Source: Acidimicrobiales bacterium
Lineage (GTDB): Bacteria > Actinomycetota > Acidimicrobiia > Acidimicrobiales > MedAcidi-G1
Direction of reading: 5' to 3'
NCBI GenBank assembly: GCA_028823445.1
Contig: JAPKBH010000016.1
Location: forward strand, 1-40,853
Length of the DNA stretch: 40,853 nucleotides
Part shown: piece by piece, positions 1 through 40,853 of the stretch
Position numbering within the stretch: position 1 is the stretch's first letter
Layout of the letters: the number at the start of each line of letters is the position of its first letter
Notes under the pieces: generated by a model
Database searches by the model: none
Told to the model about the DNA's origin: nothing
What the model saw: only the letters and a program-made list of their open reading frames with translations
Program-made: the position numbers and the translations under genes

Positions 1-909
1 GATTTTTCTACCGTGGAGTTCCCCAACCCCGAAGTACCCGGCACCTTAGATTTAGCTTTAGCTTTAGCCGAACAAGAACACGCCGACTTGTTGTTGGCTA
101 ACGACCCCGATGCTGATCGTTTGATTGCTGGGGTGCCCCAAGATTCTAGGTGGCGAGTGTTTACTGGTAACGAAATTGGGGCCTTGCTGGCTGACCACGT
201 GTTAAGCAAAGGCCAAGGAGCAGATCGTTTGGTGGCAACCACCGTGGTGTCGTCTCGACTGCTGGCCGCTATCGCCACCCACCATGGGGTGCACTACGCC
301 GAAACCTTGACTGGGTTCAAATGGATCGTGCGCCCCGGGCTCGCCAACCCCGACCTGCGTTTTGTTTTTGGTTACGAAGAAGCTTTGGGTTTCGCTATCG
401 GCGACCAGGTGCGAGACAAAGACGGGATCACCGCTGCTTTGGTATTTGCCGAAATGGCCAGCCAAGCCGCTGAGCAAGGCCGCACCGTGGTGGACCTTCT
501 GCACGCTTTATGGGAACGTCACGGGGTGCACCGCACCGGCCAAGTAACCCGACGTTTTGCCGGCCCCAACGGCGGCGAAATAATGGCCAACATCCTAGAG
601 ACGGTACGCACGAGGCCACCCCAGGCTTTGGCCGGACGGCCCGTAACCGAGGTGCTGGATTACGCCGCCGGGGTCAACGGTTTGGCCTCCACCAACGCTT
701 TGGCTTTCACCATGGACGGGGCTCGTGTGGTTATTCGCCCCAGTGGCACCGAGCCTCTGTTAAAAATCTACGGAGAAGTAATTGAACCAGCGGCCGCCGG
801 CAAGGCAGAAATGGCCGAAACCAGCGCCGACCAAGCGCTCGCTGACCTTTTGGAGGCGGCCGGTGGATTATTAAGTGGGGAATCTCCGGATAAAAGGCCA
901 GACTGTTAA
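1..909 (+). CDS. Phosphopentomutase-like PGM/PMM family enzyme (5' truncated)
   Basis: This is the C-terminal part of an alpha-D-phosphohexomutase-superfamily enzyme; the reading frame is open to base 1, so the N-terminus with the catalytic phosphoserine lies outside the window. Visible landmarks are the metal-binding loop NDPDADR, the sugar-binding segment GYEEALGFAIGD, and the phosphate-binding loop RPSGTEPLLKIY near the C-terminus. Family members move phosphate between the 1- and 5/6-carbons of sugars. The gene ends two bases before deoC and sits with deoA and cdd, so I infer that it interconverts (deoxy)ribose-1-phosphate and (deoxy)ribose-5-phosphate, doing the job of deoB. Phosphomannomutase or phosphoglucomutase activity is the alternative. 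Family assignment is secure; substrate is inferred from context. Confidence 0.9.
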   Translation, partial: DFSTVEFPNPEVPGTLDLALALAEQEHADLLLANDPDADRLIAGVPQDSRWRVFTGNEIGALLADHVLSKGQGADRLVATTVVSSRLLAAIATHHGVHYAETLTGFKWIVRPGLANPDLRFVFGYEEALGFAIGDQVRDKDGITAALVFAEMASQAAEQGRTVVDLLHALWERHGVHRTGQVTRRFAGPNGGEIMANILETVRTRPPQALAGRPVTEVLDYAAGVNGLASTNALAFTMDGARVVIRPSGTEPLLKIYGEVIEPAAAGKAEMAETSADQALADLLEAAGGLLSGESPDKRPDC

Positions 910-911
910 CC

Positions 912-1820
912 ATGGCGTGCATCACCGATAAACCTCTCTCTTTGGCGACCTCGGTCGACCAGGTGGCTTTAGAAGCCCGAGCAAAGTCTTTAACCACCCG
1001 GTCAATTAAAACGACCAGCAAACGGGCGGCCCTACATCTGAGTATTCGCTGCATGGATTTGACCACTTTGGAAGGGGCCGACACTCCCGGCAAAGTGGCT
1101 TCCTTGTGCCAAAAAGCCACTCGCCCCGACCCAACAAACCTGGACGTACCGCCAGTAGCAGCGGTATGTGTATACCCCGAAATGGTGGATTACGCCGTAG
1201 CAGCCACCGCCGGAACCGGCGTCAAAGTAGCCAGCGTGGCCGGGGCATTTCCCAGCGGCTTGTCTCGACTCAGTATTCGCCTTGACGACATTGCCGATGC
1301 AGTGGCCCGCGGCGCCCACGAAATCGACATCGTGTTAAACCGATCAGCGTTTCTTACCGGCGACTACAACCTGGTTATGGACGAAGTAGCAGCCGCCAAA
1401 GAAGCCTGCGGCGAAGCACACCTCAAGGTGATTTTAGAAACCGGCGAACTCGGCGGCTACGACCAAATTCGTCGAGCCTCCATGCTGTCAATGCATGCGG
1501 GTGCCGACTTTATTAAAACCTCCACCGGAAAAATCCCCAAAGCCTCCACATTGCCGGTAGTGCTCTGCATGGCCGAAGCCATACGCGACCACGCCGATGC
1601 CACCGGGGAAATCATTGGCCTCAAAGCAGCGGGCGGTATTCGCACCGCCAAACAAGCTTGGCATTATTTGGTGGTAATCGGCGAAACCTTAGGAACCGAC
1701 TGGCTCACCCCCGACCTCTTTCGTTTAGGCGCCTCCAGTCTTCTAAACGACGTGCTGCAGCAACTGGGCAAACTTGACACCGGCCGATACTCCGGCCCCG
1801 ACTATGTGACGGTGGATTAA
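912..1820 (+). CDS. deoC: Deoxyribose-phosphate aldolase
   Basis: DeoC cleaves 2-deoxyribose-5-phosphate to glyceraldehyde-3-phosphate and acetaldehyde in the cytoplasm. The 302-residue protein carries the Schiff-base lysine in FIKTSTGK (about Lys202), the proton-relay lysine in GLKAAGGIRT (about Lys238) and the aspartate in EIDIVLN (about Asp139). It is longer than the 250-residue E. coli type and resembles the longer DeoC forms with an N-terminal extension. The ATG lies two bases after the upstream mutase stop and the stop is two bases before the aldehyde dehydrogenase start, so the genes are almost certainly co-transcribed and translationally coupled. The adjacent dehydrogenase would oxidise the acetaldehyde product. 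Confidence 0.95.
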   Translation: MACITDKPLSLATSVDQVALEARAKSLTTRSIKTTSKRAALHLSIRCMDLTTLEGADTPGKVASLCQKATRPDPTNLDVPPVAAVCVYPEMVDYAVAATAGTGVKVASVAGAFPSGLSRLSIRLDDIADAVARGAHEIDIVLNRSAFLTGDYNLVMDEVAAAKEACGEAHLKVILETGELGGYDQIRRASMLSMHAGADFIKTSTGKIPKASTLPVVLCMAEAIRDHADATGEIIGLKAAGGIRTAKQAWHYLVVIGETLGTDWLTPDLFRLGASSLLNDVLQQLGKLDTGRYSGPDYVTVD

Positions 1821-1822
1821 TC

Positions 1823-3289
1823 ATGACCACAGAAAAATTTGACCTCGACTACGCCCCGGCTCTTGAATCAACGGCGGTAGTCAACATTGCCAAACAATAC
1901 GGTTTGTTCGTCAACGGTGAGTTTGTAAAAGCTCGGGGCGACAAAACCTTCGCCACCATTAACCCAGCCACCGAAGCGCACCTGGCCAACGTGGCCGAGG
2001 CCTCAAAAGCAGATGTAAACAAAGCGGTCAAGGCCGCTCGTCACGCTTATGAAACCTATTGGCGTGACATGCCGGGTAAACAGCGAGCCCGCTACCTCTA
2101 CCGGATTGCCCGCCAACTACAAGAACGGGCTCGCGAGTTTGCGGTATTGGAAACCCTCGACGGCGGAAAACCCATCACCGAAAGCCGTGATTTCGACTTG
2201 CCCCAAGCGGCGGCGCATTTTTTTTACCACGCCGGTTGGGCCGACAAACTGGACTACGCCTTTCCTGGGCGCAAGGTCACCTCGCACGGGGTGGTGGGGC
2301 AAATAACCCCCTGGAACTTCCCCATGATGATGGCTGCTTGGAAGTTGGCTCCCGCTTTAGCCACCGGCAACACGGTGGTATTCAAACCTGCCGAAACCAC
2401 TCCGCTGACCGCTTTGCTGCTAGCCGAAGTGCTCCAAGATGTTGACCTGCCGCCCGGGGTAGTCAACATCGTGACCGGGGCCGGCGCCACTGGCCAAGCC
2501 TTAGTAGACCACCCCGATGTAGACAAACTGGCATTTACGGGGTCCACCGGGGTCGGCAAAATGATTCAACGAGCCGCCGCCGCTCGCCGACTGCCGCTTA
2601 CTTTGGAACTGGGTGGAAAAGCAGCCCACATTGTCTTCGACGATGCCGCCATCGACCAAGCAGTAGAAGGCGTCGTAAAAGGCATCTTCTTTAACCAAGG
2701 TCACGTGTGCTGTGCTGGTTCTCGCTTGCTGGTCCAAGAGTCCATCGCCGAAATGTTTATTGAAAAACTCAAACGACGGGTAGACCTGCTGCGGGTCGGT
2801 AATCCATTGGACAAAAATACTGATGTGGGTGCCATTAACTCGGCGGCCCAACTGGGGCGCATCGCCGACCTCGTAAAGGTTGGGGTGAGCGAAGGTGCCG
2901 AGATTTACCAGCCAAAGTGTTCTTTAAACAAAAAAGGCTTCTGGTTTGCTCCAACAATTTTCACCGGAGTGCAACAAAGTCACCGCATCGCTCAAGAAGA
3001 AATTTTTGGCCCCGTGCTATCGGTGCAAACCTTCCGCACCGCTGACGAAGCAGTGCAAAAAGCCAACAACACCCCGTTTGGTTTGTCGGCCGGCGTTTGG
3101 ACCGAAAAAGGTTCCAAAATTCTTTGGATGGCCGACCTCCTCAATGCCGGGGTGGTGTGGGCCAACACCTACAACCAGTTTGACCCGGCCAGCCCCTTTG
3201 GCGGTTACAAAGAAAGCGGCTTCGGTCGAGAAGGTGGCATGCAGGGGCTTTCAGCCTATGTACGCACCGATACCGGAGGTCGATCATGA
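1823..3289 (+). CDS. NAD(P)-dependent aldehyde dehydrogenase (ALDH superfamily)
   Basis: This 488-residue protein is a full-length ALDH. It shows the NPWNF-type motif (TPWNFP, about 162-167), the FTGS coenzyme loop (about 238-241), the general-base glutamate in LELGGK (Glu262) and the catalytic cysteine in NQGHVCCAGSR (Cys296, followed by another Cys). The C-terminal SPFGGYKESGFGREGG is also typical. Its position directly after deoC suggests oxidation of the acetaldehyde released by DeoC to acetate. Its last four bases (ATGA) overlap the start of the next, truncated ALDH gene, so the two products probably form one complex (see the following gene). Confidence 0.93.
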   Translation: MTTEKFDLDYAPALESTAVVNIAKQYGLFVNGEFVKARGDKTFATINPATEAHLANVAEASKADVNKAVKAARHAYETYWRDMPGKQRARYLYRIARQLQERAREFAVLETLDGGKPITESRDFDLPQAAAHFFYHAGWADKLDYAFPGRKVTSHGVVGQITPWNFPMMMAAWKLAPALATGNTVVFKPAETTPLTALLLAEVLQDVDLPPGVVNIVTGAGATGQALVDHPDVDKLAFTGSTGVGKMIQRAAAARRLPLTLELGGKAAHIVFDDAAIDQAVEGVVKGIFFNQGHVCCAGSRLLVQESIAEMFIEKLKRRVDLLRVGNPLDKNTDVGAINSAAQLGRIADLVKVGVSEGAEIYQPKCSLNKKGFWFAPTIFTGVQQSHRIAQEEIFGPVLSVQTFRTADEAVQKANNTPFGLSAGVWTEKGSKILWMADLLNAGVVWANTYNQFDPASPFGGYKESGFGREGGMQGLSAYVRTDTGGRS

Positions 3290-4131
3290 ACGAGCATCTT
3301 CCCGTAGACAAAACATTCAAACTCTTTATTGGTGGGGCGTTTCCTCGCTCAGAGTCCGGCCGCACCTTTGCTGTACGTGACGCTAAAGGCGCACTATTGG
3401 CTAACGCTTCGCAGGCCTCGCGTAAAGACCTGCGAGAAGCAGTGCGGGCCGCTCGGGGAGCTCAAGAATCTTGGGCAGGACGCACCGCCTACAACCGTGG
3501 GCAGATTCTTTACCGGGCCGCCGAAATGATGGAAGCCCGGCGCCCCGAGTTTGTGTCGGTGTTGCGCCAAATAGGGGTGACCCCAAAAGCGGCCAGCAAA
3601 CAAGTAGACCAAGCCATTGACCGCTGGGTTTGGTACGCCGGTTGGGCCGACAAAACTCACCACATATTGGGCACGGTGAACCCGGTAGCGGGCCCGTATT
3701 TCAACTTTACTTTCCCTGAACCCACTGGGGTCGTCGGGGTCATGGCTCCCGATGAACCGGCTTTGTTGGGTTTGGTTTCTCGTTTGGCGGCCGTCATTGT
3801 GAGCGGCAACACCGCCGTAGCAGTGGTTGAAGGCCCGGCCTCGCTGGCGGCTATTACCTTGGCTGAGGTGCTGGCTACTTCAGACTTGCCCGGGGGAGTG
3901 GTGAACCTCTTGACCGGAGACAAAAATGAACTCTTGCCCTGGATGATGGGTCACCTCGACATCAACGCCGTAGACCTCACCGGCGCCCCCAAAGACCTCG
4001 ACCCAACAATTTTGGAAGAAGCGGCCGTGAACGTAAAGCGCACCGTCTGGGGCGACTCGACAGCGGAGAGCCCTTACGCCATAGCTGATTTCTTAGAGAT
4101 GAAAACGGTCTGGCACCCTATAGGCAAGTAA
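3286..4131 (+). CDS. Truncated ALDH-fold protein lacking the catalytic cysteine region
   Basis: This 281-residue protein matches only the N-terminal, coenzyme-binding half of an ALDH: the opening KLFIGGAFPRSESGRTFAV, the central TGVVGVMAP segment in place of the usual PWNFP, and the SDLPGGVVNLLTG turn. It ends before the region that would hold the catalytic cysteine and the oligomerisation strand. It overlaps the full ALDH by ATGA. ALDH16-type proteins fuse a full ALDH domain to a second, shortened, inactive one of about this size, so I infer that this gene and its neighbour are a split ALDH16-like pair. Truncation by mutation is less likely because the protein ends cleanly, with conserved spacing to the convergent deoA gene. 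Confidence 0.85.
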   Translation: MNEHLPVDKTFKLFIGGAFPRSESGRTFAVRDAKGALLANASQASRKDLREAVRAARGAQESWAGRTAYNRGQILYRAAEMMEARRPEFVSVLRQIGVTPKAASKQVDQAIDRWVWYAGWADKTHHILGTVNPVAGPYFNFTFPEPTGVVGVMAPDEPALLGLVSRLAAVIVSGNTAVAVVEGPASLAAITLAEVLATSDLPGGVVNLLTGDKNELLPWMMGHLDINAVDLTGAPKDLDPTILEEAAVNVKRTVWGDSTAESPYAIADFLEMKTVWHPIGK

Positions 4132-5412
4132 CTAGCCTTCTTTTGAGATGCGGTCCACGATGAGGGGCCGGGCCGCCGGGGCGTTTTCGCTGATACTGAT
4201 AGCGCCCTCCAAGGCAGCCAGAGCAGGGGCGAAACGATGGGCGTCGTCGCTGTGAAGTTCCAACAAGGGTTGACCGGCTTCGACTTTGTCGCCGGGTTTG
4301 GCCAGGCACATCACGCCGGCGGTGGGGCTAACGGGGTCTTCTTTGCGGGCCCGGCCGGCCCCCAGGCGCCATGCGGCTACCCCAACGCTGCGGCAATCTA
4401 AACGGCTCAAATAACCCGATTCTTGGGCGACTACTTGCTGCTGATGCTCAGCGACCGGCAAACCAGCGCTCAAGTCGCCTCCTTGGGCAGAAACCATTTG
4501 CTCAAACACTTCTAATGCCGCACCAGAAGACAGCACCTCAGCCGGGTCGGTATCAATGCCCACCAAGGCCAGCATTTCACGAGCCAAAGCTACGGTGATT
4601 TCGATAACGTCGGCTGGGCCGCCACCGGCTAGTACCTCTAGCGACTCGGTTACCTCTAGTGCATTGCCGGCCGCTTGGCCCAGCACGGTTTCCATGTCGG
4701 TCAATAAAGCCACGGTACGCACCCCATGATCTTCGCCGAGGGCCACCATGGCTTCAGCCACTTGGCGGCCTCGTTCTACCTCAGGCAGAAAAGCCCCGGC
4801 ACCCACCTTGACGTCCAGTACCAGAGCGCCGGTACCTTCAGCAATTTTTTTCGACATGATAGAACTGGCGATGAGCGGAATAGAACCCACCGTGCCCGTG
4901 ACGTCGCGCAAAGCGTAAAGGCGCCGGTCAACCGGGTTGAGGTCGCTGGTGGCCCCGGCAATGATGCCGCCGACTTCACGCAGTTGGGTGACCATTTCTT
5001 CAAGAGAAAGCGAAGCTCGCCAACCGCTAATGGCTTCCATTTTGTCGAGCGTGCCCCCGGTGTGGCCTAAGCCTCGGCCAGATAACTGGGGTACGGCGGC
5101 CCCACAAGCGGCCACCAGAGGAACCAAGATTAACGAAACTTTGTCGCCCACCCCGCCGGTGGAGTGCTTGTCTACGGTGGGTCGCCCGAGGTCACCGAGT
5201 TGCAAAGAAGCCCCTGAGTTGATCATGGCCCGAGTCCACACGCTGAGCTCGTCGGGTTCCATGCCTTGAAAATAAATAGCCATAGCCAAAGCAGCCGCTT
5301 GTTCGTCGGCAATGGTTTCGCCTTGGGCGTAATTGCTAATGAACCATTCAATTTGCTGGTCGCTTAAACGATGCCCGTCCCGTTTAGCAATAATAATGTC
5401 GACTACGTCCAT
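4132..5412 (-). CDS. deoA: Thymidine/pyrimidine-nucleoside phosphorylase
   Basis: DeoA phosphorolyses thymidine or deoxyuridine to the free base and 2-deoxyribose-1-phosphate. The 426-residue protein has the family signature around the phosphate site (DKHSTGGVGDK, about 81-91) and the following SGRGLGHTGGTLDK. The C-terminal barrel-sandwich domain is present (GDKVEAGQPLLELHSDD). The stop codon immediately abuts the stop of the convergent ALDH gene with no intervening base. It lies nine bases downstream of cdd on the same strand, making a cdd-deoA operon that feeds the forward mutase-deoC-ALDH operon. The gene could equally be a broad pyrimidine-nucleoside phosphorylase (pdp), since the families are close. 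Confidence 0.93.
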   Translation of the reverse strand: MDVVDIIIAKRDGHRLSDQQIEWFISNYAQGETIADEQAAALAMAIYFQGMEPDELSVWTRAMINSGASLQLGDLGRPTVDKHSTGGVGDKVSLILVPLVAACGAAVPQLSGRGLGHTGGTLDKMEAISGWRASLSLEEMVTQLREVGGIIAGATSDLNPVDRRLYALRDVTGTVGSIPLIASSIMSKKIAEGTGALVLDVKVGAGAFLPEVERGRQVAEAMVALGEDHGVRTVALLTDMETVLGQAAGNALEVTESLEVLAGGGPADVIEITVALAREMLALVGIDTDPAEVLSSGAALEVFEQMVSAQGGDLSAGLPVAEHQQQVVAQESGYLSRLDCRSVGVAAWRLGAGRARKEDPVSPTAGVMCLAKPGDKVEAGQPLLELHSDDAHRFAPALAALEGAISISENAPAARPLIVDRISKEG

Positions 5413-5421
5413 GATTTCCGC

Positions 5422-5826
5422 CTACGAGTTGTCTGAGGTGTTGAGGTCTTCTGGAATGAAGGGGTCGGCCAAGAGTTCCAAAATATTTTTGGGCCCGCCC
5501 GGGCCATCTACCATGAGGTCTGAGCCGCCTGCCTCAATGAGCACCTGGCGGCATCGGCCACAGGGGGCCAGTGGCTGGCCAGCGGGGTTGGTGGCTACCA
5601 CGGCGATGAGTTTTCCTCCACCGCTGCGGTGCAGGTCAGAGACAAGACCACATTCGGCGCACAGGGTTAACCCGTAAGAAGCATTTTCTACATTGCACCC
5701 GGTAACAACTCGACCGTCATCGGTGAGGCCAGCGGCCCCCACAGCAAATTTAGAATAAGGGGCGTAAGCCTGTCGAGCAGCTTGGGCCGCTTCGGACCGC
5801 AAAGCAGTCCAGTCAATGTTGGTCAT
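5422..5826 (-). CDS. cdd: Cytidine/deoxycytidine deaminase
   Basis: Cdd converts (deoxy)cytidine to (deoxy)uridine, supplying substrate for DeoA. The small, homotetramer-type protein shows the zinc ligands in LCAECGL and PCGRCRQ and the substrate segment NVENASYG. I place the start at the ATG that gives MTNIDWTALR, which is about 134 residues and fits the family. An in-frame ATG pair further out (5862) would add 12 residues (MMLPLYKEWIPP) that do not look like family sequence. Neither start has a clear Shine-Dalgarno sequence: the bases before the chosen ATG are CCTCCT. The start is therefore uncertain. It is the first gene of a cdd-deoA operon. Confidence 0.9.
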   Translation of the reverse strand: MTNIDWTALRSEAAQAARQAYAPYSKFAVGAAGLTDDGRVVTGCNVENASYGLTLCAECGLVSDLHRSGGGKLIAVVATNPAGQPLAPCGRCRQVLIEAGGSDLMVDGPGGPKNILELLADPFIPEDLNTSDNS

Positions 5827-5965
5827 AGGAGGAATCCATTCTTTATAAAGAGGGAGCATCATCCTAAGGGCAGCGAGGCACCAGTGACACCTCTGATTTT
5901 AGGAACAGGCTTCCGTATGGAGGTCAGCAGAGAACTGGGACAAAAACTCTCGGCTGGGCCTTAGG

Positions 5966-6841
5966 TCAAGCCCATGCTGACACCGCCAACTCGGCAAGGG
6001 GAAAAATGTCGGAGCCGGTGTCGGCGTCGGTTGTTTGCTTAAGAAGGTCTTGGCTAAGTGGAGTAAACGCTTGGGCGGCGGCAAAAGATTGTTGGGCGGC
6101 CGTGGGGTCGCTGGGCGTACAAAAAGCATGCACCCCGGGTATCGACAAGGCAAAGTTCACACTGTTTTGTATGCCTTCGGGGGTGCGATGCGGCTCGTAC
6201 CAACTCAAGGCGTCGGGCTTACGGTCACCCCAAGGGCGCCAAGCGGAGGCTTTAATAATCATGACCCCCACGTCTCGTTGGGCGCAGGTCTCAAGAAGCG
6301 CTTCGGCGTCGGCCTGGTATGTGGGGTTGGCCCACAGGTGAGCATTGAGCGGGAACATCACCGTGTCGAGGTCGTAGCGCTCTACAGCAATGCGATGCGC
6401 CTTGGGTGCCCCCAGATCGTGGCCGGTGATGCCCACGAAACGGGTGAGCCCTTGGTCGCGGGCTTCAAGAATCACCTGAAACGCTTCGTCTCTGCGGTCG
6501 AGTTCTTCCAGCGAGGTCACCCCATGGGCTTGGTAAAGGTCAAGATGGTCGAGCTGTAAGCGGTTCAGGGTTTTTTCTAAACGAGAAAGCGCCCAATCTC
6601 GCTCCGTTTCGGCGGTTTTAGCCGCCACGAAAAGTTGATCTCTCACCGCCGGCAAATGCGGCCCGATAGCCCGTTCGGCATTGCGATAGCCCGGAGCAAT
6701 ATCTAAATGGTTGAGGCCACAGGCCAGGGCTTCTTGAAACAGCGGCTCCGCAGTCTCGGGGGTATCCAAAGCAAAAGCCGCCCCACCCAGCACCGCCAAA
6801 CTGCTGTGGTGGCCGGTGCGCCCTAACCGTCGAGTCTGCAT
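5966..6841 (-). CDS. Aldo/keto reductase
   Basis: This 291-residue protein belongs to the AKR superfamily of NADPH-dependent carbonyl reductases with a TIM-barrel fold. The catalytic tetrad can be read: Asp and Tyr in LDIAPGYRNAE, Lys in VAAKTAE, and His in LYQAHGV. The start giving MQTRRLGRTG is chosen because AKRs begin this way and because a purine-rich AAGGTAAGG precedes it; the open frame runs further upstream only as an antisense shadow of the next gene. The C-terminal NADP-binding part contains SIPGVHAFCTPSDP. It belongs to the group that resembles YhdN/Tas-like reductases. Substrate is unknown. It is divergent from the LysM lipoprotein gene. Confidence 0.9.
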   Translation of the reverse strand: MQTRRLGRTGHHSSLAVLGGAAFALDTPETAEPLFQEALACGLNHLDIAPGYRNAERAIGPHLPAVRDQLFVAAKTAETERDWALSRLEKTLNRLQLDHLDLYQAHGVTSLEELDRRDEAFQVILEARDQGLTRFVGITGHDLGAPKAHRIAVERYDLDTVMFPLNAHLWANPTYQADAEALLETCAQRDVGVMIIKASAWRPWGDRKPDALSWYEPHRTPEGIQNSVNFALSIPGVHAFCTPSDPTAAQQSFAAAQAFTPLSQDLLKQTTDADTGSDIFPLAELAVSAWA

Positions 6842-6986
6842 GCCTAACCTTACCTTTTGATGTTTGTTTGGATGAGGCTTTGTCGGGTTTTGTTTTTCCG
6901 GGTGGCGAGGTGACTGATGAGCAGTGGGAGGACATTTTTGCAATATTGACAAGGTTGTGCCTTCGACCTGTGGCAATATTGGTGCT

Positions 6987-8123
6987 GTGAAACGCTCTTT
7001 GTCCCTATTTTTTGTTTTTGGTTTACTCGCAGCCTCTTGCAGCAGTGAAGGAACCCCTGCTCCGCCCACCACTACGGTGGGGGATCTCTTTGCCGACTCG
7101 CAAGCTTCGCCCACCGTGCCGCCGCTTGAAGTGCCTGGTTGGGAAAAAATTGAGCTTTCCGAAGCACGAGAAGCAGCAGAAACTTGTGTAGCGAGTGCTC
7201 GTCCGCCCGAAATCGTACTTCCCGACGAAGGCCCTGAAACAGTCATGGTAGAAGCCGGCGATTCGCTTGGGAAAATCGCTGAACGTTTCGACAGCACCGT
7301 CGACGCATTCATGCGCGCCAACGCCTTAAGTGACCCCAACAAACTTCGGGTCGGGCAAATGCTACTTATCCCACGAGAACGCCCAGACGAAGTAGAAGGC
7401 CAAGTGGGCCCCGCTATCACCATGGAAGAAGTCACCTGTGTTATCAGCGCCAGCGTGGAGGCCTACGGCCCCACCGGGGAACCCACCGGCACCACAGGAA
7501 AAATTGAAATTGCTATCACCTGGCCTCGCATCGAAGGCCCCCGAGAAGCCCCCAAGGTAAATGGGCGACTGCTGGGCCTAACCCAAGGGGCAGTGAACGA
7601 GTTTCTTGACGACGCCATTAGTGCCGTCGAAGACAACGGTTACGCCTGTCGAGAAGGAGTAACCGGCCGATGCGTCTGGCTTGAACACGAATACGAAATC
7701 CTGCTCTCCAACGACGAATTGCTCAGCATGCGCAACACGGTCAGTCAGTTGGTGTCCGGAGCAGCAGGAGAATCAGCGTCCATCCGTACTGAAACCTTCG
7801 ACCTGTTTACCGGCGATCTGCTAAGCATCGTTGACCTGTTTGACCCCGAAACCGACTGGGTGGAAGCAGTATCGGCCGAAGCCATCACCCGGCTTGAGTC
7901 CGAGCCTTGGGTTGACGAACGTCGCTTCACTGGTGCCTCGCCAGACACCATCAACTTCACCCTCTACAACCTCACCCAAGGCGGCTTGGTGCTTTCCTTC
8001 GCCCCCTACTCAGTCGGCGGGTCGGGGTCAAACACGGTATCTATCACCATCCCCTACAGGTCACTCGAGGACTACTGGGTGCCCAACGGTTTAGTGGCCG
8101 ACCTGCTGGCAGCTATTGAGTAG
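6987..8123 (+). CDS. LysM-domain lipoprotein with DUF3298/RsiV-like C-terminal domain
   Basis: The 378-residue protein begins at GTG with a positively charged, hydrophobic signal (MKRSLSLFFVFGLLAASC) whose LAASC is an imperfect lipobox, so it is probably a secreted lipoprotein. A LysM peptidoglycan-binding domain follows (about residues 80-125: VEAGDSLGKIAERF, LRVGQMLLIP). The C-terminal half (LFTGDLLSIVDLF, then GLVLSFAPYSVGG and VSITIPYRSLEDYW) has the pattern of DUF3298, the domain found in the anti-sigma factor RsiV and in PdaC. A wall-associated sensing or cell-wall role is inferred. The start at GTG is chosen because the 21 upstream codons do not look like a signal peptide. The stop is two bases before an ATG of the next locus. 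Confidence 0.82.
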   Translation: MKRSLSLFFVFGLLAASCSSEGTPAPPTTTVGDLFADSQASPTVPPLEVPGWEKIELSEAREAAETCVASARPPEIVLPDEGPETVMVEAGDSLGKIAERFDSTVDAFMRANALSDPNKLRVGQMLLIPRERPDEVEGQVGPAITMEEVTCVISASVEAYGPTGEPTGTTGKIEIAITWPRIEGPREAPKVNGRLLGLTQGAVNEFLDDAISAVEDNGYACREGVTGRCVWLEHEYEILLSNDELLSMRNTVSQLVSGAAGESASIRTETFDLFTGDLLSIVDLFDPETDWVEAVSAEAITRLESEPWVDERRFTGASPDTINFTLYNLTQGGLVLSFAPYSVGGSGSNTVSITIPYRSLEDYWVPNGLVADLLAAIE

Positions 8124-8183
8124 GCATGGTTTTTCCATCAAAGTCAGCAACAAGCCGCAGCCAATTAGCGAAAGCTCTTAAAG

Positions 8184-9941
8184 TTGAAAAAGGGTAAAGG
8201 AACGTCGCTGACCCTAGTTGACTTCGGTCTCGGGCCTTATGTGCATGGCACCCCCAGCAAACGGTTCCCGGTATACACCCGAGGCAACGTGGGAGAGGTT
8301 TATCCCGAAGTGGTGTTCCCCTTTAGCGCTTCAATATCAACATTGATAAGCAGCGACCCGGCAGTAGAAGCCTTAGAACAAACCGGGATTTTGACCAAAC
8401 GAGAGAATCAAGAAAACGCTGATGTTCATATGGGCGCCTTCGGTGGGTACAGCTATGTGAACTTATCCGTATCACGAATAATTGCCGTGCGCACGCCAGG
8501 GGTAACGGTGGAAGAAGCCGATGCCACATTTTTAGGATCCGAAGGACTGGCCCCGCCCCATGTGCGGCAACGAGGCGACCGCAACCTCCGGGCATCTTTG
8601 CGGGGAATGCTTTATGGGCTCAAAGTGCTTAGCGGTAAACAATTGCCCGACTTAGAAAAAGAGCAACAAGTAGCACGGAGATGGCAAAAAGATCTTCCCA
8701 AAATTGCCGACGCCACAAACCAGCAGCTGTTAGCAGTATTTGTTGAGGCGGTCCCGTTGATGGGCCGTCTCTTTCGCAACCACTTATTGATAACCGGCGG
8801 CGCAGGCGCTGGTCTGAGCCTGTTGAAAATATCTTGCGAAAAGCGGTTGAACGACCATACGTTGGCACTAACGCTGCTAAGTGGTATTGGCGAGGTGGAT
8901 TCAGCTTTGCCTGCGCTGGCCTTATGGGAACTTAGCAGAATGGTCCGGGAGTCCGAAGAGCTCACTGGTTTATTTGACCAAGGGTTGGACGGTTTAAACG
9001 TACGGTTGTTGGTTGAGTCCTCTGAGGTCCTGTTTGCTCAGCGTTTTCGAGAGTTTCTCATGCGCTTTGGTAGTCGTGGCCCCAACGAGTGGGAGGTGGC
9101 CTGTGAGGTTTGGGGCACTAACCCACAGATGCCGCTGGCCATCATTGACCGAATGCGCCACGCAGAAAATGACCGCGCTCCTGTTTTAAAAAATGAAAAA
9201 TTAGCCCAAAATCGTGAAGCAGCAGTAAGTCGGGTACACGCCAAATTCGGTCCATTGGGGCGATGGAACTTTGATCGGGCGCATCGCTGTGCAATGTCTT
9301 ACAGCCAGGCCCGAGAACGATCCAAAACGGTGTTGGTGGAAATCGTGCACGATTGCCGGCTGGCTTTACGCGAACTGGGGCGGCGCATTGCTTTAGAAGG
9401 CGGTGGTCAGGCAGACGACCTGTGGTACGTGCTGCTCGAAGAATTCGAGGACTATCAAAATGACCCCGTATCAATGGTTGAAAAGATCGCCGAAAGAAGG
9501 GCCACCCGGCAGGCCCTCTCCGAATTGCTTCCTCCCTTTTGCTTTACTGGGCAAATGCCCGCCCCCAACACGTGGGAAAAACGCAGCACTAAAGCCGTGG
9601 CTTTGTTAAAGCAAGGCGACGTGATTACCGGCATCGCCGGCTGTATAGGTAAAGCGCAAGGCCGAGCTCGGGTGGTTGTCGACCCCGCTGACCCTGGCGA
9701 TCTTGGGCCCGGTGACGTGCTCATTGCCCCATTAACCGACCCCAGTTGGACGCCTCTTTTTGTGCCGGTAGAGGCGGTAGTGGTCGATGTAGGTGGCCAA
9801 ATGAGTCATGCCATTATTGTTTCTCGAGAACTCGGCCTGCCTTGTGTGGTGAGTGTCACCGACGCCACTAAACGCATTCCCGATGGGGCGCTTATTGAAG
9901 TAGACGGGGCGGCCGGAACGGTCACCGTGCTGGAGGTTTAG
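8184..9941 (+). CDS. PEP-utilizing enzyme mobile (swivel) domain protein without ATP-grasp domain
   Basis: The 585-residue protein ends with a phosphohistidine swivel domain like that of PEP synthase and pyruvate phosphate dikinase. The signature GGQMSHAIIVSRELGLPC contains the phosphorylatable His (about residue 542). The N-terminal part (TRGNVGEVYPEVV) resembles the linker region of PEP-synthase-like proteins that lack ATP-grasp, and the middle is helical and poorly recognised. It is not a complete PEP synthase or rifampin phosphotransferase. The start is doubtful: the TTG at 8184 has only a weak ribosome site. An ATG at 8126, two bases after the preceding stop and preceded by GAGTAGG, opens another frame that would join this one if one base of the AAAAA run near 8190 were removed. 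The reaction is unknown. Confidence 0.8.
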   Translation: MKKGKGTSLTLVDFGLGPYVHGTPSKRFPVYTRGNVGEVYPEVVFPFSASISTLISSDPAVEALEQTGILTKRENQENADVHMGAFGGYSYVNLSVSRIIAVRTPGVTVEEADATFLGSEGLAPPHVRQRGDRNLRASLRGMLYGLKVLSGKQLPDLEKEQQVARRWQKDLPKIADATNQQLLAVFVEAVPLMGRLFRNHLLITGGAGAGLSLLKISCEKRLNDHTLALTLLSGIGEVDSALPALALWELSRMVRESEELTGLFDQGLDGLNVRLLVESSEVLFAQRFREFLMRFGSRGPNEWEVACEVWGTNPQMPLAIIDRMRHAENDRAPVLKNEKLAQNREAAVSRVHAKFGPLGRWNFDRAHRCAMSYSQARERSKTVLVEIVHDCRLALRELGRRIALEGGGQADDLWYVLLEEFEDYQNDPVSMVEKIAERRATRQALSELLPPFCFTGQMPAPNTWEKRSTKAVALLKQGDVITGIAGCIGKAQGRARVVVDPADPGDLGPGDVLIAPLTDPSWTPLFVPVEAVVVDVGGQMSHAIIVSRELGLPCVVSVTDATKRIPDGALIEVDGAAGTVTVLEV

Positions 9942-10978
9942 TGCTCTTGTTTTAGCCGTGGAATTCCATGGGTGGGTAGCCCTGCATCGGCAAAGCGCTG
10001 GTAAAGCTCAAAAAAAGCAGGCCCGAAAGGGTCAACCCCGGTAAGGGGCATAGCGGCGCGCACAATAGTGAAATCAAAAGGGGCGAGTTCAGCGGCTTGG
10101 GCAAAGTATTTTTGCGCCGTTTCGTCTTGTTGGTTTCTTTGGGCATGTACGGCGAGGCGAAAATGAAGATGGGCTAATATCTCGTTTTCGCTCAGTCCGC
10201 TTACTTGGTGGCTGGCATCGGCGGGTAAGTTTCCGTTGAGAATCCAGTCGGTTACTTGTTCCATGTGCCCAGCGCAGGCAATACCAGTGAAATCAATAAA
10301 CATGTCGCTCCCGAATTCGGTGGCGTTAGGACGAACAATCTGATCATGTTCATCTATCCACAAAACGGTGGGCACATTGGTGATGGCAAAGAGTTCAGCA
10401 AACTGGTGTTCGGTGTCAACGAGCACCGGGTAAGTGATGCCTTCGGCGAGGGGAATCACCGCATCAATGTTTTCATCCAGAGCAACGGCGATGACCGTAA
10501 AATTGTTCCCAGCCAAGGTTTGGTGAAGTTCCTGCCACCCGGGCAGGTCAAATGCGCATCCTCACCAACTGGAAAAAGCCACCAAAAGACGCCGAGTGCC
10601 CGACCATTCGGTTAACTCTCGGGAAGCGCCGTCAAGGTCTCGCAAGGTCACGTTAGGAACCTGCCTACCCACTAAAGCATTTTCTCGTTCTTCAGCGGGG
10701 GAGCCGATAACGACCCATTGGTTCTCGGAGTCAACCAAGGTCGGACGGTTTAGTTTTTCTGCAGCGGCGAGCAGATCGAGGCCATCGTCGGTCATCAAAG
10801 ATGCTGCATCTGGCACGGGGATACACAAAGAACCTTGGCAGAGGCCTTCGGGTTTGAGTTCCCAACCTAATATTTCATCAAGAACGCTGGGCTTAACCCA
10901 GGGCTTTTGGTCTTGCCAACGGACTTCAACAGCGCTTGTCCAGTCGGCCAAAATGGTGGTTTCTTGAGATTCGTGCAT
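9938..10978 (-). CDS. Thioredoxin/redoxin-domain selenoprotein with a Sec-Gly-Cys motif (UGA read through)
   Basis: Two open frames, 10978-10565 and 10561-9938, lie in the same frame and are separated only by a TGA at 10562-10564. Read through, they give a 346-residue protein whose AhpC/TSA-like thioredoxin domain runs on without a break: VPNVTLRDLDG, LLVAFSSW, U139-G-C141, AFDLPGW, then VIAVALDE and NVPTVLWIDE. Homologous redoxins have a cysteine exactly where the TGA falls (SW-C-G-C), so the TGA most likely encodes selenocysteine. A perfect hairpin follows it (separate entry). The N-terminal 90 residues carry a CxxxxC pair (Cys47, Cys52) and the C-terminal third is helical, TPR-like. The ATG is preceded by AAAGGATC. 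The gene converges on the swivel-domain gene with a 4-base overlap. A role in thiol-disulfide or peroxide metabolism is inferred. A nonsense mutation is the alternative. Confidence 0.85.
10531..10547 (-). promoter_or_regulatory. Bacterial SECIS-like hairpin (redoxin selenoprotein)
   Basis: On the coding strand, CCTGCC pairs perfectly with GGCAGG around the 5-nt loop CGGGT. The stem begins 14 nt after the in-frame TGA and the loop lies 20 nt after it. Bacterial SECIS elements are short hairpins within the coding region just downstream of UGA, with a guanine at one of the first loop positions; this element fits. Binding by SelB is inferred. Confidence 0.7.
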
Positions 10979-11085
10979 GGTGATCCTTTGCTACGGCTAA
11001 AAGCCAAGGTAACGCATGGGGCAAGAAATAAAAAATCGACTGACCCGATAAGAAATCAAAAGGAGCAATAGGCCAGACTTACCTC

Positions 11086-11523
11086 ATGGCAGACACTGAC
11101 CCCATCCACAAAACGGTGACCGATTGGCATCAGTACCTTTCAGAAAAAGGGGCAACGTCGCTAGAAGACCTCTTGCACCCTGACGTAGTATTTTGGTCGC
11201 CAGTCTTATTTAAGCCCCAAGAAGGCCGAGTACTAACCATGATGTACCTCGAGGCGGCGGCCATGGTTTTTCCGGGCGGTGCGCAGCCTGAGGCATCTGA
11301 AGAAAGCTCAGTCGCCAAAACGAGTTTTCATTACACCAAAAAAATACTTGACGGGCATCATGCCGTTTTGGAATTTGAAACTCAAATGGGTGAACTGCAA
11401 GTCAACGGAATCGACATGATCACCTGCGATGACCAAAGTCTCATTACCGAATTCAAGGTGATGATTCGACCATTTAAAGCCATTGAGGTAGTGCGCGACC
11501 GCATGATGGCCGCTTTGGGCTAA
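11086..11523 (+). CDS. SnoaL/NTF2-like fold protein
   Basis: This 145-residue protein has the look of the NTF2-like/SnoaL superfamily of cone-shaped alpha+beta proteins. It has an N-terminal helix (VTDWHQYLSEKG), LEDLLHPDVVFWSPVLFKP with the typical aspartate and tryptophan, a middle helix and a C-terminal strand (LITEFKVMIRPF) ending in a helix. Members are enzymes or small ligand binders and the substrate here cannot be told. It is divergent from the redoxin selenoprotein gene (107 bases apart) and convergent with serC, whose stop overlaps its own by four bases. No convincing ribosome site directly precedes the ATG; the nearest, AGGAG, lies about 20 bases upstream. Confidence 0.8.
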   Translation: MADTDPIHKTVTDWHQYLSEKGATSLEDLLHPDVVFWSPVLFKPQEGRVLTMMYLEAAAMVFPGGAQPEASEESSVAKTSFHYTKKILDGHHAVLEFETQMGELQVNGIDMITCDDQSLITEFKVMIRPFKAIEVVRDRMMAALG

Positions 11524-12611
11524 GCGTTGGTGGCTTGAAACTCAGTCATAAAATCGGTTAAGGCAACAACGCTTTGTTGGTCCAAAGCGTTGTAGACGCT
11601 GGCCCGAATGCCGCCTACGTCGCGGTGGCCTTTCAGGTTCACCATGCCAGAAGCTGCTGCTTCGACCACAAACTGTTTTTCTAAGTCTTCGCTAGGCAAA
11701 CGAAAGACAATGTTCATATGAGACCGACTGGCGGCATCAACCGGTGACCGGTACCAGCCTTCGCTTTGTTCAATGGTGCCGTAAAGTAAATCGGCTCGAG
11801 CGGCCGATCGCCGCTCAAACTCTTCGAGTCCGCCTGCTGCTTGCATCCATTTCAACACTTTGCCCATCACGTAGATAGCAAACATGGGCGGCGTGTTGGC
11901 CATGGAATCGGCTTTGTCGTGGGTGCGGTAATCCATGTAAGAGTTAAGAGTGCGTTCGCTGCGCCCCAAAAGTTCTTTACGTACTACCACTATGGCCAAA
12001 CCGGCCGGGCCAAGGTTTTTCTGCGCTCCGCCATAAACCAGATCGAAACGGTCCCAGTCAATGGGTCGGCTCAAAAAATCGGAACTCATGTCGGCGACCA
12101 AAGGCAGATCTACCGTGGGGTATTCGGGAAAACGAATGCCGCCGATTGTTTCGTTGGAGGTGATGTGCAGGTAGCGGGTGCCGGGGTGTAAATCAAAGTC
12201 GGAGGTGGAAGGCATGCGGGCGAACCCTTCGTCGGCCCCCGTCCATGCTTGGTAGGCCTCGCTCACTAATTGAGCGTCGGCGAAGGCTTTTTTACCCCAG
12301 GTGCCGGTAGTCAAGTAGGCCGCACTTTCTTGCGGAGCCAAAAGGTTCAACGGCACTTGAGCAAATTGCAGCGAAGCGCCGCCTTGGAGAAACAAAATGC
12401 TGAAATCTTCTGGCACCTGAGCCAGAGAGCGAAAATCAGCCAGTGCTTCCATGTGTACAGCGTCATAAGCAGGGGCCCGGTGGCTGCTTTCGATGATCGA
12501 CATGCCAGTGCCGCCAAAGTTCAACATTTCGTCACGGACTTCTTCCAACACAGAAACCGGCAAAGTGCAGGGTCCGGCGCAGAAGTTGTGGACACGGTTA
12601 GCGGTGGTCAT
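11520..12611 (-). CDS. serC: Phosphoserine aminotransferase
   Basis: SerC transfers the amino group from glutamate to 3-phosphohydroxypyruvate in serine biosynthesis (and acts in pyridoxal phosphate synthesis in some bacteria). The 363-residue protein has the start HNFCAGPCTLPVSVLEE, the FLQGGASLQFAQVPLNLL phosphate/substrate segment, and the PLP lysine in YGGAQKNLGPAGL. The C-terminal LKGHRDVGGIRASVYNA is typical. GGGAG lies 6-7 bases before the ATG. It converges on the SnoaL-like gene. It stands alone, without serA or serB nearby. Confidence 0.96.
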   Translation of the reverse strand: MTTANRVHNFCAGPCTLPVSVLEEVRDEMLNFGGTGMSIIESSHRAPAYDAVHMEALADFRSLAQVPEDFSILFLQGGASLQFAQVPLNLLAPQESAAYLTTGTWGKKAFADAQLVSEAYQAWTGADEGFARMPSTSDFDLHPGTRYLHITSNETIGGIRFPEYPTVDLPLVADMSSDFLSRPIDWDRFDLVYGGAQKNLGPAGLAIVVVRKELLGRSERTLNSYMDYRTHDKADSMANTPPMFAIYVMGKVLKWMQAAGGLEEFERRSAARADLLYGTIEQSEGWYRSPVDAASRSHMNIVFRLPSEDLEKQFVVEAAASGMVNLKGHRDVGGIRASVYNALDQQSVVALTDFMTEFQATNA

Positions 12612-12696
12612 GGGATGCTCCCTTAAGTGCGCTCTAGCCGGCGGTTTTGCGGGCCAAAGGTCACGGTTGTAACACAGTCAGGGTATCGCAAAGCGC

Positions 12697-13905
12697 TTAG
12701 GGGAGGGTGGTTCGTCGTTCAATGGTTGGTTCGAACACCGTCGCCGTGCGTTGTGCCGCCTCAAGCAAGATGACGCTGTCGACGCTCGATGGTTCGTCAA
12801 GGCCCAGCAAAGCAATCTCGTAGGTGGAGCGGTCAACCCATGTGGGGTAATAGCCGGCCTCGGCAACTACCAAGTCTCCGTCGTTGTTTTCTGCAATGTC
12901 AAACCAAACCATGACCCCATCTTGGGTGGCTGGCGGGCATTCGTTGCAGCGCCGTCGTTGGTCGCCAGGCTGGTTAGAGAGAAAATTTCCCATGCCCGCC
13001 ACGGCGTATTTGCCATTATGAATAATGACCGGTTGGGGGACGTGCGCCCCATGGCCGATGATCAGATCAATACTGTCTGAGGCCAAAAGAGTAGCCGTTA
13101 TCTGGTTTTGACGGTCGGTAAGAGCGCTGACGTATTCGTCTCCCCAGTGGATGCTGACCACCACAAACTCCGCCCCATCGGCTCGAGCATTTTCTGCCGA
13201 GGCCATGACCAAACCAGGGTCAAGCGAAGCCACTAACCAAGCGGGGTCGGTGGGCAAAGTAGCCCCGTTAAGCAGGTCGGTAACCGAAAGATGAGCCACC
13301 GTGACACCGTTGGCATCGTAGAAAACCGGTCCTGCTTGTTCTGGCGAGGTAGCCATTCCGGCTGCGCCAATGCCCGCATTTTCTAGGTGACTCAAGGTGC
13401 TGGCTGCTCCGGCGGTACCGGCGTCCAAACTGTGGTTCGACGCTGCCGAACACCCGTCGTAACCGGCTTGGCCTATGGCTTGGGCTAATTCAAAAGGCAC
13501 GCTAAATCCGGGGTAGTAAGACAAATCATTGTTGTTGGCCGAGAGAGGGGTTTCGAGGTGACAAAGAGCAAGGTCGGCCGCTTGAAGCACCGGAGCTACT
13601 CGAGAAAACATGGGAGAAAAGTCCCATTGGGTGCCATCGGTTGACCGGGCTACGTCGGCCACGTATTCGTGCACTAGGAGTTCTCCGCTGGCCACCAAAG
13701 TAAATGACCGCGCCCGAGGCGTTTCTTCCACCGATGAGGTGCTGGTGCTGGCGCCAGAAGTAACGGGGTTTAAAGAAGCACCGTCAATGGTTGTTGGTTG
13801 TTGACTTTGGAAGGAAATAGCTAACAAAAAAAATGCACCAAGGATCAGAAGTTGAGCGAGCCTCCAAGCGGCTTGGCGTTCTTGTGGCGGGGTTAAAGCG
13901 CTCAT
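12697..13905 (-). CDS. CapA-family metallophosphoesterase-like membrane-anchored protein
   Basis: The 402-residue protein has an N-terminal membrane segment (LLILGAFFLLAISF) and a CapA/PgsA-type domain. It shows the opening VASGELLVHEY, a glutamate in LCHLETPLS, the CSAASNHSLDAG segment, VSIHWGDEY and IIGHGAHVPQP, with GMGNFLSNQ near the end. CapA proteins function in poly-gamma-glutamate synthesis and have a calcineurin-like fold; many bacterial relatives have no known substrate. The usual N(D/H) and H ligands are recognisable, so it may be an active phosphoesterase. The ATG overlaps the stop of the upstream amidohydrolase (ATGA), so the two form an operon. No capB or capC is present, so poly-gamma-glutamate production is not supported. 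Confidence 0.88.
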   Translation of the reverse strand: MSALTPPQERQAAWRLAQLLILGAFFLLAISFQSQQPTTIDGASLNPVTSGASTSTSSVEETPRARSFTLVASGELLVHEYVADVARSTDGTQWDFSPMFSRVAPVLQAADLALCHLETPLSANNNDLSYYPGFSVPFELAQAIGQAGYDGCSAASNHSLDAGTAGAASTLSHLENAGIGAAGMATSPEQAGPVFYDANGVTVAHLSVTDLLNGATLPTDPAWLVASLDPGLVMASAENARADGAEFVVVSIHWGDEYVSALTDRQNQITATLLASDSIDLIIGHGAHVPQPVIIHNGKYAVAGMGNFLSNQPGDQRRRCNECPPATQDGVMVWFDIAENNDGDLVVAEAGYYPTWVDRSTYEIALLGLDEPSSVDSVILLEAAQRTATVFEPTIERRTTLP

Positions 13906-15602
13906 GAGTTGCTTCGAAGGAGCGGCACGCCGGGCCGTTTTGTTTTATCGTTTTTCTGGTTACGGCGTACGATTTGCCCATTTACTATGACGTGGTGCAC
14001 GCCGGTAGATTCTTGCCCAGGGTCTTCGAGGTCCGCGTTGTCGATAATGGTTGTGGGGTCAAAAATGGTGATGTCGGCGATAGCTCCACCTTGTAGCCGC
14101 CCCCGTTGAGCAAGGTCAGGGCTCGCTGTTTCAAGCAGTTGCGCAGGGTAAATGGTCATGCGGGCCAAGGCATCAATGAGCGACAGAACGCTTTGTTCCC
14201 GAACGTAAACTCCGAGAATGCGACTAAAACACCCTGCCGAGCGGGGGTGGTTGTTGTGGAGCGGGCCCAAAATTGCGTCAGAGCCGATCATCATCCAGGG
14301 AGCTTTTAGGGCGGTGGTTATGTCTTGTTCGCTCATGGCAAAAGCTGCGGTAAGCAGGCCCTGTTGCCGAATGGACGGCCATTCGCTTTCGGTAACTCGT
14401 TTGCTGGTGCCGGCTACTTGCAGGTCGTTGTAGGTGATGCCAAATTTGTCTTGAAAATTGTCGAAGCGAGGAGTGCCGGCGTAGGTAGCCCAAAAAGTGT
14501 AGGGGTAGGTGCAAGCGGTAATGGCCAGCCCCTCAAGGCGGGCTGCTTCAATTTGAGCGATAGCTTCGGCCATGCGCCCAGTGCCACCAGTGGAATTAAG
14601 GTGTTCGATGTGCACCGCACACCCGGCTTGTCGGGCTACTTCTATGGCTTCTGTTACTGCTGCTTTTTGTAAATCTGGGTCGCTGGTTTCGCCGGTTCGT
14701 ATATGTAAGCAAAGCGGTACGCCATATTGAGCAGCCACCGCCCCGTGCCCCAGCATTTCTTCGAAAGTTACCCCTGGGACGTATTCGGGTTGTTCGTGAA
14801 TACCTAAAGCGCCTGCTTCTAGGTCGAGGGCTGCCCGATTGGTGAGATCTTGGAGGGAAACGTCGTCCACGTCGCGGAGGTAGTCAATGTTGGCGCCGGT
14901 TATTTTTCGGTGTTCGTATTGGTCAGTGGCTCCCCCGTAATTGAGCGGGGGATCTTGGGCGGCAGCTTTTTCGAGAAAGTCAACCATGGGGTCATCTATG
15001 CCGTGTAGGCAAAGGTTGGAGGTAACGCCGTCGGCTATTTTGAACCACTCGCCGTACCCATTGGGCGGGTAAGAGAGGAGGTCGATGAACCCGGGAGAAA
15101 CCACAAGGTTGCGGGCATCAAGGGTGTCGCGTCCGGTGAGGGTCTCGTTTCCGAGGTAGGTGATGATGCCTTGATCAATGCCGATGTCAACTAAGGCGTC
15201 AAAACCGCTGGCGGGGTCGATGACTCGGCCGGCAGTGATGACGGTGTCGAAAACATGGTTGACGGGATCAACCATGGAAGCGGCATTGAGTATCGGGGGA
15301 GAGGTGGCAAGCGAGGCGAGAGAGGTGGTACTGGTGGTGCTGGTGGTGGAACCGGTGACGAGTTGGTTTGTTGGAGCGGCCGGTGTTGGGTTGCGAGTAC
15401 CAAGGCGGCGAAGGAGCGCCAAGTTGGCTGCGCCGAAACCAAGGCCCAGCAGCATGCGTCGACGCCCAAGGCTGGCCTCGCTGGGTAGGACTGGTTGTTC
15501 GTTGGTTTCTTCTTCGCTCACAAGGGGCGACGTTACCGGGCAAAAGCAGGCCGGTGGTGGCGCTGCGGCCTTTGCTTGGTTTAAAGAAAGTACGGTGGGC
15601 AC
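13902..15602 (-). CDS. Tat-exported N-acyl-D-amino-acid deacylase-like amidohydrolase
   Basis: The protein belongs to the D-aminoacylase branch of the amidohydrolase superfamily. It has the opening strand FDTVITAGRVIDPASGFDALVDIGI, the segment VVSPGFIDLLSYPP where the HxD metal motif normally stands, CLHIRTGE and VHIEHLNSTGG carrying likely metal-ligand histidines, MIGSDAILGPLHNN with the catalytic aspartate, and a C-terminal GAIADITIFDP. An SLGRRRMLLGLGFG twin-arginine motif precedes the enzyme, so export by Tat is likely. The start is uncertain. The outermost GTG (15602) abuts the divergent gene's ATG at 15603. An internal GTG at 15521, giving MSEEETNEQP, leaves a better-sized signal region. 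The standard HxD motif at PGFID is not visible (it reads DLLSY), so activity is not assured. Confidence 0.85.
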   Translation of the reverse strand: MPTVLSLNQAKAAAPPPACFCPVTSPLVSEEETNEQPVLPSEASLGRRRMLLGLGFGAANLALLRRLGTRNPTPAAPTNQLVTGSTTSTTSTTSLASLATSPPILNAASMVDPVNHVFDTVITAGRVIDPASGFDALVDIGIDQGIITYLGNETLTGRDTLDARNLVVSPGFIDLLSYPPNGYGEWFKIADGVTSNLCLHGIDDPMVDFLEKAAAQDPPLNYGGATDQYEHRKITGANIDYLRDVDDVSLQDLTNRAALDLEAGALGIHEQPEYVPGVTFEEMLGHGAVAAQYGVPLCLHIRTGETSDPDLQKAAVTEAIEVARQAGCAVHIEHLNSTGGTGRMAEAIAQIEAARLEGLAITACTYPYTFWATYAGTPRFDNFQDKFGITYNDLQVAGTSKRVTESEWPSIRQQGLLTAAFAMSEQDITTALKAPWMMIGSDAILGPLHNNHPRSAGCFSRILGVYVREQSVLSLIDALARMTIYPAQLLETASPDLAQRGRLQGGAIADITIFDPTTIIDNADLEDPGQESTGVHHVIVNGQIVRRNQKNDKTKRPGVPLLRSNS

Positions 15603-16634
15603 ATGAACTTGCGGGTGCTCTCTTCGTTTGGGGTGTTTGGCCTTCTTGTTGCGGGGTTTTCTTTGGTGGCGGTGCTTACTTCAGGTAAACAAGAAATGAT
15701 TATTCCGCAGGTTTCGGTGGTGCCGATTTCTGCGGTATCGCCAACATTGGTGACGGATGTTTCGTTGCCTCGTTCGGCGGCGGTGTACAACGGGCTTGGG
15801 GCATGGGTTGACTCGTATGACCTGGACCCGGTTTATGTGCAAAATCCTACGGTTACCTCAAAGGACCCTAAAGAGATGGTGGCTGTTGGGGTGAACACAG
15901 TTTTTTTGCAGGCCGCTCGTTCTGATGCTCGGGCGGCTTGGCCGACCACCGACCCCTGGTTGTTGGCGGAGTTTTTGTTGGCAAGCCACCAAGTTGGCCT
16001 TGAGGTAGTGGCTTGGTATCTGCCGAAATGGTCAGCCGACGATGAAGACCTCAAACGGTTAACTGCATTATCGGACTTTTCCGTTTTAGGTCAACGCTTT
16101 GATGGTCTTGCCGTAGATATTGAATGGAACAGTGACGGGCTTTCTCCTGAGGTGCGGTCGCTGCGTTTAATTAAATTAAGTGCTGATCTGCGGGCCCATG
16201 TGGGGTCAGACCCTTTGGGAGGCATCGTTATGCCGCCGGTTTTGACCGATGAAATTAATCAAAAGTTTTGGCCGGGTTTTCCCTGGATGGAGATTGCCCC
16301 GTTTTACGACGTATGGATGCCCATGAGTTATTGGTCGTTTCGTACCGAAGAACACGCGGACCCGCTTTATTACAGCGGGGAGAGTATTCGCCTATTGCGT
16401 AACCATTTGGGCGACCCGGCGGCGGCGGTGCACGGCATCGGGGGCATTGGGGCGGCGGATGGTACCGATTTGCCTGACCCGGGTGAACCGTTGGCCAGCG
16501 TGGACGACCTTGAGGCTTTTGTACGTTCCTTGACGGAAAATGATGCAGTGGGTGGGTCAATCTATGACTGGGCCACCACGGGGGATCAAGCTCGAGGTCG
16601 GTTACAGGATCTTTTCGCCGCCTCATTTGACTGA
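15603..16634 (+). CDS. Secreted TIM-barrel protein, putative glycosidase-like
   Basis: The 343-residue protein begins with a signal peptide or anchor (MNLRVLSSFGVFGLLVAGF). The rest has the strand-helix rhythm of a TIM barrel: GLGAWVDSYDL, VNTVFLQAARSDARAAW, VGLEVVAWYLPKW, FDGLAVDIEWNSDG, APFYDVWMPMSYWSF and VGGSIYDWATTG. The acid pair in AVDIEW and the aromatic MPMSYW are where glycoside hydrolases often carry catalytic and substrate residues. I cannot assign a family. The TACGGT hexamer ends six bases before the ATG, so the transcript may be leaderless. The start codon directly abuts the outermost possible start of the divergent amidohydrolase gene. Confidence 0.75.
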   Translation: MNLRVLSSFGVFGLLVAGFSLVAVLTSGKQEMIIPQVSVVPISAVSPTLVTDVSLPRSAAVYNGLGAWVDSYDLDPVYVQNPTVTSKDPKEMVAVGVNTVFLQAARSDARAAWPTTDPWLLAEFLLASHQVGLEVVAWYLPKWSADDEDLKRLTALSDFSVLGQRFDGLAVDIEWNSDGLSPEVRSLRLIKLSADLRAHVGSDPLGGIVMPPVLTDEINQKFWPGFPWMEIAPFYDVWMPMSYWSFRTEEHADPLYYSGESIRLLRNHLGDPAAAVHGIGGIGAADGTDLPDPGEPLASVDDLEAFVRSLTENDAVGGSIYDWATTGDQARGRLQDLFAASFD

Positions 16635-16973
16635 CTCTGGCTTGAGAAGTTGTGGCGGAAGCCCCAAGCATTTGCGGCAGAGATCATTGAGGGGGCCCAC
16701 TGCTTGGTAGAGCTGTTCTTGGTGGTCTTTTGTTGAGCAAAGGGTGAAGGTTTTTCCTTGTCGGTCCACCAGATGGAGCAAACCTTTTGGGGTGCCGTGG
16801 CAAAGCACCGGGCTGATAATGCCGACGATCCACCAGTCGGGTGGCGCTTGCCAGGAATCGAGGCAAGTTAAATCTAAAAGGGGAGAAAGGGTTGGTGCGG
16901 TGAGGGTGCCGCCGATGAGATAGAGCTCGTCAAGAAGGGCAAGGGCTGAAATGTGCGGTGGTGGGTTGACCAT
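16623..16973 (-). CDS. Hypothetical protein, 116 residues
   Basis: I do not recognise this protein. It has the composition of a real gene, with a hydrophobic-leaning core (ALALLDELYLIGGTL, WWIVGIISPVLCHG) and a strand-like LLHLVDRQGKTFTLCST. A purine-rich AAAGG lies six bases before the ATG. The C-terminal residues include a CxxC (LCRKCLG). Its 3' end overlaps the stop region of the convergent TIM-barrel gene by 12 bases. It could be a cytosolic small domain protein; no signal peptide is visible. Confidence 0.55.
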   Translation of the reverse strand: MVNPPPHISALALLDELYLIGGTLTAPTLSPLLDLTCLDSWQAPPDWWIVGIISPVLCHGTPKGLLHLVDRQGKTFTLCSTKDHQEQLYQAVGPLNDLCRKCLGLPPQLLKPESVK

Positions 16974-17068
16974 GGGTGCCTTTAGGTAAGGGTTTTAAAG
17001 GCGTCCGGAGCAGGCCGCAAAGCATGAAGCTATTTTGCCTGAGGGGTGTGACAATGCCGGATAAGAGA

Positions 17069-17097
17069 TTGTGTTGCGCGCTCTGAGCGCGTATAGT
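17069..17097 (+). promoter_or_regulatory. Promoter of the DNA methyltransferase gene with a dyad in the spacer
   Basis: A TATAGT -10 box at 17092-17097 lies 17 bases after TTGTGT at 17069-17074, and the GTG start follows six bases after the -10, so the transcript should start at or near the start codon. Between the two elements, 17077-17091 is a perfect inverted repeat: CGCGCTC, T, GAGCGCG. A repressor bound there would block the promoter. The binding protein is unknown. Confidence 0.65.
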
Positions 17098-17103
17098 GTC
17101 ACG

Positions 17104-18639
17104 GTGAGTGATCATCAGAAAAAGCCCAACAAAGGCACCGCAACCACAGCATTCGGCGTCGGACGCCGAGAAAGCCACGACGCATCAGCGTTCTACGAGC
17201 GCTTCACCCCTCCGGTGCTCTCAGACGACGAAACAGTAAACCCCGTACCCGACCTCGGCAACGGGTGCCTCCAAGGCGACGCCCGCAACATGCATCACCT
17301 GCCCGACAACTCAGTGGCCTTAGTCGTAACCTCCCCTCCCTACTTCGTTGGCAAAGAATACGAACTCGCGGTGACCGGCCAAGAAAACGAAGGCTGCATC
17401 CCCACCTCATACTTGGACTACCTCAACATGTTGCGCGAAGTCTTTGCCGAATGCACACGAGTGCTCGAACCCGGCGGACGCATCGCCGTAAACGTGGCCA
17501 ACCTCGGGCGCAAGCCTTACCGCAGCCTCTCCGCCGACATCATCGGTATTCTCCAAGACGATCTGGGCTTGCTGCTCCGTGGCGAAGTGGTATGGCAAAA
17601 AGCCGACGGAGCTACTGGGTCCGTCGCTTGGGGGTCATTTCGAAAAGCCGCCAACCCCGTGCTACGCGACATGACCGAACGAGTCATCATCGCCAGCAAG
17701 GGACGCTTCGACCGAGCCCGCCCCGGCCCCCGGCGCCAAAAAGAAGAACTACCCAGCGAAAGCACCATCACCACAGACGAGTTCATGGAAGCCACCCTTG
17801 ACCTCTGGCGCATAGATGCCGAGTTGGCCAGTCGAGTAGGGCACCCGGCCCCGTTTCCCGTTGAACTGCCTCGCCGGCTCATTGACCTCTACACCTATAA
17901 AGACGACGTGGTGCTTGACCCTTTTATGGGCTCGGGAACCACCCTGGTAGCGGCTACACGTTCTGGACGCCGGCCCGTGGGCTACGACCTCGAAAAAGAA
18001 TACGTAGCGCTTGCCACCCAGCGAGTAGCCGAAGAACAACAACGCCTCCGAGACGGAAAACGTGCCGCCTGGCGTCGTCGAGACCTGGCTCAGTCGGGAA
18101 GCCAAGTTGACTTGTTTACCAACGAAACGGCGTTAGAAACCGCAGAGCATGTTTTAGGCCAAGCCCACCAAAGCGGCAAAAAAGCCGCCGACATCGCAGC
18201 CCAAGTATTGGAATCTGCTGGGTTTGAAATAGTTAAAGAAAACGCCACCTTGCGCAAACTTGGCGTAACTTTTCCTTTCTTGGTTACCGACCAAGCCGAC
18301 GGCCTTCCTTGGTACGTGGAAGTATCCGGCACTTTCACTACGGCCCGGCCCGGCATGCGCCGCGCCGATGTGCTCTGGAAAACCCTCGGCCGAGCCCACG
18401 TGCTGGCCACCGCCGGCGAAGAAACCCCCCGATTGCTGATCCTCACCTCACACCTGCCCCGGGCAAAAAGTGAAGGCGATCGTGCCCTGCGGGCGGTAGG
18501 CGGCACTGGTTTCTTTGACGCCGTCGAAATGTTTAACAACGATGCCGTGGCTCGGCTTACCCACTACGCCAAGGTGGCTCCCCAATTACCAGACCCCGGC
18601 TTTTGGTCAGAAAAAGAAATCGCTACCAAGTTCGCTTAA
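17104..18639 (+). CDS. N4/N6 DNA methyltransferase with a C-terminal nuclease-like domain
   Basis: This 511-residue protein is a beta-class amino-methyltransferase: the catalytic TSPPY (about 76-80) comes before the SAM-binding FMGSGTT (about 274-280). It would methylate N6 of adenine or N4 of cytosine at an unknown site. Residues 1-340 are the methylase. The last 150 residues are extra, and the order of elements (KLGVTFPFLVTDQ, WYVEVSG at about 404-410, MRRADVLWKTLGRAHVL, RLLILTSHLP) resembles a PD-(D/E)XK nuclease core in which the expected lysine is replaced by serine. That domain call is inference. GTG at 17104 is chosen because it fits the promoter. No separate restriction gene adjoins it. 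The stop overlaps the convergent glutamine cyclotransferase by four bases. Confidence 0.88.
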   Translation: MSDHQKKPNKGTATTAFGVGRRESHDASAFYERFTPPVLSDDETVNPVPDLGNGCLQGDARNMHHLPDNSVALVVTSPPYFVGKEYELAVTGQENEGCIPTSYLDYLNMLREVFAECTRVLEPGGRIAVNVANLGRKPYRSLSADIIGILQDDLGLLLRGEVVWQKADGATGSVAWGSFRKAANPVLRDMTERVIIASKGRFDRARPGPRRQKEELPSESTITTDEFMEATLDLWRIDAELASRVGHPAPFPVELPRRLIDLYTYKDDVVLDPFMGSGTTLVAATRSGRRPVGYDLEKEYVALATQRVAEEQQRLRDGKRAAWRRRDLAQSGSQVDLFTNETALETAEHVLGQAHQSGKKAADIAAQVLESAGFEIVKENATLRKLGVTFPFLVTDQADGLPWYVEVSGTFTTARPGMRRADVLWKTLGRAHVLATAGEETPRLLILTSHLPRAKSEGDRALRAVGGTGFFDAVEMFNNDAVARLTHYAKVAPQLPDPGFWSEKEIATKFA

Positions 18640-19481
18640 GGCTGAATAAGCGGAACCCCATCGGCGGGCACAAAGGTCACCTCAAAAAGAGTTGGCCAAC
18701 GTTTACCGGTAAGAAAAAAATGCCCAGATTCGGCATGAAAAGCAATGCCGTTGAGCACATCATCAGAGCCCAACGAAGAACGATCCACCGGCAACATTGA
18801 AGCATCCACCTCATGGGTAACTGCACCAGTAACCGGGTCTATGCCCAGCAAAAGGTCGGTCTGCCAAACATTGGCCCACACCGTTCCATCAACACATTCC
18901 AACTCATTGAGTCGGTCCACGGGTTGGCCGTTTTGGGTTACCTCGACTTGACCCAATCGCCGAAAATCTTCAGGGGAACGCAAGGTCAAAGACGATGAAC
19001 CATCTGACATGACCAAAGTGGTGGAGTCCAACAGGCAAATGCCCCACCCCTGGCCGCCGTAGGACCAAGTAGTGGCTAAAGAAAACGGCTCGATGTCCCA
19101 CACTGCGGCTCGCCCGGATTTCCACGTCAACTGCACTAAACGACCATCGGGCAGAGCGGTAAAGCCTTCACCAAACCATGTGGAGTTAAGAAAGCCCCAC
19201 CGGCGAGCTAACCCCAAGGAGAGATCAATCTCGCGAATCTGAGATTGACCCACCAAACCAGTGCTTTCAAAAAGGCGACCATCAACGAATTCCAAGCCTT
19301 GAGTAAATGCTTCACCGTCATGAGGAAATTCGGCGACCACCTCAACGATCATTTGTTGAACCGGCAGAACCGCAGCAGGTTGGTCTGTCGGAGACCCACA
19401 CGAAATCAAACCTGACAAAAAACCTAAAACCAAAATGCCCCGGGTGGTCAAACGAAGAGCGAGGAGACCAAACTGCACCAT
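18636..19481 (-). CDS. Glutaminyl-peptide cyclotransferase lipoprotein (plant/bacterial beta-propeller type)
   Basis: The protein resembles the beta-propeller glutamine cyclotransferases that convert N-terminal glutamine to pyroglutamate. Landmarks are EFPHDGEAFTQGLEF, GRLFESTGLVGQSQIREID, the FGEGFTAL repeat and RLNELECVDGTVWANVWQTD, and the closing DDVLNGIAF and FFLTGKRWPTLFEV. The start giving MVQFGLLALRL is chosen because it begins a signal peptide with the lipobox LISC, and because the open frame further upstream would run antisense through the next gene. The product is therefore probably a lipoprotein of 281 residues. It is divergent from the alpha/beta hydrolase gene, with only 18 bases between starts. 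Confidence 0.9.
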   Translation of the reverse strand: MVQFGLLALRLTTRGILVLGFLSGLISCGSPTDQPAAVLPVQQMIVEVVAEFPHDGEAFTQGLEFVDGRLFESTGLVGQSQIREIDLSLGLARRWGFLNSTWFGEGFTALPDGRLVQLTWKSGRAAVWDIEPFSLATTWSYGGQGWGICLLDSTTLVMSDGSSSLTLRSPEDFRRLGQVEVTQNGQPVDRLNELECVDGTVWANVWQTDLLLGIDPVTGAVTHEVDASMLPVDRSSLGSDDVLNGIAFHAESGHFFLTGKRWPTLFEVTFVPADGVPLIQP

Positions 19482-19499
19482 AATGAAAAAGGATAAACC

Positions 19500-20366
19500 A
19501 TGACGGCGCATGAACCGACAGAAGGTCAAATTACTCATGCAGGCCTCGAACACGCTTGGCTGGACTGGGGTGGCTCTGGCCAACCACTCATCATGCTGCA
19601 CCCCAATGGTTTTTGTGCCGGTGTCTATCACCCCATCGCCCAACGCTTGCGCGACCAGTTTCGCATAATCGGTGTAGACCTCCGAGGCCAAGGAGCAAGT
19701 GAAAAAGTAACTGAAGAAGCGTTGCTGGGCAACGACGCTATGGCCCAAGACATTTTAGCAATTGCCGACCATTTAGAAGTGACCAATTTCTCATTACTCG
19801 GCGTTTCCCTCGGCGGGGGAGTAGCGATCGAAATAGCGGCCGCTGCACCACAGCGAGTACAAAAAATGTTGCTCATCGAAGCCATAGCGATTTCAGGGCC
19901 CGACCGAGAATCCCAACACTTTGACTACGGCACCGGTAACCACCCACTGGCTATTGGGGCCCGTAAACGCCGTGCCGTGTGGGAAGACCGCTCCACCGTA
20001 GTGGCCTCTTACGGGGCACGTCGCCCCCTCAACGTTTTAGACCCAAAGGTTCTCGAGGCTTACGCCCGCTGGGGTTTGATTGACCGCCCCGATGGCCAAA
20101 TTGAGTTGGCCTGCGACCCCGAAACCGAAGCCTTAATTTTTGACTCGCACCGCAACCACGGCCCCAAAGAAACCTTTGATCAACTGGCCAGCATCACCAC
20201 CTCTACCACCGTGTTGCATGGAACGCACAGTGATCTCAGCCCAGCATGGTTTGAAGAACAAGCCCAGCAACTTGGCACCACCGCCCAGGCCATTGAAGGT
20301 TCGCATTTCTTTTTCTTTGAAAATCTAGAACGAGCCGAACAACTGGTTCGCCAATACCTGACCTAA
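19500..20366 (+). CDS. Alpha/beta hydrolase
   Basis: The 288-residue protein has the alpha/beta-hydrolase fold of esterases and epoxide or C-C hydrolases. It shows the oxyanion region IMLHPNGFCAG, the strand VDLRGQGAS, the nucleophile elbow GVSLGGG, a likely acid in LHGTHSDLSP and the catalytic histidine in IEGSHFFFFE. The substrate is unknown. AAAGGA lies six to seven bases before the ATG. Its stop is nine bases upstream of the alkyl-sulfatase-like gene, so they probably form an operon. Cleavage of an ester released by that neighbour is a possible link, but nothing in the sequence proves it. Confidence 0.88.
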   Translation: MTAHEPTEGQITHAGLEHAWLDWGGSGQPLIMLHPNGFCAGVYHPIAQRLRDQFRIIGVDLRGQGASEKVTEEALLGNDAMAQDILAIADHLEVTNFSLLGVSLGGGVAIEIAAAAPQRVQKMLLIEAIAISGPDRESQHFDYGTGNHPLAIGARKRRAVWEDRSTVVASYGARRPLNVLDPKVLEAYARWGLIDRPDGQIELACDPETEALIFDSHRNHGPKETFDQLASITTSTTVLHGTHSDLSPAWFEEQAQQLGTTAQAIEGSHFFFFENLERAEQLVRQYLT

Positions 20367-20375
20367 AGGAACCAC

Positions 20376-21722
20376 ATGACCGCCGTAGACCCCGTTGAAC
20401 TCTCCAATCGAATAATTGACTCAGGAACAGCTGAGCCGCCTCACAACCGAGTCACCGAAGAACTCGTCGAAATAGATGACGGCTTGGCAGTAGTGGAATC
20501 GTTCTCTCACTGTTGGGTACGTAAAACCGAGGAAGGCCTGATTTGCGTTGACGCCAGCGGCGTGCAGTCGGGCACCGCCGTAGTAGCCGCCTTGCGTGGT
20601 TGGACAAACGAACCCCTGCATAGCCTCATCTACACCCACGGGCACATGGACCACGTGGGAGGTAGCGGCGCTTTTATGGCCGATGCCGCCCACCGCAGCG
20701 ACCAAAAACCTACCGTGGTCGCTCACGAAGCAGTCGCTCCTCGGCTCGAGCGTTACCGCCAAACCAGCGGCTGGAACCAAATCATCAACCGGCGACAATT
20801 CGGCGGCGTACGGCCCCTAACGAACTTCGGAGTGGGCGGGGTGAAAGAAAGAAAATTTGTCCCCGACGATGTGGCCGAACCAGCGCTCACCTACAGAGAC
20901 AAATTAGACCTGTCGGTTGGTGGTCGTGACCTCGAGTTACACCACGCAAGAGGTGAAACCGATGACCACACCTGGGTCTGGGACCCCGCCGACAAAGCGG
21001 TCTATGCCGGGGACTTTGTGACCTGGATTTTCCCCAACGCCGGAAACCCACAAAAAGTACAGCGCTACCCCATTGAATGGGCCGAAGCTATGCGAAAAAT
21101 GTTGGCCATGGGAGCCGAAAAGGTTTACCCCGCACACGGATTACCCATTGTGGGGCGAGCCCGAGTAGAAACCGTGCTGGGAGATATCGCCGAATCGTTG
21201 GAGTACCTCTCAGGGGCCACCCTGGACTTAATGAACCAGGGTGCCACCATTGACACCATTATTCATGAAGTCACCTTGCCTGAGCATTTGCAAGACCGCC
21301 CTTGGATAGCCCCCCAGTACGACGAACCAGAATTTGTGGTGCGCAATGTTTACCGCCAATTTGGCGGGTGGTGGGATGGCAACGCCGCCAACTTGAAACC
21401 TGCGTCAGAAGCCAAACTGGCTGCTGAGATGGTCATGTTGGCTGGTTCAGTGGAGGCGCTTACCGAGCGGGCACAAGAACTCGCCGAAGCCAATGAACTC
21501 AAGTTGGCCTGCCATTTGGCAGAAATGGCTGTTACCGCTGAGCCTGAACACCAAGGGGCTCACCGGGTGAGGGCCGCAATCTATTGGCAGCGCCGTGCCG
21601 CTGAACGTTCGCTCATGTCGAAAGGCATTTTTGCTTCGGCGGCTCGAGAATCTGAAGTGGTATTTGGCGAAGAAACCGGTCGCCAATCCATGAAGTCAGC
21701 GTTTAAAAACTCTATGCCTTAG
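20376..21722 (+). CDS. Metallo-beta-lactamase-fold hydrolase, alkyl-sulfatase type
   Basis: The 448-residue protein combines a metallo-beta-lactamase domain (IYTHGHMDHVGG, the zinc-binding HxHxDH) with an alkyl-sulfatase dimerisation domain (FGGWWDGNAANLKP, then LACHLAEMAVTAEP and VRAAIYWQRRA). SdsA1/BDS1 relatives hydrolyse alkyl sulfates. The protein is shorter than SdsA1, which has a sterol-carrier-like third domain, so it keeps only the first two. It is also related to lactonases and other hydrolases, so the substrate is open. No signal peptide is visible. AAAGGAA precedes the ATG and it follows the alpha/beta hydrolase by nine bases. Confidence 0.88.
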   Translation: MTAVDPVELSNRIIDSGTAEPPHNRVTEELVEIDDGLAVVESFSHCWVRKTEEGLICVDASGVQSGTAVVAALRGWTNEPLHSLIYTHGHMDHVGGSGAFMADAAHRSDQKPTVVAHEAVAPRLERYRQTSGWNQIINRRQFGGVRPLTNFGVGGVKERKFVPDDVAEPALTYRDKLDLSVGGRDLELHHARGETDDHTWVWDPADKAVYAGDFVTWIFPNAGNPQKVQRYPIEWAEAMRKMLAMGAEKVYPAHGLPIVGRARVETVLGDIAESLEYLSGATLDLMNQGATIDTIIHEVTLPEHLQDRPWIAPQYDEPEFVVRNVYRQFGGWWDGNAANLKPASEAKLAAEMVMLAGSVEALTERAQELAEANELKLACHLAEMAVTAEPEHQGAHRVRAAIYWQRRAAERSLMSKGIFASAARESEVVFGEETGRQSMKSAFKNSMP

Positions 21723-21754
21723 GGGGCATAGGTTCAGAGTCCCAGCCTCTAGAA

Positions 21755-21784
21755 ATAAGGGCCTTTTCCAAACAAAGCCCTTAT
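21755..21784. terminator. Possible bidirectional hairpin after the alkyl-sulfatase-like gene
   Basis: ATAAGGGC at 21755-21762 pairs perfectly with GCCCTTAT at 21777-21784 around a 14-base loop. It lies in the 186-base gap between two convergent genes, where a terminator is expected. There is no clear T run after it, so termination is uncertain. Confidence 0.4.
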
Positions 21785-21908
21785 GGCTTGAAAGCTTGCT
21801 CAAAACTTTTTTGAGTTGTGGAAATAACAGTCGAGTCATCCGCATCCATCACAAAAACTTCGAAGTCGCTATCACGATCACTTAGAAAAGCAATCTGGTC
21901 GGGTTCCT

Positions 21909-22919
21909 CTATTCATTCTCGCGAATGCTGATGTCCAAATCGAAGGAAACATTTCCCCGAAGCGCGTTGGTTGTGATCAAATATTCGCCATTCTCAGGAA
22001 GGTTTCCAGAGAATTTGAATTCTTGGCCCTCAATTTCGCTGAGTAGGTATTCCCCACTGGGTGTTAACACATCAAACGAAGCATTTTCTTCCAGCGAAGT
22101 GATGGTAATCTCCATACGTTGACCAGCCGCTGCAACTAGCCCGTAAACAGGCCCTGTTTCACCGCGTAACATGCCCCCGCTAATAGTGGTGCTGGAGGTT
22201 CCAGATTGAAACTGCACTGGAGCGTATTGAACTACGTTGGTAATTAACGCATCAAGAGAGTAAGAGACATTGCCGCGTAACGGATTTATGTAAATGAGGT
22301 AGTCTCCGTCTGCGGGAAGCAAGATTTTTGTCCGCGTAATACCAGTTACCAATTTCTCACCGTTCGGGGCTTCTACATCAAAAGAAGCATTGTCTTCTAG
22401 CGATGTGAGCGTCAGTTGCATCAATTGCTGAGCATTAGCACGCAAAACATATAGGGGGCTGGCATCACCTTGAAGGATCCCACCCTCGATGATTGTGCCA
22501 ATATCATCCGGTGTGAACTGAATACGCTGTGCTGGTTGCTCAGTAGGAGTTTCTTCTTCTTCAGTGCTTGCAGGAGGTTCAGGATCTACCTGCTCGTTAG
22601 CATCGTCGCTTTCCGTTTCTTCTTCTTCTTCAGTGCTTGCAGGAGGTTCAGGATCTACCTGCTCGTTTGCATCGTCGCTTTCCGTTTCTTCTTCTTCTTC
22701 TTCAGTGCTTGCAGGAGGTTCCGGAGCGCTTTTTTCACCCTCTTCTTCCGTACTTTCGGTCGCCTTTGGTTGATCAGTCCCGTCACTTTGTGATGCACTG
22801 TTTTCGGTCACTTGCTCGTCAGTTGAACTGCTGCAACCTGTCAAACAAGCTACCAGTACAGCAAAAACAGTAAGGGACTTCAGGATCGGTTGACGCTTGA
22901 AAAAGTGAGATTGGTTCAT
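21909..22919 (-). CDS. Lipoprotein with acidic tandem repeats and two repeated C-terminal domains
   Basis: The 336-residue protein starts with a signal and the lipobox LTGC (MNQSHFFKRQPILKSLTVFA, then VLVACLTGC). Residues 25-130 are a low-complexity acidic linker rich in Glu, built from a 23-24-residue repeat with PEPPASTEEEE and SDDANEQVD. The C-terminal half consists of two related domains of about 85 residues, each with an IxGGxLxGxxxPxY opening, a SLExNASFDV turn and a GxYLIxxNxLRGNVS close. This is the pattern of a pre-peptidase-C-like beta-sandwich. It is probably anchored in the membrane and reaches into or through the wall; ligand unknown. The start is preceded by TAGGAG and a tract of eight C. 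Confidence 0.85.
   Translation of the reverse strand: MNQSHFFKRQPILKSLTVFAVLVACLTGCSSSTDEQVTENSASQSDGTDQPKATESTEEEGEKSAPEPPASTEEEEEETESDDANEQVDPEPPASTEEEEETESDDANEQVDPEPPASTEEEETPTEQPAQRIQFTPDDIGTIIEGGILQGDASPLYVLRANAQQLMQLTLTSLEDNASFDVEAPNGEKLVTGITRTKILLPADGDYLIYINPLRGNVSYSLDALITNVVQYAPVQFQSGTSSTTISGGMLRGETGPVYGLVAAAGQRMEITITSLEENASFDVLTPSGEYLLSEIEGQEFKFSGNLPENGEYLITTNALRGNVSFDLDISIRENE
22549..22725 (-). repeat. Tandem repeat of about 69-72 bases inside the acidic lipoprotein linker
   Basis: Consecutive near-identical units start at 22561, 22630 and 22702 (periods of 69 and 72 bases), the longer one having one extra GAA codon. They encode the acidic EPPASTEEEE/SDDANEQVD module. Near identity at DNA level points to recent duplication and likely length variation between strains. 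Confidence 0.85.
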
Positions 22920-23185
22920 GAGTGGGGGGGGCTCCTATAGATGGATTCTGAATTTGCTAATCATAGGGCTTCAAAGGCTTCTTAGAGAAGTTCTGAATCC
23001 CTTTTTATAGTTCGCCTTCGATGCCTCCAGTTGATGTCCTGAGAATGCATTTTCCTCAAAATCGAGGGTGACGGAATGACGCAAATTCTAAGAAACATCT
23101 AAAAGACTTATTTTCAAAAAGGGTTTCAATTACTAGTAATCGTAGAGAAGGCCTTTCTAAATAGGATATGCGTCTGGTCTCTAGT
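22920..23185. other. 266-base AT-rich intergenic region
   Basis: This stretch separates the acidic lipoprotein from menC; both genes point left. I see no gene in it. Bases 22924-22931 are a run of eight G (C on the coding strand) between the lipoprotein start and its TAGGAG. An imperfect palindrome (TAGAGAAGGCCTTTCTA) at about 23142-23158 could be the menC terminator. Confidence 0.5.
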
Positions 23186-24178
23186 CTAGGTTAATAAAAG
23201 GTGGCCGTCGCTTATGGTTAGCGGGCTGCCGGGGTCATGGGTAAGAAGCTCGGCAGTTGCGAGACCGGGGGCTGGGTTAGTCAAACCGTGGGCCGCCGCA
23301 AAATGAGCGGCTAATCGGATGCCGTATGAGCTTTCTAGCAGCGAGGTAATTATTACCTTTTGCCCCGCCGTGGTGGCCAGTGTTACTGCTTCACCGGCTA
23401 CTACGAGCCCCCCCAAGGAGGAAGGTTTAACGACGAAAAAGTCGCCCGCGCCTAGGTCAATGGCCCGCCGGAGATCGCTGAGGCAGCCAGCACTTTCATC
23501 TACCGCCACCGGCACTATGGCTTCTCGGCAAACCGCGGCTAAGGCTTCGAGGCCTGCCGTGGGTTCTTCGATGAACTCAATGCCGAGCGGAGCCAATTTT
23601 TCGATGTTGTGCAAGGCTTCGGTGGTTGTCCAACCGCCGTTGGCGTCAAGGCGGAGAGCCATATCTTTACCGGTTGCGGAACGCACGGCGGCCACTCGTT
23701 CAAAGTCAAAGGAAAACGAAGCGGCGGCTACTTTTATTTTTAAGGTGGTGAAACCCTCGGCTTTGCGCTCAAGGGCTTGGCAAACAAGGTCTTCGGTTGA
23801 GCGACCAGCAAGGAGCGCCGCCAACGGCAGGCGATCGGGGCTTTCAGGGTTGAGGTGACGATGCAAAGCGAGGCCACGTTGCCGGGCTTGAAGGTCAAGA
23901 AAAGCACCATCTATGGCCGCTCGAGCAGTAGGTAGATTCGGTGGCCCCTCTGGTTGCTCATCAGCAAACCATTGTCTGATGGCCGCTTCTGACTCGTTGA
24001 TATTTTCTGCGGTGAAACCGGTTAAAGGAGCAGCCTCGCCGAAACCGATGTTGCCTTGATCGTCGCTTACCGCCACTACAACTACCGGTCGTTGGTGAAG
24101 TTGCCCGTGCGCTGTGGTGATGGGTGCCCGGTAGTGCAAAGTGTGACGGGTTATTTCAACGCCCTTGAATTCACCCAT
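23186..24178 (-). CDS. menC: o-Succinylbenzoate synthase
   Basis: MenC dehydrates SHCHC to o-succinylbenzoate in menaquinone biosynthesis. The 330-residue protein is an enolase-superfamily member. The acid-base lysine is in TTLKIKV, the metal ligands are in RLDANGGW, IEEPTAG and VDESAG, and the second lysine is in VVKPSSLGG. It overlaps menH by eight bases and is the last gene of the MerR-menF-menD-menH-menC operon. Related muconate-lactonising or dipeptide-epimerase enzymes share this fold, but the operon context settles the call. Confidence 0.92.
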   Translation of the reverse strand: MGEFKGVEITRHTLHYRAPITTAHGQLHQRPVVVVAVSDDQGNIGFGEAAPLTGFTAENINESEAAIRQWFADEQPEGPPNLPTARAAIDGAFLDLQARQRGLALHRHLNPESPDRLPLAALLAGRSTEDLVCQALERKAEGFTTLKIKVAAASFSFDFERVAAVRSATGKDMALRLDANGGWTTTEALHNIEKLAPLGIEFIEEPTAGLEALAAVCREAIVPVAVDESAGCLSDLRRAIDLGAGDFFVVKPSSLGGLVVAGEAVTLATTAGQKVIITSLLESSYGIRLAAHFAAAHGLTNPAPGLATAELLTHDPGSPLTISDGHLLLT

Positions 24179-24971
24179 GCTTGTCGCCTAAAAACTTCTT
24201 TAGAGCCGCTGCCGTGGCTTTTGGGTTTTCAATATGAACCGCATGGCCTGCTTGGGCAATAACCACAGTTTCGCTCTGGCTCAAGCCGGTACTTAAGCGC
24301 ATGGCCAGGCGCCGGAACTTGGTGTCTTGTTCGCCCACTAGTAGCAAGGTGGGGGTCAATATTTCCGACAGGCGCCCCCACAAAGAAGGCTGCGCCCCGG
24401 TGCCCGCTCCACGCAAACTGGCCGCCAAACCAACGGGGTCATTGGCCAATCGTTGCTGCCGAGCGGCCGCCAAAACATCGGCCGCTAACCCCTGTTGCGA
24501 CGCAAAAAGTGGTTGGGCCATCCAACGATCCACAAAGGCCGGTAAACCGTCTTCGAGAAGTTCGTCGGCCAAGGAACTATCAGCCTGTCGTCGGGCCAAA
24601 CGTTCGCTCTGCGAAGCCAGCCCCGCCGAGGCCCCAATAAGCATTAACTGGCTTACCAAATGGGGGTAGTTGAGGCTAAGTGCCAACGCCAAACGGCCCC
24701 CCATGGAGTACCCCAAGACGGCTGACGAGGTTAGGTTTCTTTCCTCAAAAAAGTTGGCCAAAAGGTCAACGGTGGCCAAAAAATCGTAGAGTCCAACATC
24801 GCTTAAATGGCCAGTTCGGCCGTGGCCGGGTAGGTCAACAGAATAAACAGTAAACCGATCAGCCAGCGCATGACTTAACGAACGAAGCGTGGAGGCATCA
24901 CCGGTAAACCCATGCAGTAGAACTAATGGCGGGCCTTCGCCGGTGGCCGTAAAACACAGAGGGTTACTCAT
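24171..24971 (-). CDS. menH: SHCHC synthase, alpha/beta hydrolase
   Basis: MenH eliminates pyruvate from SEPHCHC to give SHCHC. The 266-residue protein has the alpha/beta-hydrolase elements VLLHGFTGDAS, VDLPGHGRTG, the nucleophile elbow GYSMGGRLAL, an acid in VGEQDTKF and the histidine in QAGHAVHIENP. Position between menD and menC (4-base and 8-base overlaps) supports the assignment. Confidence 0.9.
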   Translation of the reverse strand: MSNPLCFTATGEGPPLVLLHGFTGDASTLRSLSHALADRFTVYSVDLPGHGRTGHLSDVGLYDFLATVDLLANFFEERNLTSSAVLGYSMGGRLALALSLNYPHLVSQLMLIGASAGLASQSERLARRQADSSLADELLEDGLPAFVDRWMAQPLFASQQGLAADVLAAARQQRLANDPVGLAASLRGAGTGAQPSLWGRLSEILTPTLLLVGEQDTKFRRLAMRLSTGLSQSETVVIAQAGHAVHIENPKATAAALKKFLGDKHG

Positions 24972-26659
24972 CGGTCCAGTGCCTCCACGGCCGCCGCAGA
25001 GGCTTTTCGATGAAGATCAATGTTGTCGGTGGCCTCAACAAGCACATGAATGAGGTGCAGTCCGGGGTGGCCTAAAGACATAGCGAGGGCTTCTTCGAGG
25101 CCGTGGCGGTGAGAAACCCGGTGATAGTTGGCCCCCACTAAGGGTGCCAAATGAGCGAGGTCAAGGTCGTGTGGGGTGTGGAACAAACGGCGATGATCGA
25201 CATGGTTTTGTTTCGCAATGGGTAGAAAAGAGAAAATGCCACCCCCGTTGTTGTCAACCACCACCACGGTGAGGTCTACTCCTAGCCGTCTAGCTGCTGC
25301 CCAACCGCTGAGGTCGTGAAGCAAGGTCAGGTCACCGGTATAAAACACGGTCGGTCCGCCAGACGCATAGCCAACCCCTAGAGCGGTAGAAACTTGGCCA
25401 TCAATGCCGTTGGCTCCGCGGTTGGCGTAGACGCCAAGAGGCCGTTGACCTACTGGGAGAAAAGCATCAAGGTCGCGAATAGGCATGGAGTTCCCCACCA
25501 CTAAAGCAGCCCCCGAAGGAAGTAACGCTCCGAGAACCTCAACTACCGCAGGGTTGCTAAAAGGTGCGTCGGCCATAGCGGAAGCCACGGCGGCCGAGGC
25601 TTGTTGTTCGGCCTGTTGCCAAGATAAGGCCCAAGAGGGGTCAGGTCGATGGGTTACCGCTGCTCGGGCAGCCCAATCGGCGGGAGCCAAGTTGATTCGC
25701 TGAGTAACCACGTTCACTGGGTCGGGGTGACGTCGAAGGTGATCCACGGTGATGACTTGAGGTGGTCGGGTGCGCTCCAGCCAAAGCCGGTAGGCCTTCG
25801 AAGTTGGGAGCCCACCCAATTGTACTATTACTTCGGGTCCATGTTTATCGGCCCAAGATGAGCGAAAAATGTGTTCGCCGGTAGACAGCACCAGGCTATT
25901 AACGGTATGCGGCCCGTGACGAAGGCTTGATGCTGGGTCGGCAATTATTGGCCAACCAGAGGCATTTGCGAGGTCAGCGATGACAGATTTTTCTTTTTCG
26001 TTGAGGTCTAGTGGCCCAACTACTAAAAGCCCTCGAGGGCAATTAGGGAGTGGCGGACAAGGGCGGATCTCGGCTGAAGGGTTGGTGAGTAGTTCGGCCA
26101 TTGGGGGCTCATCGGTGGGGGGCTCTAAGGGTTCGCGTAGCGGCCAGTTGAGGTGCACCGGGCCGGGGGTTTCTTGGGTGGCCAGTTGTACGGCGGCCGC
26201 CGCCAAGGCAACTGCTTCACCTGGGTCTTCGGTGCCAGCAACTGCTGGCTGGTGAAACCACCGAACGTGGGTGCCAAAAAGTTCAACTTGATCAATGGTT
26301 TGTGGGGCGCCTCGGCCTTGAAGTTCGGGTGGGCGGTCGGCGGTAAGAACCAGCAGTGGAACGCCGCTGTGAAAAGCTTCAACTACGGCGGGGAGATAGT
26401 TGGCGGCTGCCGTGCCAGAAGTGCATATCAAGGCCACCGGTCGCCTGGTAGCGCGAGCCAAACCCAAAGCAAAAAACCCGCCCGAGCGTTCATCAAGGTG
26501 CACGGAGACTTCAAGGTCAGGGGTTTGGTCAGCGGCTACCGTTAGCGGGGTAGAGCGTGACCCCGGTGAAAGGGCGACGTGACGCACCCCGCTGGCCACC
26601 AGTTGAGCAAAAAAAGCTCGTAGGGCGGCATGCACGGCTTCTGGGTTTGAGGCGGTCAC
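24968..26659 (-). CDS. menD: SEPHCHC synthase, thiamine-diphosphate enzyme
   Basis: MenD condenses isochorismate with 2-oxoglutarate, using thiamine diphosphate, to SEPHCHC. The 563-residue protein shows the start of the pyrimidine-binding domain (VRHVALSPGSRSTPL, then DERSGGFFALGLA with the ThDP glutamate), CTSGTAAANYLPAVVEA and the ThDP diphosphate/Mg site GDLTLLHDL ... VVDNNGGGIFSFLP. Length and motif order match the family. Its ATG overlaps the menF stop by four bases and its stop overlaps the menH start by four. Confidence 0.95.
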   Translation of the reverse strand: MTASNPEAVHAALRAFFAQLVASGVRHVALSPGSRSTPLTVAADQTPDLEVSVHLDERSGGFFALGLARATRRPVALICTSGTAAANYLPAVVEAFHSGVPLLVLTADRPPELQGRGAPQTIDQVELFGTHVRWFHQPAVAGTEDPGEAVALAAAAVQLATQETPGPVHLNWPLREPLEPPTDEPPMAELLTNPSAEIRPCPPLPNCPRGLLVVGPLDLNEKEKSVIADLANASGWPIIADPASSLRHGPHTVNSLVLSTGEHIFRSSWADKHGPEVIVQLGGLPTSKAYRLWLERTRPPQVITVDHLRRHPDPVNVVTQRINLAPADWAARAAVTHRPDPSWALSWQQAEQQASAAVASAMADAPFSNPAVVEVLGALLPSGAALVVGNSMPIRDLDAFLPVGQRPLGVYANRGANGIDGQVSTALGVGYASGGPTVFYTGDLTLLHDLSGWAAARRLGVDLTVVVVDNNGGGIFSFLPIAKQNHVDHRRLFHTPHDLDLAHLAPLVGANYHRVSHRHGLEEALAMSLGHPGLHLIHVLVEATDNIDLHRKASAAAVEALDR

Positions 26660-27969
26660 TGTTTCTCCGAGGTGGCAACGATGGGGCCCAGCATGGCTTT
26701 GAGTTTCATATCGGTTTCTAAAAGCTCTCGGTCGGGGTCTGACCCTCTAACAACCCCTGCCCCGGCATACAAAGTGGTGCCGTTTTCGGTCAGCAAGGCG
26801 GAGCGTAAAGCCACCCGAAATTCCCCTCGGCCTGTTTGGTCAAACCAGCCCAAAGGGCTCGCAAACCAGCCGCGGTCCATCTCTTCGTGCTGGGCTCGTA
26901 AGGCCGCTGAAGGGGCCACGGGGTGACCAGAAACAGCGGGGGTGGGGTGCAAAGCGCCGACGATGTCAAGCAAACCGGTGCCTGTGGCGAGGTCGGCTTC
27001 GATGGGGGTGTAGAGGTGTTGGATGCCGTGCAGGCGAAGCAGTTCGGGATGTTCGGGGTGTTGGGGGTCTATTTCAAGGCTGCGAAGCGAAGCGTCGACG
27101 GCATCGACAACTACGGCGTGTTCGGCCCGCTCTTTAGGGCTGGTCATGAGGCCTTGGCCGAGGGCAGCATCGGTGGCGGCCGCTGGGTGGCGTGGTGCAG
27201 ACCCTGCGAGCGCTGCGGTGAAGAGGCGCTGGTCTTTGACGGCGGCTAAACGTTCGGGGGTGGCGCCGGCGAAGTTGGTGGCGCCTTGCCCGACACAAAA
27301 GGTGGCGCAAGCGGGGTAGGTGTGGCGCAAGGTAGACAACAAACGCCCAAGGTTGGGGCGGTGGGGCACGGTGAGCGACCGGCAGGGCACGGCTTTAGAG
27401 ATGCTTCCGCCTTCGATGATGTTTAATGCGGTGCTAACCAAGTTGCGGTAATGCCGGCGACTGGCTTCGTTTGACCAGTGGGCTGGGTCAACATCGGGGA
27501 GTGGGTCGGGGGCGGGAGCGGGGTGGGTGGGGAGCAGCCCAGTGGTTTTGTCAATGGTGGTGAGCCAGGTTTTTCCTTTGTGGCGAAGCACTTGCACGGC
27601 GGGCAAAACAATGAGTCCGGCCCCTAAAGGTGCCCAAGGGCCTTGGGCACCTTGGTCGTCAAATGAAAATCCGGCAGCCAATCGGGGAGCGGGGGCACCG
27701 GGTGGGGCGTTTACGGTGAGATTGGCAAATACTTGGTGGGCGAATAGGGCGGCCTGGTTAAAGCGGTCTGGGCCGCTTACTGGTTGGGCCATGGCTTGGC
27801 CGAGGCCCACCCACGAAATGTCGTCGTCGGGTATTTCCCAGTACCAGTGGGCTGCTTGGCCAGGGGCGGCGTTGAGCCACGCCAAGGGGTCGGTGCCAGG
27901 GCCTTCGGTGAGGGCCACCGTGGTGGCGGTGTGGTTGGAGCGGGGGAGGGGTTGAGCGGCTAGTGCCAT
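26656..27969 (-). CDS. menF: Isochorismate synthase
   Basis: MenF isomerises chorismate to isochorismate, the first committed step of menaquinone synthesis. The 437-residue protein has the chorismate-binding signature: GGSISKAVPCRSLTV, FAGATPERLAAV, ALAGSAPRHP, LHPTPAVSGHP and the C-terminal LYAGAGVVRGSDPDRELLET with metal-binding glutamates. Salicylate or enterobactin isochorismate synthases share this fold, but the menD neighbour points to menaquinone. It overlaps the upstream MerR gene by ten bases. Confidence 0.93.
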   Translation of the reverse strand: MALAAQPLPRSNHTATTVALTEGPGTDPLAWLNAAPGQAAHWYWEIPDDDISWVGLGQAMAQPVSGPDRFNQAALFAHQVFANLTVNAPPGAPAPRLAAGFSFDDQGAQGPWAPLGAGLIVLPAVQVLRHKGKTWLTTIDKTTGLLPTHPAPAPDPLPDVDPAHWSNEASRRHYRNLVSTALNIIEGGSISKAVPCRSLTVPHRPNLGRLLSTLRHTYPACATFCVGQGATNFAGATPERLAAVKDQRLFTAALAGSAPRHPAAATDAALGQGLMTSPKERAEHAVVVDAVDASLRSLEIDPQHPEHPELLRLHGIQHLYTPIEADLATGTGLLDIVGALHPTPAVSGHPVAPSAALRAQHEEMDRGWFASPLGWFDQTGRGEFRVALRSALLTENGTTLYAGAGVVRGSDPDRELLETDMKLKAMLGPIVATSEKQ

Positions 27970-28691
27970 TGGCTGGTCACTACTAACTGTTCTGGGTCAA
28001 CAGATTGCAAGGCTTCGGCTAAGGCGTGGCGTTGGCCATCGTCGGCCCGGGCTAGAGCGTGGCTTACTAGCGTGCGGTGAAAGTGTTGAGCAATGAGTCG
28101 GGTGACCGCCGGGAGCAGGGTGTGGATGATGGCTACCAGGTCTTCGTCGGAGTCGGCGGGGGTTTTGATGTGGTGGTCAAAGAGGGCGATGGCTCGGTCC
28201 ACAATGTCGTCAATGTTGGCGGCGTGGTCGGCAGCAAGGGCGACCAGTTGGTCAAGGGGGACCCCAGCGTTGCTAACGGCTAACCCGGCTTCGACCATGG
28301 CTACGGCACTCTGGGAAAATCGAGGTTGGCCCGCTACCACAGTGGGTTGCAGCAAACCGTTGTCGCAAAGCAGGGTGACCAGGCTCTCGGGAACACCGGC
28401 TTGGTCGGCTACTTGGCTTCGGTTCAAGGTAGCGCTTTGAGTGAGGGGACGTACTTCGTTTGCTTGGCCGGCGGCCAGGTCGGCAATTTGGTTGAGGGTC
28501 AGGCCGGCGGCGGCCAGTTGGCGAATTTCTTGGAGTCGTTCGAGATGCTGAGGGGTGTATTCGCTGTGGCGGGCGATGCGTTGCGGTGGGTCAAGGAGGC
28601 CGCGACGTTGGTAATAGCGCACGGTGTCGACGCTGAGCCCGGCGGCGGAAGCCAAGGCATCAACGCGGTAGGTGGTGGGGTGTTCGGTCAC
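27960..28691 (-). CDS. MerR-family transcriptional regulator with two winged-helix domains
   Basis: The 243-residue protein begins with a MerR DNA-binding domain: YRVDALASAAGLSVDTVRYY, then QRRGLLDPPQR and HLERLQEIRQLAAAGLTLNQI. A second, similar motif follows at about 88-150 (LNRSQVADQAGVPESLVTLL, then FSQSAVAMVEAGLAV and GVPLDQLVALA), so it appears to carry a tandem pair. The C-terminal 90 residues are helical and unassigned; no metal-binding cysteines are visible. The first gene of the men operon, it overlaps menF by ten bases and is divergent from the GrdB-like selenoprotein gene 93 bases away. GTG is the start. It probably regulates itself (see its promoter). Confidence 0.85.
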   Translation of the reverse strand: MTEHPTTYRVDALASAAGLSVDTVRYYQRRGLLDPPQRIARHSEYTPQHLERLQEIRQLAAAGLTLNQIADLAAGQANEVRPLTQSATLNRSQVADQAGVPESLVTLLCDNGLLQPTVVAGQPRFSQSAVAMVEAGLAVSNAGVPLDQLVALAADHAANIDDIVDRAIALFDHHIKTPADSDEDLVAIIHTLLPAVTRLIAQHFHRTLVSHALARADDGQRHALAEALQSVDPEQLVVTSQWH

Positions 28692-28697
28692 TCTTTA

Positions 28698-28726
28698 AGT
28701 ATAGGAGTAGTTACTCTCAAAGTAAA
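28698..28726 (-). promoter_or_regulatory. MerR-men operon promoter with an operator-like dyad
   Basis: On the minus strand a -35-like TTTACT (28721-28726) is followed by 17 bases and a -10 TATACT (28698-28703); the GTG start follows six bases later, so the mRNA is probably leaderless. In the spacer, plus-strand bases 28705-28716 form the dyad GAGTA-GT-TACTC, the place where MerR proteins bind. Autoregulation and control of the divergent gene are inferred. Confidence 0.65.
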
Positions 28727-28784
28727 TGCTCTCTATTTTGTCGGCTGGTTCGCCCTTGGGCTTCGAACGTGAAACAATGGGCCA

Positions 28785-29684
28785 ATGAACGCTCCCGATG
28801 CATCAGTCGATTACATCGCCCGAACCCGCGAGCAATACGACTCGCTGGGTTACCCGCCTTACTTATGGGCCGAACGGCCTGACACCCCGCCGTGGTCACC
28901 CATAACCCGCCCTTTGGCGGAGTCAACGGTGGCTCTTTTGGGTTCAGGGGGCGGCTACAACCGCGGTCAGGTGGCATTCCATTGGAAAGACGACACCGGC
29001 ATTCGTCTGTTGCCCAGCAATCAGCCAGCTTCTGATGTGCGGGTAACGCATTTTGCTTACGATCTCGAACCGGCCCGCGCCGACCCCAACATTGTGTTCC
29101 CTCTGGACCGCCTCAACGACCTGGTAGAAGAAGGGTTTATTGGAGGACTGGCCTCGCAATCCATAGCTTTTATGGGCGGCATTTATTCGGTGCGGCGAGC
29201 CGAAGAGGAACTCACCCCGGCCATTCTTGACGCCGTTGAAGCTCTCGCGGAAGACATCGACTTGGCGCTACTCGTACCCGTTTGACCGGTGTGCCACCAG
29301 ACCGTGAGTCTGGTAGCGCGAGCGCTTGAAGCGGTGGGAGTCCCCACCCTCACCTTGACTGCCGCTTACAGCATTACCGCTTCGGCCAACCCGCCGCGGG
29401 CCGCTTATGTAGAAATGCCTTTGGGCTATACCGCAGGCCGGCCCGGTGACCGTGAGTTTCAGTTGAACTTATTGCGTAAAGCGTTGACCCTTGGAGTAGC
29501 CATCGAAACCCCGGGCACCATTGTCGACACCGGCGTGCGTTGGAGCGAAGACCGCTCGTGGAAATCGGCGGCCTCAAGCGGGTTAAACAATGGGGTAATT
29601 TCTGCCGAAGGAGACACTCGTCAAGAACGGGTGGACACTCCCCAATATCAAAGCGAAGACGACCGCCTCGCTGCCGAAGCGTAG
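28785..29684 (+). CDS. GrdB/PrdB-like selenoprotein with a UxxC motif (UGA read through)
   Basis: Two open frames (28785-29282 and 29286-29684) are in the same frame with only TGA at 29283-29285 between them. Read through, they make a 299-residue protein whose centre reads LALLVPV-U167-P-V-C170-HQTVSLVARALE. This is the signature region of the selenoprotein-B family of glycine/sarcosine/betaine/D-proline reductases and their relatives, where selenocysteine or cysteine occupies the first position of a UxxC or CxxC pair. The N-terminal region (LLGSGGGYNRGQVAFHW, RVTHFAYDL, FPLDRLNDLVEEGFIG) and the C-terminal region (PPRAAYVEMPLGYTAGRPG) are both conserved in character. A hairpin follows the TGA (separate entry). 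The gene is divergent from the MerR-men operon. Its substrate is unknown; grdA-like partners are not visible. Confidence 0.87.
29296..29314 (+). promoter_or_regulatory. Bacterial SECIS-like hairpin (GrdB-like selenoprotein)
   Basis: ACCAGAC (29296-29302) pairs perfectly with GTCTGGT (29308-29314) around the loop CGTGA. The loop begins 17 nt after the in-frame TGA. Stem length, loop size, loop guanine and distance match bacterial SECIS elements and closely match the hairpin in the redoxin gene. Confidence 0.72.
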
Positions 29685-29697
29685 AAACGAGAACCTG

Positions 29698-30624
29698 ATG
29701 CCATTGGACCCCGCCCTTGAACCTCTGCTGGCTTTGCTACCTTCGTCGGGTGAAGACCTCAGCCTGATTACCCCAGAAATGATGCGCGCCAATTATGAAC
29801 TGATGGCCGACCCAAACGGCCCGGCGGTTGCTTCGGTAGAAGACCTCAACATTCCCGGGCCGGAGAGTGAAATCCCGGTACGGGTTTATCGTCCGGATGA
29901 AACAACCGCCTTGGCACCGGTCATCATGTTTTTCCACGGCGGGGGGTGGGTGATTGGCAGCCTAGAAACCCATGATGAGGTGGCCCGAGCCATGGCCAAC
30001 GAAACTGGGGCAGTGGTGATAGCGGTGGATTACCGGTTGGCCCCTGAACACCCCTACCCGGCGGCGGCCGACGATTGCTACGCCGCTACTTGCTGGGTGG
30101 CAGACCACGCCGACACTTTGAAAGTAGATGCGCAACGTTTGGCGGTGGCCGGCGATAGCGCAGGCGGAAACTTGGCCGCCGTGGTGGCATTGATGGCTCG
30201 AGATAAAGATGGCCCGGCTATTGCTTTTCAATCATTGATCTACCCGGCGGTAGATATGGACAGCGACCGTTGGCCCTCTATGGCGGCCAATGCAGAAGGC
30301 CCCCTGCTTACCCGCGACGCCATGCATTGGTTCTGCCAGCATTACGTTGGGCAGCAAAAACTTATTGACGACCCTTATGCCGCTCCACTGCGAGCCGACA
30401 GTTTGGCCGGGTTGCCGCCCGCTCACGTAACTACTGCACAATATGACCCGTTGTGTGATGAAGGCCTGGCCTACGCAGAGGCGCTAACTGCTGCGGGCAC
30501 GGCATGCGAAGTGGAGTGCTTTGACGGGCTTATCCATGGGTTCATGAGTTTTGTTGCTGTGGTGCCTGCCGCGGCCGTTGCACAACAAAAAATATTTTCC
30601 GCACTTAAAGCGGGGCTGGCTTAA
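29698..30624 (+). CDS. Alpha/beta hydrolase esterase, hormone-sensitive-lipase family
   Basis: This 308-residue protein is an HSL-type esterase: the oxyanion-hole motif FFHGGGWVIG, VDYRLAPEHPYPAA, the nucleophile VAGDSAGGNLAA, the acid in YDPLCDEGLAYA and the histidine in GLIHGFMSF. It would hydrolyse short-chain carboxylic esters in the cytoplasm; no signal peptide is seen. It follows the selenoprotein gene by 13 bases and precedes the LMW phosphatase gene by six, so these genes may be co-transcribed. Confidence 0.92.
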   Translation: MPLDPALEPLLALLPSSGEDLSLITPEMMRANYELMADPNGPAVASVEDLNIPGPESEIPVRVYRPDETTALAPVIMFFHGGGWVIGSLETHDEVARAMANETGAVVIAVDYRLAPEHPYPAAADDCYAATCWVADHADTLKVDAQRLAVAGDSAGGNLAAVVALMARDKDGPAIAFQSLIYPAVDMDSDRWPSMAANAEGPLLTRDAMHWFCQHYVGQQKLIDDPYAAPLRADSLAGLPPAHVTTAQYDPLCDEGLAYAEALTAAGTACEVECFDGLIHGFMSFVAVVPAAAVAQQKIFSALKAGLA

Positions 30625-30630
30625 GCATTT

Positions 30631-31170
30631 ATGAAAGTTCTTTTTGTTTGCACCGGCAACGTTTGTCGCTCGGCTATGGGCCATGCCTTGCTAGCCCACA
30701 AAGCAAACGAAGCAGGGATCAACCTTGCAGTCGTTTCGGCGGGTACCGAAGCAGCGACAGGCGACCCAGCTACTGATTTGGCCGTTGAAGTTTTGCAACA
30801 ACGAGGCGTTGGTCTGCAAAGCCATCAATCCCGACCGCTGACCACAGAAGTGGTGAGGGACGCTGACTTGATTGTGGCTATGACTCGCCGCCACGAGGCA
30901 GCCATTGTGGCGCTCGACCAAGAGGCTCGACCCCGTACGTTTTTGGCTGGTGAGTTAATCCGCTTGGGTGGGGCACGGGGACCAGTGGGGGAGCATCCGC
31001 CAGAACTCTGGGTGGCTTCTTTACATGAAGCGCGAGGCGGCCATATGACTACTGGCCGCTTGGCCGACGAAATTCCCGACCCATGGGGTGAGCCAATAGA
31101 CGTTTACCGCCAGACTGCCGACCGTTTAGATGGCTTGACCAGCGCCCTCGCCCGCCTCCTCGCCTCCTAA
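30631..31170 (+). CDS. Low-molecular-weight protein-tyrosine-phosphatase family protein
   Basis: This 179-residue protein opens with the P-loop VCTGNVCRSAMG (Cys7, Arg13), the CX5R site of the LMW phosphatases and related arsenate reductases. The acid loop IPDPWG lies near the C-terminus, as required of a phosphatase. It would dephosphorylate phosphotyrosine, possibly in polysaccharide or protein control. The absence of the extra cysteines of thioredoxin-coupled arsenate reductases argues against that function. Confidence 0.88.
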   Translation: MKVLFVCTGNVCRSAMGHALLAHKANEAGINLAVVSAGTEAATGDPATDLAVEVLQQRGVGLQSHQSRPLTTEVVRDADLIVAMTRRHEAAIVALDQEARPRTFLAGELIRLGGARGPVGEHPPELWVASLHEARGGHMTTGRLADEIPDPWGEPIDVYRQTADRLDGLTSALARLLAS

Positions 31171-31205
31171 CCTGCTTACCTGGGGTCAGACCCGAGGTAA
31201 GCAGG
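31171..31205. repeat. REP-like near-perfect palindrome upstream of gltX
   Basis: CCTGCTTACCT (31171-31181) pairs exactly with AGGTAAGCAGG (31195-31205); the interior GGGTC-A-GACCC is itself a palindrome, with one G/G mismatch between the two parts. It begins directly after the stop of the LMW phosphatase gene. It could act as a terminator, but has no T run; the GGGGTCAGACCC core recalls intergenic repeats I know from other bacteria. Confidence 0.75.
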
Positions 31206-31230
31206 TGGGGTCAATTGGAAGGCAGGTCGC

Positions 31231-31236
31231 TAACCT
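31231..31236 (+). promoter_or_regulatory. -10 hexamer for leaderless gltX
   Basis: TAACCT ends seven bases before the chosen GTG of gltX. No convincing -35 or Shine-Dalgarno is visible, so a leaderless transcript is inferred. Confidence 0.4.
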
Positions 31237-31243
31237 CTTAGCG

Positions 31244-32587
31244 GTGAACCCACGTGTACGATTTGCCCCATCGCCAACCGGCTACCTCCATGTAGGGAGT
31301 GCCCGAACGGCGTTATTTAATTGGCTTTATGCCCGCGCCACTGGCGGTACCTATGTGTTGCGGGTCGAAGATACCGATGCTGAACGCAATCGCCCTGAAT
31401 TAACCGAAAACCTCTTGGCAGAGTTGGAGTGGTTAGGGCTGGACTGGGACGAAGGCCCGCTTTATCAGTCGGAGCGCCGAGACCGACATCGAGGGGTTGT
31501 GCAAGATCTGTTGAATGGCAACTTGGCTTATCTCTGTAATGCCGACAATGAAGAGGTGCCTGGCCAAGAGATCACCGATGGCTTGGCGGTGCGTTTTCGT
31601 ATGCCGGCCAACCAAACCGTGGCCTTTACCGACTTGGTGCGGGGGCCGGTTTCTTTTGCCACCGAAGATCTTGAAGATTTTGTAATTTGGCGCTCTAACG
31701 GCACTCCGATGTTTTTGTTGGCCAACGCTGTCGATGACGCCGATATGGGTATCACCCACGCCATTCGCGGCGAGGACCTTCTGTCTGGCGTGCCGAAAGT
31801 ATTGTTGTTGCTCGATGCCATCGGCGCCCCCCACCCGGTTTACGCTCATTTGCCGCTCCTGGTGAACGCACAGCGCAAAAAATTGTCAAAACGCCGTGAC
31901 GATGTTTCCATCGCCGATTACCGAGAAAAGGGCTACCTGCCCGAAGCCATGGTCAACTACTTGGCTTTGCTTGGGTGGGGCCCTCCGGACGACGTCGAGG
32001 AACGCCCCATCGCCGAAATTGCCAAACTGTTTGCTTTGGAAGACGTAAATAAAGCACCGGCTTTTTTTGACCTCAAAAAATTGGAGTTCATAAACGCCGG
32101 TTATTTGCGGGCCCTTAGCAAAGAAGACTTCATGGAACGAGCCGCCCCGTGGGTGAGTGCCGAAGCAGCACCGTGGCCGGCCGAAAACTTTGACGCAGAA
32201 AAGTATTCCATCATGGTCGGTCTAGTGCAAGAAAAGCTCCGTACCTTGGCCGATCTTCCCCGTTTTGTGGACTTCCTTTTCTTGGACGAACCGGTCGATG
32301 ATCCCGACTCCTGGCACAAAGCAATGGTTAAAGGCCCCCAAGCCGCCGAAATGCTTGACGGAGCAGCAGTCGTTTTGGCCGATTGTTCGTGGGAAACCGA
32401 AGCCATTAAAGAAGCAGTGGCGGCCGTTGGCGAAGGCCTTGGCATCAAACTTGGTAAAGCACAAGCACCCATTCGGGTGGCCCTTACCGGACGCACCGTT
32501 GGCCCGCCTATTTTTGAAACCATGGCGCTTTGCTTGGACCGTCAAGTGGTGCTGGACCGGATCGCCCAAGCCCGATCTCGCCTATAG
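31244..32587 (+). CDS. gltX: Glutamyl-tRNA synthetase
   Basis: GltX charges tRNA-Glu. The 447-residue class I synthetase has the HIGH-type motif GYLHVGSARTALFNWLYAR, DTDAERNRPE, the GEDLLSGVPK binding loop and the KMSKS-type KKLSKRRDD. The C-terminal anticodon-binding domain is present. I chose GTG at 31244, giving MNPRVRFAPSPTGYLHVG, because the family begins with RFAPSPTG; an in-frame GTG further up would add 13 unlikely residues. tRNA-Gln and tRNA-Glu genes lie downstream, after the DUF218 gene. Whether it is discriminating or also charges tRNA-Gln depends on whether gatCAB is present, which the window does not show. Confidence 0.95.
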   Translation: MNPRVRFAPSPTGYLHVGSARTALFNWLYARATGGTYVLRVEDTDAERNRPELTENLLAELEWLGLDWDEGPLYQSERRDRHRGVVQDLLNGNLAYLCNADNEEVPGQEITDGLAVRFRMPANQTVAFTDLVRGPVSFATEDLEDFVIWRSNGTPMFLLANAVDDADMGITHAIRGEDLLSGVPKVLLLLDAIGAPHPVYAHLPLLVNAQRKKLSKRRDDVSIADYREKGYLPEAMVNYLALLGWGPPDDVEERPIAEIAKLFALEDVNKAPAFFDLKKLEFINAGYLRALSKEDFMERAAPWVSAEAAPWPAENFDAEKYSIMVGLVQEKLRTLADLPRFVDFLFLDEPVDDPDSWHKAMVKGPQAAEMLDGAAVVLADCSWETEAIKEAVAAVGEGLGIKLGKAQAPIRVALTGRTVGPPIFETMALCLDRQVVLDRIAQARSRL

Positions 32588-32595
32588 GTAATTAG

Positions 32596-33219
32596 ATGGC
32601 GCTCTTCTTGGTTGTTTTGCGCCGCTTCATAAAATGGTTGCCTGGCCTTTTGGTTTGGGTCCTGGCCTTAGGGATTCTCTACTTTGGGGCAACTTACGTG
32701 CAAGTTTGGATGGCCTCGGGAGCCGATGAGGCCCAAGAGGGAGCCGATGCTGCGGTGGTGCTCGGTGCTGCCCAATACGACGGCGAACCCTCACCGGTGT
32801 TGGCGGCTCGTCTTGATCGAGCGTTTGCGCTTTATGAGGCTGAGTTGGTATCAATGATCGTGACCACAGGGGCAAATCAGCCCGGTGATCGTTTTACTCA
32901 AGGTTTCGCTGGCTACGACTATCTAAGAGGTAAGGGCGTTCCTGACGAAAACTTGGTAGTGATTATTGACGGTTCGAGTACCTATCAAGAGTTGGCCGCT
33001 ACGGCTGTTCAGGCCAGCCGCTACGGCATTACTACCGTTTTGTTGGTTTCCGACCAATACCATTCGTTTCGTTTGCGTCAGATAGCTGAGGAGGTGGGCC
33101 TAGACGCTCGGTTAGCACCGACTTCTGGCTCGGTTCGGCTTTTGCTCATGGGGCGAGAAACACTGGCGGTTGGTCTGGGGAGGATTCTGGGTTACCGGCG
33201 CCTTGATGCTTGGGGCTGA
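32596..33219 (+). CDS. YdcF/SanA-like DUF218 membrane protein
   Basis: The 207-residue protein starts with a membrane segment (LLVWVLALGILYFGATYV) and continues with the DUF218 domain: AAVVLGAAQYDGEPSPVLAARLD, VTTGANQ, LVVIIDGSSTYQELAATA and VLLVSDQYHSFRLRQIAEEVG. Members lie at the cytoplasmic membrane and are linked to envelope integrity; the reaction is unknown. It begins eight bases after gltX, so it is probably co-transcribed. Confidence 0.9.
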   Translation: MALFLVVLRRFIKWLPGLLVWVLALGILYFGATYVQVWMASGADEAQEGADAAVVLGAAQYDGEPSPVLAARLDRAFALYEAELVSMIVTTGANQPGDRFTQGFAGYDYLRGKGVPDENLVVIIDGSSTYQELAATAVQASRYGITTVLLVSDQYHSFRLRQIAEEVGLDARLAPTSGSVRLLLMGRETLAVGLGRILGYRRLDAWG

Positions 33220-33287
33220 TACCGAGTTTTTGGGTGGGTTGAAGAGAGGCGAACCGTTACGCTTAGCGGGCCTTCACGGGTCCACCT

Positions 33288-33359
33288 TCGGGGGTGGTGT
33301 AATTGGCAACACAACTGGTTCTGGTCCAGTCATTGGGGGTTCGAGTCCTCCCCTCCGAG
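33288..33359 (+). tRNA. tRNA-Gln (anticodon CTG)
   Basis: The acceptor TCGGGGG pairs with CCTCCGA (with one G-T pair). The anticodon stem ACTGG/CCAGT holds the loop TTCTGGT, giving anticodon CTG, which reads CAG. The T loop TTCGAGT is intact and the discriminator is G. CCA is not encoded. Confidence 0.93.
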
Positions 33360-33423
33360 CAAGAGGCGACTTTCGAGTTGCCCCCTAGAATGTGGTTTAC
33401 GCCAGGTAACTGGTGCACACCGC

Positions 33424-33496
33424 GCCCCGTTCGTCTAGAGGCCTAGGACGCCAGATTCTCATTCTGGTAGCACGGGTTCAAATCCCGTACGGGGTA
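33424..33496 (+). tRNA. tRNA-Glu (anticodon CTC)
   Basis: GCCCCGT pairs with ACGGGGT (one terminal G-T pair). The anticodon stem CCAGA/TCTGG holds loop TTCTCAT, giving CTC, which reads GAG. The T loop is TTCAAAT. CCA is not encoded. It follows tRNA-Gln by 64 bases. Confidence 0.94.
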
Positions 33497-33501
33497 CACG
33501 A

Positions 33502-33529
33502 CAGAGCCGACCCATTTGGGTCGGCTCTG
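33502..33529 (+). terminator. Strong hairpin after tRNA-Glu
   Basis: CAGAGCCGACCC (33502-33513) pairs perfectly with GGGTCGGCTCTG (33518-33529) around ATTT, a 12-bp stem five bases after the tRNA. There is no long T run, but its place and strength support transcription termination of the tRNA unit. Confidence 0.75.
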
Positions 33530-33563
33530 CTGGTTAGTGGGCAAGGAGAACGATGGCCACTAA

Positions 33564-33806
33564 GCCAAGAATGGCGCTAGATATTTTGATGAGTTGTTGG
33601 CGCTCCCCGAAGTAGTTGATGCCATGCACCTCACGGGGCGTTTTGACTACCAGGTACGACTCCGTTGTGCCTCTATTGATGCTTTAGATCAGTTACTCCG
33701 CAACTTCAAAGAACAACTTGGGGTAAGCGAAACAGCTACTCGTTTGGTCTTAAGTACTGCTGCGGGTTACCCCCGCCAGCCTGCACCAAGCAATTTAGGC
33801 AGTTGA
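33564..33806 (+). pseudogene. Lrp/AsnC ligand-binding (RAM) domain fragment
   Basis: The reading frame from 33564 to 33806 encodes the C-terminal effector domain of an Lrp/AsnC regulator (GARYFDELLALPEVVDAMHL, then TGRFDYQVRL, DQLLRNFKEQLGV and TRLVLSTAAGYPR) but no helix-turn-helix. The best ribosome site (AAGGAG) precedes an ATG at 33553 in another frame that stops at 33615. This looks like a decayed remnant, or a stand-alone RAM protein with an unseen start such as TTG 33594. Its end overlaps the convergent membrane protein gene by 12 bases. Confidence 0.55.
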
Positions 33807-34709
33807 CGCAAGCGAGTTTGTGCGACGCATCCAACTGATTAGGTAAAGCAGCGAGGCCAAGGGCAACAAAATATAGGGGTTGGCCAGATGCCACCAAAGC
33901 CCGGGGTCGATGAGGTCGCTCATGGCGAAGTTGCGGGCCATGGGCAGGGCAGGCTTTCCAATAGAGAAACCTAAGGCCAAAGGTAGAGCGATTAAAAGAG
34001 CCATTGCCCCGGCCGTGGCGCCAATGAACTGAGGAGTAGAAGAGGTGCGGGTGTCTCTTGCCAGAGAGGGTTTTATGGCGAGCGCGCCAGCTCGATAAAG
34101 CGAACGCACGGCCAGTAACCCGGCCACGGTGGCCACGGCATTTACGGTGAAATGCCACCACACCCGGTGCGTTGAGAGTTGGCTTCCCCCAAGGGTTCCA
34201 AACAGTGTTGAAGCACCCCACCCGGTGCCCCCAATGAACAGAGTGGCTGTTAAAAGTACGTGTTCAGCTAAGTGGAAACCTTGAAAAATCAATGTTCCGG
34301 TGGTCGCTCGGCTACGTACTTTGGCTGCCGCGGCTAAAACAACCATGGCGATGACCCCAGACATAAACAAGGTGTTGCCCACGAGGTGAAGCACCTCTAC
34401 GCCTCGGGTCGTTGTTGCCCCTTTTCCGGGGAGTATTTGACACCAGTAAGCCAAACCGTTTACCCCGGTTTCGGCCCAGGGAGTCAACCAAGGCTTGGTG
34501 TGGGGGTTCAGCATCCAATAACCAAGTTGGAGGGCGTGTTCGAATACGTGAAAGATCTGAAAAGCCACCGCGCCAAACATGACGCCGGTAAGCACGATGC
34601 GTCGTTTCTCACCACGGCAACGCATTCCGTAAATAAGGGCGGCGATGGATACTGCAGTGAGTAGGTAAAGGGCGAGGCCAGAAAGTGGCCCGGGGTTAAT
34701 CCAGTTCAT
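33795..34709 (-). CDS. Polytopic membrane protein of unknown function with paired HxxEH motifs
   Basis: I do not recognise this 304-residue protein. It has about six or seven hydrophobic segments, for example LSGLALYLLTAVSIAALIYG, then TLFMSGVIAMVVLAAAA, VNAVATVAGLLAV, ATAGAMALLIALPLALGF and LLPLASLLYLI. Two similar membrane-edge motifs, FHVFEHALQ and FHLAEHVLL, and further histidines (VLHLVGN, VWWHFTVN, LWWHLANP) could bind a metal or haem; that is inference. AAAGGA precedes the ATG. Confidence 0.8.
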   Translation of the reverse strand: MNWINPGPLSGLALYLLTAVSIAALIYGMRCRGEKRRIVLTGVMFGAVAFQIFHVFEHALQLGYWMLNPHTKPWLTPWAETGVNGLAYWCQILPGKGATTTRGVEVLHLVGNTLFMSGVIAMVVLAAAAKVRSRATTGTLIFQGFHLAEHVLLTATLFIGGTGWGASTLFGTLGGSQLSTHRVWWHFTVNAVATVAGLLAVRSLYRAGALAIKPSLARDTRTSSTPQFIGATAGAMALLIALPLALGFSIGKPALPMARNFAMSDLIDPGLWWHLANPYILLPLASLLYLISWMRRTNSLASTA

Positions 34710-34752
34710 GTTTTCCTTTGGGGTTTTCTTGTGAACAGACTAGTGGATGGCT

Positions 34753-36957
34753 CTATGGTCGGGCAAATATTGGTGGTTCGTCGGTGCAAATGGCACCGGT
34801 TGGGCAAGGCGGGGCTTCATCGTAGATCCGGTCACCGGGGTTAGGCATGTCGGGGAAGTCGTCGGGTCCCAGCGGCTCTTCAATGCAAATAGCGCCAGTA
34901 GGGCAGGCGGGGAAGTCGTCGTAACCGGTGCCTTCACGGCCGGGTATTCCGGGTAGGTCAAGCATGGTGTCGGGGAAACCGCCGGAGTCCGGCATGTCTA
35001 TTGACCCAGGTTCGTAATGAAAGGTTTCCCCGTTTACGTCGGTGTACGAGCCGGAGCCATCCATGCATGCTTCGCCAGAAGCGCCGGTGTCCCAAAAACC
35101 GGCCATGCAGCCCGGGTTGGTACTGAGTTCCATTCGGTCTGGGGGCGGTAGGTCATTTATTGAAGCGGGTCGGCCGTCATCGAAAGGTGGGGACTCTTCG
35201 ATGAATTCTTGGTCAAAATCAACGGGTTCAAGTTCTTCTCCGTTGGGATCCCAAAAGCGAGTTGGCCCGTCTTCGCAACGCATTCCTTGTGAGCCGTCTT
35301 GCCAACGGGCCCATTCGCACCCTTGGTCGTCGAACCAGGTTTCTTCTGGGTCTTCAGTGCCGAAGGGGCCTTCTGGAGGAACCAGCAGTACGGGGTTTTC
35401 GTCGGGGCTTAGCGTTGAGGGCCCTTCTGTATCTTCCGCAAGGCTGGAGGTCGGCGCTAAAGATTGATCAATAAGCGGGAGCGGTGCTCGTTGTATGAGG
35501 TTGCCTATTTCTTCTACGGCAACTGAGCGTTCTTGTTCGGGGGTTTTTTCGGGAGCGAAGTATGTGACCTGTCCGGTGGCGTCTATTACGAGGTCGGTGC
35601 GTTGGTCGGAGCGTTCTACCTCGACCTCGGTGGTTGTTTGACCGTTTTGGTCTACTACTTTTACGGCGGTGCTGGTTTCTTTAAGTACGATTTTTGTGTT
35701 GGATTGCTCTGGTGCTTCAAAAGTGACTCGTTCGGTGGTCGAAGCCATGCGTACGGTGGCTTTTGTTCCTTGCGCTACTTGGAGGTCAACTGCTAATTCG
35801 CCAAAGTCTTCAACGGATGAGAATCCGAAAGTAACGGCGCTTCCGGTTTCAAGGGTTACCGTGCTGGCCCCGGTGGGGGTGATGACCAAGACGCTTACTT
35901 CGCCGGCCTCTACGTGCAATTCTGCTTGAGCATCCCACCGGGTGAGCACAAGGTCTTGGCCGGCGACTTCGTTGAGGCTTGCTGCGCCTCGGGTTACCGC
36001 TACTACACCGCTTTGGCCTGGCATGGCCGTGGCTCCAGTGATCGTTTGGTCATCGCCGTTGGTGAGGGTCCAGTTACGGTCGTCGCTGGAAATAGCGAGG
36101 AGATGGCCGTCGGTTCCGGTGCCGGCGCCACTAAAGGGTTCTGGGAATGGTGCTTCACGTACCGAAAGCGGGGTGAGGTCCATGGAACCGTTGCCGCCCG
36201 TCCATGCATCGGCGTCATCGGCTTGGTCGGAGGAGAAGTAAGAAAAACGCCACTGGTTGGTGGCGGTATCTACCTCTATGTAGCGCGGGCGTCCCGGCCA
36301 GTTGGGATCGTAAATATGGATGACCCCTTTGCCTTGTTCGTTGAGGTCTACGGCGTAGGGCAACACGCTGTGTCCGCCGACCTCGGAGTAAATACCTAGG
36401 GTGTATTGCTCGTGGTCGGGGTCGGCTAAAGATGTTTGAAGTTCGGCCACGATGGCGGCGATCGATTGGTTGCGCCACGCTTCGGTGGCTTCAATAACGT
36501 CGTCTAAGAATTGGGTGGCGAAAAGCCGAGCCAGTCGCCGCTGTACGTCGCTAGTTAAGGCCAAGTCGCCGGTAATTGGGTCGGCACCCACTAGGAAACG
36601 GTCGGCACTGGTGACGGTCATGCCTTCGCATACCCCGCCGGCGGTTGAGGCAGCCACCATGGCGATCCATTCGGCGGCGGCGGGGGTGGGGGTACAGTCG
36701 CCGGTGGTTTCTACACAGACGGCAGCGTCACCGAAAAGGGCAATGGCATCAATCACCGTGAACTGGGCGTCACCGTCGGCGGCATAGTTTTGAAAAGTCC
36801 ATCCGTTGTCGTCAACAGAGAAACCTAAAGAGTCGCTGGCTGTTTCTGGGGCAACTACCGAAGTGGCGGCCTCTAGGGGGCCCTGGTCGGTGCCGCCGCC
36901 GCAACTGGCAGCCAGCAGTGTCCACGCCAAAACAACACTGAGCCTCCGCAAGTTCAT
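34753..36957 (-). CDS. Large lipoprotein with papain-like peptidase features and Cys-rich C-terminal repeats
   Basis: The 734-residue protein begins with a signal and lipobox-like LLAASC (Cys19). Residues 100-225 show a pattern seen in papain-like cysteine peptidases: GGVCEGMTV (Cys110), GGHSVLPYAV (His196) and IYDPNWPG (Asp217/Asn219). Residues 260-440 are beta-rich, with a FecR-like look (HVEAGEVSVLVITPTG). The C-terminal third is acidic and has repeats: two modules with a Cys-x12-Cys pair followed by a D.NGE turn (near 560 and 630), and two CPTGAIC.(D/E)EP units near the end. TACTAT ends six bases before the ATG. It is probably a surface protein; peptidase activity is not shown. Confidence 0.78.
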   Translation of the reverse strand: MNLRRLSVVLAWTLLAASCGGGTDQGPLEAATSVVAPETASDSLGFSVDDNGWTFQNYAADGDAQFTVIDAIALFGDAAVCVETTGDCTPTPAAAEWIAMVAASTAGGVCEGMTVTSADRFLVGADPITGDLALTSDVQRRLARLFATQFLDDVIEATEAWRNQSIAAIVAELQTSLADPDHEQYTLGIYSEVGGHSVLPYAVDLNEQGKGVIHIYDPNWPGRPRYIEVDTATNQWRFSYFSSDQADDADAWTGGNGSMDLTPLSVREAPFPEPFSGAGTGTDGHLLAISSDDRNWTLTNGDDQTITGATAMPGQSGVVAVTRGAASLNEVAGQDLVLTRWDAQAELHVEAGEVSVLVITPTGASTVTLETGSAVTFGFSSVEDFGELAVDLQVAQGTKATVRMASTTERVTFEAPEQSNTKIVLKETSTAVKVVDQNGQTTTEVEVERSDQRTDLVIDATGQVTYFAPEKTPEQERSVAVEEIGNLIQRAPLPLIDQSLAPTSSLAEDTEGPSTLSPDENPVLLVPPEGPFGTEDPEETWFDDQGCEWARWQDGSQGMRCEDGPTRFWDPNGEELEPVDFDQEFIEESPPFDDGRPASINDLPPPDRMELSTNPGCMAGFWDTGASGEACMDGSGSYTDVNGETFHYEPGSIDMPDSGGFPDTMLDLPGIPGREGTGYDDFPACPTGAICIEEPLGPDDFPDMPNPGDRIYDEAPPCPTGAICTDEPPIFARP

Positions 36958-36963
36958 TCCTGA

Positions 36964-36969
36964 ATAGTA
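36964..36969 (-). promoter_or_regulatory. -10 hexamer of the large lipoprotein gene
   Basis: TACTAT (minus strand) ends six bases before the ATG, which suggests a leaderless transcript. A TTAACA 15 bases upstream of it could be the -35, though that spacer is short. Confidence 0.45.
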
Positions 36970-37038
36970 GGCGATAGAAGGCTGTGTTAACAGTCGACCT
37001 TTATTGCTTGTCGCCTCAAGATGGGCTAGAACCCTACA

Positions 37039-39099
37039 ATGACTAATCTTTCGGTAGCGGCCGCGTCTTTTGACCCTTTGTTACAGCCCCTACAAATGGG
37101 CTATTTAGTTTTGAAAAATCGAGTTTTTTCAAGTAGTCATGCTCCGGGTTACAACACTGATGGCACGCCAAGCGAACGCTACGTGGCTTACCACGAAGAA
37201 AAGGCGCGAGGTGGTATTGGCTTGACCATGATTGGCGGGTCATCAAATGTGTCTATTGATTCGGCTTCTTTGTGGGGGCAACTGGATTTCAGCACCGCGG
37301 CCATCGTGGAACCCCTTGGCCACATGGTTGACCGGGTGCATGCCCAGGGGGCGGCCATCATGTGTCAACTCACCCATATGGGGCGCCGCAATGTTTCTTA
37401 CGATGGGGATTGGTTGCCGACCATAGGGCCGTCGTCGGTACGCGAGCCGATGCATCGTGGCTGGCCTAAAGAAATGGAGAAAGCTGATTTTCGCCGGGTG
37501 GCCGCAGATTTTGCTACGGCGGCTCTTCGTGCGCAGGCGGCAGGGCTTGATGGGGTAGAACTTTGCGCGACCAGCCATCTGGTTGATCAGTTTTGGACGC
37601 CTTTGGTAAACCAGCGCACCGACGAATACGGTGGCTCTTTAGAAAACCGTTTGCGTTTTACCTTTGAAATTTTAACGGCTATGCGTGAGGCCACGGGCGG
37701 CGGGTTGCTCATGGGCATTCGCATGATTGCCGATGAAGGCCTTCCGGGCGGTTTGTTGCCTCAAGAAAGTAAAGAGATTGCCCAGCGGTTAGCGGCGAGC
37801 GGTTTGGTTGACTTTCTTAATTTGGCGAGTTCTTCGTTGGCCACCGAGGCCGGGTTGTCAAGGGCCATCCCTCCGTCGGGCACTCCGACTGCGCCCTACC
37901 TGGGTTTGGTGGCGTCGATAAAAGACACGGTTGGTGTGCCGGTGTTGCATGCCACGCGTGTTACCGATGTAGCGACAGCTCGTCACGCGGTCGCCCAAGG
38001 TTTTGTTGATTTGGTGGGGATGACTCGCGGGCATATGGCAGACCCGCATTTGGTAAACAAGGTGGCGGCCGGCCAAGAAGACCGTGTTCGGTCTTGTGTG
38101 GGGGCGTCACTGTGTATCAATCGGCTTCATTTAGGAATGGATGCGGTGTGTATTCAGAACCCGGCTACTGGGCGAGAGACTTTTATGCCGCAGTTGGTGA
38201 CGCTTGGTGGAGGCCCAAGGAAAAAAATAGTGGTGGTGGGGGCAGGCCCGGCTGGTTTGGAAGCAGCACGAGTGTGTGCAGAGCGCGGCCACCAGGTGGT
38301 TTTGTTTGAGGCCCAAGATCGGGTGGGCGGTCAGGTGGTGGTGGCGGCTCGGGCTAGTGAACGTCAAGCGGAGTTGATGGGAATTATTGGCTGGTTGGCC
38401 GCCGAAGTTGACTTATTGGGGGTTGATGTGCGCTTGAACACCCCAGCAGAGGCGGCCGAGGTACAGGCTGAAAAACCAGAGGTGGTGATTGCGGCAACCG
38501 GCGGCTGGCCGGGCGTGGGGCGTATTGAATATGGCGAGGATTTGCTGTGTACTTCAGTTGACGTGTTGTCGGGTCAGGTTGTACCGACGGGTCGGGTGCT
38601 GATTTTTGATGATCATGGTTCGGAGCGAGGTCCGTCAATTGCGGAGTTTCTTGTTGACCGGGGGGCAAAGGACGTTGAGTTGGTGACTCCAGATCGCTTT
38701 GTAGCTCATGATTTATCGGCTACTTTGGGCCCGGCGTATTTGACCATGCTTTATGGCCGGGGAGTGAAGATGGCCACAGATTTGCGTTTGGTCGGAGTAA
38801 GTAGGGAGAGCCAGGGGCTAATGGCCAGTTTACGCAACGAGTTCACTGGCCAAAGAGAGCAGCGAGAAGTTGACACCGTGATCGTGGAACACGGTTCGCT
38901 GCCTAACGATGCTTTATGGCGAGCATTGACGGGGGAGTCAAACAACGATGGCGTGACCGACTTGGCGGCTTTGGCCAAGGGAAGAGCGCAGCCTTTGGGT
39001 GGGGAGGGTTTTGCCTTGTTCCGCGTTGGAGATGCGGTAGCCAGTCGAGATATTGCGGCATCAATCTTTGAGGCCCGCCGGCTTTGTCAAAATCTTTAA
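37039..39099 (+). CDS. Old-yellow-enzyme/TMADH-type flavin oxidoreductase
   Basis: The 686-residue protein has an N-terminal FMN TIM barrel (LQPLQMGYLVLKNRVFSSSH, then QLTHMGRR and DEYGGSLENRLRF) and a C-terminal FAD/NAD domain (KIVVVGAGPAGLEAARVC). Relatives include 2,4-dienoyl-CoA reductase and trimethylamine, dimethylamine and histamine dehydrogenases. The iron-sulfur segment between the domains reads SCVGASLCINR and DAVCIQNP: three of the four usual cluster cysteines are present and the second (in CxGC) is alanine. The substrate is unknown. It is divergent from the large lipoprotein. Confidence 0.9.
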   Translation: MTNLSVAAASFDPLLQPLQMGYLVLKNRVFSSSHAPGYNTDGTPSERYVAYHEEKARGGIGLTMIGGSSNVSIDSASLWGQLDFSTAAIVEPLGHMVDRVHAQGAAIMCQLTHMGRRNVSYDGDWLPTIGPSSVREPMHRGWPKEMEKADFRRVAADFATAALRAQAAGLDGVELCATSHLVDQFWTPLVNQRTDEYGGSLENRLRFTFEILTAMREATGGGLLMGIRMIADEGLPGGLLPQESKEIAQRLAASGLVDFLNLASSSLATEAGLSRAIPPSGTPTAPYLGLVASIKDTVGVPVLHATRVTDVATARHAVAQGFVDLVGMTRGHMADPHLVNKVAAGQEDRVRSCVGASLCINRLHLGMDAVCIQNPATGRETFMPQLVTLGGGPRKKIVVVGAGPAGLEAARVCAERGHQVVLFEAQDRVGGQVVVAARASERQAELMGIIGWLAAEVDLLGVDVRLNTPAEAAEVQAEKPEVVIAATGGWPGVGRIEYGEDLLCTSVDVLSGQVVPTGRVLIFDDHGSERGPSIAEFLVDRGAKDVELVTPDRFVAHDLSATLGPAYLTMLYGRGVKMATDLRLVGVSRESQGLMASLRNEFTGQREQREVDTVIVEHGSLPNDALWRALTGESNNDGVTDLAALAKGRAQPLGGEGFALFRVGDAVASRDIAASIFEARRLCQNL

Positions 39100-39111
39100 A
39101 CTCTTGAAGTA

Positions 39112-39467
39112 TTAGTGATTTTCTCGCCAGGTTTGGGGCCAAGACTCTTTCTCTAAATGCCAGTCATCAGTGCGAAAAGCTATGGCAGAGCCAGAAGCGA
39201 CACGGTGGTAATCCAGCGATACGCGAATAGCGAGAGATTTTCTTCCGTAGCTGTTAGAGGCATACGAAAAAGCTGTGTCCCCTAAGGTGAAAAGAACGCC
39301 ACCATGCCCGCTGCCTAGAAAGTTGGTGTGGTTCTTATTGATGGCCAGTTCTACGGTTGCTTGACCGGAGTCCCAATCTAGGAGCTTTGCCTCAAGTTTT
39401 TTGCCACCGAGTCGTTTACGAAAACCTGGTGGAGTTGTTGTTGCAGCTCAGAAGAAAGAGCATCCAT
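39112..39467 (-). pseudogene. PaaI-like hotdog thioesterase, frameshifted (or recoded) at A-AAA-AAC
   Basis: Read from ATG 39467, the zero frame (MDALSSELQQQLHQVF, then VNDSVAKN) stops at 39378 after 29 residues. The remainder of a hotdog thioesterase lies in the -1 frame: LEAKLLDWDSGQATVEL, then the catalytic-region GSGHGGVLFTLGDTAFSYA and RVSLDYHRV. The two frames join exactly at AAAAAAC (39402-39396), a classical -1 slippery heptamer in the correct zero-frame register, giving a 118-residue product. PaaI-type enzymes hydrolyse phenylacetyl-CoA derivatives and similar thioesters. The gene follows DUF2237 by seven bases. It could be a real pseudogene, a homopolymer sequencing error, or programmed frameshifting. 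No tract of 60 or more residues in one frame starts with ATG here, so it is easily missed. Confidence 0.65.
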
Positions 39468-39474
39468 TTTTTGG

Positions 39475-39852
39475 TCAGAGATTCTCTGGATTGTCGGCCG
39501 CTGCGTGTTCTTTGAGGTCGCTTAGGCTCGCCCATTCGAGGGTCAAGATGTGGGTGGCTTCAAGACGCACGTGGGGGGCTTTTCCAGCTTCGAGTGCTTC
39601 TTGCCAGCGGGGGGCACAAAGGCACCACTGGTCGCCTGGTTGTAACCCGGCAAAGCCGTGTTCGGGGTGGGGTGTAGAGAGGTCGTTTCCGGCTTCTTTG
39701 GAAAAGGACAGGAACTCTTCGGTCATGACGGCACAAACGGTGTGTACTCCCATGTCGCCGGGCCCGGTGTCGCAACAACCGCTGCGGTAGTAACCGGTGA
39801 GCGGATCAAGGCTGCAATCAAGGAGGTCAGTGCCTAAAACGTTTTTTGCCAT
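39475..39852 (-). CDS. DUF2237 family protein
   Basis: This 125-residue protein belongs to the conserved DUF2237 family: KNVLGTDLLDCSLDPLTGYY, RSGCCDTGPGDMGVHTVCAV, LSTPHPEHGFAGLQPGDQWC and LCAPRWQEAL. The many conserved cysteines suggest a metal or redox role, but none is established as far as I know. TAGTTT ends six bases before the ATG, so translation is probably leaderless. It heads an operon with the thioesterase gene. Confidence 0.9.
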   Translation of the reverse strand: MAKNVLGTDLLDCSLDPLTGYYRSGCCDTGPGDMGVHTVCAVMTEEFLSFSKEAGNDLSTPHPEHGFAGLQPGDQWCLCAPRWQEALEAGKAPHVRLEATHILTLEWASLSDLKEHAAADNPENL

Positions 39853-39858
39853 AGAGAC

Positions 39859-39864
39859 AAACTA
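39859..39864 (-). promoter_or_regulatory. -10 hexamer of the DUF2237 gene
   Basis: TAGTTT (minus strand) ends six bases before the ATG, and no Shine-Dalgarno is present between them. Confidence 0.4.
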
Positions 39865-39949
39865 CTCTCATTTGGCTGCAAAACGGCACCATCTCTTTGG
39901 TCGAGGTGGGGGAGTTTCCCCTAGTGCTGAGTAAAAATAAGTAACGGTC

Positions 39950-39955
39950 TAAGAT
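39950..39955 (+). promoter_or_regulatory. -10 hexamer of the VOC gene
   Basis: TAAGAT ends seven bases before the ATG of the VOC gene, and there is no Shine-Dalgarno between them. The -35 is weak. Confidence 0.4.
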
Positions 39956-39962
39956 CGCTGCT

Positions 39963-40340
39963 ATGGCAGCAAAGCTTGAACACGTAAACGTGACGGTGAG
40001 TGACGCCGAGGCGACGGCCCGGCTGTTGTGTGACCTGTTTGGCTGGCATGTGCGTTGGTCGGGTCCGGCTATAGACGGTGGGGTTTCTTTTCATGTGGGC
40101 GAAAAAGATAACTACATAGCGGTTTATTCTCAGGGTGGCGACGGTGCTATTGGCAACAGTTATTCAAGCCCCGGTGGCCTGAATCACTTTGGGGTGGTGG
40201 TGGATGACCTCGACCTTGTGGAGGACCGAATAAAGGAAGCCGGTTTTGCCACGCACTCACATGCCGACTATGAACCAGGCCGCCGGTTTTATTTCAACGA
40301 CCATGACGGAATTGAAATTGAAGTAGTTTCGTACACTTAA
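39963..40340 (+). CDS. VOC-superfamily (glyoxalase/dioxygenase fold) protein
   Basis: The 125-residue protein is a two-module VOC fold: KLEHVNVTVSDAEATARLLC, DLFGWHVRW, then GGLNHFGVVVDDLDLVEDRI, EAGF and FYFNDHDGIEIEVVSYT. The likely metal ligands are His8 at the first strand, the later His in LNHFGVVV and Glu in EIEVV. Members are glyoxalases, dioxygenases or antibiotic-binding proteins; the substrate is unknown. Confidence 0.88.
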   Translation: MAAKLEHVNVTVSDAEATARLLCDLFGWHVRWSGPAIDGGVSFHVGEKDNYIAVYSQGGDGAIGNSYSSPGGLNHFGVVVDDLDLVEDRIKEAGFATHSHADYEPGRRFYFNDHDGIEIEVVSYT

Positions 40341-40343
40341 TTG

Positions 40344-40418
40344 TCGGGATGAGAGGATTCGAACCTCCGACCCCCTGCTCCCAAAGCAGGTGCGCTAGCC
40401 AAGCTGCGCCACATCCCG
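40344..40418 (-). tRNA. tRNA-Pro (anticodon TGG)
   Basis: On the minus strand CGGGATG pairs with CATCCCG; the anticodon stem CCTGC/GCAGG encloses TTTGGGA, giving anticodon TGG, which reads CCA. The T loop TTCGAAT is intact. The discriminator is A, and CCA is not encoded. Confidence 0.93.
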
Positions 40419-40503
40419 TAGCCGCCAAGCCTAAGGGCTGACTAGTGGACTGGGACGCTTTAGAGTACTGTTCTTTATAACCCTTTTGGAGTAGGAGAAT
40501 TTT

Positions 40504-40853
40504 ATGAAGTTTAGGCGACCCGTTGTCTTAGTGTTGACCGTGTTTACGATGTTGGCGGCATTGTTAGCTACACCAGCTACTGCACTTGAGTATTGGGAAG
40601 CCACCACCGAAGCAGAATGCGCCGAAGCAAGCGGCGAGTGGGATGGCCTGTATTGCAATGAAGTGTGGGTGGACTGTGGGGATGATGCTTGGTACGACTA
40701 CGGCACTGAATCCTGTGTTCCTTGGGATGATGGGTCTACGGGGACGACGCCTCCTGACGACGGTTGGGTGGACTGTGGGGATGATGCTTGGTACGACGAC
40801 GGCACTGAATCCTGTGTTCCTTGGGATGATGGGTCTACGGGGACGACGCCTCC
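40504..40853 (+). CDS. Secreted tandem-repeat protein (3' end outside the window)
   Basis: From ATG 40504 (preceded by GGAG) the frame stays open to the end of the window. It encodes a signal peptide (MKFRRPVVLVLTVFTMLAAL, then LATPATA) and a region with paired cysteines (ECAEASGEWDGLYC). A 33-residue repeat follows, with WVDCGDDAWYD, GTESCVPWDDG and STGTTPPDDG. The DNA copies begin at 40666 and 40765, 99 bases apart, and are nearly identical: one clear difference turns Tyr to Asp. The protein is likely cell-wall or extracellular; its length and anchor are not visible. I do not recognise a family. Confidence 0.85.
   Translation, partial: MKFRRPVVLVLTVFTMLAALLATPATALEYWEATTEAECAEASGEWDGLYCNEVWVDCGDDAWYDYGTESCVPWDDGSTGTTPPDDGWVDCGDDAWYDDGTESCVPWDDGSTGTTP
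40666..40853 (+). repeat. 99-base tandem repeat in a secreted protein gene
   Basis: The second copy begins at 40765 and runs off the window end. The two copies differ at only one clear base (TAC versus GAC) over the shared 88-89 bases, which means recent duplication. Confidence 0.9.

Follow-up and report, generated by a model that had tools for sequence, protein, structure and literature searches.

A redoxin gene of an Acidimicrobiales bacterium very probably inserts selenocysteine at an in-frame UGA, codon 139, as judged by comparing its sequence with those of homologous loci. The gene lies on the minus strand of the window, by which we mean the whole stretch of 40,853 nucleotides that was analysed (contig JAPKBH010000016.1 of assembly GCA_028823445.1). 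Its features are as follows.

9938..10978, minus strand: selenoprotein gene, redoxin with Sec139-Gly140-Cys141 (346 codons plus TAA; homologs align over the full length)
10984..10989, minus strand: probable ribosome binding site AAAGGA, upstream of the ATG
10685..10978, minus strand: N-terminal domain, residues 1-98 (pLDDT 92.9 when predicted alone)
10823..10840, minus strand: invariant Cys47-x4-Cys52 pair (GLCxxxxCxP) of the N-terminal domain (39/39 homologs and 27/27 rows of alignment A3)
10331..10672, minus strand: thioredoxin-fold domain (AhpC-TSA/Redoxin), residues 103-216 (PF00578, 41 bits; PF08534, 36 bits; ResA/DsbE-like)
10562..10564, minus strand: in-frame TGA, residue 139, read as selenocysteine (Sec or Cys only at this column)
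10556..10558, minus strand: codon of Cys141, which would be the resolving cysteine of the UGC motif (invariant, 39/39)
10531..10547, minus strand: putative bacterial SECIS hairpin CCTGCC-CGGGT-GGCAGG (pairing, compensatory changes and loop conserved in Sec homologs)
9986..10276, minus strand: all-helical C-terminal domain, residues 235-331 (helices in the model; weakly TPR-like)

Reading frame, domains and probable activity

The open reading frame starts with an ATG at 10978 and terminates after 138 amino acids at the TGA at 10564-10562, past which the same frame stays open for 207 further codons, up to a TAA at 9940-9938. Read through, it encodes a protein of 346 residues that contains FSSW-U139-G-C141-AFDLPGWQ. 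The initial annotation, made from the letters alone, had described one frame open on either side of a single TGA and a 346-residue product with U139-G140-C141; the former is exact to the base and the latter matches the frame 10978-9938. When TGA triplets were scanned over the whole window on both strands, 57 of 1,197 were flanked by 45 open codons on each side, and just two of the 1,197, the redoxin TGA and the one at 29283, were flanked upstream and downstream by sequence whose codon use was clearly coding-like.

The AlphaFold2 model of the whole protein has a pLDDT of 93.5. Residues about 95-251 share the fold of the ResA/TlpA oxidoreductases and resemble ResA, DsbE-like and TlpA structures (Z up to 17.7, rmsd 2.0), from which the redoxin differs in having UGC (CGC in Cys homologs) where those enzymes have a CxxC active site, and in having two extra domains. 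The extracytoplasmic signal or anchor of ResA/TlpA proteins was not seen by inspection: the N-terminus (MHESQETTILADW) holds no hydrophobic segment and strands are predicted there, so the redoxin is probably cytosolic. A structure search with the N-terminal domain gave no confident fold match, and a resemblance to the usher N-terminal domain was rejected as too weak (Z <= 5.9; Foldseek E >= 0.037). The C-terminal domain matched TPR_2 with 16.2 bits, below the cut-off.

From its fold and motif, the protein is most likely either a thiol-disulfide reductase or an enzyme that reduces peroxides. Thiol-disulfide oxidoreduction would, with reasonable probability, be its main activity. That selenocysteine is inserted in an enzyme that is chiefly a peroxidase, an alternative that concerns function only, is possible if less probable: the domain matches Pfam AhpC-TSA and Redoxin, and UGC-containing proteins were called Prx-like when 46 such selenoprotein sequences were reported in 2008 from Global Ocean Sampling data (PMC2398784, available text). 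The redoxin agrees with the description given there, with a PF00578 score of 41 bits (cut-off 26) and U139-G-C141. Against a peroxidase, the closest solved folds are ResA/DsbE-like, and the peroxiredoxin motif PxxxTxxC/U, given as PxxxTxxU in the available text of a 2026 review (PMC13188914), is absent, LLVAFSSWU standing in its place. The initial annotation had proposed a selenoenzyme of thiol or peroxide metabolism; the selenoprotein part is supported by the comparative data presented below, while the thiol or peroxide role is a fair but unproven suggestion from fold and motif.

The neighbours of the redoxin gene in the window encode a PEP-utiliser, a class V aminotransferase and a PGA_cap protein, and a 145-aa ORF without a Pfam match is divergent to it (11086-11523, plus strand). 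Across homologous loci we found no shared operon; enoyl-CoA hydratase, ABC ATPase and acyl-CoA ligase genes recur by eye with varying place and strand, and none has a counterpart beside the redoxin gene in the window. A PHROGs search gave no match and hence no sign of a link to phages.

Codon 139 in homologs and the Sec machinery

A single-sequence scan of the genome contigs found no relatives, and an alignment used as query in a profile scan of named genomes retrieved 507. Position 139 was UGA or cysteine in all 119 inspected loci, which combine two partly overlapping sets, a 39-row alignment and 80 named loci (L080, for example, is L022); no third residue occurs at the column where the initial annotation expected homologs to carry Cys or Sec. 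Within the family of the source genome, good redoxin matches were present in 26 of 48 genomes and the motif contained TGA in 25/25 loci (L020-L044). The 39-row alignment, which includes other families, has U in 37 rows and C in two at this column, with Cys141, Cys47 and Cys52 invariant in 39/39. Among the best 80 of the 507 relatives, nearly all titled Acidimicrobiia or Actinomycetota MAGs, 66 carry TGA at this codon and the other 14 carry TGC or TGT. The UGA thus lies, as in the test for bacterial selenoproteins, inside a conserved frame at a column restricted to Sec and Cys.

It is very improbable that TGA-139 is an ordinary stop, or reflects a pseudogene or a sequencing error, leaving two separate proteins or a dead gene. 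TGA does end 6 of the 22 long ORFs of the window, but the same codon is TGA in the 25 family loci and in 66/80 named loci with both halves conserved, all other homologs have Cys at the column, and the split would fall inside the thioredoxin domain. A sequencing error was checked separately: a second genome has the same TGA in a locus of 95% identity, and so do dozens of divergent loci. One locus (L027, G040:C44:5773-6786) has an extra TAA in its C-terminal part besides the TGA, through decay or an assembly error.

The source genome (1.93 Mb, 69 contigs, 95% complete) encodes the whole Sec machinery that the initial annotation had proposed looking for. SelB (267.8 bits, over cut-off) and SelA (393.9 bits) adjoin each other on contig C59, which also carries tRNA-Sec with a UCA anticodon (C59:42718-42809, 63.4 bits, cut-off 47), and SelD scores 359 bits. 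The Rfam tRNA-Sec model scores weakly on every control genome, so only matches over the cut-off were counted. There are tRNAs that decode UGA and carry other amino acids; that UGA-139 encodes such a residue, whether because UGA is reassigned throughout the genome or because the Sec tRNA system delivers Cys or Ser at this site, is nonetheless highly unlikely, as ordinary genes here terminate at TGA, the genome has the full set of SelA, SelB, SelD and tRNA-Sec, and homologs show Cys, never Trp, Arg or Ser.

Two Cys-form genomes, G421 (99% complete) and G213 (97%), could be tested for Sec machinery, and in neither did we find SelA or a tRNA-Sec over the cut-off. SelA was present in the Sec-form genomes tested except in two drafts, G010 (69% complete) and G083 (94%), in which it was not found and of which G083 has tRNA-Sec. 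Within the family, SelA occurs in 45 of 48 genomes whether or not the redoxin gene is present; it is so nearly universal that its co-occurrence is uninformative there.

Several other genes contain in-frame TGA codons. The SelD gene itself has one in the motif HGAG-U-GCK (L018, about 1532-1534) and is probably a selenoprotein gene, an in-frame Sec being known for many SelD proteins. A PrdB-like gene of the window (28785-29684, plus strand, TGA 29283-29285) probably encodes a second selenoprotein, with a U167-P-V-C motif; it matches Pfam GRDB and TIGR04483 (143.9 bits, below the cut-off of 300), and has a hairpin ACCAGAC-CGTGA-GTCTGGT at 29296-29314 (z -2.71). PrdB-like genes were found in 46 of the 48 family genomes, with exactly one TGA in nearly all matches. 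A further PrdB-like match on contig C14 of G000 (5064-5693, plus strand; 37% identity to the window protein) likewise contains a single in-frame TGA, which brings the probable number of selenoproteins in the genome to at least four, SelD counted. Two loci, L046 and L048 (in G044 and G040), encode a distant redoxin whose frame has a TGA within FMHSY-U-PxC; it is probably a Prx-like selenoprotein of the UxxC type.

The putative SECIS hairpin

The 6-bp hairpin with loop CGGGT that had been noticed downstream of the TGA was recovered at 10547-10531, its loop beginning 21 nt after the TGA, and its proposed role as a SECIS is backed by covariation and codon choice among homologs. In 32 distinct Sec sequences, pairing holds in 98.4% of stem cells, and at three of the six pairs both sides have changed; 0-1 of 500 shuffles matched the real stem on the five measures. 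In L066 the stem is GGTCCC paired with GGGACC, keeping its pairing while Leu-Pro-Val-Trp-Gln becomes Val-Pro-Val-Trp-Asp, and in L087 CTTGCC pairs with GGCAAG, CTG/CAG having become TTG/CAA. The Leu145 codon is CTG in 24/24 family genes, where CTG makes up 21% of the other Leu codons, and it is still CTG in the 13 genes that use CTG least (about 9% of their other Leu codons). Such fixation is unique to Leu145 among the Leu columns of these 24 genes, in all of which both stem codons, CTG and CAG, are invariant.

The loop reads CGGGT or AGG[TCG]T in 66/66 Sec loci versus 1/14 Cys loci (Fisher 4e-14, a value that ignores kinship and applies to a loop set picked after seeing the data). Sec and Cys interchanged four times on the best tree, of which two changes are forced by supported branches, and independent pairs are therefore too few to reach significance for the loop contrast. 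The stem is mostly retained in Cys homologs as well, and its conservation is in part owed to the conserved peptide. In folding energy the hairpin does not stand out from shuffled sequences (z = 0.39), and an Rfam search with the hairpin returned no relevant family. Support for the hairpin as a SECIS is thus comparative and does not come from folding energy; it has the form expected in the bacterial-selenoprotein test, a SECIS-type hairpin directly 3' of the UGA with a conserved loop G.

In the mechanism that we propose, this hairpin, 15-31 nt past UGA-139, would recruit SelB with Sec-tRNA(Sec), and selenocysteine would be inserted at UGA-139 to give a single 346-residue protein. Sec139 of the central ResA/TlpA-like domain would then be the attacking selenol and Cys141 the resolving thiol, the cycle most likely running via a selenenylsulfide. 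More speculatively, Cys47 and Cys52 could form a second thiol pair for electron relay or metal binding, and the helical C-terminal domain might bind a partner.

A sister clade of known UGC selenoproteins

The best NCBIfam match of the redoxin is NF041054 (WAxxUGC_long, ResA-like; 4e-54), with which it shares the UGC motif, the Sec codon, a CxxxxC N-terminal domain and the thioredoxin domain. Its score of 184.1 bits lies below the curated cut-off of 300, as do those of the sister-clade proteins L068, L069 and L063. The two types differ at the C-terminal end and in the motif, WAxxUGC in NF041054 versus FSSWUGC here; the UGC part alone is common. On the tree, a long and fully supported branch splits the redoxin clade, distributed mainly in Acidimicrobiia, from true NF041054 members, and genome G160 has one match of each type. 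From the separate clades and the presence of both types in G160, the two look like paralogous sister families.

The Prx-like proteins of PMC2398784 and the 'UGC-containing TlpA disulfide reductase family protein' of PMC13188914 have, in the available text of these papers, the same UGC motif and pfam00578/cd02966 thioredoxin fold, and likewise come from aquatic bacteria with Sec forms and Cys homologs, a likeness drawn from their descriptions. The redoxin is therefore a kind of selenoprotein that has already been described, to which it adds a distinct branch and nothing new in principle. The initial annotation had not mentioned these earlier UGC-containing Prx-like selenoproteins. Our literature search found no joint mention of Acidimicrobi-, selenocysteine and selenoprotein, and within the literature searched the clade and its second Cys pair appear undescribed. 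A more tentative and rather doubtful proposal is that the clade is an unnamed group of three-domain, probably cytosolic selenoenzymes, mainly of Acidimicrobiia, in which Sec139/Cys141 and Cys47/Cys52 would make up a four-centre relay or a metal-handling redoxin with a substrate of its own.

With a UGA that passes for a stop and scores under the NCBIfam cut-off, genes of this clade can readily end up in annotations as a truncated redoxin plus an orphan, an error that recognising the redoxin as a selenoprotein puts right across Acidimicrobiia. Sec and Cys forms both occur, with SelA and tRNA-Sec absent from the tested Cys genomes, which offers a usable natural experiment on how Cys replaces Sec and how a SECIS decays, and the invariant second Cys pair poses a concrete, testable question of mechanism.

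Follow-up and report, generated by a model that had tools for sequence, protein, structure and literature searches.

The gene at positions 28785-29684 of the window (the whole 40,853-nucleotide stretch of Acidimicrobiales DNA analysed here) almost certainly encodes a selenoprotein, in which an in-frame TGA is translated as selenocysteine (Sec). Judged by sequence comparison, its product is a member of the GrdB/PrdB superfamily and is not PrdB proper. The best overall explanation, which we consider likely, is a Sec-inserted UxxC selenol/thiol reductase of this superfamily that works alone or with other partners. That it acts reductively by itself is held a little less firmly and still appears probable. 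The UxxC redox cycle and the stand-alone action are the parts of this explanation that we infer.

The in-frame TGA and its recoding

The gene contains the following features:

28785..29684, forward strand: gene for the PrdB-like selenoprotein (299 amino acids, Sec as U167), ending in the stop codon TAG at 29682-29684
29283..29285, forward strand: TGA translated as selenocysteine (U167, forming UxxC together with C170), based on the codon column in 73 homologues and on annotated PrdB
29292..29294, forward strand: codon of the UxxC partner of Sec, Cys170, invariant in the alignments and TGA in L113 and L115
29296..29314, forward strand: bacterial SECIS-like hairpin, pairing conserved, with three pairs changed on both sides

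An earlier note on this DNA had described two same-frame ORFs parted by only a TGA, and this is indeed the case: the codon at 29283-29285 is the sole break between 28785-29282 and 29286-29681, giving one 299-codon read-through frame. Its centre reads LALLVPV-U-PVC-HQTVSLVARALE, with Sec as residue 167 and Cys as residue 170. The window contains 22 frame pairs that are joined by a TGA and have 60 or more codons on either side; in only two of them does a redox motif surround the TGA: the present one on the forward strand and another at 10562-10564 on the reverse strand (SSW-U-GC). The latter lies in a second selenoprotein of the window (9938-10978, reverse strand), a ResA-like protein whose best NCBIfam match is WAxxUGC_long (184 bits against a cut-off of 300).

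The gene has a match in 46 of the 48 genomes of the same bacterial family, and every same-family orthologue covering the site (44/44) contains exactly one TGA, never TAA or TAG. Matches, with paralogues included in the counts, are found in 111 of 298 genomes at the order level and in 75 of 396 genomes drawn from the phylum; none were found among phages and viral contigs. The closest named relatives are marine Acidimicrobiales, AG-410-I20 (76%) and MedAcidi-G2B (73%). In an alignment of 73 sequences, the codon for residue 167 is TGA in 65, TGC in seven and TGT in one. Besides this Sec/Cys position, P165, P168 and C170 are invariant, as are several residues away from the motif (Y10, W28, R86, H89, D93 and MGGIYS at 130-135). 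The eight homologues with TGC or TGT agree with the earlier proposal that relatives use Cys at the Sec site, and the column holds no other codons. The Cys forms come from a Desulfobacteraceae metagenome-assembled genome (locus L092) and from Beta- and Alphaproteobacteria. In the maximum-likelihood tree L092 is nested among the Sec forms; more than one exchange between Sec and Cys has therefore probably taken place. Two actinobacterial relatives, L113 and L115, have two in-frame TGAs, which give U-P-I-U, a double-Sec UxxU centre.

Bacterial SECIS elements have their apical loop about 16-37 nt past the TGA, with a G near the start of the loop. Directly downstream of the TGA lies the perfect 7-bp hairpin that had been pointed out before, ACCAGAC/GTCTGGT (29296-29302 and 29308-29314), with the loop CGTGA (29303-29307) located 17 nt after the TGA and a G near its start. 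The 71 nt around the hairpin fold with z = -2.9 against dinucleotide shuffles. Across 59 distinct Sec sequences, an 8-bp helix pairs in 88.6% of cells, and double changes are seen at pairs 15/31 (CG to UA), 18/28 (GC to AU) and 19/27 (AU to UA). Two genomes have CAA for CAG at a Gln codon, both with Leu TTG opposite, so that the pair is kept. The GU of the loop is mostly conserved. In one subclade two or three of the pairs are mismatched (unpaired cells at three pairs: 16, 15 and 23), and part of the stem is retained in Cys homologues. Compared with synonymous recodings, the fold is better at p<0.05 in 23 of 60 TGA forms against one of eight Cys forms, with p 0.025 for the window gene. An Rfam search of 26-32 kb returned no SECIS or other RNA family, apart from one chance miRNA match. 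Taken alone, the hairpin lends modest support to Sec insertion; the case is carried by the conservation of the TGA and by the machinery of the host.

The genome to which the window belongs, as contig 43, spans 1.93 Mb and is 95% complete; in contrast to the absence of sel genes named earlier as grounds for refutation, it encodes the full set. SelB (267.8 bits over cut-off) is directly adjoined by SelA (394.6 bits), and a tRNA-Sec with anticodon UCA (tca; 63.4 bits) is found on the same contig. SelD (359 bits; contig 38, 40067-40987, locus L106) has its own in-frame TGA, within GAG-U-GCK. A cysteine-desulfurase-like aminotransferase frame is situated directly upstream of SelD. The complete machinery, the conserved TGA and the Cys/Sec exchange at residue 167 together support the selenoprotein first proposed from the letters of the window.

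Place in the GrdB/PrdB superfamily

Profile similarity over the Sec domain places the protein in the superfamily by homology. Its relation to GrdB and PrdB, proposed earlier, is supported, and it is closer to PrdB: TIGR04483 (PrdB, NCBIfam) matches with 143.9 bits (E 5e-42), below the equivalog cut-off of 300, while GrdB-type NCBIfam models reach 25-38 bits. Over their full length, TIGR01917 and TIGR01918 score 26.7 against 602 and 24.7 against 65.45, both under the cut-offs. The Pfam model PF07355 (GRDB) is passed at 25.1 bits against a gathering threshold of 22, over 58 residues only; of the 42 alignment members, 40 match this model. Aligned over the core, the PrdB proteins annotated in Terrisporobacter, Peptoclostridium, Ligilactobacillus and Enterococcus plasmid records have their Sec at the position of residue 167 and their Cys at 170, as does a homologue from Acetoanaerobium that has no annotation. 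In the maximum-likelihood tree the clade of the window protein has support of 99/93; PrdB stands apart (100/99) on a long branch, a position that falls under the program's long-branch cautions.

The same genome encodes a paralogue, a PrdB-like selenoprotein of 395 aa with its own TGA (LLTPV-U-PLC; contig 14, 5064-5693; locus L002 1447-2631, L049 5010-6197). Its neighbours are LLM-type oxidoreductase-like, SRPBCC-like and acyl-CoA-dehydrogenase-like frames.

Neighbouring genes, active site and proposed reaction

The genes flanking the selenoprotein gene are:

27960..28691, reverse strand: MerR-type regulator, divergent, a conserved neighbour within the bacterial family
29698..30624, forward strand: alpha/beta hydrolase of the hormone-sensitive lipase family (LipP1-type), immediately downstream, present in only 10 of the loci compared

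The hydrolase is probably not a functional part. Within the family, the selenoprotein gene stays beside the menaquinone genes (menF, menD, menH, menC-like) and the MerR gene, with the hydrolase joining them in some genomes; outside the family this context is lost. Since the conservation of the MerR and menaquinone genes is confined to the family, it is read as inherited gene order rather than as a functional link.

Elsewhere, in unrelated genomes, two kinds of gene are repeatedly found right next to PrdB-like genes:

L092 4814-5968, L099 7115-8308, L103 7048-8322: family III CoA-transferase genes, identified by Pfam
L091 5089-5931, L093 7150-7962, L109 2526-3377: crotonase genes

In the Cys forms L099-L103, of which L099 is from Lacisediminimonas, the gene that follows encodes a family III CoA-transferase (identified in L100-L102 by a near-identical start only), and a frame occupies the same place in L104; in L092 the CoA-transferase overlaps the PrdB-like gene upstream. 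These neighbours hint at acyl-CoA or carboxylic-acid metabolism.

An AlphaFold2 model of the read-through protein, with Cys for Sec, is confident (mean pLDDT 91, pTM 0.91) and places residue 167 after a strand (160-164) and before a helix (168-183). PDB searches by single sequence and by profile gave no match, and Foldseek with VIA-align of the model gave none with Z of at least 8, returning only common Rossmann-like arrangements. As no structure of known function was matched, the reading of the active site rests on sequence and on position in the model. SelB, tRNA-Sec and the SECIS hairpin just past the TGA would insert selenocysteine at residue 167. The Sec167 selenolate, at the helix start after the beta strand, would then attack an electrophilic atom of a small substrate, and the adduct would be resolved by Cys170 to leave a Se-S bridge, recycled by cellular thiols or thioredoxin. 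The conserved UxxC supports selenolate attack followed by resolution through Cys170.

Rather doubtful, though the best surviving alternative, is a selenol-dependent thiol:disulfide or peroxide-type oxidoreductase serving redox housekeeping or antioxidant defence, with no cleavage of a substrate C-X bond. A UxxC at a helix start is indeed what thiol oxidoreductases have, the same genome encodes the ResA-like WUGC selenoprotein, some relatives have UxxU, and no substrate-activating partner accompanies the gene. However, the homology is to the substrate-reducing PrdB and GrdB, a thioredoxin fold was not matched, the many invariant residues off the motif suggest a substrate pocket, and CoA-transferase and crotonase genes adjoin the Cys relatives.

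Much less probable is a genuine subunit of D-proline (or glycine/betaine) reductase, with pyruvoyl or electron-transfer partners that are too divergent for detection or are encoded in the 5% of the genome that is missing. PrdB is the best family match and has an identical Sec column, and within this marine Acidimicrobiales family a full-length GrdE-type protein is present in two genomes (PF09338, >313 bits; G031:C45:53450-54754 and G045:C24:66083-67387), a profile match which suggests that a real glycine/betaine/sarcosine reductase may operate there. Against such a subunit, neither PF09338 (GrdE/PrdA) nor PF04723 (GrdA) was found in the window's genome or in a same-genus genome, in searches covering GrdE/PrdA- and GrdA-type partners, which subunits unlike GrdE/PrdA would escape. 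The same searches detected both in control records (three of them for PF09338). PF09338 is also absent in 46 of the 48 family genomes, and nearly all of these 48 have a PrdB-like gene; the PrdB-like protein is thus kept without a detectable pyruvoyl subunit. The PrdB operons used as controls have prdA and prdD nearby, together with prdC in Terrisporobacter, unlike the window gene, which has none of the three beside it; the sub-equivalog score and the separate clade argue in the same direction. The lack of Grd/Prd partners, first noted for the window, holds genome-wide in these searches, and all of the evidence is consistent with the earlier suggestion that the reaction may differ from that of Stickland reductases. 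Finally, a TGA acting as a true stop, whether between two short genes, in a pseudogene or through a sequencing error, can be set aside: a GTG start does follow immediately at 29289, but a lone TGA is kept in all same-family orthologues covering the site, with Cys in other homologues, the Sec machinery is full, and a single confident model spans the TGA.

With the UxxC selenol/thiol reductase as the preferred explanation, the absent partner bears on what it might reduce. In D-proline and glycine reductases, a carbonyl (pyruvoyl) of the partner subunit activates the amine, and the selenolate attacks the alpha carbon. As this carbonyl subunit is absent, a simple amino acid is probably not the substrate, which should instead already be electrophilic. 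We tentatively propose, as a possible specific form, that a stand-alone clade of Actinomycetota and some Proteobacteria performs selenolate reductive cleavage of a new substrate class without a pyruvoyl partner. Candidate substrates would be, for example, activated carboxylic acids or acyl-CoAs, from the family III CoA-transferases and crotonases adjoining the Cys relatives, or halogenated acids, by analogy with the proposal for fluoroacetate reductase.

Comparison with known systems

PrdB and the window protein share homology over residues 35-246, UxxC in the same columns, and the FP-DRL, MGG and IPT motifs. They differ at the centre (TAGUGTCHR in PrdB, VPVUPVCHQ here), in terminal extensions that PrdB does not have (N-terminal, about 30 residues; C-terminal, about 50, with the motif TPQYQSEDDR), and in the missing PrdA/PrdC/PrdD neighbours and GrdE/PrdA-type gene. 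The selenoprotein B of glycine, sarcosine and betaine reductases (GrdB/GrdF/GrdH; PF07355) has a homologous Sec site, but the GrdB profile is matched in the C-terminal part only, and the window's genome has neither GrdA nor GrdE. The Alpha- and Betaproteobacterial proteins annotated as “glycine/sarcosine/betaine reductase selenoprotein B family protein” share a length of about 300 aa and a CPVCHQ centre; they differ in having Cys for Sec and form a separate clade (100/100). In the fluoroacetate reductase FarB/FarE, which is GrdB/GrdE-like, cleavage of the C-F bond has been proposed (PMC10838667). Likened by description, it shares the proposed adaptability of the superfamily to other electrophilic substrates, but FarB has a GrdE-like partner and belongs to anaerobic amino acid fermentation (PMC10838667). 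No characterised substrate of a PrdB-like protein acting alone was found in the literature searched.

Marine metagenomes have yielded UxxC “proline reductase PrdB” selenoproteins since 2005, with 42 genes described from the Sargasso Sea (PMC1088965). The GOS data added 235 UxxC “PrdB” sequences (PMC2398784), and a later survey put their share of marine selenoprotein genes at about 6% (PMC9402790). The window gene, likened by description, very probably belongs to this set, with which it shares the UxxC, a PrdB label given by homology and membership of one of the commonest marine selenoprotein families (PMC1088965, PMC2398784). In contrast to those metagenomic sequences, it is assigned to a named lineage (marine Acidimicrobiales), a tree sets it apart from true PrdB, and the absence of partners was tested. 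Because the searches did not turn up the proteins that proline reduction requires, the “proline reductase” label is probably wrong in this lineage. New here are its lineage, its distinction from PrdB, a tested lack of partners and the series of Sec, Cys and double-Sec forms, a clean gene set in which the real substrate can be sought. One of the commonest marine selenoprotein families is thereby tied to a defined actinobacterial lineage.
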